55,264 nt of DNA from a virus, in IMG/VR virus record IMGVR_UViG_3300029309_000054, positions 1 to 55,264 of that record, one strand, 5' to 3'. This document shows, piece by piece, positions 1 to 55,264 of the stretch. The notes below the pieces were generated by a model. It ran no database searches and was not told the DNA's origin. It worked only from the letters and a program-made list of their open reading frames with translations. Each line of letters begins with the position of its first letter. The first letter of the stretch is position 1. Position numbers and translations under genes: made by a program.

Positions 1-50
1 AAAGCTACAACAGTCTTGATGACGTGGTGTGGCCGACAAAGCCGGAGTAA
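1..50 (+). CDS. C-terminal end of a truncated protein, probably a tail fibre
   Basis: An open frame enters from the left edge (codons from position 3) and ends in TAA at 48-50. The last residues read SYNSLDDVVWPTKPE. Four bases later the next fibre gene starts, so this is most likely the tail end of another fibre gene. Its codon phase fits a direct join to the open frame at the right edge of the window, which would agree with a circular map, but the chance of a phase match is one in three and sequence may be missing between the ends. Confidence 0.55.
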   Translation, partial: SYNSLDDVVWPTKPE

Positions 51-53
51 GCG

Positions 54-1202
54 ATGAGTAGAGCGCGTGAATTTGCAGACCTCGCCGGTTCGGCTGATGC
101 CGGTGGACTGACAGGCAGGAACCTGATTATCAACGGTGCGATGCAGGTGGCGCAGCGGGGTGCGACAGCTACTACATCAGCCGGATTTCAAAATGTTGAC
201 CGATTTAAAAGTAACTCCAGCCAAGCAACGATAACACGGTCACAAGAAACACTTTCTTCTGGCGACCCTTACGACAGTGGTTTTCGCAAATTTTATAGAC
301 TACAAGTCACTTCAGCTAGTTCTAACACTAATTCCTACGCTGAAATTCATCAGCCAATGGAAGGTCAAAACATTGTGCATTCTGGCTGGGATTACACAAG
401 CACAAGCAGCAGCATAACTCTCAGCTTTTGGGCTAGGTCTAGTTTAGCGGGTACATATTACATTATGTATCGTACTTTGGGTTCTGGTGAACGCCGTAGA
501 AATGGGGCTTTTACTCTGGCCGCAGATACGTGGACAAAAGTAACTTTTACTACAGCAGGTAATTCTGGTCTTACAATAAACAACGATAACACGAGAGAGT
601 TTGATGTGTTTATTGTTCCACATTACGGAACCGACTTTACGGGCGGAGAAGAAGTAAGCACTACAGACTGGTATGACCGCAACAGTCAAAGTGATGCGTA
701 CCTTCCTAATTTTGCACAAAACTGGACAAACACTGCGAATGCAACATTTGATGTTACCGGCGTCCAGCTTGAGGTCGGCGAACAGGCCACGCCGTTTGAG
801 CATCGGTCGTTCCATGATGAACTACGGCGATGCAAACGATACTTTGAAAGATTTGCTAAAACACTTACTAGTCTTGGTCAAGCCAGTGAAGCAAACTGCG
901 GATTGTGGTCTGGCATGTCTCGCAGTGGAAACAGCGGAAACAATCAAGGTGTGATGACCTATCAGACAAAAAGAACTAATCCAAGTATTAGTGTTTCTAG
1001 TGCAGCACACATCAACGGTGTTTTTCCTATCTCTCCTTTTGCAGCATCTTTAAGCAGCTTTGGCATCGACGGTAACGCAGGTATAGATAATTGTTTTGTA
1101 AATGCGGCCAACAATGCAAGCACCGCACCTTCGTCTGACTGTGGTTCTAGTGGGGTGATGGGTAATTCGTCTGGCACATTAGATATTGATGCGGAGTTAT
1201 AA
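54..1202 (+). CDS. Tail fibre protein with RNLIINGAMQVAQRG motif
   Basis: 382 aa. The RNLIINGAMQVAQRG motif at residues 22-36 is followed by a beta-rich, Ser/Thr/Gly/Asn-rich body and the block VQLEVGEQATPFEHRSF near residue 240. This pair of motifs is very common in tail-fibre or carbohydrate-binding virion proteins of marine phages, where the middle part forms a jelly-roll-like domain. GGAG at 44-47 supports ATG 54. It lies in a rightward fibre operon. The role in receptor contact is inferred from family and position; the actual ligand cannot be read from the sequence. Confidence 0.75.
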   Translation: MSRAREFADLAGSADAGGLTGRNLIINGAMQVAQRGATATTSAGFQNVDRFKSNSSQATITRSQETLSSGDPYDSGFRKFYRLQVTSASSNTNSYAEIHQPMEGQNIVHSGWDYTSTSSSITLSFWARSSLAGTYYIMYRTLGSGERRRNGAFTLAADTWTKVTFTTAGNSGLTINNDNTREFDVFIVPHYGTDFTGGEEVSTTDWYDRNSQSDAYLPNFAQNWTNTANATFDVTGVQLEVGEQATPFEHRSFHDELRRCKRYFERFAKTLTSLGQASEANCGLWSGMSRSGNSGNNQGVMTYQTKRTNPSISVSSAAHINGVFPISPFAASLSSFGIDGNAGIDNCFVNAANNASTAPSSDCGSSGVMGNSSGTLDIDAEL

Positions 1203-1204
1203 AC

Positions 1205-1381
1205 ATGAACATTACAAGCGCACAGTATGTCACCTCCATATTCGACCCGAAAATTAAAAATATAAAAGCGGTCATAGACGGTAGAGAAACACACGTTCCT
1301 ACCACCCCCGGCAACCGCCACTACGATGAGATAATGAAACAGGTCGAGGCCGGTGAGTTGACAATACAGGATGCTGACTGA
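1205..1381 (+). CDS. Small conserved fibre-operon protein (58 aa)
   Basis: The ATG at 1205 lies two bases after the fibre gene stop, and the TGA at 1379-1381 shares its A with the next ATG (TGATG). The product begins MNITSAQYVTSIFDPKIKN and ends QVEAGELTIQDAD. Similar short proteins sit beside fibre genes in many marine phages; no function is known to me. The tight spacing on both sides argues that it is translated by coupling. It is charged, has no membrane segment and could be a fibre chaperone or linker, which is only a guess. Confidence 0.65.
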   Translation: MNITSAQYVTSIFDPKIKNIKAVIDGRETHVPTTPGNRHYDEIMKQVEAGELTIQDAD

Positions 1382-2097
1382 TGTTCGGCGTTCATGGCAT
1401 ATCAGAGAGAGCTATAGCTGATCAGGGAATCCTGCTGTTCGGCACTGAATCCGTGAGCGCAAACTTCACTCAAACTACCTCGCAGAACTTTATATCTCCA
1501 GCCTCATTAGACATGATCGGCGATTCTGTATTCTCTGCATTTGCGGCTGGCACGGCGGCTGGCGTCTTCACAGTTGACGCTAATTTCACACAGTCCTCTG
1601 CCGCAAACCGTATACGTCAGACTGACGCCGACATGATCGCGCAGTTTGATCAGACCTCGACGGCACTGCTGATAGCGTCCGGTATATCCGAGCAGTCTGC
1701 TAACTTCACACAAACCACGACACAGAACTTTACTGCATCTGGCGCTTCCGAGCAGTCTGGCAACTTTACGCAGACCAGTGGCGGCAACTTGATTGCCAAG
1801 GGTCTGTCCACGCAGATAGCGGATACAATACAAACTACGCTGGCAACGCGCATACGCGAAACTGCTTTGTCTATGGACAGCACGTTCCTGCAAACCACAG
1901 CCTCTATCGCTATTTTGTCTGGTGATGCCGACATTGTCCTGAATTTCACGCAATCCACGTTGGGAGAGCTGTTGTGGGAGCCTGTCGATGCGGGGGCCAC
2001 TCAAGAAAACTGGTCTGAAATCACACACACGGGTGATTCATGGACAGAAATTACTGTTGGTGGTACAACTGAAACATGGACAGAGATGGTGAAATAA
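1381..2097 (+). CDS. Repeat-rich tail/fibre protein (NFTQT repeats)
   Basis: 238 aa, built from about eight degenerate repeats of roughly 20 residues between residues 25 and 200. Each carries an N-F-T-Q-T/S-like strand (ANFTQTT, ANFTQSS, AQFDQTS, GNFTQTS, LNFTQST) followed by a small-residue turn. A shorter C-terminal Trp-rich part repeats E-x-W-x-E-I/M (ENWSEI, DSWTEI, ETWTEM). The regular spacing suggests a beta-solenoid or beta-prism shaft. Start and stop are coupled to both neighbours (TGATG, then ATG directly after TAA). A virion fibre role follows from context; no enzymatic motif is present. Confidence 0.6.
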   Translation: MFGVHGISERAIADQGILLFGTESVSANFTQTTSQNFISPASLDMIGDSVFSAFAAGTAAGVFTVDANFTQSSAANRIRQTDADMIAQFDQTSTALLIASGISEQSANFTQTTTQNFTASGASEQSGNFTQTSGGNLIAKGLSTQIADTIQTTLATRIRETALSMDSTFLQTTASIAILSGDADIVLNFTQSTLGELLWEPVDAGATQENWSEITHTGDSWTEITVGGTTETWTEMVK

Positions 2098-2841
2098 ATG
2101 GCATCCACATACACAGTCAACAGTGGTATTGAAAAACCCGGATCCGGCGAACAATCAGGTACTTGGGGTACAACCACCAACACAAACTTTGACATTATTG
2201 ATCGTGTGCTTAACGGTGTAGGAACTCTTACTCTTACAGGCACCACCACCACTCTCACTACTTCTGATGGCGCACTTTCTGATGGACATTATAAAGTTCT
2301 GGTTTTAGGCGGGTCGCCCTCTGGCACAAATACAGTAACGATTAGTCCGAATGACCAGAGCAAGATGTATTTGGTCAACAACACCACAAATCAAAGTGTG
2401 GTGTTCACACAAGGTTCCGGTGGAAATGTGACTATTCCCGCCTCTACTTCTAAATGGATTTATGCAGATGGAGCGGGGTCCGGCGCACAAGTTAGAGTTT
2501 TGCCAAACGAGGTTGTAGAGGACAGTTCTCCACAATTAGGGGGCAACCTTGACCTGAACTCTAACGACATCACCGGAACCGGAGACATCAACACCACCGG
2601 TACTCTTACCGTTACTGGCGCTATTTCATCTGGGGCTATCGGTACAGGGTCCGCTAACATCACAAGCACCGGCACTGTGCAGGGCGGTCAGTTTACCCTC
2701 GACAACTCTTCAAACGATTGGACGTTCACCGTGGCGTCAAACAAACTAATCATTAGCTACTCAGGCACAGCTAAGATGGAGCTTGATACGAGCGGCAACC
2801 TCAAGGTAACGGGTAACGTGACGGCATATGGATCGATCTAA
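2098..2841 (+). CDS. Tail fibre/baseplate-like protein
   Basis: 247 aa. It begins MASTYTVNSGIEKPGSGEQ with a GTWG-T-N-N-FDIID segment (about residues 22-36), an N-terminal attachment block seen in many marine phage fibre proteins. The middle is rich in Thr/Gly and beta strands. The C-terminal half has the motif SPQLGGNLDLNSNDITGTG (about residues 144-162), typical of trimeric phage fibre shafts, and then TGNV-type repeats. It is probably a trimeric fibre or its connector. The ATG follows the previous stop directly and its own stop overlaps the next ATG. Confidence 0.7.
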   Translation: MASTYTVNSGIEKPGSGEQSGTWGTTTNTNFDIIDRVLNGVGTLTLTGTTTTLTTSDGALSDGHYKVLVLGGSPSGTNTVTISPNDQSKMYLVNNTTNQSVVFTQGSGGNVTIPASTSKWIYADGAGSGAQVRVLPNEVVEDSSPQLGGNLDLNSNDITGTGDINTTGTLTVTGAISSGAIGTGSANITSTGTVQGGQFTLDNSSNDWTFTVASNKLIISYSGTAKMELDTSGNLKVTGNVTAYGSI

Positions 2842-3896
2842 TGGGCGCATTACAAAGCTCTGGGACCATATCATTAAGTGACATCCGCGCAGAGTTTGTT
2901 GGCGGAAGCTCGTCAATATCTCTGCAAGACCTTTTGAAAGGTTCTGCTGGTGGCAACTCAATAGTCAGGGCTAAAGCCTCTAACAATGCAGGCACGGATT
3001 TAGCACCTAATGTTCCGTCGTCTGGTGCAATATCATTCAGCAACTTCTACGGCGCTGAACGAGCGTTTGCCTACGTTTACTCGTCTAGTCAAAACAATCA
3101 GAGCGCCAGCAGCAATGTGTTTGGTGACGATTACGCTGGAAACTATAAAAAACGCATAACTGTCAATAACGGCGTAACACTAAGCACGACGGGTTTGCTC
3201 AACACTGCCTTGGATTACCCCTCAAATGCCGGTGGCGAACTCGAACTTATAAACAATGGCACGATTAATGCGAATGGGTCTAAAGGCGTAGACAACAACA
3301 GCAGCCTTACTATTACTGTAACAGGTAACGGCACCTTCACAGCGGGTACAAGAGATGATTTTGTTTCTGCGCTGCAAAGCGACGGCTCCGTGCAGATAAA
3401 TTATATTGGTGGCTTTGGTGGCGCATCTGGTTCAGATATACGGCACTCTGACTATGGGGGTAGCGGGTTTAATTCCAAGCTGACCCGCAGTGGAAATACT
3501 TTTAACCTTTCTTGGACGTACAATGAGGTTGACTATTACAATGCCGGATCAGGCAGCGTAGACATCACTTCTATATTCCCGATGAGTGGAAGTAATTACA
3601 ATTACACAACCACAAGCGCACAAAACAACAACAATCAAGTTTATGCTCATGGTCGTGACAATCGTTCTGTAGCTGTCGGCAGAGAAGTTGTAAGTGGGAC
3701 CATGTACTATTGGTTTGGGTCCAACAATAAGGTGACATCTATGGAAGTAGCTAATGACCGCTACATTCAGTATGGACACACTCAAACAACGCTTACTACA
3801 GGAAACTCTCAACGTAGCAGTGTCATTCAATCGGTGAACGGCACACGCCGTGAGGGGAACTTTAACACTTCTGGTTTTTCAGGGACGGATAACTAA
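2841..3896 (+). CDS. Tail fibre protein, probable distal tip
   Basis: 351 aa, starting at an ATG that overlaps the previous TAA. The N-terminal block MGALQSSGTISLSDIRAEF, followed by GAISFSNFYGA (about residues 62-72), is a recurring attachment module of marine phage fibre proteins. The rest is Asn/Ser/Thr/Gly-rich and strongly beta, with many aromatic residues, as in receptor-binding tips. No catalytic motif is seen. Position in the fibre operon supports adhesion to the host surface; the ligand is unknown. Confidence 0.65.
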   Translation: MGALQSSGTISLSDIRAEFVGGSSSISLQDLLKGSAGGNSIVRAKASNNAGTDLAPNVPSSGAISFSNFYGAERAFAYVYSSSQNNQSASSNVFGDDYAGNYKKRITVNNGVTLSTTGLLNTALDYPSNAGGELELINNGTINANGSKGVDNNSSLTITVTGNGTFTAGTRDDFVSALQSDGSVQINYIGGFGGASGSDIRHSDYGGSGFNSKLTRSGNTFNLSWTYNEVDYYNAGSGSVDITSIFPMSGSNYNYTTTSAQNNNNQVYAHGRDNRSVAVGREVVSGTMYYWFGSNNKVTSMEVANDRYIQYGHTQTTLTTGNSQRSSVIQSVNGTRREGNFNTSGFSGTDN

Positions 3897-5773
3897 TGCC
3901 TCTGACCAAGCTGCAATTCAGACCCGGTGTAAACCAAGAAATTACCTCGTATTCTAACGAAGGTGGTTGGCGCGACTGCGACAAGATTAGGTTCCGTTTC
4001 GGATACCCAGAGAAGCTTGGTGGATGGGAAAAGTACACGTCTACCACCTATCTTGGTTCGGCTCGTGCGTTGCATAACTGGATTGCACTTGACGGATCAA
4101 ACTATCTTGGCATCGGCACACACCTGAAATATTACATCGAAGAAGGTGGCGGTATGAACGACATTACGCCCCTTCGTTTAACGACGGGTGCGGGTGATGT
4201 AACCTTTGCCGCCTCAAATGGCAGCACCACTGTCACGGTGACTGACGCTTCGCACGGTGCGTTTGAAAATGACTTTGTCACCTTTTCTGGAGCAGCTTCA
4301 CTAGGCGGGAACATTACAGCAGCGGTGCTGAACGCGGAGCATCAGGTTGTGAGTGTCCCTGATGCAAACACATACACCATCGTTGTAGGCGCTACCGCTA
4401 ATTCATCCGACTCAGGCAACGGTGGCGGCAGCACTGTCGGGGCATATCAAATAAACGTAGGTCTAGATACAACAGTTGGCGGCACCGGCTGGAGTGCAGG
4501 CACATATGGCCGTGATGGTTGGGGGGACGCGGCATCTGGAGGGTTGACAACTACAAATCAAATTCGTTTGTGGTCGCACGACAACTTTGGCGAGGATTTA
4601 CTTATCAACCCTCGTGACGGTGGCATTTATTATTGGGACAGGACAAACAATCTATCTACTCGTGCTGTAGAGGTATCCACGCGGTCAGGTACAAGGACCA
4701 GTATTCCAACAATCGCCAAACAAGTACTTGTGTCTGATCAAGATCGTCATGTTATCGCATTTGGTTGTGATGGTTTAAATTCAAGTTCATCTGCTAATCA
4801 AGGCAATGGCACACAAGATCCACTTTTGATTAGATTCTCCGATCAAGAAGATCCACTCGTTTGGTTTCCGGCAGTTACGAATACGGCGGGTGATTTGCGG
4901 CTGGGTGCTGGATCAACTTTCGTACAAGCTGTAGAAACCAAGCGTGAAATTCTGGTATGGACAGATACTGCTCTTAACTCCATGCGCTTTATCGGCCCTC
5001 CGTTTACCTTTGGCTTGCAGCAACTTGCTTCCAACATCACGATTATGGGACCGAATTCGGCGGTAGCTACAGAAGACGTTGTATACTGGATGGGTATAGA
5101 TAACTTTTATGTCTATGCCGGTCAGACTCAACAGCTTCCTTGCACGGTAAAAGACAAAGTATTTTTAGATTTTAATTTGGAACAGGCCGACAAAGTTGTG
5201 TCTGGCGTCAACTCTGAGTTTTCAGAGGTGTTCTGGTTTTACCCGTCCGCAAGCAGCAGCGATAATGATAAATATGTCGTGTACAATTATGGCGAAAAGG
5301 TTTGGTATTTTGGTTCTCTGTCTAGGACGGCGTGGATAGATCGGGGTGTTCGTACTTATCCAATAGCGGCGGCGAACTCATATATCTACAACCACGAGTT
5401 CGGCTACGATGATGACGGCTCTGCAATGAACTCTTTTATTGAGTCCGCCGCTATCGACATTGGCGATGGCGACAAGTTCACATACATCCGTCGCGTCGTG
5501 CCAGACCTAACCTTTAACGGATCTACAAATCTTAGTAGTCCACAGGCCACGTTTACTGTCAAATCGAGGAACTTTCCCGGCGCAGACTTTGGGAACACGG
5601 CGGCAGGCATAGCTACAAGAACAGCATCATCCCCTGTGGAAACCTTCACAGAGCAGTTACATCTCCGCAGTCGTGGTCGGTCCTTTGCTCTTCGCATAGA
5701 ATCCGCAGCGGTTGGGGCAAAATGGAAACTGGGTAGTCCTCGGATTGATATTCGTGAAGATGGGCGCAGATAA
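3896..5773 (+). CDS. Tail nozzle/DNA-stabilisation-like protein
   Basis: 625 aa. The N-terminus MPLTKLQFRPGVNQEITSYS, with W-x-DCDKIRFRFGYPEKLGGW at about residues 22-41, is a hallmark of a large family of podovirus-type tail proteins in marine phages, often placed near P22 gp10-like packaged-DNA stabilisation or T7 gp12-like nozzle proteins. The body looks like a beta-propeller (repeated WxxG and YxYD-like strands) and the C-terminus holds FALRIESAAVGAKWKLGSP. The likely role is closing the portal channel or forming the tail nozzle. The exact P22/T7 equivalence is inference. Confidence 0.65.
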   Translation: MPLTKLQFRPGVNQEITSYSNEGGWRDCDKIRFRFGYPEKLGGWEKYTSTTYLGSARALHNWIALDGSNYLGIGTHLKYYIEEGGGMNDITPLRLTTGAGDVTFAASNGSTTVTVTDASHGAFENDFVTFSGAASLGGNITAAVLNAEHQVVSVPDANTYTIVVGATANSSDSGNGGGSTVGAYQINVGLDTTVGGTGWSAGTYGRDGWGDAASGGLTTTNQIRLWSHDNFGEDLLINPRDGGIYYWDRTNNLSTRAVEVSTRSGTRTSIPTIAKQVLVSDQDRHVIAFGCDGLNSSSSANQGNGTQDPLLIRFSDQEDPLVWFPAVTNTAGDLRLGAGSTFVQAVETKREILVWTDTALNSMRFIGPPFTFGLQQLASNITIMGPNSAVATEDVVYWMGIDNFYVYAGQTQQLPCTVKDKVFLDFNLEQADKVVSGVNSEFSEVFWFYPSASSSDNDKYVVYNYGEKVWYFGSLSRTAWIDRGVRTYPIAAANSYIYNHEFGYDDDGSAMNSFIESAAIDIGDGDKFTYIRRVVPDLTFNGSTNLSSPQATFTVKSRNFPGADFGNTAAGIATRTASSPVETFTEQLHLRSRGRSFALRIESAAVGAKWKLGSPRIDIREDGRR

Positions 5774-6003
5774 TGGCACAGATTCAGATACCACCGCCCA
5801 GATTACCAGAACCTCCGGTTGAATATACACAGCAATATTTGGCAGACTTGGTACGAGCGTTGGAGATTTTTATAGCTCAAGAAAGAACGCCCGGAGAAAT
5901 ACGAGGTACAAAGATTACGCTGACGGACCTACCAACAAGCGCATCTGGGTTAGAGACAGGTGCCTTGTTTAATGATAGTGGAACAGTGAAGATTGTTACT
6001 TAA
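5773..6003 (+). CDS. Small conserved virion protein
   Basis: 76 aa. Pro-rich N-terminus (IPPPRLPEPP), a central amphipathic helix (YLADLVRALEIFIAQERTP), then TLTDLPTSASGLETGALFNDSGTVKIV. The C-terminal S-G-L-x-T-G-A-L-F-N-D-x-G-x-x-K-I-V block recurs in small structural proteins of many marine phages. The ATG overlaps the preceding stop. A virion or assembly role is likely; the precise function is not known to me. Confidence 0.6.
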   Translation: MAQIQIPPPRLPEPPVEYTQQYLADLVRALEIFIAQERTPGEIRGTKITLTDLPTSASGLETGALFNDSGTVKIVT

Positions 6004-6027
6004 TAGAAAGTAAGGTAAGATTCGGCC

Positions 6028-7470
6028 ATGGGACAATCTGTTCAAAAAGAAGACATGCTCAGCGTACCGTCAGGCGGTATCGCTGATTTTTACATGTCTG
6101 ACGAAGATCTCGCTGTAATCGAACAGGAAGAGGCGCAAAAAGCCTTTGGTTCTGAAGGGGTTGCAGCCTTTGACACTGTCGCCAAGAAGATGGCCTCTTA
6201 CGGTCGTTTTGGCGATGACCGGATTGTTCACGTAGAAAGCGGCGAGATTGTTGTACCGCGAGCCTTGATCGAGCAAAGCCCTGAACTGAAGGAGTCTATC
6301 TTCTCACACCTACGGGAGCAGGGTGTAGAGGACCCCGAGCGGTATGTCGTGGGCTCTTCAGCTAACAGCCTGAACCCTGAGACGGGCCTGCCTGAGTTCT
6401 TTTTGAGCAAGCTTGTTAAAAAAGTGGGGAAGGTTTTGAAGAAAGCCGCCCCGGTGATCTTGCCCATAGCACTGTCCATGACGCCTCTCGGACCTATATA
6501 TGGAGCGGCGTTGGGCTCAGGCATTGGCACTTTGATGCAGGGCGGAGATATCGAGGACGCCCTAAAGAATGCCGTTATCGCAGGCGGCACGGGTGCGGTG
6601 TTCTCTGGAGTGAGTAGTGCCGCAAAACCGGGCGGTACTTTTATGGGCGGCATACGAGCAGATCTCGCGAACCCCGGCGCTCGGTTCTCGCAACTGGGTC
6701 AGGGCATAACGGGCGAACAAAACTTCTTCCGCAAATTTGATGCTTCTGGGGTTCCAGTATCAACGGCTGATGTTCAGGCAAGTGTCAATCAGCCGATCAC
6801 ATCCGATTCAACGACAGGAATGCCGGATATAGATATTACTGAGAGCATGTTCGATACCACTAGGGGGCAACAAATCACAGAACCTTCGTTCTTTAAACGC
6901 ACCGCAGATTTCATCATGCCGGACAATGTCACCACGACGGACGCTCTCAAGCAAATGGGTGTAGATCCTGCCGCAGCTACAGAGACTCAATTTAAGCTTG
7001 CTCAAGAGATGGCAGCAGAACAATCTCCGGGCTTTCTTCGTCGCTACGGCCCAAGTTTAGCCCTTGCGGGCCTTGCCGCGGGATCGGCAGGCTTCTTTGA
7101 CACCCCCGAGGAGGACGAGCCTGAGTTCATAACCGGCGCGGACCTGCTGGCGCAAGATCGAGACAAGTATGCGCTTCCCGACGAGCAAATTCAGTACGTA
7201 GCGCCGTACAACCCCTTCGTCCCGCAGCGTCCCGTGATGCAAGCGGCAGAGGGAGGAGTAGCGGATGTATTCCCGCGGCGCACAGGCGGTATTATGCCTG
7301 ACGAGGGCATTGCCGGTGAAGACAGCGTCAGGGCCATGCTCATGCCGGGTGAGTTTGTGATGACAACCGATGCCGTCAAGGGCCTTGGCAACGGCGATAA
7401 TGATCAAGGTATACGCAAAATGTACGATATGATGCGGGGCCTTGAAGCTAAAGGAAGGGCTATGGCGTAA
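6028..7470 (+). CDS. Probable internal virion protein with central hydrophobic segment
   Basis: 480 aa. Residues ~60-125 carry the conserved block GRFGDDRIVHVESGEIVVP with DPERYVVGS, and residues ~125-185 a hydrophobic Gly/Ala-rich stretch (APVILPIALSMTPLGPIYGA and following) that could enter a membrane. The C-terminus ends with MLMPGEFVMTTDAVKGLGNG and an acidic/basic helix. These blocks occur in large proteins next to tail genes of marine phages. The next gene overlaps its stop. A part in DNA ejection is inferred from size, position and the hydrophobic stretch; no enzyme motif was found. Confidence 0.55.
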   Translation: MGQSVQKEDMLSVPSGGIADFYMSDEDLAVIEQEEAQKAFGSEGVAAFDTVAKKMASYGRFGDDRIVHVESGEIVVPRALIEQSPELKESIFSHLREQGVEDPERYVVGSSANSLNPETGLPEFFLSKLVKKVGKVLKKAAPVILPIALSMTPLGPIYGAALGSGIGTLMQGGDIEDALKNAVIAGGTGAVFSGVSSAAKPGGTFMGGIRADLANPGARFSQLGQGITGEQNFFRKFDASGVPVSTADVQASVNQPITSDSTTGMPDIDITESMFDTTRGQQITEPSFFKRTADFIMPDNVTTTDALKQMGVDPAAATETQFKLAQEMAAEQSPGFLRRYGPSLALAGLAAGSAGFFDTPEEDEPEFITGADLLAQDRDKYALPDEQIQYVAPYNPFVPQRPVMQAAEGGVADVFPRRTGGIMPDEGIAGEDSVRAMLMPGEFVMTTDAVKGLGNGDNDQGIRKMYDMMRGLEAKGRAMA

Positions 7471-8387
7471 TGGCTACCGATACCAGTGTACAAATAGTCC
7501 GAGAAGCTCCTGAAATAGAAGCCTATAAACTAGGGCTTCTTGAACAGGCTAAAAAGCTCGCTGCACAGAAAATAAATTTGCCGCAATACCAAGTTGCGGG
7601 CTTTGGTGATCTTCAAGACAAAGCTTTTGAACTCGCAGATGCCGGAATCGGTGGATATCAGCCGTTTTTAGATGCTGGTCAAAGCGCCATAACTGGTGGC
7701 CTTGGGCGCGTTACAGGCGCGCAGCCTATGCTTCAGGGTGCGGCTCGTCGTGTCACGGGTGACGAAGTCTCTCAATATATGAATCCGTTTCAAGACGCGA
7801 TTCAGGCAGAAATTAACCGCGCCTTTGACAAAAGCAAAGCGGAGCAAGGCTTACAAGCCGTGCAGCAGGGCGGAGGGGCCGCGGCCTTCGGAGCTCGTGG
7901 TGACTTGCTTCGTGGAGAGGTTGAGGGTGGTAGAGCAGACGCCTTGGCTCGCGCTGCTGCTGAAAACTATATGAATGCTGCGGGCATGGCTGAGCGTCAG
8001 TTGGAGCGCGAGCGCGGTATCGCCGATCAGATGGGCATCATGGGTCTTCGTCAGGCGCAGTTGGGGCAAAACCTTGCTAGCCTCGGGCAGCTCGGCACCG
8101 GCTTAGCCCGGGAAGAGGCTGGGTTCTTGTTTGATCTTGGTGAGCGGGACCGTGCACAACGTCAGGCGGGTATTGATGCCGTGCGTCAAACACAGCTACA
8201 ACAACTGTATGAGCCGTATCAGCGGTATGGCTTCTTGTCAGATATCTTCAAGGGCGCTCCGTCTTCGCAACAGACGCTTCTGCAAGCAGCATCACCGGCT
8301 GTATCGCCCTTCCAACAGTTTGCCGGTCTGGGTATTGCCGGTCTTTCCGCAGCAGCGGGCGCACAGAAAGCGGGGCTTTTCGGATGA
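7470..8387 (+). CDS. Helical internal virion/ejection-like protein
   Basis: 305 aa, almost wholly alpha-helical, rich in Ala, Gln and Glu, with long amphipathic helices around residues 105-235 (LERERGIADQ, ARAAAENYMNAAGMAERQ). The central MNPFQDAIQAEINRAFDK segment (about residues 94-112) is a repeating feature of marine phage proteins placed beside fibre genes. The C-terminus is hydrophobic (FAGLGIAGLSAAAG). Composition resembles the ejected core proteins of podoviruses. Start and stop overlap both neighbours. Function is inferred from composition and location. Confidence 0.55.
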   Translation: MATDTSVQIVREAPEIEAYKLGLLEQAKKLAAQKINLPQYQVAGFGDLQDKAFELADAGIGGYQPFLDAGQSAITGGLGRVTGAQPMLQGAARRVTGDEVSQYMNPFQDAIQAEINRAFDKSKAEQGLQAVQQGGGAAAFGARGDLLRGEVEGGRADALARAAAENYMNAAGMAERQLERERGIADQMGIMGLRQAQLGQNLASLGQLGTGLAREEAGFLFDLGERDRAQRQAGIDAVRQTQLQQLYEPYQRYGFLSDIFKGAPSSQQTLLQAASPAVSPFQQFAGLGIAGLSAAAGAQKAGLFG

Positions 8388-11023
8388 TGAATCGAGGTGT
8401 ACTAAGTCGCCAGATGTTCGCCAAGGGCGGCGCGGCGTTCCCGGATCTTAACAAGGACGGCGAGGTCACACAGGCCGACATCCTGATGGGCCGTGGTGTA
8501 GAGTTCAAGCAAGAGGGCGGCATTGCTGGCATGATGCAGCCCCCGGCACCGGCACCGGAACAGCTTGACCCGCAGGCTGTTGAGCAGATGATGATGGCTG
8601 CAAGCCAAACCACGGGTGATCTTGAGGGTGCTCAAGACTTTGAACAGATGATGAACATGGTTCGTGGTGATGACGCTACCATGAGTGAGCGCCGCGAGGA
8701 GCTGGCCGGTGTGGTTGGCCCAGAAGACGCCATGCAGACCCCTGAGTCAGTTCTGGCCCTTGTGCAGCCGGTCATGCAGATCGCTGCTGTAGATCAGGGT
8801 ATTGGTGAGTTGGCGCAGCAGGAGATGCAGCAGCCAATGCAGGGACCAATGGCGCAGGGCATCATGGAAAATGTTGCGCCGCCCGCGGCCCCCGCACCTG
8901 TTCCAATGGGAGGGCCCCCGCCCGTAAATTTTAAGGATGGCGGGCTGGTCCGCCGAGGCGACAACCAGCCGGTTCAAAAGTTTCAAAATGCCGGGGTGGT
9001 TTTGCCCAACGCGCCAACTGTCGGCACGTTAGAACAAGCGTATGAAAAACGTCTGCCCCTATACAAGGGTATTTTGGGAGATCCGACGGCTCAGTTAGAA
9101 GAGCAAAAGAAGCTTACACAAGCGCAGATGTATTTCGATCTTGCTAACACCGCCCTAGCGTTTGCTGCACCCATGCAGGGTGAGCGCCCGGGTATGAGCC
9201 CCGCAGAGCGTCTAGCTAGGGCCGCCCAAGAGACGAAGTTACTGCCCACCATAGGTGCTCGTGCACAACAACAGCTTGACAGAAAACAGGCCGCAACCGC
9301 TGCTGAACAAAAGATGAAGCTCGGAGCTTTGACCGCAGCGGAAGCTGACATAACGGCGCAGGCGAAAGCGAGGGCTGCATTTGACAAAGAGCGACTGTCC
9401 GGCGCTCAAAGAATTGCAGAGTTAGGGGTAAAGGACGCTTTGGACACAAAAAGGGATCTAACGCTACAAGCAGATCTGTTTGAGAAAAAAGACAACCTAC
9501 AAAATAGCAAGTTTGCTTTGCAGGCAGAGCTTGACACCGCTAGTGATGCTCGAAGACTTGAAATAGAAACTGAATTAAAACAAATTGATCTTCAAAATGA
9601 CAAGATCATTGAACAAATCCGCGCAGATAATAAACAAGCTCTTCAAGCCACAATCGCGGATCAGCAGCAGCAACTTGCTATTTTGAAAAACGACATAAAG
9701 TTCCAAAGTGATACAGATTTGCAGGCATCTGCTGCCAAAATTAATGAAAATCTAGCTGTCCTAAAATCAAACCTGCGGATTGCCGAGTTGGGTGTAGCTA
9801 ACGAGTTTGACCTTGAGAAACTAGACAAGGCTCACGAGCAGGCTACTGAGCTAAACAACACAAATAACGCGCTGAAAGCAAAGCTTTCTGGTCTGGATAG
9901 AGAGCTTAACGAGCGCCGTCTGAGACTAGAGACGATCAAAGCAGAGGTCACAAGAGCGCAAGGTCAGGAAAAGATTGATCTTCAACGGCAGGCGCAAGAG
10001 ATGCAGGCCGAGATGAATGCCTTTGAGCAGTCGTACAAGACGGAAAAACTGGATCTGGAAAAAGCTGCGTCTCGTCTTACTCAGTTTGGCAGCAGTGTGG
10101 ACGGTCGCATCATGGGTATGCTTACCGGCACAGGTGCGTTTCAAGAGGGCGAAACCTCGGCTCAACTCGCAGCACGTTATGCTGGCGGTCAAACCTCGGA
10201 TCAAGAAGATATTGCGCTTAATCAAGCGATTGACTATTTCGTGTCGCCGAAGAGTGTTTGGAACGCGGAACAAGGTGCTTTCGTCAGCGTAGAGGGCAAC
10301 CGTCTCGCCGAAGAGTGGCGCAAAGCTGTTGATCAAAGAAAAGGCTCTAACCTATCTGTTCCCACTCTGGGAGCCGCACCTGCTGCGGATGCCACCACGG
10401 TTGTAACAGCAGAAACTCCCGCAGCCGGAACAGCAGTTCTTGAATCACTTAACGCCACGGCTGGAGATTTACCAAGCGTCAACAACTTAGGTGAACCCAC
10501 AGATATTTCGCAAACCACATACGACTCTATCATTGCCAGCATAGACCCGACACTGGCTACCGGTGCTCCCAGTGCCTTTAAACAAGGCTTGAACCGCACT
10601 GTAGAAACACTTCTGCCTGTGTTTGGTCAGCCGTTCCCAGAGACCTCTAGGGCAGTGACTTTGCTGAGCAACTTGAACACCACTACATCCGCAGCTATTT
10701 TAGCAGCCCAACCCGGCAAAGAAGCCGAGCCTTTCAGGCAGGAAATTAAGGGAATTTTCCCGACGGCGGCTGCTTGGACTAGAGGTGATGAGACCTCCTA
10801 CAATCAAATTGAGGCAACCATAGCGTATCTGAATAAAGAAATAGCTACTTTAGCGGCGGAAGAACGAGGGCCCGTAAATCCAGCTAGAAAGGCTCAAATA
10901 GGCGCAGGAATATCTTCACTTCTTACAGTTCGTGATGCGTATTCCGCATTAGGCCGCGGGTATGAAAGTCGGCAGGGCGCGGGGTCTGGCGAAAAACCAC
11001 CTATTGAAAGTTTCTTTAACTAG
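8384..11023 (+). CDS. Large coiled-coil internal virion protein with EF-hand-like loop
   Basis: 879 aa. Near the N-terminus FPDLNKDGEVTQADILMGRG (about residues 19-38) looks like a single EF-hand/dockerin calcium loop (D-x-N-x-D-G-x-x-T). A Met/Gln/Pro-rich linker follows (about 45-190), then a very long coiled coil from about residue 260 to 560, Gln/Glu/Lys/Leu-rich, and a Ser/Thr/Ala-rich C-terminus. Large coiled-coil proteins in this position usually form the podovirus core that is ejected with DNA. The ATG overlaps the previous stop by four bases. Another possibility is a scaffold-type tail protein. Confidence 0.55.
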   Translation: MMNRGVLSRQMFAKGGAAFPDLNKDGEVTQADILMGRGVEFKQEGGIAGMMQPPAPAPEQLDPQAVEQMMMAASQTTGDLEGAQDFEQMMNMVRGDDATMSERREELAGVVGPEDAMQTPESVLALVQPVMQIAAVDQGIGELAQQEMQQPMQGPMAQGIMENVAPPAAPAPVPMGGPPPVNFKDGGLVRRGDNQPVQKFQNAGVVLPNAPTVGTLEQAYEKRLPLYKGILGDPTAQLEEQKKLTQAQMYFDLANTALAFAAPMQGERPGMSPAERLARAAQETKLLPTIGARAQQQLDRKQAATAAEQKMKLGALTAAEADITAQAKARAAFDKERLSGAQRIAELGVKDALDTKRDLTLQADLFEKKDNLQNSKFALQAELDTASDARRLEIETELKQIDLQNDKIIEQIRADNKQALQATIADQQQQLAILKNDIKFQSDTDLQASAAKINENLAVLKSNLRIAELGVANEFDLEKLDKAHEQATELNNTNNALKAKLSGLDRELNERRLRLETIKAEVTRAQGQEKIDLQRQAQEMQAEMNAFEQSYKTEKLDLEKAASRLTQFGSSVDGRIMGMLTGTGAFQEGETSAQLAARYAGGQTSDQEDIALNQAIDYFVSPKSVWNAEQGAFVSVEGNRLAEEWRKAVDQRKGSNLSVPTLGAAPAADATTVVTAETPAAGTAVLESLNATAGDLPSVNNLGEPTDISQTTYDSIIASIDPTLATGAPSAFKQGLNRTVETLLPVFGQPFPETSRAVTLLSNLNTTTSAAILAAQPGKEAEPFRQEIKGIFPTAAAWTRGDETSYNQIEATIAYLNKEIATLAAEERGPVNPARKAQIGAGISSLLTVRDAYSALGRGYESRQGAGSGEKPPIESFFN

Positions 11024-11033
11024 AGAGAGGCTC

Positions 11034-14000
11034 ATGGCTGAAGAAAACGTAGAACTTGAGAGTCTTTTTCCGCAGGAGCAGCCGGTTTCCACGCCTGCCG
11101 TGGCTACGGACGAGTCCTCACCTGCTTATGAGGTTTCTCAACAACGAGTATCCGACATCGACGCTGAGCGACAAAGGTTTCGTGACTCCTTTGATGTTGG
11201 CGGGGCGACCCTTGCTGGGTATGACGACAAACAGATTTTAGATTATGTGTTAGGTGTCTATCCTAATCCCAGAGGGGTTGCGGGAAACAGAGAAGCTTAC
11301 CAAAAAGCCAAAGCCGCCGGTCATTCAGACAGTGATATTTTAGCGACCCTGACAGGTGCTAGGTCTCCTTCTGCTGTAGGTGCTATAGCTGAAGGTATTT
11401 CAAAAGGCGTAACAGAGATGGGCCCAGTCGCGGCTGGCGGCGTAATGGGTTTCAAAATAGGTGCAGAACTCTCCCCCTTTGTAGCTGGCGTATCTGGACC
11501 TTTCGCTCCGGTAACTGTTCCTACCTTTATCGGTCTGACCACGGCAGGTGGCGCAGCTTCAGGTTATTTATTTGGTGACACCGCCTCGGATCTTATCTTT
11601 CCAGAAGAGCCGCTGACGCCTAGTAAGCGTCCTTTTCGAGAGTCTGGATACACCTTTGGTGCGGGCCTTACTTTTCCTCTAGGCATACAGGCATCAGCTT
11701 TGAAGTTTGTCCCGGGGACATTTTCGTTTTCTCGCAATGTAGCTCGGATGAACGGTCGTTTGACGCCTATTGAACGAATCCAACAAACTGCTATTGAGCG
11801 GCCCGGTGCGTTTCTTAGAACAGAAGGTGCGTCCCTTGGCGGTGCTAGCACTGGTGCGTTTTTAGCAGAAAAAAAGGACCCCGGAGACGCTACAACACGT
11901 CTTTTGGCAGAGGTGGGTCTGGGAACACTTAGCCCTGTTGCCTTGGCGGACACCACCATCTCTTTCGTAAAAAACAAGGTATTAGATGTTAGTCGTGCTT
12001 TTACTGAGACGGGTCGTCAAACACGGCAAGGCAACGCTCTTGTAAAGTTTTTTAAAGAAAATGGCGAAGACCCCGAAGCGGTTTTGAAGGCATTGCAAAA
12101 TCCCGACCAAATAAGCGCCCTTGCTACCTCTATGGGTATTGATATCGGACCGCGGACCACGGCTTCTGTAACAGGATCTCCCGCGTTTTTAAAACTTCAA
12201 AACACGCTGGCGCAAGACAAAGCGTATGGCCCAACTATTCGTAATGCGCTGCGTAAAAACAATGAGGGTATGGCGAACCTAATTGATTTAATGGCTGAAT
12301 CAGGAGACCCAACCCTTATTTCAAAGGCCGCTAGTCTTCGTAAGGATTTTATGCGCGGTGTAATCATACAGAGATTAGACGACATAAACGCAGCCGCCAT
12401 ACGTCTAAACCAAAAAACTGCGCCGGATAGCCCAACGGCGCGTATGCAAGCAGGTCGTGTTATTGAAGGTCTTACAGACCAAGCAATTAAACAGATGCGC
12501 GAAACAGAAAGTAACCTTTACACTGCGGTAAATGGAGCGGAAGAAATTGATGCTTCAAACCTCGTAGAAGCTTACAGAGCTATGGAAGATGAACTAATTG
12601 AGTTGGGTGTCGCTATCCCTAGCTCTGTCCGTAACATTGTCGGTAAAGCCTCTGGTGAGTCTATAGAGGTCGCAGAGGCCAATCTTGAAAAGATCACACG
12701 GATCAACACTCGTATTGACAAGGCAGACGACAAAATATCTGCAATTCGTGCATCTAATCCAGATAGTGTAGAAGCGGTAAATAGTTTGGTTTCTACAGAC
12801 AACCCGCTTGAACAGCAGCTAGTTCAAATACAAGACGCCATTCGCACATTAGAAGCAGATGATGCCCTAACGCGACTGGGCATCAAATCCCCAGAGCGTA
12901 ATCGTCGTTTAACCGTGCTTCGCAATCAGGCTCAAATTATCAATGGCCGCCTTGAGATTAACGATATTCAGGCCGCTAAAGCTGTGCCACCAGAAGGGTT
13001 TGATACTACTATTACACTTGGGGAAATGATGAACGCCCGGTCAAAGCTGCTGACACTAGGACGTAGCCTGACAGCGAACAACAATTTCCAACCCGCACAC
13101 TTTGTTTCAGACCTCGCCAACGCCATAGTGGATGACTTTGGTATCCGGGTAGCTGACGATGTTGAGCTTTCAGCAAATCAACAGGCGCTTCGTGACGCGC
13201 ATGATTTCTCTGTAGCTTTAAATGATGTATTTAGTCGCGCTTTTCCGGGGGTGATTCTAGCTAGAAACAAATCTGGTGCCCGCCGCATCATGCCCGAGCT
13301 TCTTTCTGCTGCCACCTTCCGTGGCGGTGGAGATGCCACTTCCTTGCGCTATGACCAAATGTCAGATGCCATGAACTTTGCGGCACAAAATGCAGGCAAA
13401 GAGTTTTCTGATACGGTCGCTGGTCAAATAGGAACGATGCGTAGCAACCACGAGACCTTGATGCGGGCAGCGTTTGAGGATCTGGTAGACCCAACTACGG
13501 GGCGGGTAACTCAAGAAAAATTGGACCAGTTTACCGCTAAATATCGTAATGCCTTGTTTACTGAAGATGGAAAAAGCAAGTTTCCAGCTTTTACCGCAGA
13601 CTTGGCAAGCGTGGCCAAAGCAGAAAACATGCTTGAAACTCGTCTACGCCTTACTGGTGACCCACGCTTCGCGGAACCCGGAGCTAATTTAAAAATCAGC
13701 GTTGACGGTAAAAGCTTTGGTCTCGGTTCCCGAGCCCCTGAAGGCTTGATACATGGTGCTTTGAAGGATGAAATTAGTTTTCTTAATTCAATCGGGTCAG
13801 ATACCAACCCAGTAAAGCTGATAGCAGCGACAATCGGCTCCCCAGATTCGCGTCCAGATAATGCCGTAAAAGGTCTTCGTACTCTTGTGCGTAACACTCG
13901 TTCCGCAGAAGCAAAGTTTCCCGGAGCGATGAACGGTTTGCGGGATATGATCCTAGACCGTGCCATAACTTTTGCGAGTGATGTGGACGCAAATGGCGAT

Positions 14001-14834
14001 CAAATCCTCGATTTTGCCCGATTTAACAAGTTTTTAAACCAGCCGATTGCCCGAGGGCAGCCGTCCCCTTTGGAAATATTGCGTCAAGAGGGCGTGGTAG
14101 ACGATGGTTTTGCCGTCCGCATGAACACGCTTTTGTCTGAGGGGGCCAACACACAACGCGCTTTGGTGGCGGCCCGTTCGGGAGATGCAGAAACGGTTAA
14201 ACTGCCTCAACCGTCGTTAGATAGGGCGGTAACTAACCTTATTACTATTGTTTCTCTCCGCGCTGGACGGTTCGCAACACAAAAAGCCCCCGGATCCGGT
14301 CAGGGCCTTGCAGAACCTTCAATGGCTGCACGAGAGGCATCAGACATTTTCATAGATGTTCCCAATATCCAGCAAGATAAATTATTAATACGTGCGGCCC
14401 TTGAGCCTGACTTCTTCAAACTTTTGATGGAAAGTGCAAAGCCGGGTACAAGACGATACGTACAACGCAATCAACGCCTTCGCGCTTACCTCACAAATGC
14501 GGGCTTGATTGGTGCCACGGCAGAGCAGCGTTATAACGAAGAACGCGCAAAAAGAGAGTCCGACGCGATAGGGGCGGCTCCTGTATTGAGCCCTCCATCC
14601 GCAACCGATGCTTCTGTCGTACCAATTAGTCCAAACGTAGCTCCGGGCCTTGTTACGGTAGATGAAGCCCGTGCACAAATTCCGACGCAACCGGTGGCAC
14701 CTCCCACAACCACCCTTGCGTCGGTTTCCCCTAGCATGAACCCAGTAGGGCAGGGCTCGGTCAACCGCTCGCGGTTCGCGGCCCTGTTCCCTGAAGACCG
14801 TGCGCTTATTGAAGGCATAGGGAGTCTCGGCTGA
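11034..14834 (+). CDS. Giant internal virion protein
   Basis: 1266 aa when started at ATG 11034, which has GAGAGAGG (11023-11030) just upstream; an earlier ATG at 10962 would overlap the previous gene by 62 bases and has no comparable site, so I prefer 11034. The N-terminus is acidic (MAEENVELESLFPQEQ). Residues ~100-200 contain Gly/Ala-rich hydrophobic stretches (PVAAGGVMGFKIGAELSPFV) that could form membrane segments; the rest is mainly helical. I see no lysozyme, transglycosylase or protease motif. Size and location suggest a T7 gp16-like or P22-type ejection protein by role, not by visible homology. Confidence 0.6.
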   Translation: MAEENVELESLFPQEQPVSTPAVATDESSPAYEVSQQRVSDIDAERQRFRDSFDVGGATLAGYDDKQILDYVLGVYPNPRGVAGNREAYQKAKAAGHSDSDILATLTGARSPSAVGAIAEGISKGVTEMGPVAAGGVMGFKIGAELSPFVAGVSGPFAPVTVPTFIGLTTAGGAASGYLFGDTASDLIFPEEPLTPSKRPFRESGYTFGAGLTFPLGIQASALKFVPGTFSFSRNVARMNGRLTPIERIQQTAIERPGAFLRTEGASLGGASTGAFLAEKKDPGDATTRLLAEVGLGTLSPVALADTTISFVKNKVLDVSRAFTETGRQTRQGNALVKFFKENGEDPEAVLKALQNPDQISALATSMGIDIGPRTTASVTGSPAFLKLQNTLAQDKAYGPTIRNALRKNNEGMANLIDLMAESGDPTLISKAASLRKDFMRGVIIQRLDDINAAAIRLNQKTAPDSPTARMQAGRVIEGLTDQAIKQMRETESNLYTAVNGAEEIDASNLVEAYRAMEDELIELGVAIPSSVRNIVGKASGESIEVAEANLEKITRINTRIDKADDKISAIRASNPDSVEAVNSLVSTDNPLEQQLVQIQDAIRTLEADDALTRLGIKSPERNRRLTVLRNQAQIINGRLEINDIQAAKAVPPEGFDTTITLGEMMNARSKLLTLGRSLTANNNFQPAHFVSDLANAIVDDFGIRVADDVELSANQQALRDAHDFSVALNDVFSRAFPGVILARNKSGARRIMPELLSAATFRGGGDATSLRYDQMSDAMNFAAQNAGKEFSDTVAGQIGTMRSNHETLMRAAFEDLVDPTTGRVTQEKLDQFTAKYRNALFTEDGKSKFPAFTADLASVAKAENMLETRLRLTGDPRFAEPGANLKISVDGKSFGLGSRAPEGLIHGALKDEISFLNSIGSDTNPVKLIAATIGSPDSRPDNAVKGLRTLVRNTRSAEAKFPGAMNGLRDMILDRAITFASDVDANGDQILDFARFNKFLNQPIARGQPSPLEILRQEGVVDDGFAVRMNTLLSEGANTQRALVAARSGDAETVKLPQPSLDRAVTNLITIVSLRAGRFATQKAPGSGQGLAEPSMAAREASDIFIDVPNIQQDKLLIRAALEPDFFKLLMESAKPGTRRYVQRNQRLRAYLTNAGLIGATAEQRYNEERAKRESDAIGAAPVLSPPSATDASVVPISPNVAPGLVTVDEARAQIPTQPVAPPTTTLASVSPSMNPVGQGSVNRSRFAALFPEDRALIEGIGSLG

Positions 14835-16387
14835 TGAATTTTTTTGCAGATCGAATGAAAGATTTTGCTCAAGCCGCGCGGCCTACTCAGGTTAGCCAAG
14901 TAACACCCTCTGGTAACACGAGGTCTGGGCAAGGCCGCGGCGAAGACTCCCCGAGCGCGGCCAGAGATGACCGGATAGCTTTTGAAGAGTTTAAAAAAGC
15001 GACGGGCCGCTCTGATAGAAACCCTTATGGTGATGCGGGTCTTTTTGGCTCAAGTGGTGACTATAGCAACAACATGAGTCAGAGCCAGATCGACAAGGTA
15101 AACAGGCAAGCATACAACCAATATTTAGGGCTTGTATCAGGTCGGGGCACCCAGAGGGGTGGAGAAGGTGATTTCATCCCCGGGTATGCCCCGGCTCTAA
15201 AACTTGGTTCAGAAACTCCCAGCGGGACGGTGGTCGCAGCACCCAACCAACCGGAACCGGCGATGGGGGGTATTCTTAACTTTCTGCCGGGTGTTGGTAT
15301 GATCCAACGCTTGTTTGGGGGGTCAAACACCCTTCGGACGTTGGACGATGGCGGTGTAAACTACAGCACTGAGGGCATTGAAACCTTGAGGACCCCCTCT
15401 GCCGCTCCGATGGAGACAAGCAACCTTGCCCTGTCCCCAACTCTAATCAGCGCACAGCCCAGAAATAACAATAAGTTTACGGTCCCGTTTAACTTAGACC
15501 AAGTTCTTAGGGATGTTCCTAAAACCGGCATTGGTAGATTTATTGAAAGAGGTGGGTTTCAATTCGGTCCGGGGACGCTCAAGCCTGAGTTTAACCTGAA
15601 AGACAAGGGTTTTGGCCTTACTTTCAAGATGCCAATCGCTCAGCAAGATCCTCAAGCCTTCGCACGAGACCAAGCCCTTACCAACCAAAATCGAACTCAA
15701 CTTGAATATCCGGAAGGAGTGGAGCGAAAGTCCCTGTATGAGGGATTAGCTCCGACTGCGAGGGGTTTAATTTTAAGCGATATTGTAGGCCCCACTAGGA
15801 ACACAGAACTGTCCGACCTGTCGGATGCCAAGAGCGTTGGAAGCCCATACGCGGGAACCACAGGAGCTTTTGTTCCTAGACGAGTTGAGATCGGCCCAGA
15901 CGGTAGGTTAATTGAAATCCCAGTTGGTTTTGACAAAGGCGGAGAAGTCCCCGCAGGCGAGGGTTTGTTTTCAAAAGAAGAACTCGCTCGTCAGGAAAAA
16001 ATAAGCGCGGCAGAGCTTCAACCCGACGGCAGTTTGCCGGGTGTGGATACTTTACGACATGCCACCCCCGAAGAGGTGGAGATAGGGTCGTATAACTTTT
16101 TAAAAGATTTAGAGGACAATCTGAGATACCACATTAAAGAACGAGACAAGGTAAAACCCTTTGAGTTTTCGGGAGTTACAAGAGACAGAAAGATTTTTCA
16201 CCAGCGTCAAGTTGAAGATCTTGAGAAACGAATACAAGATTTCAGTAGTCAGAGAGCCGCGGCGGTGGTTAATTACAGGGATTACATAGCCGCAGGGGGC
16301 TATCCATTAATTGTAAATACGGAAGAAGAGCCCTACTTCACCGGCTTTAACCCTGATCTAATAAATTTTAGAGCAACCAATCCCTAG
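14834..16387 (+). CDS. Putative virion protein of unknown function
   Basis: 517 aa, last gene of the rightward structural operon, starting at an ATG that overlaps the previous TGA. It is low-complexity and Gly/Pro/Ser-rich in the N-terminal half, with GGILNFLPGVGMIQRLFGG near residues 144-162 as the only hydrophobic part. The C-terminal part is charged and helical (YHIKERDKVKPFEF, VEDLEKRIQDF). No known domain was recognised. Its last 20 bases overlap the 3' end of the convergent helicase gene, with no terminator between them. Confidence 0.5.
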   Translation: MNFFADRMKDFAQAARPTQVSQVTPSGNTRSGQGRGEDSPSAARDDRIAFEEFKKATGRSDRNPYGDAGLFGSSGDYSNNMSQSQIDKVNRQAYNQYLGLVSGRGTQRGGEGDFIPGYAPALKLGSETPSGTVVAAPNQPEPAMGGILNFLPGVGMIQRLFGGSNTLRTLDDGGVNYSTEGIETLRTPSAAPMETSNLALSPTLISAQPRNNNKFTVPFNLDQVLRDVPKTGIGRFIERGGFQFGPGTLKPEFNLKDKGFGLTFKMPIAQQDPQAFARDQALTNQNRTQLEYPEGVERKSLYEGLAPTARGLILSDIVGPTRNTELSDLSDAKSVGSPYAGTTGAFVPRRVEIGPDGRLIEIPVGFDKGGEVPAGEGLFSKEELARQEKISAAELQPDGSLPGVDTLRHATPEEVEIGSYNFLKDLEDNLRYHIKERDKVKPFEFSGVTRDRKIFHQRQVEDLEKRIQDFSSQRAAAVVNYRDYIAAGGYPLIVNTEEEPYFTGFNPDLINFRATNP

Positions 16388-17816
16388 CCTCTTCGCCCAG
16401 CACCTGCCCGGCGAGATTGATCTTGCCGCGCAGGGCTTTCAAGATCTTCTCGTCTATCGTGCCCGGCGACACCAGATCGATATATGTAACCTTGTTCATC
16501 TGCCCAATGCGGTGCGCCCGGTCCTCAGACTGTAGGCGCGTAGCTAGGTCATAACTGTTGTTGTAATAGATAACGGTTTTGGCCTCGGTTAAAGTAATGC
16601 CCATGCCACCGGTCAACGGCTGGCCCACAAAGAAGCGCAGCTCGCTGTCCGGCTCTTGGAACCTGTCCACGATGGCCTGCCGCTCATCTTGTGGTGTGTC
16701 ACCGTAATAGGTTGCGACCGCTTCGGGCCCAAAGCGGTCGCGCAGGGCCGAAGCTATCTGTTGAATGCCGTGGGTATACGACGCCCAAATGATTGCTTTT
16801 CCCTGTAGCTCTTCTGTAATTGCAAGTAATTCATTTAGTCGGTTGTTCTCAATGAGCTGCACCTCGCCTTCGTCCGGTTGCAAGAAGCCGCAGCATATCT
16901 GTTGTAGGCGCATAATCTGCGTCAGAACGCTGGCAGTCGTAGCCAGCTCACCGTTCTCCAGCTTCGCCAGTGCCAGCTTCTTCATCTGACCGTACAGGCG
17001 CTTCTGCTCTTCGGTCAGCGGTACGTCTCGCCGCGTGTACAGCTTGTCTGGCAGGTCAAGGCAGTCCTCTTTCAGGACGCGGTTGCTGAACCGGTCCAGC
17101 CGCTCGTTGAGCTCGTCCAGCCTGCGGTAGCCCACAATCTCTTGAAACGCCCGGTTGCCCATCTTGCGGTTCTGCACCACAGCATACCGGTTCTGAAAAG
17201 CGTAATAGCTTTTGAAACTGAGCGCAGCATCAGACAGAAAGGCGCACTGGCTGAACAGGTCCATCGGGCTTTTGGTAATTGGCGAGCCGGTCAGGATGCG
17301 CTTGTATTTGGCAAAGTCCGATAACTTGACGATATTCTTGGTGCGCGTTGCTTTGCGATTTTTTATGGTCGTGCTCTCGTCTACTACCATAATGTTGTCC
17401 GGGAACTTTTGCAGGAAGGCAACCGCAGCCTTGGTGCCACGGGACGTAGACAACGCCTCAACATTCATAACGAATATCCGCAGCCCGCGAAAATCGCCAA
17501 ACAGAAAATCCCACATTTCATCCTGATATTTCTTAGTGTTGGCAGGGGTCCACCGCATGATCTGCCGATCAACGTCGTCTGGGAGATGTGTCGGTATTTC
17601 TCCCTTTACCCAGTTGTCATAAACGCCCTTCGGTGCCACTATGAAGGCAGCATCGATCTTGTCCATCATATGCAAGATGCCGATGGTATCGATAGCCACC
17701 TTTGACTTGCCTGTTCCCATCTCCATGAACAGCGCATAATACTCCGCGGCCCACGAATCTGTGAGTGCCTGCCTCTGGTGATCAAACGGTTCAGTCTTGA
17801 ACTTGTACTTTTTCAC
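16368..17816 (-). CDS. SNF2-family DEAD-like helicase
   Basis: 482 aa from a GTG at 17816, which has GGAGGA five bases upstream on the minus strand; the frame continues further upstream but crosses the promoter region, so the longer form is unlikely. Seen: Q-like motif FDHQRQAL (11-18), Walker A MGTGKS (33-38), a DEST variant of the DEAH box (146-149), LTGSP motif III (175-179), and QSEDRAHRIGQ motif VI (429-439). These define a phage SNF2/HepA-like ATPase that translocates on double-stranded DNA, probably in replication or recombination. It is the only leftward gene of the replication block and converges on the virion operon. Confidence 0.9.
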   Translation of the reverse strand: MKKYKFKTEPFDHQRQALTDSWAAEYYALFMEMGTGKSKVAIDTIGILHMMDKIDAAFIVAPKGVYDNWVKGEIPTHLPDDVDRQIMRWTPANTKKYQDEMWDFLFGDFRGLRIFVMNVEALSTSRGTKAAVAFLQKFPDNIMVVDESTTIKNRKATRTKNIVKLSDFAKYKRILTGSPITKSPMDLFSQCAFLSDAALSFKSYYAFQNRYAVVQNRKMGNRAFQEIVGYRRLDELNERLDRFSNRVLKEDCLDLPDKLYTRRDVPLTEEQKRLYGQMKKLALAKLENGELATTASVLTQIMRLQQICCGFLQPDEGEVQLIENNRLNELLAITEELQGKAIIWASYTHGIQQIASALRDRFGPEAVATYYGDTPQDERQAIVDRFQEPDSELRFFVGQPLTGGMGITLTEAKTVIYYNNSYDLATRLQSEDRAHRIGQMNKVTYIDLVSPGTIDEKILKALRGKINLAGQVLGEEARDWLL

Positions 17817-17826
17817 AACTTCCTCC

Positions 17827-17855
17827 TTGACTATGCGAAAATATAAGCATATATA
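17827..17855 (+). promoter_or_regulatory. Sigma70-like promoter for the replication operon
   Basis: TTGACT (17827-17832), 17-base spacer, TATATA (17850-17855). The spacer contains TATGCGAA, the recurring word of this phage. It lies about 50 bases before ATG 17908 and fully overlaps an oppositely directed promoter. Confidence 0.7.
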
Positions 17856-17867
17856 CATGTCTGTCAA
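17840..17867 (-). promoter_or_regulatory. Sigma70-like promoter for the SNF2 helicase
   Basis: On the minus strand TTGACA (17867-17862), 16-base spacer, TATATT (17845-17840). Predicted transcription would start near 17833, so the GGAGGA and GTG 17816 follow at once with a very short leader. Its -10 lies inside the spacer of the forward promoter, so RNA polymerase should not be able to occupy both at once. Confidence 0.6.
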
Positions 17868-17907
17868 GACCCGATAGGTGTCTTTAATCACGAATGAGGA
17901 ATCACGA

Positions 17908-18486
17908 ATGAGTAACATTTTCGACCAAATGGAGGCTGACTTTGAAAACAAGTTGGCCTCTTCCGTTGAGAAACTCGACCAGAGTGACTTAACGACCGTG
18001 GCTGGATTAGCCAAAGCTATCCGCGATCAAGAAGAGGCGATTGCTGCCCTTGAGGCCGATCTCAAGCAAGCAAAGAAAAGCCTGATGAAGATGACGGATG
18101 AAGACCTGCCGACCATGTTGGCAGAGATTGGACTTTCCAGCATGACGCTTGATGATGGGTCAGAAGTCTCTGTCAAGCAGACCTACGGGGCATCCATCCT
18201 CGTGGACAACCGTCCCAAGGCATATCAATGGCTTCGTGAAAACGGATTTGGCGACATCGTCAAGAATACCGTCTCATGCTCGTTTGGCATGGGCGAAGAC
18301 GAAAAGGCTGAGCAGTTCCGTTCGATTGCGGAAGAGCGTGGCTATCTTGCCGAGCAGGATACGTCTGTGCACTCGTCTACTCTACGAGCTTGGGTTAAAG
18401 AGCGCGTGGAAAACGGGGACGACTTCCCTATGGAGCTTTTCGGTGCATATGTAGGACAACGAGCCATCATTAGGAGGAAAAAATAA
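17908..18486 (+). CDS. Coiled-coil replication-operon protein, Gam-like in layout
   Basis: 192 aa from ATG 17908 with GAGGA at 17896-17900; an in-frame GTG ten codons upstream has no ribosome site. An N-terminal coiled coil (about residues 30-65, QEEAIAALEADLKQAKKSL) precedes a compact region with TLDDGSEVSVKQTYGASI (about 85-105) and a basic C-terminus ending RRKK. The layout resembles phage Gam-like or DUF-type proteins encoded beside SSB and primase genes in marine podoviruses. I do not recognise a definite family. The stop overlaps the SSB start, and co-expression with replication genes is clear. Confidence 0.55.
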   Translation: MSNIFDQMEADFENKLASSVEKLDQSDLTTVAGLAKAIRDQEEAIAALEADLKQAKKSLMKMTDEDLPTMLAEIGLSSMTLDDGSEVSVKQTYGASILVDNRPKAYQWLRENGFGDIVKNTVSCSFGMGEDEKAEQFRSIAEERGYLAEQDTSVHSSTLRAWVKERVENGDDFPMELFGAYVGQRAIIRRKK

Positions 18487-19277
18487 TGGCTAGCAAAAAG
18501 AATGAGGTTGCAGAGACCAAATCTGCGGAAGTAGTGCAGTTCGATCCGACCATGTTCGAGGCAGATGCCGGAATGGGTCTGGAGAACATGGGCGCTGAAG
18601 ATCTTGCCCTGCCGTTTCTGAAAATTTTGGGCGGCATGAGCAAGGAACTCGATGTATTGGAAGACGCTCGCAAAGGTGACATTTACAATACCGTCACTGG
18701 AGCCGTTTTAAAGGGCAAGGAAGGCGTTAGAGTCGTTCCGTGTGCCTACCAGCGTCGGTTCATCCGTTGGGCCCCTCTGGGCGAAGGAACGGGCGCTCCT
18801 GTGGCCGTCTACGCACCGGGCGAGGCCATGCCGAAAACCAAGCGGTCTACCGAGGACAACAAGGACTATGTCGAAGACGGTTCCGGTGACTACATCGAAG
18901 AGACGCACCAGCACTATGTGCTCGTGCTGCACGAGGACGGTCAGGTAGAGACCGCGCTGGTTGCCATGAAATCTACGCAGCTAAAGAAGTCGCGTAAATG
19001 GAACAGCATGATCTCCTCCCTGACTGTGCAGGGTAAGAACGGGCCGTTCACCCCGCCACGCTTCAGCCACGTTTACCTGCTGAAGACGCAACTCGAGGAG
19101 AACTCCAAGGGTAGCTGGCATGGTTGGGAAATGAGCCGCGTCGGCCCAATCGAGGACATGGCAACTTACCAGCGTGGTAAGGACTTTGCCGCCAGCATTG
19201 CTGCTGGAGATGTCGTTGTGAAGCATCAGGACGAGTCCGCGGGCGGGGATGTCAACCCCGACGACGTACCGTTCTAA
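18486..19277 (+). CDS. Single-stranded DNA-binding protein-like
   Basis: 263 aa. The central part is rich in aromatic and basic residues (RVVPCAYQRRFIRWAPLGEG) with beta-type strands (HYVLVLHEDGQVETALVAMK) expected of an OB fold. The C-terminal tail is acidic and ends DVNPDDVPF, the usual SSB tail that binds replication partners. It sits between a coiled-coil protein and a primase in one operon, starting at an ATG overlapping the previous TAA; GGAGG (18474-18478) precedes it. It is probably the functional counterpart of T7 gp2.5, although it is not visibly homologous to T7 gp2.5. Confidence 0.7.
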   Translation: MASKKNEVAETKSAEVVQFDPTMFEADAGMGLENMGAEDLALPFLKILGGMSKELDVLEDARKGDIYNTVTGAVLKGKEGVRVVPCAYQRRFIRWAPLGEGTGAPVAVYAPGEAMPKTKRSTEDNKDYVEDGSGDYIEETHQHYVLVLHEDGQVETALVAMKSTQLKKSRKWNSMISSLTVQGKNGPFTPPRFSHVYLLKTQLEENSKGSWHGWEMSRVGPIEDMATYQRGKDFAASIAAGDVVVKHQDESAGGDVNPDDVPF

Positions 19278-19282
19278 TCAGT

Positions 19283-19322
19283 TGAGGCGGCAGGGTGTTG
19301 TCGTGTTTCCCCTGTCGCCTCA
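19283..19322 (+). other. Stable hairpin between SSB and primase genes
   Basis: TGAGGCGGCAGGG (19283-19295) can pair with CCCTGTCGCCTCA (19310-19322): 13 base pairs including one G-U, with a 14-base loop. No T tract follows, so it is not a standard terminator. It could be an RNA processing or stability element that separates SSB output from primase output. Confidence 0.6.
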
Positions 19323-19340
19323 TCCTTCACGGGGGCACAC

Positions 19341-20879
19341 ATGTCAGTTGATACTTTTTCATCCATTTTTGACGGTCTAAAGATCGCCTATGGCACATAT
19401 AAAATCGAAAAACAGCAGGCTAACGGTAAGAACACGGGCAAAGCTGCTATCATACGCGAACCGCGTGACACGGCTCTTTGGGAGGGCCATCTGTCTGGTA
19501 AGGGACGGGGCATTGGCATCATCCCCATCAACGAGGACAACAAGTCTGTCTGGGGCTGCGTAGACGTTGACCAGTACCCGCTGGACCATAAGGTTCTAGT
19601 CGAGAAAATCCGCAAGCTGAAGCTGCCTCTTGTCGTCTGCCGGTCAAAATCCGGCGGGGCGCATTGCTTCTTGTTCACCACCGAATGGGTGGATGCCAAG
19701 GACATGCAGGCCACGCTGCAACAAATCTCCGCTGCGCTGGGCTACGGCGGCAGCGAAATATTTCCAAAACAGATTAAGCTCAACCTTGACCGCGACGATG
19801 TCGGCAACTTTCTGAACCTGCCGTACTACGACGCCGAGGACGGGCTGCGCTACGCCATCAAAGACGACGGCACCTCTGCCACCCTTGAGGAGTTCTTTGA
19901 GCTCTACGAGAACTACAAGCAGACGCCCGAGCAACTGACGGCGCTACAAGTGGGCGATCCTGAAGAGGTATTACCCATGAAGGACGGCCCGCCGTGCCTT
20001 CAGTTCCTGCTCAAGAACAAGATATCCGAGGGTGGCCGCAACAACGGGCTGTTCAACATCGGCGTCTATCTGCGTAAGGCATACCCGGATAGCTGGGAAT
20101 CGGAGATACTGACATACAACATGCAGTATCTGGAGCCGCCGCTGCCGCTCAGCGAGGTCAACATTGTTGCCAAGCAGATTGAGAAAAAAGACTACGCCTA
20201 CCGGTGTAGCGACTCTCCGATCAACGCGCACTGCAACAAGGACCTGTGCCAGACTCGCAAGCACGGCATCGGCGCAGCCATCCAAGGCGCGGCAATCGCG
20301 AACCTTCGCAAGTACAACTCAAACCCGCCGGTCTGGTTTCTGGATGTCAATGGCGAGCCCGTTGAGCTGGATACAGAGGCTCTGATGAGCCAACCTGCGT
20401 TTCAAAAGTGCTGCATGGAGCAGCTTAACTTTATGCCCCGGTCTGTTAGTAAGCAGGTTTGGGAAGGCCGCATCGGCGGGCTAATGAACGAGATGCGGGA
20501 CAACGAAAGCGCCATCATAGATGTCGCTGAAGACGCCAGCATAAACGGCCAGTTTTACGATTATTTGGAGGAGTTCTGCGCTCACATGCAAAAGGCCAAT
20601 GACAAGGAAGAGATACTGCTCAAGCGCCCATGGACGGACGAAGAAAGCGGCACCACTCTGTTCCGCCTGAAAGACTTTGAAGCATATCTAAAGCGCAACA
20701 AGTTCTTCGAGTACAAGACGCATAAAATAGCGCAGCGTTTGCGTGATTTGGGCGGACAAAGCTGCGTATTGAAAATTAAAGGCAGGCCCGTCCGGGTGTG
20801 GGAAGTACCCGCTTTCGATAACGCAGACGTAGACATTAACACGCCATCCTTTGGCAGCGGTGAAGGAGCACCTTTCTGA
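19341..20879 (+). CDS. Archaeo-eukaryotic-type primase (TOTE conflict-system type)
   Basis: 512 aa. The AEP catalytic motifs are visible: DVD (75-77) with DQYP following, SKSGGAH (102-108), and EIFPKQ (139-144). This order matches the primase domain first described in TOTE conflict systems and common in phages. Residues ~210-285 look like a PriCT helical domain, followed by a C/H cluster (C289, H297, C298, C303) that may bind zinc. No helicase domain is fused to it. It should synthesise primers, perhaps longer strands, for the PolA encoded downstream. It starts at an ATG after a weak purine-rich site and ends with an ATGA overlap. Confidence 0.85.
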   Translation: MSVDTFSSIFDGLKIAYGTYKIEKQQANGKNTGKAAIIREPRDTALWEGHLSGKGRGIGIIPINEDNKSVWGCVDVDQYPLDHKVLVEKIRKLKLPLVVCRSKSGGAHCFLFTTEWVDAKDMQATLQQISAALGYGGSEIFPKQIKLNLDRDDVGNFLNLPYYDAEDGLRYAIKDDGTSATLEEFFELYENYKQTPEQLTALQVGDPEEVLPMKDGPPCLQFLLKNKISEGGRNNGLFNIGVYLRKAYPDSWESEILTYNMQYLEPPLPLSEVNIVAKQIEKKDYAYRCSDSPINAHCNKDLCQTRKHGIGAAIQGAAIANLRKYNSNPPVWFLDVNGEPVELDTEALMSQPAFQKCCMEQLNFMPRSVSKQVWEGRIGGLMNEMRDNESAIIDVAEDASINGQFYDYLEEFCAHMQKANDKEEILLKRPWTDEESGTTLFRLKDFEAYLKRNKFFEYKTHKIAQRLRDLGGQSCVLKIKGRPVRVWEVPAFDNADVDINTPSFGSGEGAPF

Positions 20880-21454
20880 TGAAAGACCGTAACGATTACA
20901 TTTACGAGCAGCGCGTGGTGCAGCTTCGCACATATCAATCCATCGCGGATGAGGTGGGCCTGTCACGCCAGCGTGTGTGTCAAATTGTGGTCAACGTCTC
21001 ACAGCGCGTCCGCTGGGAGCAGGAGATTGAGGCTTTGCCCGACAAGCCTAGCAAGATGTGTCACCTCGTCTTGCCCCGCCGTGTCCGTAATTGCCTCAAA
21101 AACGAGGGCCTGTTCGATCTAACATTTGAGGAGTTTCTAAACCACGCCGAGCAGAAGGCGTTGGATAACATACCTAACCTTGGCAAACGCAGTGTCACGT
21201 TACTTGAAACGCGGCTCTCGGAACAGGGCCACATTATGCCCGAACGGTTGCGAAACAGGGCCAGTTTGTTGCGGGATGCCAGAGATTTCAAACGCGAAGC
21301 CCGGTATGCCAAGTACCGTCAGATCATGCGGTGGCGCAAAGAGCAGCGCAGCATCAAATGGATCGCTCACGAAGTGGACATGAGCTACGGCGGTGTTACT
21401 CAAGTCATTCAGCGATTCCTTGCTAACCCCGAGGCCCTCGATGGAAAAGAATAA
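20879..21454 (+). CDS. DNA-binding protein with sigma-region-4-like and alphaCTD-like parts
   Basis: 191 aa. Residues 15-40 (RTYQSIADEVGLSRQRVCQI) form a helix-turn-helix very like sigma70 region 4. Residues ~68-115 (FEEFLNHAEQKALDNIPNLG, then KRSVTLLETRL) closely resemble the C-terminal domain of the RNA polymerase alpha subunit, with its helix-hairpin-helix. A second HTH lies at 153-182 (SIKWIAHEVDMSYGGVTQVI). Such a mixture suggests a transcription regulator that contacts UP-element-type and promoter DNA or mimics RNA polymerase parts. It is coupled to the primase (ATGA) and the helicase (14-base overlap). The family assignments are read by eye. Confidence 0.65.
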   Translation: MKDRNDYIYEQRVVQLRTYQSIADEVGLSRQRVCQIVVNVSQRVRWEQEIEALPDKPSKMCHLVLPRRVRNCLKNEGLFDLTFEEFLNHAEQKALDNIPNLGKRSVTLLETRLSEQGHIMPERLRNRASLLRDARDFKREARYAKYRQIMRWRKEQRSIKWIAHEVDMSYGGVTQVIQRFLANPEALDGKE

Positions 21455-23009
21455 AATATTTCGCATCTACGGTCCGCCCGGCACCGGTAAGACTACCGCG
21501 CTGCTCAACAAAGTGGACGAAGCTCTTAGTAACGGCGTAGATCCTGCACATATCGGTTACTTTGCCTTCACTCGTCAAGCCGCTAACGAGGCGGTTGAAC
21601 GCGCCTGTAAACGCTTCAACCTTGAGCCCACGCAACTGCCGTGGTTCCGCACATTGCACAGCTTCGCTCTGCGCCTGTCGGGCATCCGCCAAGAACAGGT
21701 GATGCAGACAGAGCACTACAAAGAGCTGGGCCACGCTATCGGGTTTGACCTGACTGCTGGCGGACAGGGCATGAGTGAAGACGATGCTTTCGACCTGACC
21801 AAGAATGACAACCCGGTCATCAGCCTCATCAACCTAGCCCGCCTTCGCAAGGTCACCCTGCGTGAAGAATATGACGAAAGCGGCATGGGCATGGATTGGA
21901 ACCGGGTTAAGTACATTGCCGACAGCCTGACCGAATACAAAAACCGGTTTCAGCTTTACGATTTCACGGACATGTTAGAGGTGTTTGTGCGTGAAGGCGC
22001 GGAGTTCTGCCCTCGTCTTGCAATCACATTTATCGACGAGGCGCAGGACTTATCGCCATTGCAGTGGGACGTAGCTCACATACTTGAGCAGAGCTCCGAG
22101 CGCATCTACTGCGCTGGAGATGACGACCAAGCGATCTACCGTTGGGCCGGTGCAGATGTAGAACACTTCATCAACCTGAACGGCGGCTATGAGGTGCTTG
22201 AGCAATCGCACCGCGTTCCTGCTTCCGTGCACCCGCTAGCTGAGCGCGTAGCCAAACGGATCAAACGCCGCGTACCAAAGACCTACCTGCCTCGTAAGGA
22301 CCCGGGGCTGGTGGAGCGCGTACCTGACGTAGGTTATCTGGATTTTAATGAGGGATCGTGGCTCGTGCTGGCGCAAGCCGGTTACTTCCTAGCACCCGTG
22401 ACCCAAGAACTCAAAAGCCGAGGCATCCTCTACAGCTATCGCGGACGGAGGTCCATTTCCGAGAGACTGAGTGATGCCATCAATGGCTGGGAGCAAATGA
22501 GAAAGGGTCACCGAATAACCGGTGCAGCCGCACGAGCCGTCTATAGTTATATGTCTGTCGGTGAGCGGGTCAAGCGCGGATTCAAAAAACTACCCGGACT
22601 CGATGACGACGAGACCGTGTCACTCGATGAGCTGATCGCGCATCACGGCCTTATGGAACTGGTGCACATCATGGGCACCCCTCGCATCGAGGAAAACATC
22701 CGGGACTGCATCTGGCACGAAGCTATGGACAAGCTGCCCAGTGCCGACCGTGCGTATATCACGGCACTACTGCGTCGGGGTGAAAAGTTCAATGCCGTGC
22801 CCCGGATAGAACTGTCCACGATTCACGGCTCCAAGGGTGGTGAGGCCGACAATGTCGTCTTGTTTACCGATCTATCGCCCGCAGCAGCACGAGCCGCTGA
22901 GCAGGCTCCGGATGATCTGCACCGGGTGTTTTATGTGGGCGTCACACGCACCAAAGAGAACCTGTATCTAGTAGACCCCGAGGATGACAACAGGAGCTAT
23001 TTGATATGA
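21441..23009 (+). CDS. UvrD/Rep-like superfamily 1 DNA helicase
   Basis: 522 aa from ATG 21441 (GAGG at 21431-21434); the start lies inside the end of the preceding gene. Motifs seen: Walker A GPPGTGKTT (11-19), motif Ia FAFTRQAANEA (41-51), DEAQDLS motif II (199-205), GDDDQAIYRWAG motif III (227-238), TIHGSKGGEADNVVLF motif V and VFYVGVTRTKENLYLV motif VI near the C-terminus. This is a compact 3'-to-5' ATP-driven helicase as in UvrD/Rep. As no DnaB-type helicase is encoded, it or the SNF2 protein may help unwind at the fork, or the host DnaB is used. Confidence 0.9.
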   Translation: MEKNKIFRIYGPPGTGKTTALLNKVDEALSNGVDPAHIGYFAFTRQAANEAVERACKRFNLEPTQLPWFRTLHSFALRLSGIRQEQVMQTEHYKELGHAIGFDLTAGGQGMSEDDAFDLTKNDNPVISLINLARLRKVTLREEYDESGMGMDWNRVKYIADSLTEYKNRFQLYDFTDMLEVFVREGAEFCPRLAITFIDEAQDLSPLQWDVAHILEQSSERIYCAGDDDQAIYRWAGADVEHFINLNGGYEVLEQSHRVPASVHPLAERVAKRIKRRVPKTYLPRKDPGLVERVPDVGYLDFNEGSWLVLAQAGYFLAPVTQELKSRGILYSYRGRRSISERLSDAINGWEQMRKGHRITGAAARAVYSYMSVGERVKRGFKKLPGLDDDETVSLDELIAHHGLMELVHIMGTPRIEENIRDCIWHEAMDKLPSADRAYITALLRRGEKFNAVPRIELSTIHGSKGGEADNVVLFTDLSPAAARAAEQAPDDLHRVFYVGVTRTKENLYLVDPEDDNRSYLI

Positions 23010-23137
23010 GCCTCTTATTTCATTTTACATATGAGTGCGTTTGCGGAAACGTCTGGAAATGCTGGAACGTCCGATATGCAAAAGACGAGTGCCAGAAATG
23101 TAGACGACATGTCAGCCCGAAGGACAAGGTCCAATGA
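23006..23137 (+). CDS. Small zinc-ribbon protein (43 aa)
   Basis: The ATG at 23006 overlaps the helicase TGA (ATGA), and its own TGA at 23135-23137 overlaps the next ATG in the same way. The product has C-x-C (residues 12 and 14) and C-x2-C (DECQKC, about 33-36) separated by a basic/aromatic segment, a four-Cys zinc-ribbon pattern. It is probably a nucleic-acid or protein-binding accessory of the replication operon. No closer family was recognised. Confidence 0.65.
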   Translation: MSLLFHFTYECVCGNVWKCWNVRYAKDECQKCRRHVSPKDKVQ

Positions 23138-23424
23138 ACCGCAAAGAGATACTTGAGAAGGCAGAGAGCTTGGTCAACGGCCCTCGGGCCCAAGACTACG
23201 GTGATGCCTACGACAACCATGAGCGCATAGCCCAGATGTGGTCTGTTCTGCTCGACACCGACGTAAGTGTCTCACAAGTCTACCAATGTATGGTTGCGGT
23301 CAAGCTGGCAAGGCTTATAGTGACGCCAGACCACGAAGATAGCTGGATAGATATCTGCGGCTATGGCGCACTAGGAGGAGAAGGCAATGGCCTTACAGAT
23401 GGCGATGTTCGCACCAAAGAGTGA
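23134..23424 (+). CDS. DUF6378-like protein
   Basis: 96 aa. The pattern ILEKAESLVNGPRAQDYGDA, then NHERIAQMWSVLL and VAVKLARLIVTPDHEDSWID with a final DICGYGAL, matches the DUF6378 family common in phages of Proteobacteria and Actinobacteria. The helical D-x-x-x-D/N-x-x-x-R arrangement recalls all-alpha NTP pyrophosphohydrolases (MazG-like), but the catalytic E/D set is incomplete by eye. Its location just before the DNA polymerase would fit nucleotide-pool work. The last 38 bases overlap the polymerase start and include its ribosome-binding site. Confidence 0.7.
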   Translation: MNRKEILEKAESLVNGPRAQDYGDAYDNHERIAQMWSVLLDTDVSVSQVYQCMVAVKLARLIVTPDHEDSWIDICGYGALGGEGNGLTDGDVRTKE

Positions 23425-25279
23425 GTGGGTTCCGCCCGCTGAGCTGCCAGACATCTTCGACGCCAAGCAGATCGCTATCGACGTTGAGACCAGAGACCCC
23501 AACATCAAGTCCAACGGCCCCGGCTGGCCGACAGGTGACGGTGAGGTGGTGGGCTATGCCGTAGCAGTTGACGGCTGGTCTGGCTACATACCTATCCGCC
23601 ACCTTGGCGGCGGCAACCTCGACGAGCGCATCGTCAACAAATGGCTCAAGAAAGTATTCGAGTGCCCCGCCGACAAGATCATGCACAACGCCCAGTACGA
23701 CGCGGGCTGGATCAAACAGATGGGCTTTACCATCAACGGGCGCATCATCGACACCATGCTGATCGCATCCTTGCTGGACGAGAACCGGTTCAGCTACAGT
23801 CTCAATGCTCTGTCCTACGACCTGCTGGGTGAGGTAAAGCAGGAGCGCACACTACAGGACGCGGCCCGCGAGTTTGGTCTCGATCCAAAAGCTGAGATGT
23901 GGAAGATGCCCGCTATGTATGTCGGGCCCTACGCACAGGTAGATGCGGAGCTGACACTCAAGCTCTGGAACCACCTGTCCGCACAACTGACCCAAGAACA
24001 GCTTTGGCCGATTGCCAACCTTGAGCTCAAGCTCCTGCCGTGTCTGATAGACATGACATGGCGCGGCGTCCGTGTTGATCAAGATCGTGTCGAGCGCACC
24101 CGCAACCACCTGATCAAGGAAGAGAAGGCCACGCTTGCCAAGATCAAGCACGTAGCTGGTCAGGATGTAGAGCTCTGGGCCGCAGCATCGATTGCAAAAG
24201 CCTTCGATAAGCTTAGCATCCCTTACCCGCGCACCGAGAAGAACGCCCCGTCCTTCACCAAGTCGTTTCTGGCGGACCACCCGCATGAGCTCGCGCAACT
24301 AATCGTCCGGGCCCGCAACCTGAACAAGACCAGCGGCACCTTCATCAACACCATTATGAAGCACTGCCATGCAGACGGACGCATCCATGGTCACATCAAC
24401 CAGATCAGATCGGATGACGGCGGCACCGTTTCGGGCCGCATATCCATGTCCAACCCCAACTTGCAACAAATCCCGGCCCGCGATCCTGAGCTCGGCCCCA
24501 TGATACGCAGCCTGTTTCTGCCGGAAGAGGGTGAGCAGTGGGCGGCGATTGATTTCTCGCAGCAGGAACCACGGATCTTGGTTCATTATGCTTATGTGTA
24601 TGGCCGGTCCCGCGGCGCACAGATGGCAGGAGTCGAGGAGTTTGTTACCGCTTACCGCGAGGACCCAGACATGGACTTCCACACCATGGTGGCAGAGATG
24701 GCTAACATCCCGCGTAAGCAGGCCAAAACAATTAATCTGGGCATGATGTACGGCATGGGCGTCAACAAGCTGTCCGACCAGCTCGACATCGATGTAGATG
24801 AAGCCAAAGGACTAGTCGGCCAGTACCACGACCGCGTCCCGTTTGTTAAGGGACTAATGAACGGCGTGATGAACAGCCTCAACAGCCGGGGCTCAAGCGG
24901 CTCTGTCCGCTCCATACTGGGCCGCAAGTGCCGGTTTAATCTCTGGGAGCCCGCGACCTTTGCCATGCACAAGGCACTGCCGTACCAAGATGCGCTCAAA
25001 GAGTACGGTGAGACCACCCGGTTGAAGCGGGCATACACCTACAAAGCTTTGAACCGTCTCATCCAAGCGTCGGCTGCGGACATGACCAAGCAGGCCATGG
25101 TGAATATTTATGAACAGGGACGCCTGCCCTTGGTGCAAATCCACGATGAAATCGCCATGTCCGTGAAAAACCGTGAAGATGCAAATACTGTTGCTGAAAT
25201 TATGGAAAATGCTGTACCGTTGGAGGTGCCAAGTAAATGCGATGTTGAGATCGGCCCAAGCTGGGGCGAAGCAAGCTAA
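23387..25279 (+). CDS. Family A DNA polymerase with 3'-5' exonuclease domain
   Basis: 630 aa. GGAGGAG lies just before ATG 23387. Exonuclease domain: DVET (32-35), HNAQYDAGW (100-108), YAQVDAELT (182-190), a DnaQ/RNaseD-like set. Polymerase domain: motif A DFSQQEPR (389-396), motif B RKQAKTINLGMMYG (443-456), motif C VQIHDEI (583-589). In motif B the position equivalent to E. coli Phe762 is Leu451, the variant that viral ecology work links to slower or temperate-type replication. There is no 5'-3' exonuclease domain. It is expected to replicate the phage genome with the operon's primase and SSB. A terminator follows. Confidence 0.95.
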   Translation: MALQMAMFAPKSEWVPPAELPDIFDAKQIAIDVETRDPNIKSNGPGWPTGDGEVVGYAVAVDGWSGYIPIRHLGGGNLDERIVNKWLKKVFECPADKIMHNAQYDAGWIKQMGFTINGRIIDTMLIASLLDENRFSYSLNALSYDLLGEVKQERTLQDAAREFGLDPKAEMWKMPAMYVGPYAQVDAELTLKLWNHLSAQLTQEQLWPIANLELKLLPCLIDMTWRGVRVDQDRVERTRNHLIKEEKATLAKIKHVAGQDVELWAAASIAKAFDKLSIPYPRTEKNAPSFTKSFLADHPHELAQLIVRARNLNKTSGTFINTIMKHCHADGRIHGHINQIRSDDGGTVSGRISMSNPNLQQIPARDPELGPMIRSLFLPEEGEQWAAIDFSQQEPRILVHYAYVYGRSRGAQMAGVEEFVTAYREDPDMDFHTMVAEMANIPRKQAKTINLGMMYGMGVNKLSDQLDIDVDEAKGLVGQYHDRVPFVKGLMNGVMNSLNSRGSSGSVRSILGRKCRFNLWEPATFAMHKALPYQDALKEYGETTRLKRAYTYKALNRLIQASAADMTKQAMVNIYEQGRLPLVQIHDEIAMSVKNREDANTVAEIMENAVPLEVPSKCDVEIGPSWGEAS

Positions 25280-25307
25280 GCTTTTTCATGGTTTTCCTCC
25301 CTAAACT

Positions 25308-25336
25308 GGCCCTGAGCTCCGCTTGGGGCCCTTTTT
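25308..25336 (+). terminator. Terminator of the replication operon
   Basis: GGCCC (25308-25312) pairs with GGGCC (25326-25330), with an inner GAGC/GCTT stem, followed by CTTTTT. It lies 29 bases after the polymerase stop. Confidence 0.8.
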
Positions 25337-25339
25337 CTC

Positions 25340-25368
25340 TTGTATCTCTGCCACTTGTCCTATATATT
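25340..25368 (+). promoter_or_regulatory. Sigma70-like promoter of the RHH gene
   Basis: TTGTAT (25340-25345), 17-base spacer, TATATT (25363-25368). An AGGAGGTG site and ATG 25387 follow after a leader of about ten bases. It begins right after the operon terminator, so the small gene forms its own unit. Confidence 0.6.
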
Positions 25369-25386
25369 CCCTTACAGGAGGTGTAA

Positions 25387-25527
25387 ATGGATACATCTAA
25401 ATGGAAATCTGTGCTCGTACCCATCGAGGTGTACGAACAGATTCGTAAGATAGCTCGCCAAGAAGGGCGGACCATTAGTGGTCAGCTCCGGATCATGTGG
25501 GATATCTACAAAAAACACACATCCTGA
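25387..25527 (+). CDS. Ribbon-helix-helix (CopG/Arc-like) DNA-binding protein, 46 aa
   Basis: Very strong site AGGAGGTG (25376-25383) before ATG 25387. The product reads VLVPIEVYEQIRKIARQEG for the strand and helix 1, then a short turn and GQLRIMWDIYKKH for helix 2, the classic RHH pattern. Proteins of this size act as dimers or tetramers on short inverted or tandem operators. With its own promoter and terminator context and with repeated TATGCGAY words at many downstream promoters, it is the best candidate in the window for a phage repressor of those units; that link is inference. Confidence 0.7.
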   Translation: MDTSKWKSVLVPIEVYEQIRKIARQEGRTISGQLRIMWDIYKKHTS

Positions 25528-25553
25528 CGGCTGAATAACGAGTGTCAATTCAG

Positions 25554-25582
25554 TTGACATCTTTTTTTAGCTATAGTATGGG
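25554..25582 (+). promoter_or_regulatory. Sigma70-like promoter with TATGGGATAAC word
   Basis: TTGACA (25554-25559), 17-base spacer, TATGGG (25577-25582). The -10 is weak, and it runs into TATGGGATAAC, a variant of the word seen at other accessory promoters. The leader then contains ACGGGAG before ATG 25617. Confidence 0.5.
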
Positions 25583-25616
25583 ATAACTTCTATCAACTCT
25601 TATACGGGAGATTTGA

Positions 25617-26021
25617 ATGTCTTATCTAAAACATCTTTTCGAGGCCATCGACCAAATGGCAAGCGAATTTGGGGACACGCCGCCAACCAGTGTCAAAACT
25701 GTCACCGCTCTGTCCGTGCTTTGTCAGATTGATATCGAAAAACTTGAGGCTAAGAAGACCCTTGGTGAGCACAAGCCGCTTATGCAAAACCCCGAAGAAA
25801 TGGCGAAAGCTCTTGAGCCCGTCATGCGGGTCAAAGGAAATGTGGTGAAAAAAAGGAGATGGAAGCGGAAATATTGCTTATACTCAGGGGAGCGCCTGAC
25901 TGGGAAGCAGCGCAAGTTTGCTTCTCGGAAATATGCTCAAGCTTACTGGAAGGAGCACAACCGGGACAAGGTGAACGCTTACCAGAAGAAGTGGCAACAA
26001 AAGAAGAAGAAAGATGCTTGA
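25617..26021 (+). CDS. Unknown protein with very basic C-terminus
   Basis: 134 aa. The first 60 residues are a neutral helical domain (MSYLKHLFEAIDQMASEFGD). The C-terminal half is extremely basic (KKRRWKRKYC, YQKKWQQKKKKDA) with aromatic residues, suggesting nucleic-acid binding. Family not recognised. ACGGGAG precedes the ATG. The end overlaps the SleB-type gene by eight bases, so the two are probably translated from one message. Confidence 0.6.
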   Translation: MSYLKHLFEAIDQMASEFGDTPPTSVKTVTALSVLCQIDIEKLEAKKTLGEHKPLMQNPEEMAKALEPVMRVKGNVVKKRRWKRKYCLYSGERLTGKQRKFASRKYAQAYWKEHNRDKVNAYQKKWQQKKKKDA

Positions 26022-26442
26022 TGCAGCTTTAGTCTGTCTCGCTACGGCGGTCTACTTTGAGTCCAGAGGCGAACCTTTCGTCGGACAGTCCGCCGTAGCC
26101 CACGTTGTGTTGAACCGGGTGAACGACACTCGGTTCCCCGACGACGTTTGCTCCGTCGTTAAACAGGGCCCCACCTACTCTTGGAAACCTGATTTCCCTA
26201 TTCGTAACATGTGCCAATTCAGTTACTATTGTGACGGCAAGTCTGACATGCCAACCGAAGAAGAAGCATGGCAGTCCGCGGTCCTCGCGGCTTTTGGAGC
26301 TATGACTGAACGCACTTATGACCCCACCGACGGCGCAACTCACTATCATGCTGATTATGTCCAGCCAGAATGGGCCGCAGTCAAATACAAAACTGTTCGC
26401 ATCAACGATCATATTTTTTACAAATGGGAGGGCAACCGATGA
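26014..26442 (+). CDS. SleB/Hydrolase_2-type cell-wall hydrolase
   Basis: 142 aa. Seen: TAVYFESRGEPFVGQSAVAH (about residues 11-30) with the catalytic-type Glu of SleB/CwlJ hydrolases, VVLNRVNDTRFPDDVCSVV, and FPIRNMCQFSYYCDGKSD, which together match Hydrolase_2. The family cleaves peptidoglycan, probably as a lytic transglycosylase. It lacks a clear signal peptide. It lies in the early/accessory region, away from the GH108 endolysin, so it may weaken the wall in a different step, for example with lysis accessory proteins or during late infection. Confidence 0.85.
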   Translation: MLDAALVCLATAVYFESRGEPFVGQSAVAHVVLNRVNDTRFPDDVCSVVKQGPTYSWKPDFPIRNMCQFSYYCDGKSDMPTEEEAWQSAVLAAFGAMTERTYDPTDGATHYHADYVQPEWAAVKYKTVRINDHIFYKWEGNR

Positions 26443-26597
26443 AGTGCCCAGAATGTGGCGGCGAAGGCGAATGTGAATACGAGGTAGAAGTCCCCGCGCC
26501 TATGGCGTGGAGCGGCGGCTGGCTCGAAGGACGCATCATGGAATGTCAACTATGTGAAGGAACAGGAGAAGTCGATGATTGTGAGGACGAAGAATAG
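26439..26597 (+). CDS. Small DnaJ-zinc-finger-like protein (52 aa)
   Basis: ATG 26439 overlaps the SleB TGA, with GGGAGGG just upstream; the frame opens further upstream but inside the hydrolase gene. Two C-x2-C-x-G-x-G motifs are present, CPECGGEGE (about 3-11) and CQLCEGTGE (about 36-44), the repeat unit of the DnaJ central zinc domain. The remainder is acidic (DDCEDEE). It probably binds one zinc and helps protein folding or binding. HMO-2011-type phages are reported to carry a partial DnaJ central domain in their polymerase; here it is a separate small gene. Confidence 0.65.
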   Translation: MKCPECGGEGECEYEVEVPAPMAWSGGWLEGRIMECQLCEGTGEVDDCEDEE

Positions 26598-26766
26598 AGA
26601 GCTCCAGTATCCCACCATCGGGGATCCGGGCATGATTCAAAAACGTCTGGACGCGGGCCGTTGCCCAAAGTGCGACACGCAACTCACAGAGCCCACGCGC
26701 TGCGGCTCTTGCAAGCTTCAACTTCCCGGAAATTTAACTCCTAAAAAGTCCTTGTCTTTCCCATAA
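26575..26766 (+). CDS. Small zinc-ribbon protein (63 aa)
   Basis: ATG 26575 lies inside the end of the previous gene (23-base overlap) behind AGGAG. The sequence contains CPKC (about 30-33) and CGSC (about 43-46), a two-knuckle zinc ribbon, with basic flanks. It ends 34 bases before a strong terminator. No specific family or role was recognised; nucleic-acid binding is plausible. Confidence 0.6.
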   Translation: MIVRTKNRELQYPTIGDPGMIQKRLDAGRCPKCDTQLTEPTRCGSCKLQLPGNLTPKKSLSFP

Positions 26767-26799
26767 GTTCGCGTATATTAAGAGCGTTCCCGTAGTTGG

Positions 26800-26830
26800 G
26801 CCCCGGAGAGAAATCTCCGGGGCTTTTTTT
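26800..26830 (+). terminator. Strong rho-independent terminator
   Basis: GCCCCGGAGA (26800-26809) and TCTCCGGGGC (26814-26823) form a perfect 10-bp stem with a GAAA loop, followed by seven T. It closes the 25.6-26.8 kb unit. Confidence 0.9.
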
Positions 26831-26833
26831 GTG

Positions 26834-26862
26834 TTGACTATGTATAGGATAAGTCTTATATG
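26834..26862 (+). promoter_or_regulatory. Promoter with palindromic operator (ATAAGTCTTAT)
   Basis: TTGACT (26834-26839), 17-base spacer, TATATG (26857-26862). The palindrome ATAAG-T-CTTAT (26849-26859) spans the spacer and -10, ideally placed for a repressor. It starts four bases after the preceding T tract and precedes ATG 26887 with ACGGGAG in the leader. Confidence 0.75.
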
Positions 26863-26886
26863 TGGGCTGAACCACGGGAGTTTCTC

Positions 26887-27888
26887 ATGCTCATCTATTT
26901 AGCCACCAATAAGATTAACGGTATGCAATATGTCGGAGCCACGACTCGGAGCTCACTTGCACCCAGAGTGCGGGAACACTTTAAGTTTGCGGAAAGAAAA
27001 ACCAGAGCACGGGGATCGTTAGCAAACGCCATACGAAAGTACGGCCAAAAAAATATTTCTTTTGAAGTGTTAGAGCGCGTAACCGATATCAATGTTTTAG
27101 GCGAATGCGAGAAGAGGTGGATTGACAACCTAAATACGATGTACCCAAACGGGTATAACATTAAGACAGGGGGTATGCCTAAAGAGATGCCTCATGTCAG
27201 CCGAAACAAAAGCTACACCGTTGAAGGTGTGCAATATGACAGCTTAATGTCTTTAGCGGATGCTTATGACATGTGCCATTACAAACTTAGGCATCGTCTG
27301 TTGCGCTCTTCTATCAAATGGTCTGTAGAACAGGCGTTGGATCTAGCCCCGCCTCCAAAAAGCGACCCCGTAAAATACTGCAAACCTTTAGAGGTAGACG
27401 GGCATACCTTTCGTTCAAAGGCCGCCGCCGCTCGACATTATGGTGTTCCGGTAAGAGTTTTTAGAGCAAGACTTGGTAAGGGCTGGCCGTTAAAAGAGGC
27501 TCTGGGCATAAAAGAACGACCAAACCAGTGTAAAACGGGGACTACTAATAAAAAACGGCCTCTCAGAAAAACGCGGATCACGGTTCAAGGCACTGAGTAT
27601 TATAGCGTAGCTCATGCCGCAGAAACTTTAGGAACAAAAGCTGGTCTTGTAACTCAACGACTCAAGCGAGGATGGACAAAAGAACAAGCTTTTGGTTTAG
27701 CCCCGCCGCCGGTTATCAAAAAGAGGGGAATGGAGTTTCTTGGATATTCTTCCATAACAGCCGCGGCAAAAGAAAATAACATCAACACCACCACGCTTTT
27801 TCAAAGGTTGAATAACGGCTGGTCGCCGGAAGATGCGCTGTACACACCAATAACTCCAAATGACGGAAGCAGGCGTTGGACTGCTTGA
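26887..27888 (+). CDS. GIY-YIG endonuclease with four tandem DNA-binding modules
   Basis: 333 aa from ATG 26887 (ACGGGAG upstream). The N-terminal nuclease domain begins LIYLATNKINGMQYVGATTR, where IYL and YVG stand for the GIY-YIG motif, followed by R, E and N residues of the family (about residues 25-90). Downstream are four copies of a 45-65-residue helical module, each starting with a V-x-G-x-x-Y/F-like strand and ending in WS-x-E/K-x-A-L (about 120, 180, 240, 285). This is the layout of free-standing homing endonucleases with NUMOD-type repeats. The gene has its own promoter and the next promoter overlaps its stop, so it looks like a self-contained inserted cassette. Confidence 0.85.
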   Translation: MLIYLATNKINGMQYVGATTRSSLAPRVREHFKFAERKTRARGSLANAIRKYGQKNISFEVLERVTDINVLGECEKRWIDNLNTMYPNGYNIKTGGMPKEMPHVSRNKSYTVEGVQYDSLMSLADAYDMCHYKLRHRLLRSSIKWSVEQALDLAPPPKSDPVKYCKPLEVDGHTFRSKAAAARHYGVPVRVFRARLGKGWPLKEALGIKERPNQCKTGTTNKKRPLRKTRITVQGTEYYSVAHAAETLGTKAGLVTQRLKRGWTKEQAFGLAPPPVIKKRGMEFLGYSSITAAAKENNINTTTLFQRLNNGWSPEDALYTPITPNDGSRRWTA

Positions 27889-27913
27889 CTATGTATGCGA
27901 CAAGTCTTATATA
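27885..27913 (+). promoter_or_regulatory. Sigma70-like promoter with TATGCGAC word
   Basis: TTGACT (27885-27890) overlaps the stop codon of the GIY-YIG gene; 17-base spacer with TATGCGAC; TATATA (27908-27913). The -35, spacer word and AAGTCTTATAT stretch are nearly identical to the promoter at 26834. Confidence 0.75.
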
Positions 27914-27939
27914 CAGGTTAACCAACTAGGGAGAACCAA

Positions 27940-28260
27940 ATGACAAAAACCTTTGAATTGCCCCCTATCGCCGTCGATCTGGTGAACCGGGTAAGCGGCA
28001 TTTCCAGCATCGTCGGCGACGTTACCGCCATTGGGGGCGATGCGCGGATCATGGCTTGGGCAGGAAAGAGTGACTATTGGCTGTGGCTTGTGTTGGACGA
28101 CGAAAAGCAGTTTCGTGTCCTAATCGATGTCGAGGAAGCGCCGGATGATAAGCTGTATAATATCGTCGGCTATTGCAACTTTCACAATATCCAACACGAG
28201 TTTGCTGGGGAAGACCACCGAGATGAGCTCGGTGTGATTGGGAGAGACTACGATGCGTAA
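27940..28260 (+). CDS. Unknown small acidic protein
   Basis: 106 aa, first gene of a five-gene unit running to 29010. GGGAGAACC precedes the ATG. Predicted alpha/beta with an Asp/Glu-rich C-terminal half (DDEKQFRVLIDVEEAPDD) and a Trp-rich centre (AWAGKSDYWLWLVL). No family was recognised. Early-type promoter and small acidic character are common for host-interaction proteins, but no function is claimed. Confidence 0.6.
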   Translation: MTKTFELPPIAVDLVNRVSGISSIVGDVTAIGGDARIMAWAGKSDYWLWLVLDDEKQFRVLIDVEEAPDDKLYNIVGYCNFHNIQHEFAGEDHRDELGVIGRDYDA

Positions 28261-28438
28261 GAAAGAAGAGCTGTTCGATATCGTCAACGGCATGGAGTAT
28301 ACTGATGCCGTGGCCGCAGTCTCCAGCGCGATCAACGCGCAAACGTCCACCATTGCAGCCAAGGGTGATTATAGCCGTGAGGCCGTCGAAGCAGCAGAAA
28401 AGCTGCTTGCGGCGTGGTTGAGGGTACAACGCGGATGA
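28253..28438 (+). CDS. Unknown small helical protein (61 aa)
   Basis: ATG 28253 overlaps the previous TAA by eight bases and is preceded by GGGAGAG; an upstream TTG in the same frame is less likely. Helical and Ala/Glu-rich (EAVEAAEKLLAAWLRVQRG). No domain recognised. Coupled to both neighbours. Confidence 0.55.
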   Translation: MRKKEELFDIVNGMEYTDAVAAVSSAINAQTSTIAAKGDYSREAVEAAEKLLAAWLRVQRG

Positions 28439-28686
28439 GCGACGACGACGATCTCGAAAAGCAGTTTGATTATGCAGGCAACGAAATGAACGCCCTGCTG
28501 GATCAACTGGAAACAGAAGGGTTTGATACCGGCGCGGTACTGGGCGGGACCTTAACGGCTCTCCTGTTCCGGCTCGTGGTCCAGAGCCCTAACGGCAGCA
28601 CCGCCATCGGCATGCTGTCTTCAGCTATGCACCAAGCAGCAACCATCGCTCGTGCATATGATGAGGAAGAGGAGACCAAGCATTGA
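28435..28686 (+). CDS. Unknown small acidic helical protein (83 aa)
   Basis: ATG 28435 overlaps the previous TGA (ATGA). The product has an acidic N-terminus (MSDDDDLEKQFDYAG), a more hydrophobic middle (GAVLGGTLTALLFRLVVQSP) and an acidic end (EEEETKH). The middle might be an amphipathic or membrane-associated helix. No family recognised. Confidence 0.55.
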   Translation: MSDDDDLEKQFDYAGNEMNALLDQLETEGFDTGAVLGGTLTALLFRLVVQSPNGSTAIGMLSSAMHQAATIARAYDEEEETKH

Positions 28687-28844
28687 AAAAGTATCTGATC
28701 GAATATGTCTGGGAGCACAACCGCTTCCAATCCAGCATATGCAAAATCGTGGCATACGCATGGAGCGAAGATCATGTCCGCATGACCTTTGAGGCGCAGA
28801 AAATCCTGTCAATCGAGGAGCTGAGCAATGACAAAGCCCAGTGA
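28683..28844 (+). CDS. Unknown small protein (53 aa), TTG start
   Basis: A TTG at 28683 overlaps the previous TGA (TTGA), with AGGAAGAGGAG shortly upstream. The product begins KKYLIEYVWEHNRFQSSICK and ends SIEELSNDKAQ; it looks like a compact alpha/beta peptide. It fills the gap between two coupled genes without frame breaks, which is the main support. The start codon is uncertain. Confidence 0.45.
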   Translation: MKKYLIEYVWEHNRFQSSICKIVAYAWSEDHVRMTFEAQKILSIEELSNDKAQ

Positions 28845-29010
28845 CCACCAAGCAGCCGCCGCGCTGCTGAACCAAGCCATCCACGCCGTCAATGACCTGT
28901 GGCTGGAGGTTGAAGGCGAAGGCAAGCCCTTTCTGGATGAGGCAATCAGCAAGCTGCACGAAGCGCAGTCGCTGATGATGAAAGCAAGGCTGCGGGAGAA
29001 AGATAACTAA
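28828..29010 (+). CDS. Unknown small helical protein (60 aa)
   Basis: ATG 28828 lies inside the end of the preceding gene, with GAGGAG about ten bases before it. The product is helical and amphipathic (QAAAALLNQAIHAVNDLWLE) with a basic end (KARLREKDN). It is the last gene of the 27.9-29.0 kb unit. No family recognised. Confidence 0.55.
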   Translation: MTKPSDHQAAAALLNQAIHAVNDLWLEVEGEGKPFLDEAISKLHEAQSLMMKARLREKDN

Positions 29011-29134
29011 TTCGCGGATATGAATACCGCGTTTCGTGAACCGGGGAAGTCCGATGATCTCCGCACCCGGGATCCGAAAAAAGGAGATCGAACAAACAAA
29101 AGGGCCAGATCAATGATCTGGCCCTTGGCTTTTT
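29011..29134 (+). ncRNA. Candidate structured RNA ending in a terminator
   Basis: The 90 bases after the last gene of the unit contain no credible reading frame but several pairings: CGCGG/CCGCG (29013-29017 with 29027-29031), CCGGG/CCCGG (29041-29045 with 29066-29070) and GATCTCC/GGAGATC (29056-29062 with 29083-29089). The last two interlock as an H-type pseudoknot. They are followed by the terminator stem at 29100-29126. It could be a 3'-derived small RNA of the operon. Read by eye; no covariation data. Confidence 0.35.
29100..29134. terminator. Bidirectional terminator
   Basis: AAGGGCCAGATC (29100-29111) and GATCTGGCCCTT (29115-29126) form a perfect 12-bp stem with loop AAT. GGCTTTTT follows on the plus strand and T-rich sequence follows on the minus strand. 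It separates the rightward unit from the leftward gene at 29133-29435. Confidence 0.9.
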
Positions 29135-29435
29135 AATCGTTAACTACAATCCTACCTTTGATCTTGATGCCTGTGTGAAATTCCTCGCGGTCATCGAACC
29201 ACTGGATACACTTAGCTATGATCGTGCTTTGTTTGGTTTTGTAGTTTCGACCAAAGGTAAGCAACGGGACGTCATAGTCGTAAAGCTGTTTCTCTACGTC
29301 TCCGCCGCCCACCTCGTAGAAGACTAAACCGCTATCGAACGGTCCCTCCCCCAAGATGAACGACCTTCCGGTCACGTCACATTTGAAGCTGGCACTAAAG
29401 TACCCGTCAATTTGTATATCCAAGTTAAGAGACAT
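29133..29435 (-). CDS. Unknown leftward protein (100 aa)
   Basis: The only leftward gene of the accessory region. Its ATG at 29435-29433 has AAGGGAAAGGA upstream on the minus strand. The product is predicted all-beta (LNLDIQIDGYFSASFKCDVT, GRSFILGEGPFDSGLVFYEV) and has no recognised motif. It could be a small beta-barrel inhibitor-type protein, which is a guess. It ends at the shared terminator and its control region faces that of the peptidase-like gene. Confidence 0.6.
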   Translation of the reverse strand: MSLNLDIQIDGYFSASFKCDVTGRSFILGEGPFDSGLVFYEVGGGDVEKQLYDYDVPLLTFGRNYKTKQSTIIAKCIQWFDDREEFHTGIKIKGRIVVND

Positions 29436-29714
29436 TGTTTTCCTTTCCCTTAGTTGTGAAGGTATAGCTTTACCTTACATAAGAGTATATCATATAATCC
29501 CATACATGTACATGTGACATAGTGTCGCACCTAAAGTGTCAAATTATTGACGCATATTGTCGCATACGGTATAGGATAAGTCGCATATGGGATACAGGTT
29601 ATAACCCATTGATTTAAAATAAAAAGATAAGAAGAGCGGCAAGTCGAGCCGCCGACGCTGTTTGACATAGTGAATAGAAGAACGGGAACTTCAACCAACA
29701 CGGGAGGGCTAACC
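29436..29714. promoter_or_regulatory. Divergent control region with clustered TATGCGAC operator-like words
   Basis: 279 bases between a leftward and a rightward gene. On the plus strand TTGACG (29547-29552), 17-base spacer, TATAGG (29570-29575). GTCGCATA occurs at 29559 and 29580, with near copies GACGCATA (29549) and GTCGCAC (29524); read on the other strand these are TATGCGAC, the word found at other promoters. TATAGGATAAG overlaps the cluster. Minus-strand -10-like AT-rich words lie at 29480-29505. A GCGGC/GCCGC hairpin sits in the long rightward leader (29636-29652). Confidence 0.55.
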
Positions 29715-30443
29715 ATGCCTGTTAAATTACACCCCATCAACCGCGGCTCACGGGACAACCGCTATTGCGGCCCCGCCGTGGTTAGCTTCATCACTGGCAA
29801 AAACACCAGTGAGGTCGCGACGTTCATCCGTAATCGCTACCGTAACGGCAAAGCTGTTCGCGGGACTTACCTCCACGAGGTGGCAGGCGCTCTGTCGGCG
29901 CTGGGCTACAAGCTCAAAGGGGTCAGGTGGTCGGGCAACCTATCACCAACTCTGGCGGGTTGGCTCAAAGCCAACAAAGACTTGCGATCCGCGGGCCGCG
30001 TCTTTCTGGTCAATGCCGGTAACCACTGGCAACTGATCTCTGGACGCAAATATGCCTGCGGGCGGATTGGAGAAATCGTCTCCATCCGTGACCCACGGGT
30101 CAAGCGGCGGTGCCGGGTGACAGATGTCTGGGAGGTGAACCGTATGCCGGAGGCGGCAAAGGACAAGTGGAAGACACATGTCACAGACCGCAAGCCTCGG
30201 AACACGGGTAATTCCTACCGGGTGCGTAAGATACTGCGAGACAACCCGCAGTACGGCTTCAGCTACGAAGTAGAGTGGCGCGTCGATAAAACAAACGTCT
30301 ACTACGTTTCCATGAGCAACGAGCTTGAGGAAAAGGCGTTTGAGATGCAACACCATCTGTGTGACGATCACTACTGTCACGGTCTGGACGAGGTCCTGAC
30401 CCGGCTGACAGACATGCTGGAGTTCGCAAAACAGCACCACTAA
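29715..30443 (+). CDS. Putative papain-like cysteine peptidase-fold protein
   Basis: 242 aa from ATG 29715 behind GGGAGGG; an earlier ATG lies in the leader. The N-terminal domain holds RDNRYCGPAVVSFITGKN (Cys18), GRVFLVNAGNHWQLISG (His104) and VSIRDPR (Asp126), spaced as a Cys-His-Asp set of C39-like/papain-like enzymes. The remainder is basic and ends in a Cys/His-rich stretch (HHLCDDHYCHGLDE). It could be a protease, deamidase or transglutaminase-like effector acting on host proteins. The catalytic assignment is by eye and not certain. It is a single-gene unit with its own terminator. Confidence 0.5.
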   Translation: MPVKLHPINRGSRDNRYCGPAVVSFITGKNTSEVATFIRNRYRNGKAVRGTYLHEVAGALSALGYKLKGVRWSGNLSPTLAGWLKANKDLRSAGRVFLVNAGNHWQLISGRKYACGRIGEIVSIRDPRVKRRCRVTDVWEVNRMPEAAKDKWKTHVTDRKPRNTGNSYRVRKILRDNPQYGFSYEVEWRVDKTNVYYVSMSNELEEKAFEMQHHLCDDHYCHGLDEVLTRLTDMLEFAKQHH

Positions 30444-30449
30444 TCAACA

Positions 30450-30476
30450 GGGTCCCGCTTCGGCGGGGCCCTTTTT
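30450..30476 (+). terminator. Terminator of the peptidase-like gene
   Basis: GGGTCCCGC and GCGGGGCCC pair around a TTCG loop (30450-30471), followed by TTTTT. Seven bases after the stop codon. Confidence 0.9.
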
Positions 30477-30646
30477 GGTTACGGTTACATATATAGGGAG
30501 AAAATTAAAAAAATAAAAAACACAAAAAATATGGTGTAACCGGTGTAACTTATGTAACCGTACCTTGTAATCCTTACTCAGCAAGGATTACAGAAGGTCA
30601 GAGAGGTTACATATTTGGTTACACCATGGTTTTCAAAAATGTAACC
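30477..30646. repeat. Nested inverted repeats of TGTAACC/GGTTACA: candidate origin or pac site
   Basis: Eight copies of the 6-7-base word: GGTTAC 30477, GGTTACA 30483, TGTAACC 30535, TGTAAC 30544, TGTAACC 30553, GGTTACA 30605 and 30617, TGTAACC 30640. They form nested pairs around one centre: ATGGTGTAACC 30531-30541 with GGTTACACCAT 30617-30627, TATGTAACC 30551-30559 with GGTTACATA 30605-30613, and an inner 10-bp hairpin TGTAATCCTT/AAGGATTACA 30566-30592. A very A-rich tract lies at 30500-30530 and an AT tract at 30680-30710. The rest to 30763 is the terS leader (GTAACC again at 30711, GGAG before ATG). No gene is seen here. Confidence 0.75.
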
Positions 30647-30763
30647 AAGGAAATGACCTTAAAGGGGGGTTCGCGGGCTTTTTTAAAAAAATATTTTTTG
30701 CTCTATATAAGTAACCCCTGTAAAAAGGATGGGAGTTGACCTTTTTAACTGGAGAATACCCGT

Positions 30764-31378
30764 ATGCCCTCAAAAGCTGTCGTGAAGAAAGAAACCCGGG
30801 GCCGTAAGCGAGCCACCGTCAATCACCCGCTGACCCGCAAGCAAGAGCTTTTTGTAAAGGAACTGGTCAGTAAGGACGGCCAGATTACTTTGAGAGAGGC
30901 GGCTATCAATGCTGGTTACTCTGCCACGTCGGCTCACACGCGGGCATATGAACTGACCAATCCAAACATTTCGCCGCATGTCGTGGCGGCCATTCAGTCC
31001 TATCGACGCGAACTGGACGAAAAGTACGGAATCACGTTTCATCGGCATATCCGTGATCTTCAAAATATTCGGGATCTAGCCTTGCAAAACGGCGCTTACT
31101 CTGCCGCCGTTCAAGCGGAATATCGCCGGGGTCAAGCGCAGGGCGACATCTATGTAAGCAAATCTGAAATCCGTCATGGGTCTATCGACAGCATGAGCAA
31201 GGACGAGGTCTTGAAAGCTTTGGAAGAGATAAAGGACAGTTATGCCCCAATCACCATCGACATCACACCCGAAGAGAAAAACACCGGTAATCGCGACAAA
31301 GCGAGAGGGCGGCTTTTACAAGCAAGTGAAGGAAGCGGCGCAGAGGTCGAACAGGAAATTATTACTGACCCGAATTGA
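30764..31378 (+). CDS. terS: Terminase small subunit
   Basis: 204 aa. Residues ~22-80 contain PLTRKQELFVKELVSKDGQI, REAAINAGYSATSAHTRAYE and SPHVVAAIQSYRRELDE, the helix-turn-helix arrangement of Terminase_2-type small subunits, which bind phage DNA at the packaging site and hand it to the large subunit. The central part is helical and the C-terminus acidic. ACTGGAGAATACCC precedes the ATG. It lies some 4 kb before terL, separated by accessory genes, which is unusual, and directly after the nested repeats, which may be its target. Confidence 0.8.
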   Translation: MPSKAVVKKETRGRKRATVNHPLTRKQELFVKELVSKDGQITLREAAINAGYSATSAHTRAYELTNPNISPHVVAAIQSYRRELDEKYGITFHRHIRDLQNIRDLALQNGAYSAAVQAEYRRGQAQGDIYVSKSEIRHGSIDSMSKDEVLKALEEIKDSYAPITIDITPEEKNTGNRDKARGRLLQASEGSGAEVEQEIITDPN

Positions 31379-31703
31379 AAACTGGGTTGGCGCAGGGATA
31401 CCGGACCTTTTGATATGTGATGAGGTCGGGGACTTTCATCTGGTTGAACTTAAATACATCACCGGTAATGCGGTGACATTGCGCCCGTCACAAGTGGCGT
31501 GGCTATCTCGACACCAGCACTCTAGTTGCTGGGTTCTAATCAAGCGACAAACCAAGGCCACCGAGCCATCCGAGTGCCTTTTGTACCCGGCAGCGGCAGC
31601 GGTCGATTTGAAGATGGACGGCATTGAGAAGGTCGAGCCTTTGTTTCGTTGTCAACAGCCTTTTCACTGGGACACAATATTTGGCTTGATATGTCCGACA
31701 TAA
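31242..31703 (+). CDS. VRR-NUC-like PD-(D/E)XK nuclease
   Basis: 153 aa if started at ATG 31242, overlapping terS by 137 bases in another frame. Motif: G-x-PD at AGIPDLLICDEVGDFHLVEL (PD 54-55, E69, K71), then SQVAWLSRH, the pattern of VRR-NUC/Holliday-resolvase-like enzymes. Residues ~22-40 (EGGFYKQVKEAAQRSNRKLL) form the first helix of that fold, so the overlap with terS is probably real; GTG 31326 would cut this helix. Likely acts on branched DNA before packaging. It ends at a promoter for the next unit. Confidence 0.75.
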   Translation: MPQSPSTSHPKRKTPVIATKREGGFYKQVKEAAQRSNRKLLLTRIENWVGAGIPDLLICDEVGDFHLVELKYITGNAVTLRPSQVAWLSRHQHSSCWVLIKRQTKATEPSECLLYPAAAAVDLKMDGIEKVEPLFRCQQPFHWDTIFGLICPT

Positions 31704-31714
31704 TCCCATAATAA
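31686..31714 (+). promoter_or_regulatory. Sigma70-like promoter with palindrome TCCCATAATAATGGGA
   Basis: TTGATA (31686-31691), 17-base spacer, TAATAA (31709-31714). The inverted repeat TCCCAT-AATA-ATGGGA (31704-31719) covers the -10. It overlaps the 3' end of the nuclease gene and precedes ATG 31752 with GGGAG in the leader. Confidence 0.6.
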
Positions 31715-31751
31715 TGGGACATCGTTAATCAACTATGGGAGTAAGAGCGAT

Positions 31752-32099
31752 ATGGTAGAGGACAAACAAACCTTGCTTGCTTGGCTGGCAAATGCCTTGA
31801 AAGATTCACCTGTGGACTTTTTAGAGGTTTATGTCGGAGATGAAAAGGACGGTCAAGTTTATGTGCGTTTTGAAAACGTACCGGAGAGGGAAAAAATGAA
31901 AAAGTATAACAGCGTTGCATATCTTCCCTTTTCCATTCATCACGACCGGGAAAACGGCGAAGATATAACCCCGGAAATGTTGCGCGAAGCTTTCAATAAT
32001 CGAACCCTGACCCTGTCGAATCAGGAATTATGGGAAGCTTGCGGCGGGGATTGCTACGACACAATCGAAAATGAACCTTTAGCGGAAGCTTCCGCCTGA
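31752..32099 (+). CDS. Unknown acidic protein (115 aa)
   Basis: Starts after TATGGGAGTAAGAGCGAT. Predicted alpha/beta; acidic N-terminal half (VDFLEVYVGDEKDGQVYVRF) and an EDITPEMLREAF helix. The C-terminus is LWEACGGDCYDTIENEPLAE. No family recognised. Its stop overlaps a tiny downstream frame. Confidence 0.55.
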   Translation: MVEDKQTLLAWLANALKDSPVDFLEVYVGDEKDGQVYVRFENVPEREKMKKYNSVAYLPFSIHHDRENGEDITPEMLREAFNNRTLTLSNQELWEACGGDCYDTIENEPLAEASA

Positions 32100-32194
32100 T
32101 GTTTATTTTGCACTGGATTGCCCGTCTGATACATGGCGAAGACTGGGAAAAACACACAACACAACGCCGACGGGTTCGGCGTCGTCGCCGATAA
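32099..32194 (+). CDS. Possible 31-aa Arg-rich peptide
   Basis: ATG 32099 overlaps the previous TGA (TGATG), and TAA at 32192-32194 lies nine bases before a terminator stem. The peptide starts MFILHWIARLIHGEDWEKH and ends in a run of Arg (RRRVRRRRR). Hydrophobic first third and polyarginine tail would suit RNA binding or membrane insertion. Support is only positional, so this may not be a gene. Confidence 0.35.
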   Translation: MFILHWIARLIHGEDWEKHTTQRRRVRRRRR

Positions 32195-32203
32195 CCTAAC
32201 TAG

Positions 32204-32230
32204 CCCCGCCAATATCTGGCGGGGTTTTTT
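32204..32230 (+). terminator. Rho-independent terminator
   Basis: CCCCGCCA (32204-32211) pairs with TGGCGGGG (32217-32224), then TTTTTT. Closes the 31.75-32.19 kb unit. Confidence 0.9.
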
Positions 32231-32231
32231 C

Positions 32232-32260
32232 TTGCAATGGTATGCGATAAGGCCCATATA
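32232..32260 (+). promoter_or_regulatory. Promoter with TATGCGATAAG word
   Basis: TTGCAA (32232-32237), 17-base spacer containing TATGCGATAAG (32241-32251), CATATA (32255-32260). It starts one base after the previous T tract. ACGGGGG precedes ATG 32290. Confidence 0.65.
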
Positions 32261-32289
32261 AAAGACAACTGAAACGAACGGGGGCAATC

Positions 32290-32508
32290 ATGCCGAAAAT
32301 CAATCACGAAAAAATCGCGCTTTATTTAGAAAAACTGGTCGTCGGTTGGGATGAAGAACTGGCCCGGGAAATGGTCGAAAATATGACGCCCGAAGAACGG
32401 GCGCATTTATCCCGGCTGATCGATATATGCCGTGATCCGGATTATCAATCGTTAATTAGCGATTACGCCGCGTTAAACCGTCCTGAAGAAAAACCCGAAC
32501 CAGCTTAA
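32290..32508 (+). CDS. Unknown small acidic protein (72 aa)
   Basis: Single-gene unit between its own promoter and terminator. Helical and acidic (LVVGWDEELAREMVENMTPE) with a Pro/Glu-rich end. No domain recognised. Confidence 0.6.
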   Translation: MPKINHEKIALYLEKLVVGWDEELAREMVENMTPEERAHLSRLIDICRDPDYQSLISDYAALNRPEEKPEPA

Positions 32509-32513
32509 CAACT

Positions 32514-32540
32514 GGCCCGCCCTGACCGGCGGGCCTTTTC
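32514..32540 (+). terminator. Rho-independent terminator
   Basis: GGCCCGCC (32514-32521) pairs with GGCGGGCC (32528-32535), then TTTTCTTTT. The stem and tail are the same as in the terminator at 34679. Confidence 0.85.
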
Positions 32541-32555
32541 TTTTAAAATTTCTAT

Positions 32556-32584
32556 TTGCCAAAATATGCGAATATATGAGATAA
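32556..32584 (+). promoter_or_regulatory. Promoter-like site with split TATGCGA/GATAAG word
   Basis: TTGCCA (32556-32561), 17-base spacer with TATGCGAA (32565-32572), AGATAA (32579-32584). The -10 is weak, but position and leader (AACGGGAACAAAAACG before ATG 32618) match the other units. Confidence 0.45.
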
Positions 32585-32617
32585 GCAAAACAGATATAAA
32601 CAACGGGAACAAAAACG

Positions 32618-33352
32618 ATGTTAAAAACTGTAGAGCTAAGCACGGCGAAAAAGACTAGCGGTTGCGCCGTAACCTATCGCGCCGGGTCAGCTAATAAATT
32701 TGATACTTGCCCGGCATCTTGCAAGCTTAACCCTAGCGGGCGCGGTTGCGGCGCTGGCGAAATTGACCACGACTATCTGGACGCTGTATTGGACGCGAAA
32801 CCGAAACGGGGGTTTTCGTTTGGTTATTCTCATTTTGATCCGTTATTTTGGGCGCACAAATTGCGGGCGGGCAAAACGGTTTTAAATTACAGCGCCGACA
32901 GTCTGGCCGCCGCCTATGCTATTTTTTCAAACAAGGTCGCGCCGGTTGTCGTCGTCGTAAAGGATAGTTTTTGGAAGAATGGCAAAAACGCCACAATAGA
33001 CCGCGACGACATGCCGACGCCGCCGGTTCCGGTTATACGTTGCCCGGCGGAATATAACCCGGCGGTAAATTGCCGGAATTGCGGGGCGGAAAAAGGGCCA
33101 TTGTGCGCCCGTCTGGACCGGTCTTTTATCGTCGGATTTACAGCACACGGGGCCAGCAAGAAAAAGGCCGCAACCGACGACCCGGGCGGATGCTATGCCG
33201 CTGGCGGCAATGTCGCGTTGCATTGGCAGGCGACGACCGAAACGCCAGACACTGGCGAAACTGACGGCGAAAAGCTTTTGCGGTTTGCCCGGGGGTTGCC
33301 GCCCGGTTCTGTATTGCGCCACCATATCGCCGGGGATATTGGCCGCGAATAG
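32618..33352 (+). CDS. Cys-rich protein, plasmid/phage type, unknown function
   Basis: 244 aa with nine Cys: C16, C31, C35, C44 in an N-terminal cluster (FDTCPASCKLNPSGRGCG) and C142, C152, C155, C163 (VNCRNCGAEKGPLC) plus C192. The pattern suggests metal or cluster binding. The middle (GYSHFDPLFWAHKLRAGKTV, APVVVVVKDSFWK) is alpha/beta. Related-looking proteins occur on alphaproteobacterial plasmids and phages, often near DUF932, which is the next gene here. I cannot name a function. Single-gene unit with its own promoter and terminator. Confidence 0.55.
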   Translation: MLKTVELSTAKKTSGCAVTYRAGSANKFDTCPASCKLNPSGRGCGAGEIDHDYLDAVLDAKPKRGFSFGYSHFDPLFWAHKLRAGKTVLNYSADSLAAAYAIFSNKVAPVVVVVKDSFWKNGKNATIDRDDMPTPPVPVIRCPAEYNPAVNCRNCGAEKGPLCARLDRSFIVGFTAHGASKKKAATDDPGGCYAAGGNVALHWQATTETPDTGETDGEKLLRFARGLPPGSVLRHHIAGDIGRE

Positions 33353-33376
33353 CTGGCCCCGTACTGGCCCCCGAAA

Positions 33377-33401
33377 CCCCGCCCGCTGGCGGGGTTTTTT
33401 T
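33377..33401 (+). terminator. Rho-independent terminator
   Basis: CCCCGCC (33377-33383) pairs with GGCGGGG (33388-33394), then TTTTTTT. Confidence 0.9.
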
Positions 33402-33427
33402 GGTCTGAAAGAAAATTTAAAAATTTC

Positions 33428-33456
33428 TAGACATATATAGGCCAAAATGCGATAAA
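33428..33456 (+). promoter_or_regulatory. Promoter-like site with ATGCGATAAACCGCAT operator
   Basis: TAGACA (33428-33433), 17-base spacer, GATAAA (33451-33456). ATGCG (33447-33451) and CGCAT (33458-33462) form an inverted repeat over the -10. The leader has ACGGGAAACCAAAACG before ATG 33517. Confidence 0.5.
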
Positions 33457-33516
33457 CCGCATATGGCCCTTTTTTCAGGGGTTCGGGCCGCCCCACAATT
33501 ACGGGAAACCAAAACG

Positions 33517-34656
33517 ATGAACCACAATATTGAAAACAGCAAAAACACCTTAACCCGCCTTTTGGAAAAGGTGCGCGACGACGCGGCCAGAAAGGCCGAC
33601 TATATTGCGCCGACGCATGAATTGCAGAAGACGACCGGCGACGACGGGACGGCCCGCATCACAATAGAGCAAAGCCGGGGCGTGCCGACTAAAGAGCTGG
33701 TCGTTAATCCGGTCGCGTTCGGGCAAATGGCCAGCGATGCGGGAATTGACGTCCGGACGGCCCGCCGGTTGCAAGAAAACTACGCCCCGCAATTCGATGG
33801 CCTGATAAATGCAATCTGGCAAAACGAGCCTAAGGTTCGCATGTTGCGGACGTTTGAAAACTACGCCCCGTTTTCTGATTTGGGCGAATGCCGGGCCATT
33901 GTGTCGGATAAGTTTAAGACGTTCGACCATGTAAACCTGTGCAATAGCGCCTTGCCCCAACTGATGGACAGCCCGGCGCAATTACAGGTTGTGAATGCCG
34001 AAATAACGGACCGCCGCCTTTATCTGCGTTTCCGGTCGCTGGTTCAAACTGGCGAAGGGGCGAACGTCGGCGACGTTATGGCGAACGGTATCGGCCTGCA
34101 AAACAGCGAAACGGGCGCGGGTTCGGTTTCGGTTTATCAGATTGCATGGACGCTGGCTTGTTTGAACGGGATGCAAACGCAAAACAAAACCCGGTCCAGC
34201 CACATCACCAGCGCCCGCGATAGCGACGATTGGGGCCTGTTGTCGGACGCCGCAAAAGATGCCGACAACCATGCACTAGAATTGAAAATCCGCGATCTAG
34301 TCGGCGTTTATTCTAGCCGGGACGCGTTTGACGGCGTACTGGACGCCATGCGGGCCGCCGCTGGCGACGTGATTGACGGCGAGGCAATCGACAAAACCGA
34401 CGTTGTGCAAAATTTGGGCAAGGTAATGCAACTGACCAAAAAAGAAACGGGCGACGTTTTAAACGGGTTGCTGGATACCATCGGCCAAGCCGGTTACGAA
34501 AACGACCGGCCCCTGTCCCGGGCGACGTTGGTTAATGCCGTGACGGCGGTTGCCAATAAAGCCGACGCCGACGATGTCGACATGTGGCAGGCCCGGGGTG
34601 GCCAGCTGCTGGCCATGAAGCCCGCCGATTGGGGACGGGTCGCCGTCGCCGCATAG
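33517..34656 (+). CDS. DUF932 phage/plasmid-like protein
   Basis: 379 aa from ATG 33517, which carries the shared leader; an upstream ATG 33463 lies inside that leader. The central block FENYAPFSDLGECRAIVSDK, then NAEITDRRLYLRFRS and GIGLQNSETGAGSVSVYQIA is characteristic of DUF932 (TIGR03299-type phage/plasmid-like proteins). The biochemical role of the family is unsettled; members lie on plasmids, phages and integrative elements, often near replication or defence genes. It is probably intracellular and soluble. Single-gene unit. Confidence 0.85.
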   Translation: MNHNIENSKNTLTRLLEKVRDDAARKADYIAPTHELQKTTGDDGTARITIEQSRGVPTKELVVNPVAFGQMASDAGIDVRTARRLQENYAPQFDGLINAIWQNEPKVRMLRTFENYAPFSDLGECRAIVSDKFKTFDHVNLCNSALPQLMDSPAQLQVVNAEITDRRLYLRFRSLVQTGEGANVGDVMANGIGLQNSETGAGSVSVYQIAWTLACLNGMQTQNKTRSSHITSARDSDDWGLLSDAAKDADNHALELKIRDLVGVYSSRDAFDGVLDAMRAAAGDVIDGEAIDKTDVVQNLGKVMQLTKKETGDVLNGLLDTIGQAGYENDRPLSRATLVNAVTAVANKADADDVDMWQARGGQLLAMKPADWGRVAVAA

Positions 34657-34678
34657 CTGGCCCTCTAACCTTCACACT

Positions 34679-34709
34679 GGCCCGCCCTAACCGGCGGGCC
34701 TTTTCTTTT
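34679..34709 (+). terminator. Rho-independent terminator
   Basis: GGCCCGCC (34679-34686) and GGCGGGCC (34693-34700), then TTTTCTTTT. Nearly identical to the one at 32514, which suggests duplicated unit borders. Confidence 0.85.
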
Positions 34710-34736
34710 GTGGGAATATATGCGACAACGGGGCAT
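34708..34736 (+). promoter_or_regulatory. Degenerate promoter-like site with TATGCGACAAC
   Basis: TTGTGG (34708-34713), 17-base spacer with TATGCGAC (34719-34726), GGGCAT. The -10 is poor; I list it because the word, spacing and the leader (GATAACGGGAATAAAACAG before ATG 34764) match the other units. Confidence 0.35.
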
Positions 34737-34763
34737 CACTAACTGATAACGGGAATAAAACAG

Positions 34764-35084
34764 ATGATAAATAAAATCATATTTGGCGACCATCAAATCC
34801 CCGTCTGGCATGATAAAGACGGCGTTCGGCATTGGTTGGACGGGTCGGCGACATATGCTGCCGATAAAGACGGCGACGTTATGCGATTGGTCCCCCTCGG
34901 TTGGCAAGCCGCTGGCGATTTAGTGAAGCGAAAGCCTGACGCGAAAACCGTTTACGTCGTCAATTTTCGCGAACGCAAAAAGCCGGGCAAGCCTGCGGTC
35001 TATTCGCTTTCCCCGTTTGACGATATGAACCGGGAAATTTTCCTGAAAGAAACGACGCCCGTTTACGTCGGTTTTACGTTCTAG
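34764..35084 (+). CDS. Unknown small protein (106 aa)
   Basis: Single-gene unit. Predicted mainly beta with a basic middle (VVNFRERKKPGKPAVYSLSP). HDKDGVRHWLDGSATYAADK near residues 16-35 is Asp/aromatic-rich. No family recognised. Two terminators follow. Confidence 0.6.
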   Translation: MINKIIFGDHQIPVWHDKDGVRHWLDGSATYAADKDGDVMRLVPLGWQAAGDLVKRKPDAKTVYVVNFRERKKPGKPAVYSLSPFDDMNREIFLKETTPVYVGFTF

Positions 35085-35091
35085 CCCCTAC

Positions 35092-35148
35092 GCCGCCCGC
35101 TGGCGGCTTTTCGCCCCCGTTAGGCTATCACCCTAGCGGGGGTTTTTT
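35092..35148 (+). terminator. Tandem terminators
   Basis: First: GCCGCC (35092-35097) with GGCGGC (35102-35107), then TTTT. Second: CCCCCG (35114-35119) with CGGGGG (35137-35142), inner TAGG/CCTA pairing, then TTTTTT. They end the accessory units. Confidence 0.85.
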
Positions 35149-35194
35149 CTTGCCTACTGGCGGCCCCTGTATGCGCCATTAATGCCAGTTAATC

Positions 35195-35557
35195 ATGCCC
35201 CGGGCCGCCGCCCGTAACCTATCCAAAACGTACCGGGGGCAATCCGGGCCGGTATCTTTTAAAATTTTAACGCCGGGCGGTCCGCCGGTCGCGGTCGCCG
35301 GGTCGTCGGTCCGGGGTCGCCGGGTCGCGTTTCATGGCCCGCCGGTCGCGGTCGCCGGGTCGCGCTGCGCGGTCCGCCGGTCGCGGTTCGGGTCCCTTCC
35401 CATATCGGGTCAAAATCCGCAGAAAACCGCCAAAAAATCGCAAAAAATCGCGCCGCGGCCACGGGCTCTAGCTACGCAGGCAAGGGCCATGTTTCTGACA
35501 AATAATCCTGTAAAAAACGATATGGATGTTTCACGTGAAACATTGCCTAATTATTAG
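35195..35557 (+). CDS. Doubtful frame across a GC-rich repeat region
   Basis: 120 codons open from ATG 35195 without a ribosome-binding site. The product is Arg/Pro/Gly-rich with a repeated PPVAVAGS unit that merely mirrors the DNA repeats, followed by a Lys/Gln-rich segment. Its last codons (VSRETLPNY) are the parS site read in frame. It is probably not expressed; the stretch 35149-35634 is better seen as a non-coding control and repeat region. Confidence 0.2.
   Translation: MPRAAARNLSKTYRGQSGPVSFKILTPGGPPVAVAGSSVRGRRVAFHGPPVAVAGSRCAVRRSRFGSLPISGQNPQKTAKKSQKIAPRPRALATQARAMFLTNNPVKNDMDVSRETLPNY
35282..35387. repeat. GC-rich direct repeats upstream of terL
   Basis: A 24-base unit starting CCGCCGGTCGCGGTCGCC occurs perfectly at 35282-35305 and 35339-35362 (57-base period), with a 14-base partial copy at 35374-35387 and a half copy (GTCGCCGGGTCGCG) between the first two. 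The stretch is far more GC-rich than its surroundings and is followed by A/C-rich short repeats (AAAATCG) at 35430-35450. Confidence 0.75.
35527..35542. promoter_or_regulatory. Exact parS centromere sequence
   Basis: TGTTTCACGTGAAACA, a perfect 16-base palindrome identical to the conserved chromosomal parS bound by ParB/Spo0J in most bacteria, including Caulobacter and other Alphaproteobacteria. It is 93 bases upstream of terL. No ParA or ParB gene is visible in this window, so any binding would be by host ParB. An exact match to a 16-base site is unlikely by chance in 55 kb. Confidence 0.8.
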
Positions 35558-35560
35558 GCA
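35544..35560. repeat. Perfect palindrome next to parS
   Basis: TGCCTAAT-T-ATTAGGCA, 8-bp arms and one central base, one base after parS. A related half (CTAATAATTG) lies at 35584. Possibly an operator or recombination-type site; no T tract, so not a terminator. The rest up to terL holds no gene that I can support. Confidence 0.6.
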
Positions 35561-35634
35561 GATGCTCAATACTTGTTCACTGTCTAATAATTGTGCATAT
35601 TTTCGCAGACATTTTGTGCACACAGGGGCCCCCG

Positions 35635-37080
35635 ATGGATATTTCGGAACAGCAGGCAAAGTTGCAGCTACGACTAGCGCAACTTGAAAAGAATGAAGCT
35701 TGTCAGGAAAAGTTTCTTACTTTTGTAAAAGTCATGTGGCCCGAGTTCATCGCTGGGCGGCACCATAAAATTATCGCTGAAAAGTTAGAGAGAGTGGCCA
35801 ATGGTGATCTCAAGCGCCTGATCATCAACATGGCCCCGAGGCACACGAAGTCTGAGTTCGCATCCTTTTTGTTCCCGGCGTGGATGATGGGCAAGAATCC
35901 AAAGATGAAGATCATTCAGGCTACCCACACGACGGAACTTGCGGTTAACTTTGGACGTAAGACGAAGAACTTGATTGACAGTGACGAGTACAAGGAGGTC
36001 TTTCCGAATGTCAAACTCGCTTCTGATAGTAAAGCTTCTGGTCGTTGGGACACTGCTTCTGGCGGGATGTACTACGCCGTGGGGGTGGGATCCAACCTTG
36101 CCGGGCGTGGTGGCGACTTGGTAATTATCGATGATCCACACTCGGAGCAGACGGCCATGTCGGCCAACGGTTTTGACGATGCGTGGGATTGGTACACCGG
36201 GGGCCCCCGGCAGCGTCTCCAGCCGGGCGGCAGTATAGTTCTGGTTCAAACCCGGTGGTCCGAGAAGGACATGACGGGTCAGTTGCTCCGTGCAATGGCT
36301 AAAGATCCGCTAGCTGATCAGTGGGAAGTTGTGGAGCTTCCTGCCATTTTTGACGACGACAAGCCTTGTTGGCCGGAGTTCTGGTCCCTTGAGGATCTGA
36401 CCGCGGTCAAAGCATCCATCCCTCCGAGCAAATGGAACGCGCAGTATCAGCAGAATCCGACGGGCGAGGAGAATGCGATCATTCCTCGTCAGTGGTGGAA
36501 GAAGTGGGAGAAGGACAACATCCCGAATCTGGAGTATGTGATCCAGAGCTACGACACGGCGTTCTCGAAACGCGAAACTGCTGACTACTCGGCGATCACG
36601 ACTTGGGGTGTTTTCAGGCCAGAGGAGATTGGGGGCCCTCCGGGACTCATACTTTTGGACAGCACGAAGGGGCGGTGGGATTTTCCTGAGCTCAAGCAGA
36701 CGGCTATGGAGCAGTATAAGTATTGGGACCCCGACACCGTCATCGTAGAGGCCAAGGCTTCTGGTCTGCCTTTGACCCATGAATTACGAAATATGGGAAT
36801 CCCTGTTGTTAACTTTACGCCTAGTAAGGGTAATGATAAGGTTACGCGAGTTCACTCTGTATCGCCGTTGTTTGAGGCGGGCATGGTTTGGGCCCCCGAC
36901 ACCACCTTCGCCGATGAGATGATTGAGGAGGTGGCGGCGTTCCCTAACGGGGAGCATGACGACTTGGTCGATAGCATGACGCAGGCTTTGATGCGTTATC
37001 GGCAGGGCAACTTTGTACAGTTGCCGACTGACGATTGGGACGAAGAGGACACGGGAATGCAGGTTAGGGCTTATTACTGA
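35635..37080 (+). CDS. terL: Terminase large subunit
   Basis: 481 aa from ATG 35635 (AGGGG upstream); an in-frame GTG 14 codons earlier is less likely. ATPase part: Walker A variant MAPRHTKS (66-73), Walker B VIIDDP (163-168), and VQTRWSEKD (about 204-212). Nuclease part, RNase H-like: SYDTAF (D307), VEAKASG (E372) and HDDLVDS (D442, D443). It powers DNA translocation into the procapsid and cuts the concatemer. First gene of the head operon; its TGA overlaps the next ATG. Confidence 0.97.
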   Translation: MDISEQQAKLQLRLAQLEKNEACQEKFLTFVKVMWPEFIAGRHHKIIAEKLERVANGDLKRLIINMAPRHTKSEFASFLFPAWMMGKNPKMKIIQATHTTELAVNFGRKTKNLIDSDEYKEVFPNVKLASDSKASGRWDTASGGMYYAVGVGSNLAGRGGDLVIIDDPHSEQTAMSANGFDDAWDWYTGGPRQRLQPGGSIVLVQTRWSEKDMTGQLLRAMAKDPLADQWEVVELPAIFDDDKPCWPEFWSLEDLTAVKASIPPSKWNAQYQQNPTGEENAIIPRQWWKKWEKDNIPNLEYVIQSYDTAFSKRETADYSAITTWGVFRPEEIGGPPGLILLDSTKGRWDFPELKQTAMEQYKYWDPDTVIVEAKASGLPLTHELRNMGIPVVNFTPSKGNDKVTRVHSVSPLFEAGMVWAPDTTFADEMIEEVAAFPNGEHDDLVDSMTQALMRYRQGNFVQLPTDDWDEEDTGMQVRAYY

Positions 37081-37820
37081 TGGAAGAAAAGGGCATAGGT
37101 TCGTTCTTCGCGGACTTCGTAACTGGCAACGCGCCCTCTGATCAACTGAACGCGCTTCGCGAATCTGCTCGAATGGGCGACCCGATGGGGGAAGCCATCT
37201 ACGGTGATGAGCCCACTTTTATGGAGCGGTTGATAACGGAGTATAATTATCCTGCCACAATACCCATGGAGGATGATCAGGGTCTTGCGGTTATGGATTC
37301 GGACACCGGTCGTCAAAAAATGATGATTGCAACGGATTTTAATTTACCGGAATATATGAGAACGGAGCGCCCTCGTCAGGACATGCCGACATATGGTGAG
37401 TTGGAAGATGCGCGGGCCCATGCTTTGGCTTCAGCAGAGTTGGCTCGTCGGTATGGTCCGGACACCGCTCAAACTGTTTCGACTATAAAAGAGGGCATAG
37501 AGGTGCTCCCTCTTGCTGGTTCTTCTACGTTTGATGATGCTGCGATGGACATTCGCAACAACACCGTTGGGATACAGCTATTCCGAGAGGCGGGGATGAA
37601 CAATTCTCCCCGTGAGCTTGCTCGCATGGTTGATAACAAGGTTTTCGAGCAGTTGGACATTATTTTGGGCAGGACGCCTGCTGAACAGACTACCCCCGCG
37701 TCGGATCAACCGGGGGCCCCGTATAATTTTGAGTCACCGGAGGGCGGGATAGATGTTTATTTCCCAAGGGACCGGTCAGGGTTTTTTGATACCAGTTATA
37801 TTTATGATGGGAAAAAGTGA
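37080..37820 (+). CDS. Unknown protein between terL and portal
   Basis: 246 aa, coupled to terL by TGATG. Charged and helical, with STFDDAAMDIRNNTVGIQLF (about residues 149-168) as its most striking part, a D-x-x-N-N-x-x-G pattern seen in some phage and polymorphic-toxin-associated proteins. The C-terminus is beta-type and aromatic (DVYFPRDRSGFFDTSYIYDG). Could be a head-completion or assembly factor given its position; no catalytic proof. Confidence 0.55.
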   Translation: MEEKGIGSFFADFVTGNAPSDQLNALRESARMGDPMGEAIYGDEPTFMERLITEYNYPATIPMEDDQGLAVMDSDTGRQKMMIATDFNLPEYMRTERPRQDMPTYGELEDARAHALASAELARRYGPDTAQTVSTIKEGIEVLPLAGSSTFDDAAMDIRNNTVGIQLFREAGMNNSPRELARMVDNKVFEQLDIILGRTPAEQTTPASDQPGAPYNFESPEGGIDVYFPRDRSGFFDTSYIYDGKK

Positions 37821-37864
37821 CCTACGCCTTTGTCTATGTTAGGTTGACGTAAAGGAGATTATAC

Positions 37865-40297
37865 ATGGCGCGTGAACCGATTGCCGGGATGGTAGAAACT
37901 ACGGTCCCTACGCAGCTTGATCCGGAGGATTTGGCGGCAGAGGTAGAGCTGGAGCTCCCGGGTAGCCAAGAGACTGTGGCTTTTGAGGGCATGGCCGAGG
38001 GCATGGACATTGAGATTGTGCCCGAGGACGACGGCGGCGTTGTGATTGACTTTGACCCGCAAGACCAGCGCGGGAAAAATGATGACTTTTATGCGAACTT
38101 AGCAGAGGAAATGCCAGATCGTGAGCTCGGGCGTATTGCCAGTGAGCTGCTGGGCGAGTTCGATGCTAACAAAGCGAGCCGACAGGAGTGGGAAGATGCT
38201 TACGCCAACGGTTTGGAGCTTCTTGGTTTCTCCTACGAGGAGAGAACCCAGCCGTTCCGAGGAGCTACCGGTGTTACGCATCCCTTGCTTGCAGAGGCAG
38301 CTACACAGTTCCAAGCGCAAGCCTTTAACGAGTTGCTGCCAGCGTCTGGGCCAGTGCGTACTGCGATCATCGGAAGTGAAACTAGGGAAAAACAGCAGCA
38401 GTCTGACCGCGTAAGACAGTTTATGAACTACTACATCACCAATGTGATGGAGGAGTACACGCCTGAACTGGACCAGATGCTGTTTTATTTGCCGTTGGCG
38501 GGCAGCACGTTCAAGAAAATCTACTATGACGAGACGATGGACCGCGCTGTAAGCAAGTTTGTGCCTGTTGAGCAGCTTGTGGTGCCGTATGAAACGTCAG
38601 ATTTGGAGACTTGCCCCAACATTACGCAGGTTTTGCGTATGTCGCTCAACGATTTGCGTAAAAAGCAGGTCGCAGGCTTCTATTTGGACATGGATGTCAT
38701 CCCGGCACAGGCGGAAGCAAGCAGCGTGGGCAGCGAAATAGAACGAATTGACGGTGTTTCGCCGTCTCAGATCGATTATGACTGCACTTTGCTTGAGTGC
38801 CACGTTGATTTGGACCTTGAGGGGTACGAAGACAAGGATCAGGACGGTGAACCGACCGGTATTAAGGTGCCGTATGTGGTCACCATCAGTCAGGACAACG
38901 GTCAGATCTTGTCAATTCGTCGAAATTACAATGAGGGCGACGAGAACAAGAAGAAAATCCAGTATTTTGTGCACTATAAGTTCCTTCCGGGCTTCGGTTT
39001 CTACGGCTTGGGGCTTATTCACACGATTGGCGGGCTGTCACGGACCGCCACGGCGGCACTGAGGCAGTTAATCGATGCTGGTACGTTGTCCAACCTCCCA
39101 GCGGGTTTCAAAGCCCGCGGACTACGGATCAGAGATGACGATGACCCGCTTCAGCCCGGTGAGTTTCGCGATGTGGACGCTCCCGGAGGGGCTATCCGTG
39201 ACAGCCTGATGCCGCTGCCCTTCAAAGGCCCTGATCAGACGCTATTTAACCTGCTTGGGTTCGTGGTAGACGCTGGTCGGCGCTTTGCAACCATCACGGA
39301 CATGAAAGTTGGTGATGGCAATGATCAGGCGGCGGTTGGAACGACACTTGCGCTGATTGAGCAGGGCTCTCGGGTGATGAGCGCGGTGCATAAGCGGCTT
39401 CACTACGCTATGCGGCTTGAATTTAAGATTTTGTCGCGTGTGATGGCCGAAAGTCTGCCGCCGGAGTACCCGTATGCCGTTGAGGGCGCGGAATCCGCGG
39501 TCAAGCAGACGGATTTTGATGATCGCGTAGATGTTTTGCCGGTCTCTGACCCGAATGTGTTCAGTCAGGCGCAGCGGATCACGTTGGCGCAAACCAAGTT
39601 GCAGTTGGCTGGTGCGGCCCCTGAGATGCACAACATGCATGAGGTATATCGTGACATGTATGATGCTTTGGGCGTCAAGGACGTTGATCGGATCATGCGT
39701 AGGATTCCTGATGAGGAGCCGACACCCAAGGACCCTGCACAGGAGAATATTGACGCTATGGACATGATCCCTCTGAAGGCGTTTGAGGGTCAGGAGCATC
39801 AGGCGCACATCATGGCGCACATGGTCTTTGGCTCTACGCCCATGGTGGCGGGTATGCCTGCCATGGCGATGGCGCTTCAGAAGCACATCATGGAGCATGT
39901 GCAGATTGCGGCACGGGAGCAGGCGGCAGTTGTCTTTTTACAAGGCAGGCAGCAAGCTGGTGGAGCTCCGGCCTCTGAGGAAGAGATGATGCAGATTGAG
40001 GGCCTCACCGCTCAATTTGTTGCCGAGGGAATGCAGCAGGTCAAGCAGCTCTCGCAGCAGGTATCTGGTCAGGGCCCTGATCCGTTGGTCAAGCTCAAGG
40101 AGCAGGAGCTTCAGATTCGTGCACAGGCCGAGCAGGCCGACGCACAGAACGACGCTGCGAAGCTCAATCTGGAAGCACAGGGCCAGCAGATGCGGTCCGA
40201 TCAATTCCAGCAGCGGTTGGCGAGCCAAGAGCGGCAGACCGCGGCACGTATAGATGCTGCCATGCAGCGTGAATTTATTAAAGGAAGGGGACAGTAA
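37865..40297 (+). CDS. Portal protein, P22 type
   Basis: 810 aa. AAAGGAG lies before ATG 37865. Seen: FRGATGVTHPLLAEAATQFQ (about residues 131-150), MLFYLPLAGSTFKKIYYDE, and GFYGLGLIHTIGGLSRTATA, all hallmarks of the large P22-like portals found in marine podoviruses. The acidic N-terminus and long Gln-rich C-terminal helix (about 670-800) correspond to the crown/barrel. Twelve copies form the DNA entry ring and bind the terminase and tail. The last bases overlap the next start. Confidence 0.9.
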   Translation: MAREPIAGMVETTVPTQLDPEDLAAEVELELPGSQETVAFEGMAEGMDIEIVPEDDGGVVIDFDPQDQRGKNDDFYANLAEEMPDRELGRIASELLGEFDANKASRQEWEDAYANGLELLGFSYEERTQPFRGATGVTHPLLAEAATQFQAQAFNELLPASGPVRTAIIGSETREKQQQSDRVRQFMNYYITNVMEEYTPELDQMLFYLPLAGSTFKKIYYDETMDRAVSKFVPVEQLVVPYETSDLETCPNITQVLRMSLNDLRKKQVAGFYLDMDVIPAQAEASSVGSEIERIDGVSPSQIDYDCTLLECHVDLDLEGYEDKDQDGEPTGIKVPYVVTISQDNGQILSIRRNYNEGDENKKKIQYFVHYKFLPGFGFYGLGLIHTIGGLSRTATAALRQLIDAGTLSNLPAGFKARGLRIRDDDDPLQPGEFRDVDAPGGAIRDSLMPLPFKGPDQTLFNLLGFVVDAGRRFATITDMKVGDGNDQAAVGTTLALIEQGSRVMSAVHKRLHYAMRLEFKILSRVMAESLPPEYPYAVEGAESAVKQTDFDDRVDVLPVSDPNVFSQAQRITLAQTKLQLAGAAPEMHNMHEVYRDMYDALGVKDVDRIMRRIPDEEPTPKDPAQENIDAMDMIPLKAFEGQEHQAHIMAHMVFGSTPMVAGMPAMAMALQKHIMEHVQIAAREQAAVVFLQGRQQAGGAPASEEEMMQIEGLTAQFVAEGMQQVKQLSQQVSGQGPDPLVKLKEQELQIRAQAEQADAQNDAAKLNLEAQGQQMRSDQFQQRLASQERQTAARIDAAMQREFIKGRGQ

Positions 40298-40458
40298 TGT
40301 CAGTAGTTAAGATTGTGACTAACAAGCCGGGCCCTGCGCCCAAGCCCGAAGAGACAGGCAAGATTAAAGAAGTTCCGATTCCGGACAAAATGAGTCAGAT
40401 GACGGCTCGTGGGATGGGCGCTGCTACAAAGGGTGGCAGTTACATGGGATACAAGTAG
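40297..40458 (+). CDS. Small conserved head-operon protein (53 aa)
   Basis: ATG 40297 overlaps the portal TAA, with GGAAGGGG upstream. Pro/Lys-rich N-terminus and Gly-rich end (TARGMGAATKGGSYMGYK). Peptides of this type recur after portal genes in marine phages. Probably a minor virion component; unknown function. Confidence 0.6.
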   Translation: MSVVKIVTNKPGPAPKPEETGKIKEVPIPDKMSQMTARGMGAATKGGSYMGYK

Positions 40459-40488
40459 CCCTTATGAGGGGACTACGGGAACACAACT

Positions 40489-41184
40489 ATGGATCCGGTA
40501 ACTGCTATGGCGACTGCTTCGGCAGCGTTTGGGGCACTTAAAAAAGGTTTTGCAATAGGTCGGGACATTGAGTCTATGGCCTCGGACTTGTCCAGATGGA
40601 TGGGTGCGCTTTCCGACCTTGACCAAGCTGAAAAAGAAGCCAAAAACCCACCTATATTTAAAAAACTGTTTTCTGGTCAATCGGTTGAGCAGGAAGCGGT
40701 AATTGCGTTTGCCAACAAACAAAAGGCGCAGCAACAGCGATATGAGCTTCAACAGTGGATCAGTCTGACCTTGGGCAAGTCCAAGTGGGACGAGTTGGTC
40801 CGAATGGAAGGTCAGATACGTAAGCGTAGGCAGGAGACTTTGTACGCTCAAAGGGAGCGGCGTCGTAAGTTTGTCGAGATTGTTGCTTGGGTTGTGATGA
40901 TAAGCGTAGGTATAGCTGTTCTTACGTCCTTTGTTCTTTTGCTCAAATCACACTCAGCAAACGCTTCGGATCAAATGACTATCTGTCGAAAAGTTAAATG
41001 TGAGAAGCTTGAAAACAGGCAAATGGTCTGCGTATTTAAAGGCCAGAACAATACGATTGAGTCTATGTTTTTTAGTCAGGGGGAGTTTGTTCCTAACGAG
41101 TATCTCTGCAAATACGATCCAAACGCTCGTAGGGACCGGACTATACAGGAGACTTTGAAGGAAATACGGGAGAGTCAAAAGTGA
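40489..41184 (+). CDS. Membrane-anchored protein of the lysis/head region
   Basis: 231 aa. N-terminal half helical and charged, one clear transmembrane helix at about residues 128-150 (FVEIVAWVVMISVGIAVLTS and following), then a C-terminal domain with C167, C172, C183 and C208 (TICRKVKCEKLENRQMVCVF). Cysteines beyond the membrane helix suggest that the C-terminal part is periplasmic and disulphide-linked. Function unknown; next to holin-like genes, so a lysis or superinfection role is possible. Confidence 0.55.
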   Translation: MDPVTAMATASAAFGALKKGFAIGRDIESMASDLSRWMGALSDLDQAEKEAKNPPIFKKLFSGQSVEQEAVIAFANKQKAQQQRYELQQWISLTLGKSKWDELVRMEGQIRKRRQETLYAQRERRRKFVEIVAWVVMISVGIAVLTSFVLLLKSHSANASDQMTICRKVKCEKLENRQMVCVFKGQNNTIESMFFSQGEFVPNEYLCKYDPNARRDRTIQETLKEIRESQK

Positions 41185-41501
41185 GCCCGAAGAGGTTTCA
41201 GCCGGATACATCCTACGCTCAGTATGATTTGGATGGTGATGGGGAGATTACAGACGAGGAGCTTGAACACGCCAAGGAAATACGAGAGACCGAGCGGGAC
41301 CTTCGCAAGAGTTTGGCGCAATTAAGGATGGCGCGATACACGCTTATTGGCATGGGGGTATTTACTGCCGCCATGTTTACCCCTTGGGTTTCTGTTGAGC
41401 GAATTGAGGCCCTCAGTGAAATTAGCAGCCTGTTTTACATTTCAGGTGCAGGTATAGTTGGGGCTTACATGGGCACCACGGCTTGGATGGCCCGGAAGTG
41501 A
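41181..41501 (+). CDS. EF-hand protein with two membrane helices, holin-like
   Basis: 106 aa from GTG 41181, overlapping the previous TGA. Residues ~15-28 (YDLDGDGEITDEEL) are a canonical EF-hand calcium loop, followed by a charged helix. Two membrane helices follow (about 53-70 and 83-102). A calcium loop on a small membrane protein could respond to membrane state; a holin or antiholin role is suggested by the neighbouring 3TM holin and endolysin, not proven. Confidence 0.6.
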   Translation: MSPKRFQPDTSYAQYDLDGDGEITDEELEHAKEIRETERDLRKSLAQLRMARYTLIGMGVFTAAMFTPWVSVERIEALSEISSLFYISGAGIVGAYMGTTAWMARK

Positions 41502-41725
41502 TCGATGCCTTTTTGTTATTGGTCTATTTGGGGACGGGGGATTTCAGAAAGTTAGAGTCCGGAAATATGTATTTTTACGACATCAACGAATGCAATTTTT
41601 TTGCTAAGCAAGTTTCAAAGCGGTATGGGAACTATGGTTTTGCGGACTACATGGACCCCAAGGATCGAGTGACGGCCTACTGCGTTCCAAAACAGGTAGA
41701 CCCTGAGATAATAAAGGTTTATTAA
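41498..41725 (+). CDS. Small protein with hydrophobic N-terminus
   Basis: 75 aa from GTG 41498, which overlaps the previous TGA (GTGA) as the upstream gene does; ATG 41483 is an alternative. Begins with a hydrophobic stretch (IDAFLLLVYLGTGD), then NMYFYDINECNFFAKQV and KDRVTAYCVPKQ. Similar small proteins accompany lysis genes in marine phages and may be exported; unknown function. Confidence 0.55.
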   Translation: MIDAFLLLVYLGTGDFRKLESGNMYFYDINECNFFAKQVSKRYGNYGFADYMDPKDRVTAYCVPKQVDPEIIKVY

Positions 41726-41791
41726 TGATAATGTGGGACATGCACAATAGGACTACGCCGGAACAAGCGGAAGCGAACAGGAGAAGGCGAG

Positions 41792-42187
41792 ATGCTGCAA
41801 GCACTGATTGGACCCGTAACGGGGATTCTGGACAAGTTCATCGAGGACAAGGATCAGAAAGCGAAGTTGGCTCACGAAATAGCCACCATGGCGGAAAAAC
41901 ACGCTCACGAAGCCAACATGGGGCAAATAGAGATCAACAAGGCAGAGGCACAGCATAGGTCTGTGTTTGTCGCCGGTTGGCGACCTTTCCTTGGCTGGGG
42001 ACTAGCAACGGCCATGATATGGCACTTTGTTTTAGCGCCGGTTACCATGTTTGGTTTTGCATATGCGGGCATGGAAGCCCCGGACTTGCCAACATTTGAC
42101 ATGGACAGCTTGATGACTGTTCTGTTAGGCATGTTGGGTCTTGGCGGTCTTAGGACCGTAGAAAAGGTCAAGGGTCTTACAAAGTAA
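41792..42187 (+). CDS. Holin, GTA_holin_3TM type
   Basis: 131 aa. AGGAG before ATG 41792. Amphipathic charged N-terminal half (FIEDKDQKAKLAHEIATMAE), then VAGWRPFLGWGLATAMIWHF, a second hydrophobic helix (APVTMFGFAYAG) and a third (LMTVLLGMLGLGGL), matching the three-helix holin family of gene transfer agents and alphaproteobacterial phages. It permeabilises the inner membrane at the end of infection. The TAA overlaps the endolysin ATG. Confidence 0.85.
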   Translation: MLQALIGPVTGILDKFIEDKDQKAKLAHEIATMAEKHAHEANMGQIEINKAEAQHRSVFVAGWRPFLGWGLATAMIWHFVLAPVTMFGFAYAGMEAPDLPTFDMDSLMTVLLGMLGLGGLRTVEKVKGLTK

Positions 42188-42711
42188 TGGAAGCAAACTT
42201 CTTCAAAAGCCTTGAGATGGTGCTGAAGCACGAGGGCGGTTTTGTGGATCATCCGGAAGATCCGGGTGGCGCAACCAACAAGGGGATTACGCACAAGACG
42301 TATTCTGACTTCCTTGGTCGCCCGCTAGAGGATGTAGGCGAACTCCAGAATATTCCAGATGACCATGTAGAGCTGATTTACAAACAGGGCTACTGGGATA
42401 AGGTCAAGGGGGACCAGCTCCCCTCGGGCGTAGACTTTTGTACCTTTGATTGGAGCGTGAACAGCGGTCCGGGACGCGCGGCTAAAGCTTTGCAGAAAAC
42501 TGTAATGGTTTCGCAAGACGGAGCGATTGGTCCGCGGACGTTAGCTGCGGTTGAAGAGAAAGACCCGATGCAGATCATCGAGGAAGTAACAGCAGAGCGG
42601 GAACAATTCTATCGCTCTTTGCGGACGTTTGAGACGTTTGGCAAGGGTTGGTTACGTCGAAATGATGAGACATGCGAGTATGCTTTGTTGCTCGCGGGAG
42701 GTATGACATAA
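42187..42711 (+). CDS. GH108 endolysin (muramidase)
   Basis: 174 aa. HEGGFVDHPEDPGGATNKGI near the N-terminus contains the catalytic Glu16 of glycoside hydrolase family 108, with DWSVNSGPGRAAKALQ in the middle and a C-terminal peptidoglycan-binding region (QDGAIGPRTLAAVEEKD). No signal peptide, so release through the upstream holin is expected. It cleaves the N-acetylmuramic acid linkages of the wall. Confidence 0.92.
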   Translation: MEANFFKSLEMVLKHEGGFVDHPEDPGGATNKGITHKTYSDFLGRPLEDVGELQNIPDDHVELIYKQGYWDKVKGDQLPSGVDFCTFDWSVNSGPGRAAKALQKTVMVSQDGAIGPRTLAAVEEKDPMQIIEEVTAEREQFYRSLRTFETFGKGWLRRNDETCEYALLLAGGMT

Positions 42712-42909
42712 GTGGATGAAGTCTTCTTTGCTGACGCTGTCCTACGAATTGTAAGGGACAGGCGGTTGACAGTTCAGGACTCGTTGATTTACGACAACGT
42801 CAAGAACATGGAGCATTATCGTGAGCTCATGGGTAATCTCAAAGCCCTAGATCACGTGGAACAGGAACTCAAGAGCCTGCTAGATAAACAGGAGCGCAAC
42901 GATGGTTGA
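42712..42909 (+). CDS. Small conserved protein after the endolysin (65 aa)
   Basis: GTG start directly after the endolysin TAA. Short helical protein (DEVFFADAVLRIVRDRR, LKALDHVEQELKSLLDKQER). Resembles a frequent small partner encoded between endolysin and GroES-like genes in marine phages; role unknown. Confidence 0.55.
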   Translation: MDEVFFADAVLRIVRDRRLTVQDSLIYDNVKNMEHYRELMGNLKALDHVEQELKSLLDKQERNDG

Positions 42910-43342
42910 TCTTGCTGGTGCCTCAAAGGGCGCTGAAAATTTAGCATCTGCATATGTAGATGTACCGACGGATAAGAAGTTGGACCCCGAGGCCATCGGC
43001 GGTTCTCTCTTAGAAAGAATGCCAGAGCCCACCGGTTGGCGGCTGCTTATTCTCCCTTACCGGGGGAAAGGCAAGACGGACGGTGGCATTTACCTTCCGG
43101 ACAAGGTTGTTGAGGAGAACACGGTATCCACGCAGGTGGGTTACGTTCTGAAGGTTGGGGAGCTGGCATACAAGGATTCCGAAAAATTTCCGTTTGGGCC
43201 GTGGTGTGAGCAGGGCGATTGGGTCATGTTTGCGCGGTATGCTGGCTCTCGGTTTCGGATAGACGGCGGGGAAGTCAGGATTCTCAACGACGATGAGATC
43301 TTGGCACGGATCAAAGAACCCGAAGACATTCTTCATTTCTAG
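42902..43342 (+). CDS. GroES-like co-chaperonin
   Basis: 146 aa. PTGWRLLILPYRGKGKTDGG (about residues 43-62) is the start of the Cpn10 barrel, followed by IYLPDKVVEENTVSTQVGYV, the mobile-loop region, and VGELAYKDSEKFPFGPWCEQ, then GDWVMFARYAG. It has an N-terminal extension of about 40 residues. Phage GroES-like proteins (T4 gp31 role) work with host GroEL to fold the major capsid protein, which fits its place upstream of scaffold and capsid genes. Confidence 0.85.
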   Translation: MVDLAGASKGAENLASAYVDVPTDKKLDPEAIGGSLLERMPEPTGWRLLILPYRGKGKTDGGIYLPDKVVEENTVSTQVGYVLKVGELAYKDSEKFPFGPWCEQGDWVMFARYAGSRFRIDGGEVRILNDDEILARIKEPEDILHF

Positions 43343-43351
43343 GAGCACGTG

Positions 43352-44221
43352 ATGGCTGAAGAAAAAGCTCAAATTGAGCTAGACCTTGAGGACGAGGTTG
43401 AGGTTGAGGTTCCCGAGCAGGAACAGGACAACGCGCCTGTTGAGGTTGCTCAGGAAGAGGATAATTTCGATAAGGCAGAAAGCGCCACGCAGAAGCGTAT
43501 TGATCGCTTGACAAAGAAAATGCGTGAGGCGGAGCGCCAGCGGGAAGAGGCGCTCAAGTATGCACAAAGTGTGCAGGCTGAAGCACAGCAGCTCAAGCAG
43601 CGCATGGACACCCTCGATACCAATTATGTGCAGGAGTATAGTAACCGGGTGGAGAGTCAGATGGCTTCTGCCGAGGGCGAGCTTGCTCGGGCCATGGAGG
43701 TTGGTGATACTAATGCGGTTGTGGAAGCGCAGCGCAAGATCACTCGTTTGGCTATTGAGAATGACCGAGCAGAACAGGCTAAAGCCCAGCAAGAACGCAG
43801 TGCACAGGCGGTTGAGGCGGAGCAGACGCCACAGGTTTCTCAACCTAGCCCGCAAGCACAGCCGCGCAGACCGGATCCGAAAGCTGAAGCTTGGGCGCAA
43901 AAGAATGAGTGGTTTGGTTCCGACGAAGCCATGACATATGCGGCCTTTGGCATTCATAAAAAACTAGTCGAGGATGAAGGGTTTGACCCCAAGTCAGATG
44001 ATTACTATACTGAACTTGACAGGCGTATGGGGGACGAGTTCCCGCATAAGCTTGGCAACTCCGGGGGAAGCAGACGGCCCGCTCAGACCGTAGCTTCTGT
44101 ATCCCGCAACACATCTGGGCGCAGCAGTGGGAAAAAGGTTAGACTCACCCCTAGCCAAGTCGCGATTGCGAAGAAATTGGGTGTGCCGCTTGAAGAATAC
44201 GCAAAGCACGTGAAGGAGTAA
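43352..44221 (+). CDS. Scaffold/capsid-assembly-like protein
   Basis: 290 aa from ATG 43352 (AGGAG at 43341-43345; the GTG three bases before is less well spaced). Acidic N-terminus (IELDLEDEVEVEVPEQEQDN), long charged coiled coil (about 45-150), Gln/Pro linker, and a basic C-terminus (SGKKVRLTPSQVAIAKKLGV). This is the standard build of phage scaffold proteins, which guide coat assembly and bind it through the basic tail. Located two genes before the decoration and capsid genes. Confidence 0.75.
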   Translation: MAEEKAQIELDLEDEVEVEVPEQEQDNAPVEVAQEEDNFDKAESATQKRIDRLTKKMREAERQREEALKYAQSVQAEAQQLKQRMDTLDTNYVQEYSNRVESQMASAEGELARAMEVGDTNAVVEAQRKITRLAIENDRAEQAKAQQERSAQAVEAEQTPQVSQPSPQAQPRRPDPKAEAWAQKNEWFGSDEAMTYAAFGIHKKLVEDEGFDPKSDDYYTELDRRMGDEFPHKLGNSGGSRRPAQTVASVSRNTSGRSSGKKVRLTPSQVAIAKKLGVPLEEYAKHVKE

Positions 44222-44224
44222 GCG

Positions 44225-44704
44225 ATGACTGAAGAAATGTTTGAAGGTTCGGTTAAGAGAACTCCTCGCGCAAAAACAACTCGGGAGAAGACGGCTAGGC
44301 GTAAGCCGTGGGCTCCCCCGTCTATGTTAGATGCACCGCCTGCACCGGATGGGTTCAAGCATCGTTGGATCAGGGCTGAGACTCGTGGTTTCGACGATAC
44401 GAAGAACATCAGCGCAAAATTGCGTGAGGGATGGGAACTGGTCCGTAGGGACGAGTACCCGGACTTTGAGGCCCCGGTAGTTGAATCAGGTAAGTATCAA
44501 GGTGTGTTTGGTGTAGGTGGACTTGTTCTCGCTCGCATACCGTTGGAGACTGTTGACGAAAGGGCTGCGTACTTCCAAGGAAGGACAAAGGACCAGATGG
44601 AAGCGGTTGACTCCGATATGATGCGTGAGAATGCTCATTCGACAATGACGATCAGTAACCCTGAACGTCAGTCCCGTGTAACCTTTGGGGGCACTAGAAA
44701 GTAA
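44225..44704 (+). CDS. Conserved head-region protein
   Basis: 159 aa. Basic N-terminal tail (KRTPRAKTTREKTARRKPW), then GFKHRWIRAETRGFDDTKNI and VFGVGGLVLARIPLETVDER. Such proteins are conserved between scaffold and capsid genes of marine podoviruses, function unknown to me. GAGTAAGCG precedes the ATG, which starts three bases after the scaffold stop. Confidence 0.6.
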   Translation: MTEEMFEGSVKRTPRAKTTREKTARRKPWAPPSMLDAPPAPDGFKHRWIRAETRGFDDTKNISAKLREGWELVRRDEYPDFEAPVVESGKYQGVFGVGGLVLARIPLETVDERAAYFQGRTKDQMEAVDSDMMRENAHSTMTISNPERQSRVTFGGTRK

Positions 44705-44727
44705 CCCCGCAATCAGGAGAAAAGTAA

Positions 44728-45360
44728 ATGGCAAATGCCCTTACTGGCGGCTATGGCCTTCGTCCGATTGGGATTACGGGTAGCGGTCCAAACTCTACTG
44801 GCACAACCCAGTACGAAATCGCATCCAACAACACCGACGCGATTTATCACGGCGGTATTGTAATCCCTCTCTCGACAGGCTTCATAGGCAAAACAGACCA
44901 AGCGGTCGCCCCGCTTGGTGTTTTAAACGGAGTTGAGTATGTTGACTCAAACACGGGGAAAACCGTGTTTAGCAACTACTGGCCCGGTTCAAACAACGTG
45001 AGCGTTAACACGAACCACCCGGTCAAAGCCTTCGTGTTTGATAACCCCGATCAGCTTTTTGTTGTTGCCGCAGACGGCACTAACACTGATCGTGCTACCG
45101 CACAAGCGGATGTCTTCACAAACTGTGACATGGCTTCCGTTAACAACGGCAGTACCAGCACGGGTCAATCTAGTGACATGTTGGACATTAGTTCGGCTGC
45201 GACCACGAACACCCTAGATGTTCGTATCGTGGGTCTCTATGAGGACGAAGCAAATGAAGATTACTCCGCAGCGGGTCATCAATACATTGTTCGTCTGAAT
45301 GGTCACTTTAACACGGGTACAACCATTGCGGTTGGCACCTATGCAACAACCGGCATATAG
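44728..45360 (+). CDS. Head decoration-like protein
   Basis: 210 aa, beginning MANALTGGYGLRPIGITGSG; Gly/Thr/Asn-rich and beta throughout, with no membrane segment. Position directly before the major capsid gene and the composition suggest a capsid decoration or minor head protein. AGGAGA precedes the ATG. Confidence 0.6.
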   Translation: MANALTGGYGLRPIGITGSGPNSTGTTQYEIASNNTDAIYHGGIVIPLSTGFIGKTDQAVAPLGVLNGVEYVDSNTGKTVFSNYWPGSNNVSVNTNHPVKAFVFDNPDQLFVVAADGTNTDRATAQADVFTNCDMASVNNGSTSTGQSSDMLDISSAATTNTLDVRIVGLYEDEANEDYSAAGHQYIVRLNGHFNTGTTIAVGTYATTGI

Positions 45361-45371
45361 GAGGCTAGGAA

Positions 45372-46280
45372 ATGGCTATTTCAAGAGCACAACTAGCTAA
45401 AGAGCTAGAGCCCGGGTTGAATGCACTTTTCGGCCTTGAGTATGATCGTTACGAAAACGAACATGCGGAAATCTTTGACGAAGAAACCTCTGATCGTGCC
45501 TTTGAAGAAGAGGTGATGCTTGGTGGTTTTGCAACAGCCCCGGTTAAATCTGAGGGCGGAACCATTAGCTTTGACGACGCGCAGGAGACTTTCACTGCAC
45601 GTTATACACACGAGACCATTGCGTTGGCCTTCGCGATTTCCGAAGAGGCCATCGAGGACAATCTTTATGATCGTCTGGCCTCGCGTTACACCAAAGCTTT
45701 GGCTCGTTCCATGTCTCAGACTAAGCAGATTAAAGCTGCGGCAATCTTGAACAACGCTTTTACAGCGGGTGCAAGTGCCATAGGCGATGGTGCGGCGCTT
45801 TGTTCGTCCTCTCATCCTTCGCTTACAGGTAATCAGCGGAACCTGTTATCTGTTGCGGCGGACCTGAACGAAACCTCTCTTGAGCAAATGCTCATCGACA
45901 TTGCGGGTTTCACGGACGAGCGTGGTCTAAAGATTGCTGTACGGGGCATGAAGCTCATCATTCCAAAAGAACTGCAATTCATTGCAGAGCGCGTGATGAA
46001 CTCAAACCTGCGTGTAGGAACTGCGGACAACGACGCCAATGCGATGCGTAACATGGGCATGCTGCCGGAAGGTGCCGTGGTTAACCACTTCTTGACCGAC
46101 ACAGATGCGTTCTTCATCAAGACGGATGCACCTAACGGTTTCAAGATGTTTAACCGCTCGCCGATCAAGACCGCCATGGAAGGCGATTTTGACACTGGCA
46201 ACATGCGCTTCAAGGCTCGTGAGCGTTACAGCTTCGGTGTATCCGATTGGCGTTGCGTTTTCGCGACACCCGGTGCATAA
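45372..46280 (+). CDS. Major capsid protein, Mu gpT-like
   Basis: 302 aa. N-terminal helix (SRAQLAKELEPGLNALFGLE), then FEEEVMLGGFATAPVKSEGG, ETIALAFAISEEAIEDNLYD and SRYTKALARSMSQTKQIKAA, the pattern of Mu gpT-like HK97-fold coats. The C-terminal half contains IIPKELQFIAERVMNS and ends YSFGVSDWRCVFATPGA. AGGAGG lies before the ATG, and a terminator follows, as expected for a highly expressed gene. No N-terminal protease-cleavage domain is evident. Confidence 0.85.
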   Translation: MAISRAQLAKELEPGLNALFGLEYDRYENEHAEIFDEETSDRAFEEEVMLGGFATAPVKSEGGTISFDDAQETFTARYTHETIALAFAISEEAIEDNLYDRLASRYTKALARSMSQTKQIKAAAILNNAFTAGASAIGDGAALCSSSHPSLTGNQRNLLSVAADLNETSLEQMLIDIAGFTDERGLKIAVRGMKLIIPKELQFIAERVMNSNLRVGTADNDANAMRNMGMLPEGAVVNHFLTDTDAFFIKTDAPNGFKMFNRSPIKTAMEGDFDTGNMRFKARERYSFGVSDWRCVFATPGA

Positions 46281-46311
46281 TTAGGCTGTTGAGCTAGTAT
46301 CTGTATGGGGA

Positions 46312-46340
46312 GGGCGGCACTATTGCCGCCCTTTCTTTTT
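46312..46340 (+). terminator. Terminator after the major capsid gene
   Basis: GGGCGGC (46312-46318) pairs with GCCGCCC (46325-46331), then TTTCTTTTTT. Likely partial, as no strong promoter is seen before the next gene. Confidence 0.85.
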
Positions 46341-46370
46341 TGTTATACACTTCTTTTGGGCGTAACTTTA

Positions 46371-46433
46371 GCTTTGTAGACAGGACCCTGCCCACCTGAC
46401 ATTGCACGGACTACAAAGCGAAACCTTGTGCAA
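46371..46433 (+). ncRNA. Candidate pseudoknotted RNA leader
   Basis: GCTTTGTAG (46371-46379) pairs perfectly with CTACAAAGC (46411-46419). Inside, CAGG (46381-46384) can pair with CCTG (46395-46398). TTGCAC (46402-46407) in the loop can pair with GTGCAA (46428-46433) downstream, making an H-type pseudoknot. AGGGG, the ribosome site of ATG 46445, follows at once (46433-46437). It may be a cis-regulatory leader or a processed RNA. Ligand unknown; no known riboswitch class was recognised. Confidence 0.45.
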
Positions 46434-46444
46434 GGGGTACTAAT

Positions 46445-46927
46445 ATGGCTTCCACTACTTTTTCAGGTCCCGTGACCTCTACTGCCGGTTTCATTTCGGG
46501 ATCGGATTCTCTTGTTTCTGTAACTGCTAACGTAACGCTGACCGCTGCTGCTAACGCGGGTCGTACAATGGTTTTGGGCGTAGCAAGCGGCGCGACTGTT
46601 ACTCTTCCGGCGGCTAGCGGGACAGGCAACATTTACCGGTTCTTTGTGTCCACCACGGTCACTTCTAACAACTACATCATTCAAGTCGCTAATGGCGATG
46701 ACACAATGGCTGGTGTAGCGATTGTGGCTAATGATTCGGACAACTCTGCATCCATCTTTGAAACCGCTGCAACGAGTGATACGATCACAATGAACGGTAC
46801 GACTACCGGTGGTCTTCTCGGAGCTACGGTTGAGATTCAGGACGTAGCGTCAAATGTCTTCTCAGTTGTATCTCGCGGCGCAGCAACAGGCACCGAAGCT
46901 ACTCCTTTCTCTGCCGCTGTATCGTAA
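46445..46927 (+). CDS. Head fibre/decoration-like protein
   Basis: 160 aa. Ala/Thr/Ser/Val-rich beta protein starting MASTTFSGPVTSTAGFISGS; the repeated VTLTAAANAG and VTLPAAS segments suggest a beta-helix or jelly roll. No enzyme motif. Sits right after the capsid gene and its terminator, behind a structured leader. Likely virion surface protein. Confidence 0.55.
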   Translation: MASTTFSGPVTSTAGFISGSDSLVSVTANVTLTAAANAGRTMVLGVASGATVTLPAASGTGNIYRFFVSTTVTSNNYIIQVANGDDTMAGVAIVANDSDNSASIFETAATSDTITMNGTTTGGLLGATVEIQDVASNVFSVVSRGAATGTEATPFSAAVS

Positions 46928-46937
46928 GAGGCTTATC

Positions 46938-47012
46938 ATGGGTAAGCTTAACGGCGGCAAGAAGCCGGTTAAAAAGACCGTAAAAAAGGCTTCAAAAAAG
47001 AAAGAGGGGTAA
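46938..47012 (+). CDS. Possible 24-aa Lys-rich peptide
   Basis: ATG 46938, ten bases after the previous stop, to TAA 47010-47012. Ten of 24 residues are Lys (GKKPVKKTVKKASKKKEG). AGAGG lies shortly upstream and the next ATG follows three bases later. It fits the run of tiny basic genes here, but its size makes it uncertain. Confidence 0.4.
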   Translation: MGKLNGGKKPVKKTVKKASKKKEG

Positions 47013-47015
47013 GTT

Positions 47016-47288
47016 ATGGCAGGTTCTGACGTAAGAACGAAACGGGTCACCGGCACGGGTTCCCTCGCGGTTGGTCCTGCTCGTATTCGGCAGATCCAGT
47101 TGAAAACTGCATCTGGAACTCCACGGCTCACTGTTACAGATGGTTCTGGCGGCGCTACAGTCCTTGATTTGGATTTTAACGCTTCAGACACACACTCTGT
47201 GAACATTCCTGCTGAAGGTATCAGGGTGACCGATATTTTTGTCGGCACCTTAACTAACATTACCGCAGTGACGTTCTTTTTTAATTAG
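47016..47288 (+). CDS. Small beta-rich virion protein
   Basis: 90 aa, predicted all-beta (GTGSLAVGPARIRQIQLKTA, ATVLDLDFNASDTHSVNIP). Resembles short adhesin or decoration-type proteins that follow capsid genes. No motif; AGAGGGG before the ATG. Confidence 0.5.
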   Translation: MAGSDVRTKRVTGTGSLAVGPARIRQIQLKTASGTPRLTVTDGSGGATVLDLDFNASDTHSVNIPAEGIRVTDIFVGTLTNITAVTFFFN

Positions 47289-47295
47289 GTGATCT

Positions 47296-47580
47296 ATGGC
47301 TTCGCGTGATGATAAAATGCCGAAGCGAAACAAAAAAAATTTCCGCCCCACTAAAGCTGGGGCGGGGATGACTAAAGCCGGGGTAGCAGCGTATCGAAGG
47401 AAAAATCCCGGCTCTAAGCTTAAAACCGCTGTCACAGGCAAAGTTAAGCCCGGAAGTAAGGATGCAAAACGTAGGAAGTCTTTCTGCGCTCGTTCTGCTG
47501 GACAAATGAAAAAATTTCCTAAAGCCGCAAAAAATCCAAACAGTCGTTTGCGGCAGGCTCGTAAAAGGTGGAAGTGCTGA
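47296..47580 (+). CDS. Conserved small basic protein
   Basis: 94 aa with about 30% Lys/Arg. The core GAGMTKAGVAAYRRKNPGSK, then KTAVTGKVKPGSKDAKRRKS and FCARSAGQMK, ending SRLRQARKRWKC, is strongly conserved in marine phages, including myovirus types, as far as I recall. Probably a DNA-binding virion or assembly protein. Its stop shares the A with the next ATG. Confidence 0.65.
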   Translation: MASRDDKMPKRNKKNFRPTKAGAGMTKAGVAAYRRKNPGSKLKTAVTGKVKPGSKDAKRRKSFCARSAGQMKKFPKAAKNPNSRLRQARKRWKC

Positions 47581-47738
47581 TGAAAGCCGATGACGTTTTA
47601 AAACTTTTGGAAAAACACGAAGAGGAGTGCGGTAGTCGGTATGCTCAGATACAGAAACAGTTGGATAAGTTAGATCAACGCCTCTGGGGTATAGCGGGCC
47701 TAATAATAGCTGCGGCAGTTGTGCAAAAGGTGTTCTAA
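47580..47738 (+). CDS. XhlA-like small membrane protein (52 aa)
   Basis: ATG 47580 overlaps the previous TGA. N-terminal charged coiled-coil (DDVLKLLEKHEEECGSRY, QKQLDKLDQRLW) followed by one C-terminal membrane helix (GIAGLIIAAAVVQKVF). This is the architecture of hemolysin XhlA-type phage proteins, which assist lysis or sit at the membrane. The assignment rests on architecture. Confidence 0.55.
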   Translation: MKADDVLKLLEKHEEECGSRYAQIQKQLDKLDQRLWGIAGLIIAAAVVQKVF

Positions 47739-47971
47739 TGAGAAGTGTGGTAAATTTGGGATCCGGGGCTTGCCCTGTAAAAGCTAAGCCTCAAGCGGTT
47801 GTCCGTATGAAAAAAGGCGGAAAGGTAAAAAGTGGTGGCAAAATTTGTCCGAAAGGAAAGGCATGGGCTAAGCGGACGTTTGATACATACCCGTCAGCCT
47901 ATGCAAATATGGCCGCGTCAAAATACTGTAAAGATCCAAACTACGCTAAAAAGTCCAAGGGGAAAAGTTAA
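47738..47971 (+). CDS. Small basic protein with CPKGKAWAKRTFDTYPSAYA motif
   Basis: 77 aa, ATG overlapping the previous TAA. The block GGKICPKGKAWAKRTF followed by DTYPSAYANMAASKYCKDPN is a highly conserved signature in marine phages. Rich in Lys and Gly at both ends, with paired Cys. Probably binds nucleic acid or a partner protein in the head; unknown role. Confidence 0.65.
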   Translation: MRSVVNLGSGACPVKAKPQAVVRMKKGGKVKSGGKICPKGKAWAKRTFDTYPSAYANMAASKYCKDPNYAKKSKGKS

Positions 47972-48099
47972 TGGCTCTGACGAAATCCAAAAAGAACAAG
48001 GTTCGCAAAGTTGTTAAGGGGTTGAACAAAGCTTCTAAATTACACGCTAGCCAAGCAAAAACTTTGAAAAGTGTTTTGGGTAAAAAGAAGTCGGGCTAA
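47971..48099 (+). CDS. Small basic protein (42 aa)
   Basis: ATG 47971 to TAA 48097-48099, overlapping both neighbours by one base. About one third of residues are Lys/Arg (TKSKKNKVRKVVKGLNKASK). Too short for a family call, but the exact coupling on both sides supports it as a real gene. Confidence 0.5.
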   Translation: MALTKSKKNKVRKVVKGLNKASKLHASQAKTLKSVLGKKKSG

Positions 48100-48485
48100 T
48101 GGGTCAGCTTAAAGAATGGGTAAAACAGGATTGGGTAAGGATAGGCAGCGATGGTTCTATCAAAGGTAAGTGTGGTACTTCAAAAGATAAGAAAAACCCT
48201 GATCGTTGTCTTCCAAGAGCTAAAGCTAATAGCCTCTCGAAGGCTGAACGCGCTACGACAGCTCGTAAGAAGAAAAAAGCAGGAGCCAAAGGTAAAACCG
48301 TCGTTGCAAACACCAAGCGAGCGAAAGTCACCAACCTTAAAAACGGCGGCGCGGTCGGCTACGAAACGAAAGCCAAAAGGCCGTTCAGGGGCAAAAAAAT
48401 AACCGGGACAGCGGTCGCCCGGGGGTGTGGGGTAGTAATGGCAGACCGCAGGAAACGAACTAAGGGTTCAGTAAGTCAAGCGTAG
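48099..48485 (+). CDS. Conserved basic protein, two-part
   Basis: 128 aa, ATG overlapping the previous TAA. N-terminal block MGQLKEWVKQDWVRIGSDGS, then GKCGTSKDKKNPDRCLPRAK is a signature of small basic phage proteins also present in cyanophages. The C-terminal block carries RPFRGKKITGTAVARGCG with VVMADRRKRT. About 28% Lys/Arg, four Cys. Possibly DNA-condensing or head-internal; the function is unknown. Confidence 0.65.
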   Translation: MGQLKEWVKQDWVRIGSDGSIKGKCGTSKDKKNPDRCLPRAKANSLSKAERATTARKKKKAGAKGKTVVANTKRAKVTNLKNGGAVGYETKAKRPFRGKKITGTAVARGCGVVMADRRKRTKGSVSQA

Positions 48486-48494
48486 GAGCGTAAA

Positions 48495-48794
48495 ATGGCA
48501 AAAGAATTTATGACAATGGATGAGTATGCAGCCACTCTTGTTGGCGGCGGCATGAAGTCTAAAGGCATGGCTAGGGGCGGTAAGGTAAAAGCCAAAGGCA
48601 TGGCTAAAGGTGGCAAGGTAAAAGCCAAAGGCATGGCTAAAGGTGGCAAGGTCGCCAAAATGGCTGGCGGCGGCATGATGAAGAAGAAGGGTTATGCCAA
48701 GGGCGGAAAAGTCAGGGCAAAGGGCATGGCCGCAGGCGGCAAAGTCCGCGGGATGAAGAAGAAGGGTTACGCTAAGGGCGGCAAGGTAAAGTAA
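48495..48794 (+). CDS. Lys/Gly-rich tandem-repeat protein, histone-tail-like
   Basis: 99 aa. After a short acidic start (FMTMDEYAATLVGGG) it consists of about seven repeats of K-x-K-G-M/Y-A-K-G-G-K-V. The composition is nearly only Lys, Gly, Ala, Met, Val. The repeat resembles histone H1 or bacterial Hc1-like tails, so non-specific DNA or RNA binding is likely. TAGGAG precedes the ATG. It ends the run of basic genes. Confidence 0.65.
   Translation: MAKEFMTMDEYAATLVGGGMKSKGMARGGKVKAKGMAKGGKVKAKGMAKGGKVAKMAGGGMMKKKGYAKGGKVRAKGMAAGGKVRGMKKKGYAKGGKVK
48582..48647 (+). repeat. Perfect 33-bp tandem repeat, two copies
   Basis: Two identical adjacent 33-base units (48582-48614, 48615-48647), each 11 codons, inside the Lys/Gly-rich gene. 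A diverged third unit follows. In-frame length means copy number can change without breaking the gene. Confidence 0.9.
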
Positions 48795-48795
48795 C

Positions 48796-49473
48796 TTGCC
48801 TTATCTTCAGAGCAATATTCCGCACTTCAAGTGTTGGGTGCGGAAAGAGTACACCTGTAATCATTTGAATTATCATGGTGAGTTTCTTCATGCCATGGCT
48901 ATTGCGGTGACGACCATGCCTAGTCGTTGTTTAAGCTTTCAAATGATATTTACTGGCTGTGAAGCTGACGAAACTGATCAACCCAATGTTCACGGGGGCG
49001 CGATGTGGGCAAGAATGCCCATAACCGCCCTTGTTGGAGACACCCCCCTTGAAGAATGGCCGGAACCTATGCCCGTCCATCTAGCTCAACCTTGGGACTG
49101 CATGTCCCATACACACGCAGTTTATCGTTTAGACCGGGCTCATCCGTGCCCATGGATTGCTAAAATAGGGCCGGAGTTCTATCCGGCCAAATACTATTTT
49201 ACTGTGGATTATACCGAAAGCGAGATTGCGGATGATCCCGCCCAGCACAAACAAAGCCATGTTTTGGAGCTTTTGGATGCGGGTCCGTATACGGGCAATA
49301 TTGTTGCTCTGCCCAATAACCGTGTGCGGGTGACGCATCCAGCGTGGTTTGAAACGGGCGAAGGGCCCCCAGACTTCTTGCCTTCTCAACACATACACTA
49401 TTCAAAATCGGATTTAGACTATACCATGGATGTAAATCAGATTTTTGACAATCTGTATGCGGGGAAAAAGTGA
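48796..49473 (+). CDS. Conserved structural-region protein
   Basis: 225 aa from a TTG at 48796, directly after the previous stop; the N-terminal signature MPYLQSNIPHFKCWVRKEYT is what homologs in marine phages carry, which supports this start. Other blocks are HGGAMWARMPITALV, QPWDCMSHTHAVYRLDRAH and WFETGEGPPDFLPSQHIHYS. Rich in His and aromatic residues; fold and role are unknown to me. Confidence 0.6.
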   Translation: MPYLQSNIPHFKCWVRKEYTCNHLNYHGEFLHAMAIAVTTMPSRCLSFQMIFTGCEADETDQPNVHGGAMWARMPITALVGDTPLEEWPEPMPVHLAQPWDCMSHTHAVYRLDRAHPCPWIAKIGPEFYPAKYYFTVDYTESEIADDPAQHKQSHVLELLDAGPYTGNIVALPNNRVRVTHPAWFETGEGPPDFLPSQHIHYSKSDLDYTMDVNQIFDNLYAGKK

Positions 49474-50127
49474 TGGCGACTTCGGGTAGCACAGACTTTG
49501 AGTTAGACGTATCTGACTATATTGAAGAGGCTTTTGAGCGGTGTGGGCTTGAGGTTCGTACTGGCTACGACCTCAAGACAGCGCGAAGATCTATGAATCT
49601 GATGCTGGCCGAGTGGGCTAACCGTGGCCTGAACCAGTGGACCATTGTGGAGCGCACTCAAGCTCTGACGGATGGAACTGCTACATATTCTCTAGGCACG
49701 GACGTGATCGACATCTTGTCTGCTGTAGTTCGCCGTAGCAGCACGGACTTTGCATTGGAGCGTATTAGCAGAGATGCCTACCAAAAGCACAGAGGGCCGT
49801 CCTTCGCAGTTCTTCCTAGATCGTCAGATCACGCCTTCGTTGAAACTTTGGCCCACTCCGGAAAACAGCACGGATGTTGTGTATTATAATGCTTTGACGC
49901 GGATGGATGACGCGGACTCCGCCACTAATACATTGGAAGTTCCGTTTCGGTTCTATCCGTGTCTTGCTGCGGGTCTTGCATATTATATCGCCATGAAGCG
50001 AGCCCCAGACAGGATTCAGCTCTTGAAAGCCGTGTATGAAGAAGAGTTTGAGCGGGCGATGACAGAGGATCGAGACCGAGCGTCATACAGCGTTGTTCCA
50101 CAATATGAGTACTTTAGGGTGGGGTAA
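49473..50127 (+). pseudogene. Tail adaptor (gp11/gp4-like) gene split by a frameshift
   Basis: Frame A from ATG 49473 encodes MATSGSTDFELDVSDYIEEA, then a helical domain, TALSLG-type strands and ERISRDAY; it runs on to a stop at 49889 with nonsense-like residues (HSGKQHGCCVL). Frame B (+1) resumes the family sequence at about 49768-49790 with PTKSTEGRPSQFFLDRQITP and continues to TAG/TAA 50127 (SYSVVPQYEYFRVG). Together the two make one protein of a family of podovirus tail-tubular/head-completion-like adaptors. The junction lies at GATGCCTACC. Either a sequence error, a small deletion or a programmed shift. Confidence 0.75.
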
Positions 50128-50585
50128 TGTCCAAATTCGCTACGGGTAAATATTCCTACGCTATATCAGATAGGTCTGGTTTGCGTTACCGGTACAAAGA
50201 CATGCGCCGGGAGTGGAATGGTTTGCTCGTAGGCAAAGACGAGTATGAAACAAAACACCCACAGCTAGGCCCTTTCAGAACACCCACCGATGCTCAAGCG
50301 TTAAAGGATGCTCGTCCATTTAACGACAGCATATCGGTCAACATAAATTTTCCAACATTCAACTTGACTACGGTTGAGTACATCTCAATTCCTAAAATGC
50401 ATGCTTTGGTGGGCTTTGTTTCCATTTCAGGAGCGATTCCTGTTCAACCAATCACGGTTTCGTTAACGGGCGTTTCCGCAACCATCAGTCTAGGCTCCTT
50501 GTCTGTAAGCGCCACCGTAGTATCGACCTTTGATTCAACAGGCGTTACATTAGACTCCACTAACAAGACTTTTGACGAGGGCTAG
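50127..50585 (+). CDS. Tail-associated protein
   Basis: 152 aa, ATG overlapping the previous stop. Conserved N-terminus KFATGKYSYAISDRSGLRYR, then REWNGLLVGKDEYETKHPQL, a signature of small marine phage tail proteins. The C-terminal half is beta-rich (SVSLTGVSATISLGSLSVSA-type strands). Likely a tail or fibre-attachment protein. Confidence 0.65.
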   Translation: MSKFATGKYSYAISDRSGLRYRYKDMRREWNGLLVGKDEYETKHPQLGPFRTPTDAQALKDARPFNDSISVNINFPTFNLTTVEYISIPKMHALVGFVSISGAIPVQPITVSLTGVSATISLGSLSVSATVVSTFDSTGVTLDSTNKTFDEG

Positions 50586-51239
50586 ATGGCAAAACAGGCA
50601 ATAGGTATAGGGTCGAGCGCCAATGACGGAAGCGGGGACACTCTCCGTGTCGGTGCCGATAAAATAAACGACAATTTTAACGAAATTTACGCTGCGCTAG
50701 GAAACAGTTCTAGCGTGTTAACTGACATCATAGATGCAAATGGACTTTTTGATGTTAGCTCTGGTGCCAATAAGATCGTATTTTACTATGCCAACCTAAG
50801 TGATTTGCCCAGTGCATCAACTTATCATGGGGCTGTGGCTCATGTTCACGCTACCGGTGGTCTCTATTTTGCTCATGGAGGTGCTTGGATAAGATTGAAT
50901 GATGAAACTACAGGGCCAGTGACAAAGTATACTGCTGGTACTAGTGGAAGTTCGGCTTACACATTCACCGGTCCGGGAGCTACTTCAGGCAATAACCCAA
51001 ATTTCACCTTCTATAAGGGTCATACCTACCTGATTGACAACACTGCCAACGTAAGTAGTCACCCTTTGCAAATTAGAACATCTAATGGTGGCTCTGCCTT
51101 TACAACCGGGGTGACAGAGAACTACAACTCAACAACCGGACTGACTCAGTTTATCGTTCCACATGAGCCAAGCGACACATCTTTGGTGTATCAATGCACC
51201 AACCATAGCAGTATGGTCGGCAACATAACGATAGTGTAG
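50586..51239 (+). CDS. Tail/fibre protein with cupredoxin-like C-terminal domain
   Basis: 217 aa. The N-terminal IGIGSSANDGSGDTLRVGAD and KINDNFNEIYAAL is an attachment block common to marine phage baseplate/fibre proteins. The C-terminal ~95 residues look like a cupredoxin: YTFTGPG, NPNFTFYKGHTYLIDN, SSHPLQIR (His159) and VYQCTNHSSMVGNITIV (Cys204, His207, Met210). C-x2-H-x2-M plus an upstream His is the type 1 copper ligand set, as in amicyanin. Copper binding is possible but unproven; the fold may serve only structure. Confidence 0.65.
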   Translation: MAKQAIGIGSSANDGSGDTLRVGADKINDNFNEIYAALGNSSSVLTDIIDANGLFDVSSGANKIVFYYANLSDLPSASTYHGAVAHVHATGGLYFAHGGAWIRLNDETTGPVTKYTAGTSGSSAYTFTGPGATSGNNPNFTFYKGHTYLIDNTANVSSHPLQIRTSNGGSAFTTGVTENYNSTTGLTQFIVPHEPSDTSLVYQCTNHSSMVGNITIV

Positions 51240-51250
51240 GAATATTTGAT

Positions 51251-51676
51251 ATGGCTATAACAACAGCAGTCTGCACGAGTTTCAAAAAAGAACTTCTTGA
51301 GGGTGTTCATAATTTCGCGGGAGGCGGGGACACTTTCAAGGTTGCATTGTACACAAGCAGCGCAAGCCTTGGCGCAGACACCACGGCATATACAACCAGT
51401 AATGAAGTGAGCGGCACCGGTTATAGTGCGGGTGGAGCGACTATGACAGCAGTTGCTCCAACAACGAGTGGGACGACAGCGTTTGTGGATTTTAATGATG
51501 TGACTTTCTCAAGTTCAACAATCACTGCGCGAGGTTGTTTGATTTACAACAGCAGTGACTCAAACAAAGCTGTTGCAGTGTTTGATTTTGGATCTGATCA
51601 AGCGTCCAGTAGCTCAAACTTCACAATCACCTTCCCGACAGCGGACGCAACTAGTGCGATTGTAAGGATTGCTTGA
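51251..51676 (+). CDS. Tail-region virion protein
   Basis: 141 aa. ITTAVCTSFKKELLEGVHNF, then DTFKVALYTSSASLGADTTA and GCLIYNSSDSNKAVAVFDFG, a conserved all-beta family encoded with tail proteins of many phages. Its exact place in the virion is unknown. Eleven bases after the previous stop. Confidence 0.65.
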   Translation: MAITTAVCTSFKKELLEGVHNFAGGGDTFKVALYTSSASLGADTTAYTTSNEVSGTGYSAGGATMTAVAPTTSGTTAFVDFNDVTFSSSTITARGCLIYNSSDSNKAVAVFDFGSDQASSSSNFTITFPTADATSAIVRIA

Positions 51677-52323
51677 TGTCTTTTACCTACGCGCAACTAA
51701 AAACAGCAATTCAAGATTACACGGAGAACACTGAAACGTCTTTCGTGACGAATCTCCCTGTTTTTATTCGTGCTGCTGAAGATCGTATATTTAAACTCGT
51801 TGATTTGGAGTTTTTTAGAAAAAACGCCACAAGTGCTTTGACGCAAAACGATCAGTATCTTTCAGTGCCTACTGATTATCTAGCCTCTTTTTCTCTGTCG
51901 ATAACAAACAGCAATTTAAAAGAATTTTTGCTACAAAAAGATGTGAATTTTATTCACGAGTTTCACCCAAACGCCGCGTCAACGGGTACTCCAAAATACT
52001 ATGCGTATTTTGACGTAGACAACTTCATCGTCGCACCGACCCCGGATAGCGCGTACACCTGTGAGCTTCATTACTATTATCGCCCGGCATCTTTGACCGC
52101 AGGAGCGGACGGCGGCACCACATGGCTTAGTGACAACGCCCCTAACGCCTTGCTTTACGGTTCGTTGTATGAAGCGTATATTTATATGAAAGGTGAACAG
52201 GACATGCTTCAGATGTACGAGAAGCAGTTCACCGAAGCCTTGTCTCGGATTAAAGATCTGGCAGAAGCTAGGGAAAACAGTGATGCGTATCGCAGAGGTC
52301 TGCCGGATCGGCCTCGGACATAA
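51676..52323 (+). CDS. Tail adaptor/tail tubular protein A-like
   Basis: 215 aa from ATG 51676, overlapping the previous TGA (TTG 51673 is an alternative). Helical start (FTYAQLKTAIQDYTENTETS), VFIRAAEDRIFKLVDLEFFR, SVPTDYLASFSLSIT and HYYYRPASLTAG, a pattern of T7 gp11-like/podovirus head-tail adaptors. A second member of this functional class besides the split gene at 49473-50127. Confidence 0.65.
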   Translation: MSFTYAQLKTAIQDYTENTETSFVTNLPVFIRAAEDRIFKLVDLEFFRKNATSALTQNDQYLSVPTDYLASFSLSITNSNLKEFLLQKDVNFIHEFHPNAASTGTPKYYAYFDVDNFIVAPTPDSAYTCELHYYYRPASLTAGADGGTTWLSDNAPNALLYGSLYEAYIYMKGEQDMLQMYEKQFTEALSRIKDLAEARENSDAYRRGLPDRPRT

Positions 52324-52333
52324 GGAGTAAAAG

Positions 52334-52777
52334 ATGGCAACATCAAATGCAGCAACCACTTACTTGGAGAACAAGCTACTTAGCCTGATCTTCAAGAACA
52401 ACGCCGGGAGCTTTTCAACTCCGGGTGATTCTATTTATGTCGGTTTGGCTACGGCGGTGGGCAACGCAGAAGCGGGAACTGTAACCGAGGTCAACACCTC
52501 TACACAGGACGCGAACTATGTTCGCAAGCAAGTGACCGCAGCTAATTGGACACTGGCATCCTCTTCCACAGATCAACAGACAGTTGTAAATGCGGCTAAC
52601 ATTGAGTTTCCAGCCTCAAGCGGAGTAGCCACCTACACTGTGACACATGCTTTCCTCGCAGATGCATCAAGCAGCGGAAACATCTTGTTTGTTGGCGCAC
52701 TAGACGCATCGAAGGCGATTGCATCGGGCGACATTTTCCGCATCAATGCAGGGAACCTTACCATTGAGTTGAAGTAA
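52334..52777 (+). CDS. Tail/fibre-region structural protein
   Basis: 147 aa. NAATTYLENKLLSLIFKNNA, then SIYVGLATAVGNAEAGTVTE and YTVTHAFLADASSSGNILFV, ending IFRINAGNLTIELK. A well-conserved beta family in marine phages, related in style to the gene at 51251. AAGGAG before the ATG. Role in virion unknown. Confidence 0.6.
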   Translation: MATSNAATTYLENKLLSLIFKNNAGSFSTPGDSIYVGLATAVGNAEAGTVTEVNTSTQDANYVRKQVTAANWTLASSSTDQQTVVNAANIEFPASSGVATYTVTHAFLADASSSGNILFVGALDASKAIASGDIFRINAGNLTIELK

Positions 52778-53149
52778 ATGGCACTTGTTTTGAAAGATCG
52801 TCTGAAGGAGACGACCACTACAACCGGCACTGGCACTTATACACTCGCTGGTGCCGTTACTGGTTTTGAGGCGTTTTCGCAAGTTGGGAACGGGAACACG
52901 ACCTATTACTGCTGCACGGATGGTACAGACTTTGAGATTGGAATCGGAACCTATACGTCGTCAGGCACGACGCTGGCTCGTACCACGATCCTACAAAGCT
53001 CTAACAGTGACAACGCTGTTAGCTGGTCCTCTGGTACGCGCACTGTCTTCTGTACGCTGCCTGCTGAAAAGATGATCTTTAATGACGCCAGCAACGCTAT
53101 CCAAGGTTTTACGGATAACTCTCTGGCATTCGCGATAGCGTTAGGATAG
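52778..53149 (+). CDS. Tail/fibre-region structural protein
   Basis: 123 aa, ATG immediately after the previous TAA. KDRLKETTTTTGTGTYTLAG near the start, then GFEAFSQVGNGNTTYYCCTD and FEIGIGTYTSSGTTLARTTI, ending PAEKMIF. A common small fibre-associated family of marine phages; beta fold, unknown exact role. Confidence 0.65.
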   Translation: MALVLKDRLKETTTTTGTGTYTLAGAVTGFEAFSQVGNGNTTYYCCTDGTDFEIGIGTYTSSGTTLARTTILQSSNSDNAVSWSSGTRTVFCTLPAEKMIFNDASNAIQGFTDNSLAFAIALG

Positions 53150-53153
53150 TGAC

Positions 53154-53483
53154 ATGGCAAATGCGTTTAAGACTTTCACAGACACGGCGGTAGGCACCGG
53201 AAACGCAGATGTCTACACCTGCCCCTCTGCTACAGAGACAACGATCATCGGCTTAAACATAGCCAACATCCTAACCGTCTCTATCACGGTCAATGTTCAG
53301 CTTATCAACAACGATGGCGACAACGTCCACATCGTCAAGTCGGCTATCGTGCCTGTAGGCTCGTCGCTTGTTGCGGCGGGTGGCGACCAGAAGATTGTGA
53401 TGAACGCGAGTGATGTTCTGCGGATTACCGCAAGTCAGGCGTCCGCTGCTGATGTTACCCTGTCGGTACTGGAGATTACCTGA
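53154..53483 (+). CDS. Small tail/fibre-region protein
   Basis: 109 aa, predicted immunoglobulin-like beta fold (TTIIGLNIANILTVSITVNV, VHIVKSAIVPVGSSLVAAGG). No catalytic motif. Overlaps the next start by one base. Likely virion component. Confidence 0.6.
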   Translation: MANAFKTFTDTAVGTGNADVYTCPSATETTIIGLNIANILTVSITVNVQLINNDGDNVHIVKSAIVPVGSSLVAAGGDQKIVMNASDVLRITASQASAADVTLSVLEIT

Positions 53484-54496
53484 TGGCTCTGAGCACAGTG
53501 GGACCAAATCAAATGCAAATGGACACAATAGTCCAGACGCATTCTGCTAACCCATCAAATCCTTCGACTGGTGATGTTTATTACAACAATGTCATTGAAG
53601 CATTGCTTGTTTACAACGGCAGTGCTTGGGTGTTTACCGACAGTTTGTTAGACGCAAGTGGTGGTGACGTAAATGATTACACTGCCAGTAGTACGCTGTA
53701 TCGCTCTCATACCTTTTTGACTTCTGGTCGCTTTTACTTAGCCGCCGCAAAAACTGTTGACATTTTGGTTGTCGCTGGCGGTGGTGGGGGAAGAGGTTCA
53801 TTTCAAAGTCCCGGTGGCGGAGGCGGCGGGGCAGGTGGCTTTCAAACATTTACCAGTCAGTCACTTTCCATAGGCTCTTATGAGGTTACTGTAGGGCAAG
53901 GAGGTGCTGGAGGAACAGGTGAAAGTGCCGGAGAGCAAGCCTTAAATGGCGGAAACAGTCAGTTTGGCACGTTGACGGCGTCTGTTGGGGGTGGTGCTGG
54001 TGGCGGATACAATGGTCAAGATGCTGGCGATGGCGGCTCTGGTGGAGGAGAAGGTTTTGGTGCTGGGAACGGTTTAGGAACATCAGGCCAAGGAAATAAT
54101 GGCGGAACTGCCGCACAAGGCAGCCTTCAAAACGGTGCTGGCGGCGGCGGAGCAGGAGCGGCAGGAACTAATGCCGCTAACACAACAATGGGTGCTGGAG
54201 ATGGCGGAGACGGCCTTTCAAACGACTATAGAACGGGGGTTGCTCTTTGGTACGCTGGTGGTGGCGGAGGTGGCGGAGGCTATGGCGGCGGCAAGTCATC
54301 TAGAGGCGGCAGAGGCGGCGGCGGCAATGGAGCTTCAACAGGTGCAGATTTTAATGTAGCTGATGGTAAGGACGCGACCCCAAGCACTGGAGGTGGCGGA
54401 GGCGGCGGCGGTGGTCCTACTGGTGACATTGACCAAAATGATTGTAGGGGAGGAAACGGCGGCGCAGGTATCGTGGTTGTGAGGTACACAAGATGA
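53483..54496 (+). CDS. Glycine-rich fibre/adhesin protein
   Basis: 337 aa, ATG overlapping the previous TGA. N-terminal attachment part (NPSTGDVYYNNVIEALLVYN, GSAWVFTDS). From about residue 90 onward the protein is over 40% Gly, with runs of eight to nine Gly and a typical ending GGNGGAGIVVVRYT. Such Gly-rich domains form polyglycine-II bundles in adhesins like those of T-even-type gp38 and occur in marine phage fibres. Probably receptor binding; the Gly tracts make expansion or contraction likely. Confidence 0.7.
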   Translation: MALSTVGPNQMQMDTIVQTHSANPSNPSTGDVYYNNVIEALLVYNGSAWVFTDSLLDASGGDVNDYTASSTLYRSHTFLTSGRFYLAAAKTVDILVVAGGGGGRGSFQSPGGGGGGAGGFQTFTSQSLSIGSYEVTVGQGGAGGTGESAGEQALNGGNSQFGTLTASVGGGAGGGYNGQDAGDGGSGGGEGFGAGNGLGTSGQGNNGGTAAQGSLQNGAGGGGAGAAGTNAANTTMGAGDGGDGLSNDYRTGVALWYAGGGGGGGGYGGGKSSRGGRGGGGNGASTGADFNVADGKDATPSTGGGGGGGGGPTGDIDQNDCRGGNGGAGIVVVRYTR

Positions 54497-55264
54497 GCTA
54501 TATTGGCAAAGCCCCCAACACAGCGATAGTAAACCAGACAACGAGCCAGTCGTTTAACGGCACTGGTTCTGCGACTGCGTTTACGCTGAACAGGTCCGTC
54601 AATGTAGGCGAAGACCTAGAGGTATTTGTCAACAACGTCCAGCAAGAACCGGGGTCCGGCAAGTCCTACACCGCATCCGGCACGACACTGACGTTTGACG
54701 AGGCACCGCCGTCAGGCACCGGTAATGTGTATGTCATTTACCGTGGTGAGGCGACCATCAACCCACGCCTTGAGCATGACGCTAACGCTGCGCTGTCGGC
54801 AACGACGGGTACGTTTAGTGGCGCGGTTTCTGCGACGAACGGCACTTTCAGCGGAAACGTAGATGTTGATGGCACAACCACTGTCGATGGACTGACATCT
54901 GATGGAGACATAAATGTCAGTGTAAGTAATTTCATTCATTTTTTGGATAGTTCCAGCACAAAATCAATGACCTTGAGAAATTGGTCATCCTCTACTAATT
55001 CCGCCGCCATTGAGATTGACCCAGATCAATCAGGGTCATCGTCTTATTTGCGTATAGGGGTTGATGGCAGTGAAGTGGCTCGTTTTCTTGGCTATGGCGG
55101 CGGTGGCCTCACCTTCAACGGCGACACGGCGGCTGTAAATGCGCTGAATGATTATGAGGAGGGTACTTGGACGCCATCTTATACAACAACAGACGGCACT
55201 GGTTTTAGTAGCATAGGACACCACGCCCAATACGGGCGTTACGTCAGAGTTGGAAAGCAAGTCC
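54493..55264 (+). CDS. Tail fibre protein, truncated by the window end
   Basis: ATG 54493 overlaps the previous TGA; the frame stays open for 257 codons to the edge. N-terminus SYIGKAPNTAIVNQTTSQSF is the usual fibre attachment block, then VFVNNVQQEPGSGKSYTASG, repeated GTFSG/NVDVDGTTTV shaft strands, and NDYEEGTWTPSYTTTDGTGF, which opens a C-terminal domain that normally continues for over 100 residues. So a substantial part is probably missing. Confidence 0.75.
   Translation, partial: MSYIGKAPNTAIVNQTTSQSFNGTGSATAFTLNRSVNVGEDLEVFVNNVQQEPGSGKSYTASGTTLTFDEAPPSGTGNVYVIYRGEATINPRLEHDANAALSATTGTFSGAVSATNGTFSGNVDVDGTTTVDGLTSDGDINVSVSNFIHFLDSSSTKSMTLRNWSSSTNSAAIEIDPDQSGSSSYLRIGVDGSEVARFLGYGGGGLTFNGDTAAVNALNDYEEGTWTPSYTTTDGTGFSSIGHHAQYGRYVRVGKQV

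Follow-up and report, generated by a model that had tools for sequence, protein, structure and literature searches.

Orphan chromosomal-type parS sites on a marine phage and its relatives probably recruit host ParB

ParB is a CTP-dependent DNA clamp. The parS (Spo0J) sites of bacterial chromosomal ParABS systems follow the consensus TGTTNCACGTGAAACA, with N at position 5, and TGTTCCACGTGGAACA is the form found in Pseudomonas putida and, nearly, in Myxococcus (PMC7022226). Centromeres have also been described on the genomes of P1, N15, the mycobacterial extrachromosomal prophages (PMC7157519) and the cyanophage Mic1 (PMC7156551), all of which have ParA/ParB genes of their own and sites specific to each system. 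The genomic island SGI1 carries parS mimics without a ParB of its own and hijacks the ParABS of IncC plasmids (PMC10954446). We analysed the 55,264-base IMG/VR virus record of a sea phage (the whole stretch is hereafter called the window), whose genome likewise bears a centromere. This site is identical to the 16-bp palindrome of bacterial chromosomes, and the phage sites share the tolerated variants of the chromosomal ones (position 5, TGTTCCACGTGGAACA). Unlike bacterial parS, the phage sites come without parA/parB, occur in one to many copies and do not lie beside a chromosome origin. Unlike P1, N15, the mycobacterial prophages and Mic1, the window phage has no cognate ParB/ParA on the element, as a self-contained phage or plasmid ParABS would. 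It carries the parS of another replicon and no own ParB, and its nearest precedent is SGI1 with the IncC plasmid ParABS (PMC10954446), although SGI1 targets a plasmid ParB, whereas the phage word is chromosomal and its carriers are phages of many kinds, lytic ones included. Among the open-licence papers searched, none was found that reports phages with chromosomal parS but no ParB; as most subscription papers and all preprints lay beyond this search, priority cannot be claimed.

The features of the window around the site are as follows.

30764 to 31378, plus strand: terS (PF03592)
35113 to 35143, plus strand: terminator-like hairpin closing the upstream gene block
35276 to 35402, plus strand: GC-rich imperfect direct repeats, CGCGGTCGCCGGGTCG
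35484 to 35526, plus strand: conserved block GGGCCATGTTTCTGACAAATAATCCTGTAAAAAACGATATGGA upstream of parS, retained in relatives without parS at this place
35527 to 35542, no strand assigned: orphan chromosomal-type parS, TGTTTCACGTGAAACA, a perfect palindrome, exact and single
35544 to 35560, no strand assigned: 17-bp perfect palindrome TGCCTAATTATTAGGCA, operator-like, varying among relatives
35573 to 35601, plus strand: late-operon promoter-like element (TTGTTC, 17 nt, CATATT), conserved in relatives
35635 to 37080, plus strand: terL, first gene of the late operon (PF17289; 62.5% to the TerL of HTVC027P)

The site lies in non-coding DNA, and the closest gene on its 5′ side stops at 35084. 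TGTTTCACGTGAAACA was the sole parS match in the window even when up to three mismatches were allowed, a tolerance at which shuffled sequence gave 0.22 matches, exact matches being far rarer. The 16-mer identity and its uniqueness against the shuffles thus bear out the exact parS proposed at this position by an earlier sequence-only reading. The same reading had given its distance to terL as 93 bases, which is correct when ATG 35635 is taken as the likely TerL start (the ORF table extends the frame to GTG 35593), and had pointed to a perfect 17-base palindrome beside it, which is real. In relatives, the promoter-like element takes the form TTGTTA...CATATT and is present with or without parS. 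We infer a promoter function for the element at 35573-35601; since a sigma-70 consensus scan at terL did not report TTGTTA-17-CATATT, it is called promoter-like only. A 191-aa protein encoded at 20879-21454 of the window, with matches to HTH, sigma-70 region 4-like and RNA polymerase alpha-CTD-like domains, is a candidate transcription regulator of the phage, and the 17-bp palindromes near terL are perhaps its targets. The GC skew climbed sharply from about 0.03-0.06 to 0.13-0.19 at terL (positions 35001-45000) and remained raised over the opening portion of the late operon. This rise without a change of sign fits late transcription and lends no support to a replication origin at parS, which was rejected.

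Searches with Pfam and PHROGs identified TerS (30764), TerL, an SU10-type portal (37865), an adaptor (51673) and a capsid protein (45372) in the window, as well as a holin, a GH108 lysozyme and a GroES-like protein. It also encodes a family A DNA polymerase, an AEP-type primase, and UvrD and SNF2 helicases. The cultured phages with the nearest TerL are HTVC027P (62.5%) and its kin, and HTVC027P has been described as obligately lytic (PMC12753301). The window phage fits best among the lytic podoviruses, as a relative of the HTVC023P type, with which it shares TerL, PolA and genome scale; the paper on these podoviruses mentions neither 'parS' nor 'ParB' (PMC9599517). The absence of a phage ParAB, asserted from the sequence alone, was upheld: neither ParA nor ParB was found in Pfam scans of about 60 window proteins, and a six-frame search of near-complete relatives with PF02195 was empty. 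Similarly, the ParB domain was found in none of 45 family and related records and none of eight inspected cultured carriers of the site, while a ParB_N match occurred in just four of 91 environmental contigs with parS, many of these contigs being fragments. A phage-encoded partner of the site was discarded, as none was found among the scanned window proteins or in the relatives.

To assess conservation, 80 relatives (group A) were fetched by TerL alone, at 88-96% identity. The exact 16-mer was present in 62 of these 80 loci, compared with no match for 200 permuted palindromes; of the remaining loci, several are short of upstream DNA and a few differ by one mismatch. The search of related phages for the site, as the sequence-only reading had advised, thus recovered it in most of them. 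When whole records of TerL-defined relatives were searched, 30 of 31 contained exactly one site at up to two mismatches, nearly all of them exact. In an alignment of 20 dereplicated relatives, all 16 site columns were identical at 100% and flanking columns ranged from 30 to 100%; the aligned relatives had been picked by a pattern permitting some one-base variants, so that this invariance is partly built in and 62/80 is the unbiased figure. The DNA of the site is conserved beyond its surroundings. Both parS and the 17-bp palindrome are missing at terL, as a clean cassette, in L134, L167, L171, L176, L177 and L178, a subclade that retains the flanking block and the promoter-like element. Absence in close relatives had been named as grounds for giving up the idea, and such absence does exist locally in these six. 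However, L178 carries an exact parS 6.6 kb upstream of terL, within unrelated sequence, so that in this relative at least parS has changed place and is not lost, and the local absence does not refute the idea. The other five are represented by partial contigs, and their site may have been lost or may lie beyond the contig ends. A contiguous run of terS, a nuclease gene and terL is present in relatives of the G005/L192 type, and there the parS-promoter module is found directly 5′ of terS. HTVC027P carries a one-mismatch site, CGTTTCACGTGAAACA, which falls within an unannotated nuclease-like frame on the 5′ side of terS, and no parS site was found in several cultured relatives of the window phage.

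Three wider sets of relatives, B, C and D, were seeded from L103, L055 and L044, which had been chosen for carrying the site, so that the fractions describe neighbourhoods and not a census. In set B (L103-like, about 36% GC), eight of 80 loci had the exact site, and almost all of these belong to the closest sub-lineage. For set C (L055-like; its TerL is about 52% to that of the window) the count was 37 exact sites, spread over 31 of 80 loci and joined by many copies of TGTTCCACGTGAAACA, and set D (L044-like, TerL 28%) had 107 exact sites in 39 of 80 loci, mostly as arrays of two to five located 0.3-2.3 kb upstream of terL. Members of set D such as L044, L391, L455 and their kin form a freshwater phage family in which the array positions change. 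The frequent site of set C, a sister lineage, falls in a proline-rich stretch of a 1043-aa ORF following terL. Its codons are frozen, with GTT for 22 of 23 Val, GAA for 23 of 24 Glu and ACA for 22 of 24 Thr, and CGT largely frozen too, while neighbouring codons vary, which amounts to selection on DNA and not on protein. A Ser-to-Pro exchange in this stretch affects no base of the site other than the N of TGTTNCACGTGAAACA, and 23 of the one-mismatch variants in set C fall at the same position 5, so that the sites match the bacterial consensus and their variants obey it. The presence of sites at many unrelated places implies repeated gain. Taken together, these comparisons indicate that parS has been gained or moved repeatedly and selected as DNA, without a phage ParB. 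The site is not essential, since it is missing in most of set B, about half of sets C and D (site-less members of the three sets being judged on the DNA at hand) and several cultured relatives.

Orphan sites were also found far beyond these families. At least 120 viral contigs contained the exact TGTTTCACGTGAAACA, compared with five for the control palindrome TGAAACACGTGTTTCA. The Pseudomonas form TGTTCCACGTGGAACA had been predicted to be enriched as well, and it was found in at least 120 viral contigs, against 10 for its control TGTCTCACGTGAGACA and the five for TGAAACACGTGTTTCA. Among 50,697 cultured phage records, searched with a 30-mer holding each word at 99% identity or more, there were 280 for TGTTTCACGTGAAACA and 103 for TGTTCCACGTGGAACA, and two and none for the controls; these counts do not represent independent events, as many of the records are closely related and a one-base shift occurs in some matches. 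The TTT form (TGTTTCACGTGAAACA) was found in phages of Listeria, Microbacterium, Arthrobacter, Gordonia, Bacillus and Lactobacillus, and the TCC form (TGTTCCACGTGGAACA) in those of Pseudomonas, Mycobacterium and Stenotrophomonas, so the form of the site in cultured phages partly follows the host. In the eight inspected cultured carriers, the sites were exact or had one mismatch. The site of vB_PpuM-KoPa-4, which infects P. putida KT2440, is TGTTTCACGTGGAACA. The TCC form was also matched in ten Klebsiella phages, which speaks against recruitment of host ParB, since enterobacteria are not known to have a chromosomal ParB. Among 298 sites with dissimilar flanks, array neighbours of one genome being counted separately, 161 (54%) lay in an ORF of at least 100 aa, versus 1207 of 1490 random positions (81%; p=5e-21), that is, parS sites avoid ORFs. 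The number of copies per phage ranges from one to 24. The extreme array was that of L087 (record G138, 116,662 bases, G+C 0.65), in which 24 parS-like sites, mostly TGTTTCACGTGGAACA, cluster at about 91-109 kb and no ParB_N match was found. Microviruses of 4-6 kb and filamentous phages are among the carriers. Bajarodino viruses 3 (PQ006097) and 6 (PQ006149), of about 6 kb, have roughly six parS matches each, and the Zot gene of a related record points to filamentous phages. In phiPsa374 (L615), a one-mismatch parS at 389-404 is inside the direct terminal repeat and hence at both genome ends. With a count of this size, orphan parS on phages is a general phenomenon.

The host of the window phage was approached through MAG contigs with close TerL relatives, which were found in Verrucomicrobia bins (80 and 92%) and in a Maricaulis bin (75%). 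The exact 16-mer was absent from all 27 sampled genomes of that Verrucomicrobial order, and in one Verrucomicrobial bin the sole exact parS was the phage contig's own, whereas the Maricaulis bin had two parS sites on a contig of its own. Consequently, the Verrucomicrobial binning is in error unless the host has a different parS, and a Verrucomicrobial host is doubtful. The phage contigs L475 and L476 in Verrucomicrobial bins may themselves be binning errors.

Given a selected ParB-type centromere without a phage ParB, the natural reading is that the phage site recruits the chromosomal ParB of the host. We place the probability of this at about 0.8, and the same had been proposed from the sequence alone. 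Upon infection, host chromosomal ParB would load at the phage parS, then slide and spread onto the phage genome, and the spread ParB would, from what is known of its biology, bring ParA and SMC contacts. As for the benefit, our tentative first choice is docking: ParB would attach the replicating phage DNA to the host nucleoid and the segregation/condensation machinery, by which genome copies would be placed, separated and kept accessible for replication and packaging. Such docking fits the free position and the low copy number of the site.

A different benefit, on which host ParB is used just the same and no effect on phage DNA is needed, would be that of a decoy: parS-bearing phage genomes soak up host ParB, the origins lose ParB/SMC loading and host segregation stops. 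The free position and a copy number of one to 24 agree with this, the high copy numbers in particular, and SGI1 offers a precedent in that its element-borne parS stabilises the element and destabilises the owner of the ParB (PMC10954446). On the other hand, members of group A hold exactly one copy, whereas a decoy would favour more, and the site is also present in 4-6 kb microviruses and filamentous phages. We consider this possible, although rather unlikely.

Unlikely, too, and a little more so, is a timer of late genes, in which ParB beside the terL promoter represses while genomes are few, and replication dilutes ParB until the operon is released. ParB of Pseudomonas aeruginosa does repress promoters adjoining parS3/parS4 (PMC5521831), parS in group A is located about 30 bp upstream of a −35-like box whether the module drives terL or terS, and most sites of groups A, C and D are within about 5 kb of terL. 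Nearness to terL is not universal, however, as sites in unrelated phages are often far from it. Furthermore, one subclade has the promoter-like element without parS, the L178 site is 6.6 kb from terL, the frequent site of set C is intragenic, and promoters pointing outward were no better than inward ones at the 298 dissimilar contexts (p=0.68). A fixed role in terL control is thus not borne out as the general reason, and local control of terL in the window lineage, an effect that the sequence-only reading had also raised, is possible.

It is improbable that the site aids partition in a plasmid-like or carrier state, even though parS is a centromere by definition and some of the small multi-site viruses may persist in their hosts. 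The window has a lytic-type gene set, in which Pfam and PHROGs found no integrase, lysogeny repressor or plasmid replication gene among its proteins, and HTVC027P is obligately lytic (PMC12753301); the stable plasmid-like inheritance first suggested for the site was accordingly set aside for this lineage. Still less probable is that the palindrome is an operator, bound by some unrelated repressor of phage or host, and resembles parS by accident. Its place in a promoter region beside a second palindrome and the regulator with HTH and RNA polymerase alpha-CTD-like domains at 20879-21454 would suit an operator, but all 16 bases are retained, the site moves to unrelated places including coding DNA, its variants are those that ParB tolerates, and the same word recurs in unrelated phages of unrelated hosts, while matched control palindromes are not enriched. 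Chance or base composition, with a negligible probability, is ruled out by the shuffles (0.22 matches in the window when three mismatches are allowed) and by the permuted or matched palindromes, the permuted ones giving no match in sets A, B, C and D.

Returning to recruitment of host ParB, we lean towards the view that phages of many bacterial groups, strictly lytic ones included, convergently carry host-matched parS to load host ParB and perhaps SMC, which would constitute a widespread viral route into the chromosome segregation machinery. The host-matched variants provide a sharp prediction, and the cultured phages of P. putida KT2440 (vB_PpuM-KoPa-4), M. smegmatis mc2 155 (Bane1, JAMaL) and R. 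pomeroyi DSS-3 (DSS3P8) render the idea testable. If host ParB loads on phage DNA, the segregation machinery would be a common contact point between phages and bacteria, at which ParB loading might position or compact the viral genomes, upset segregation in the host or set the timing of late genes.
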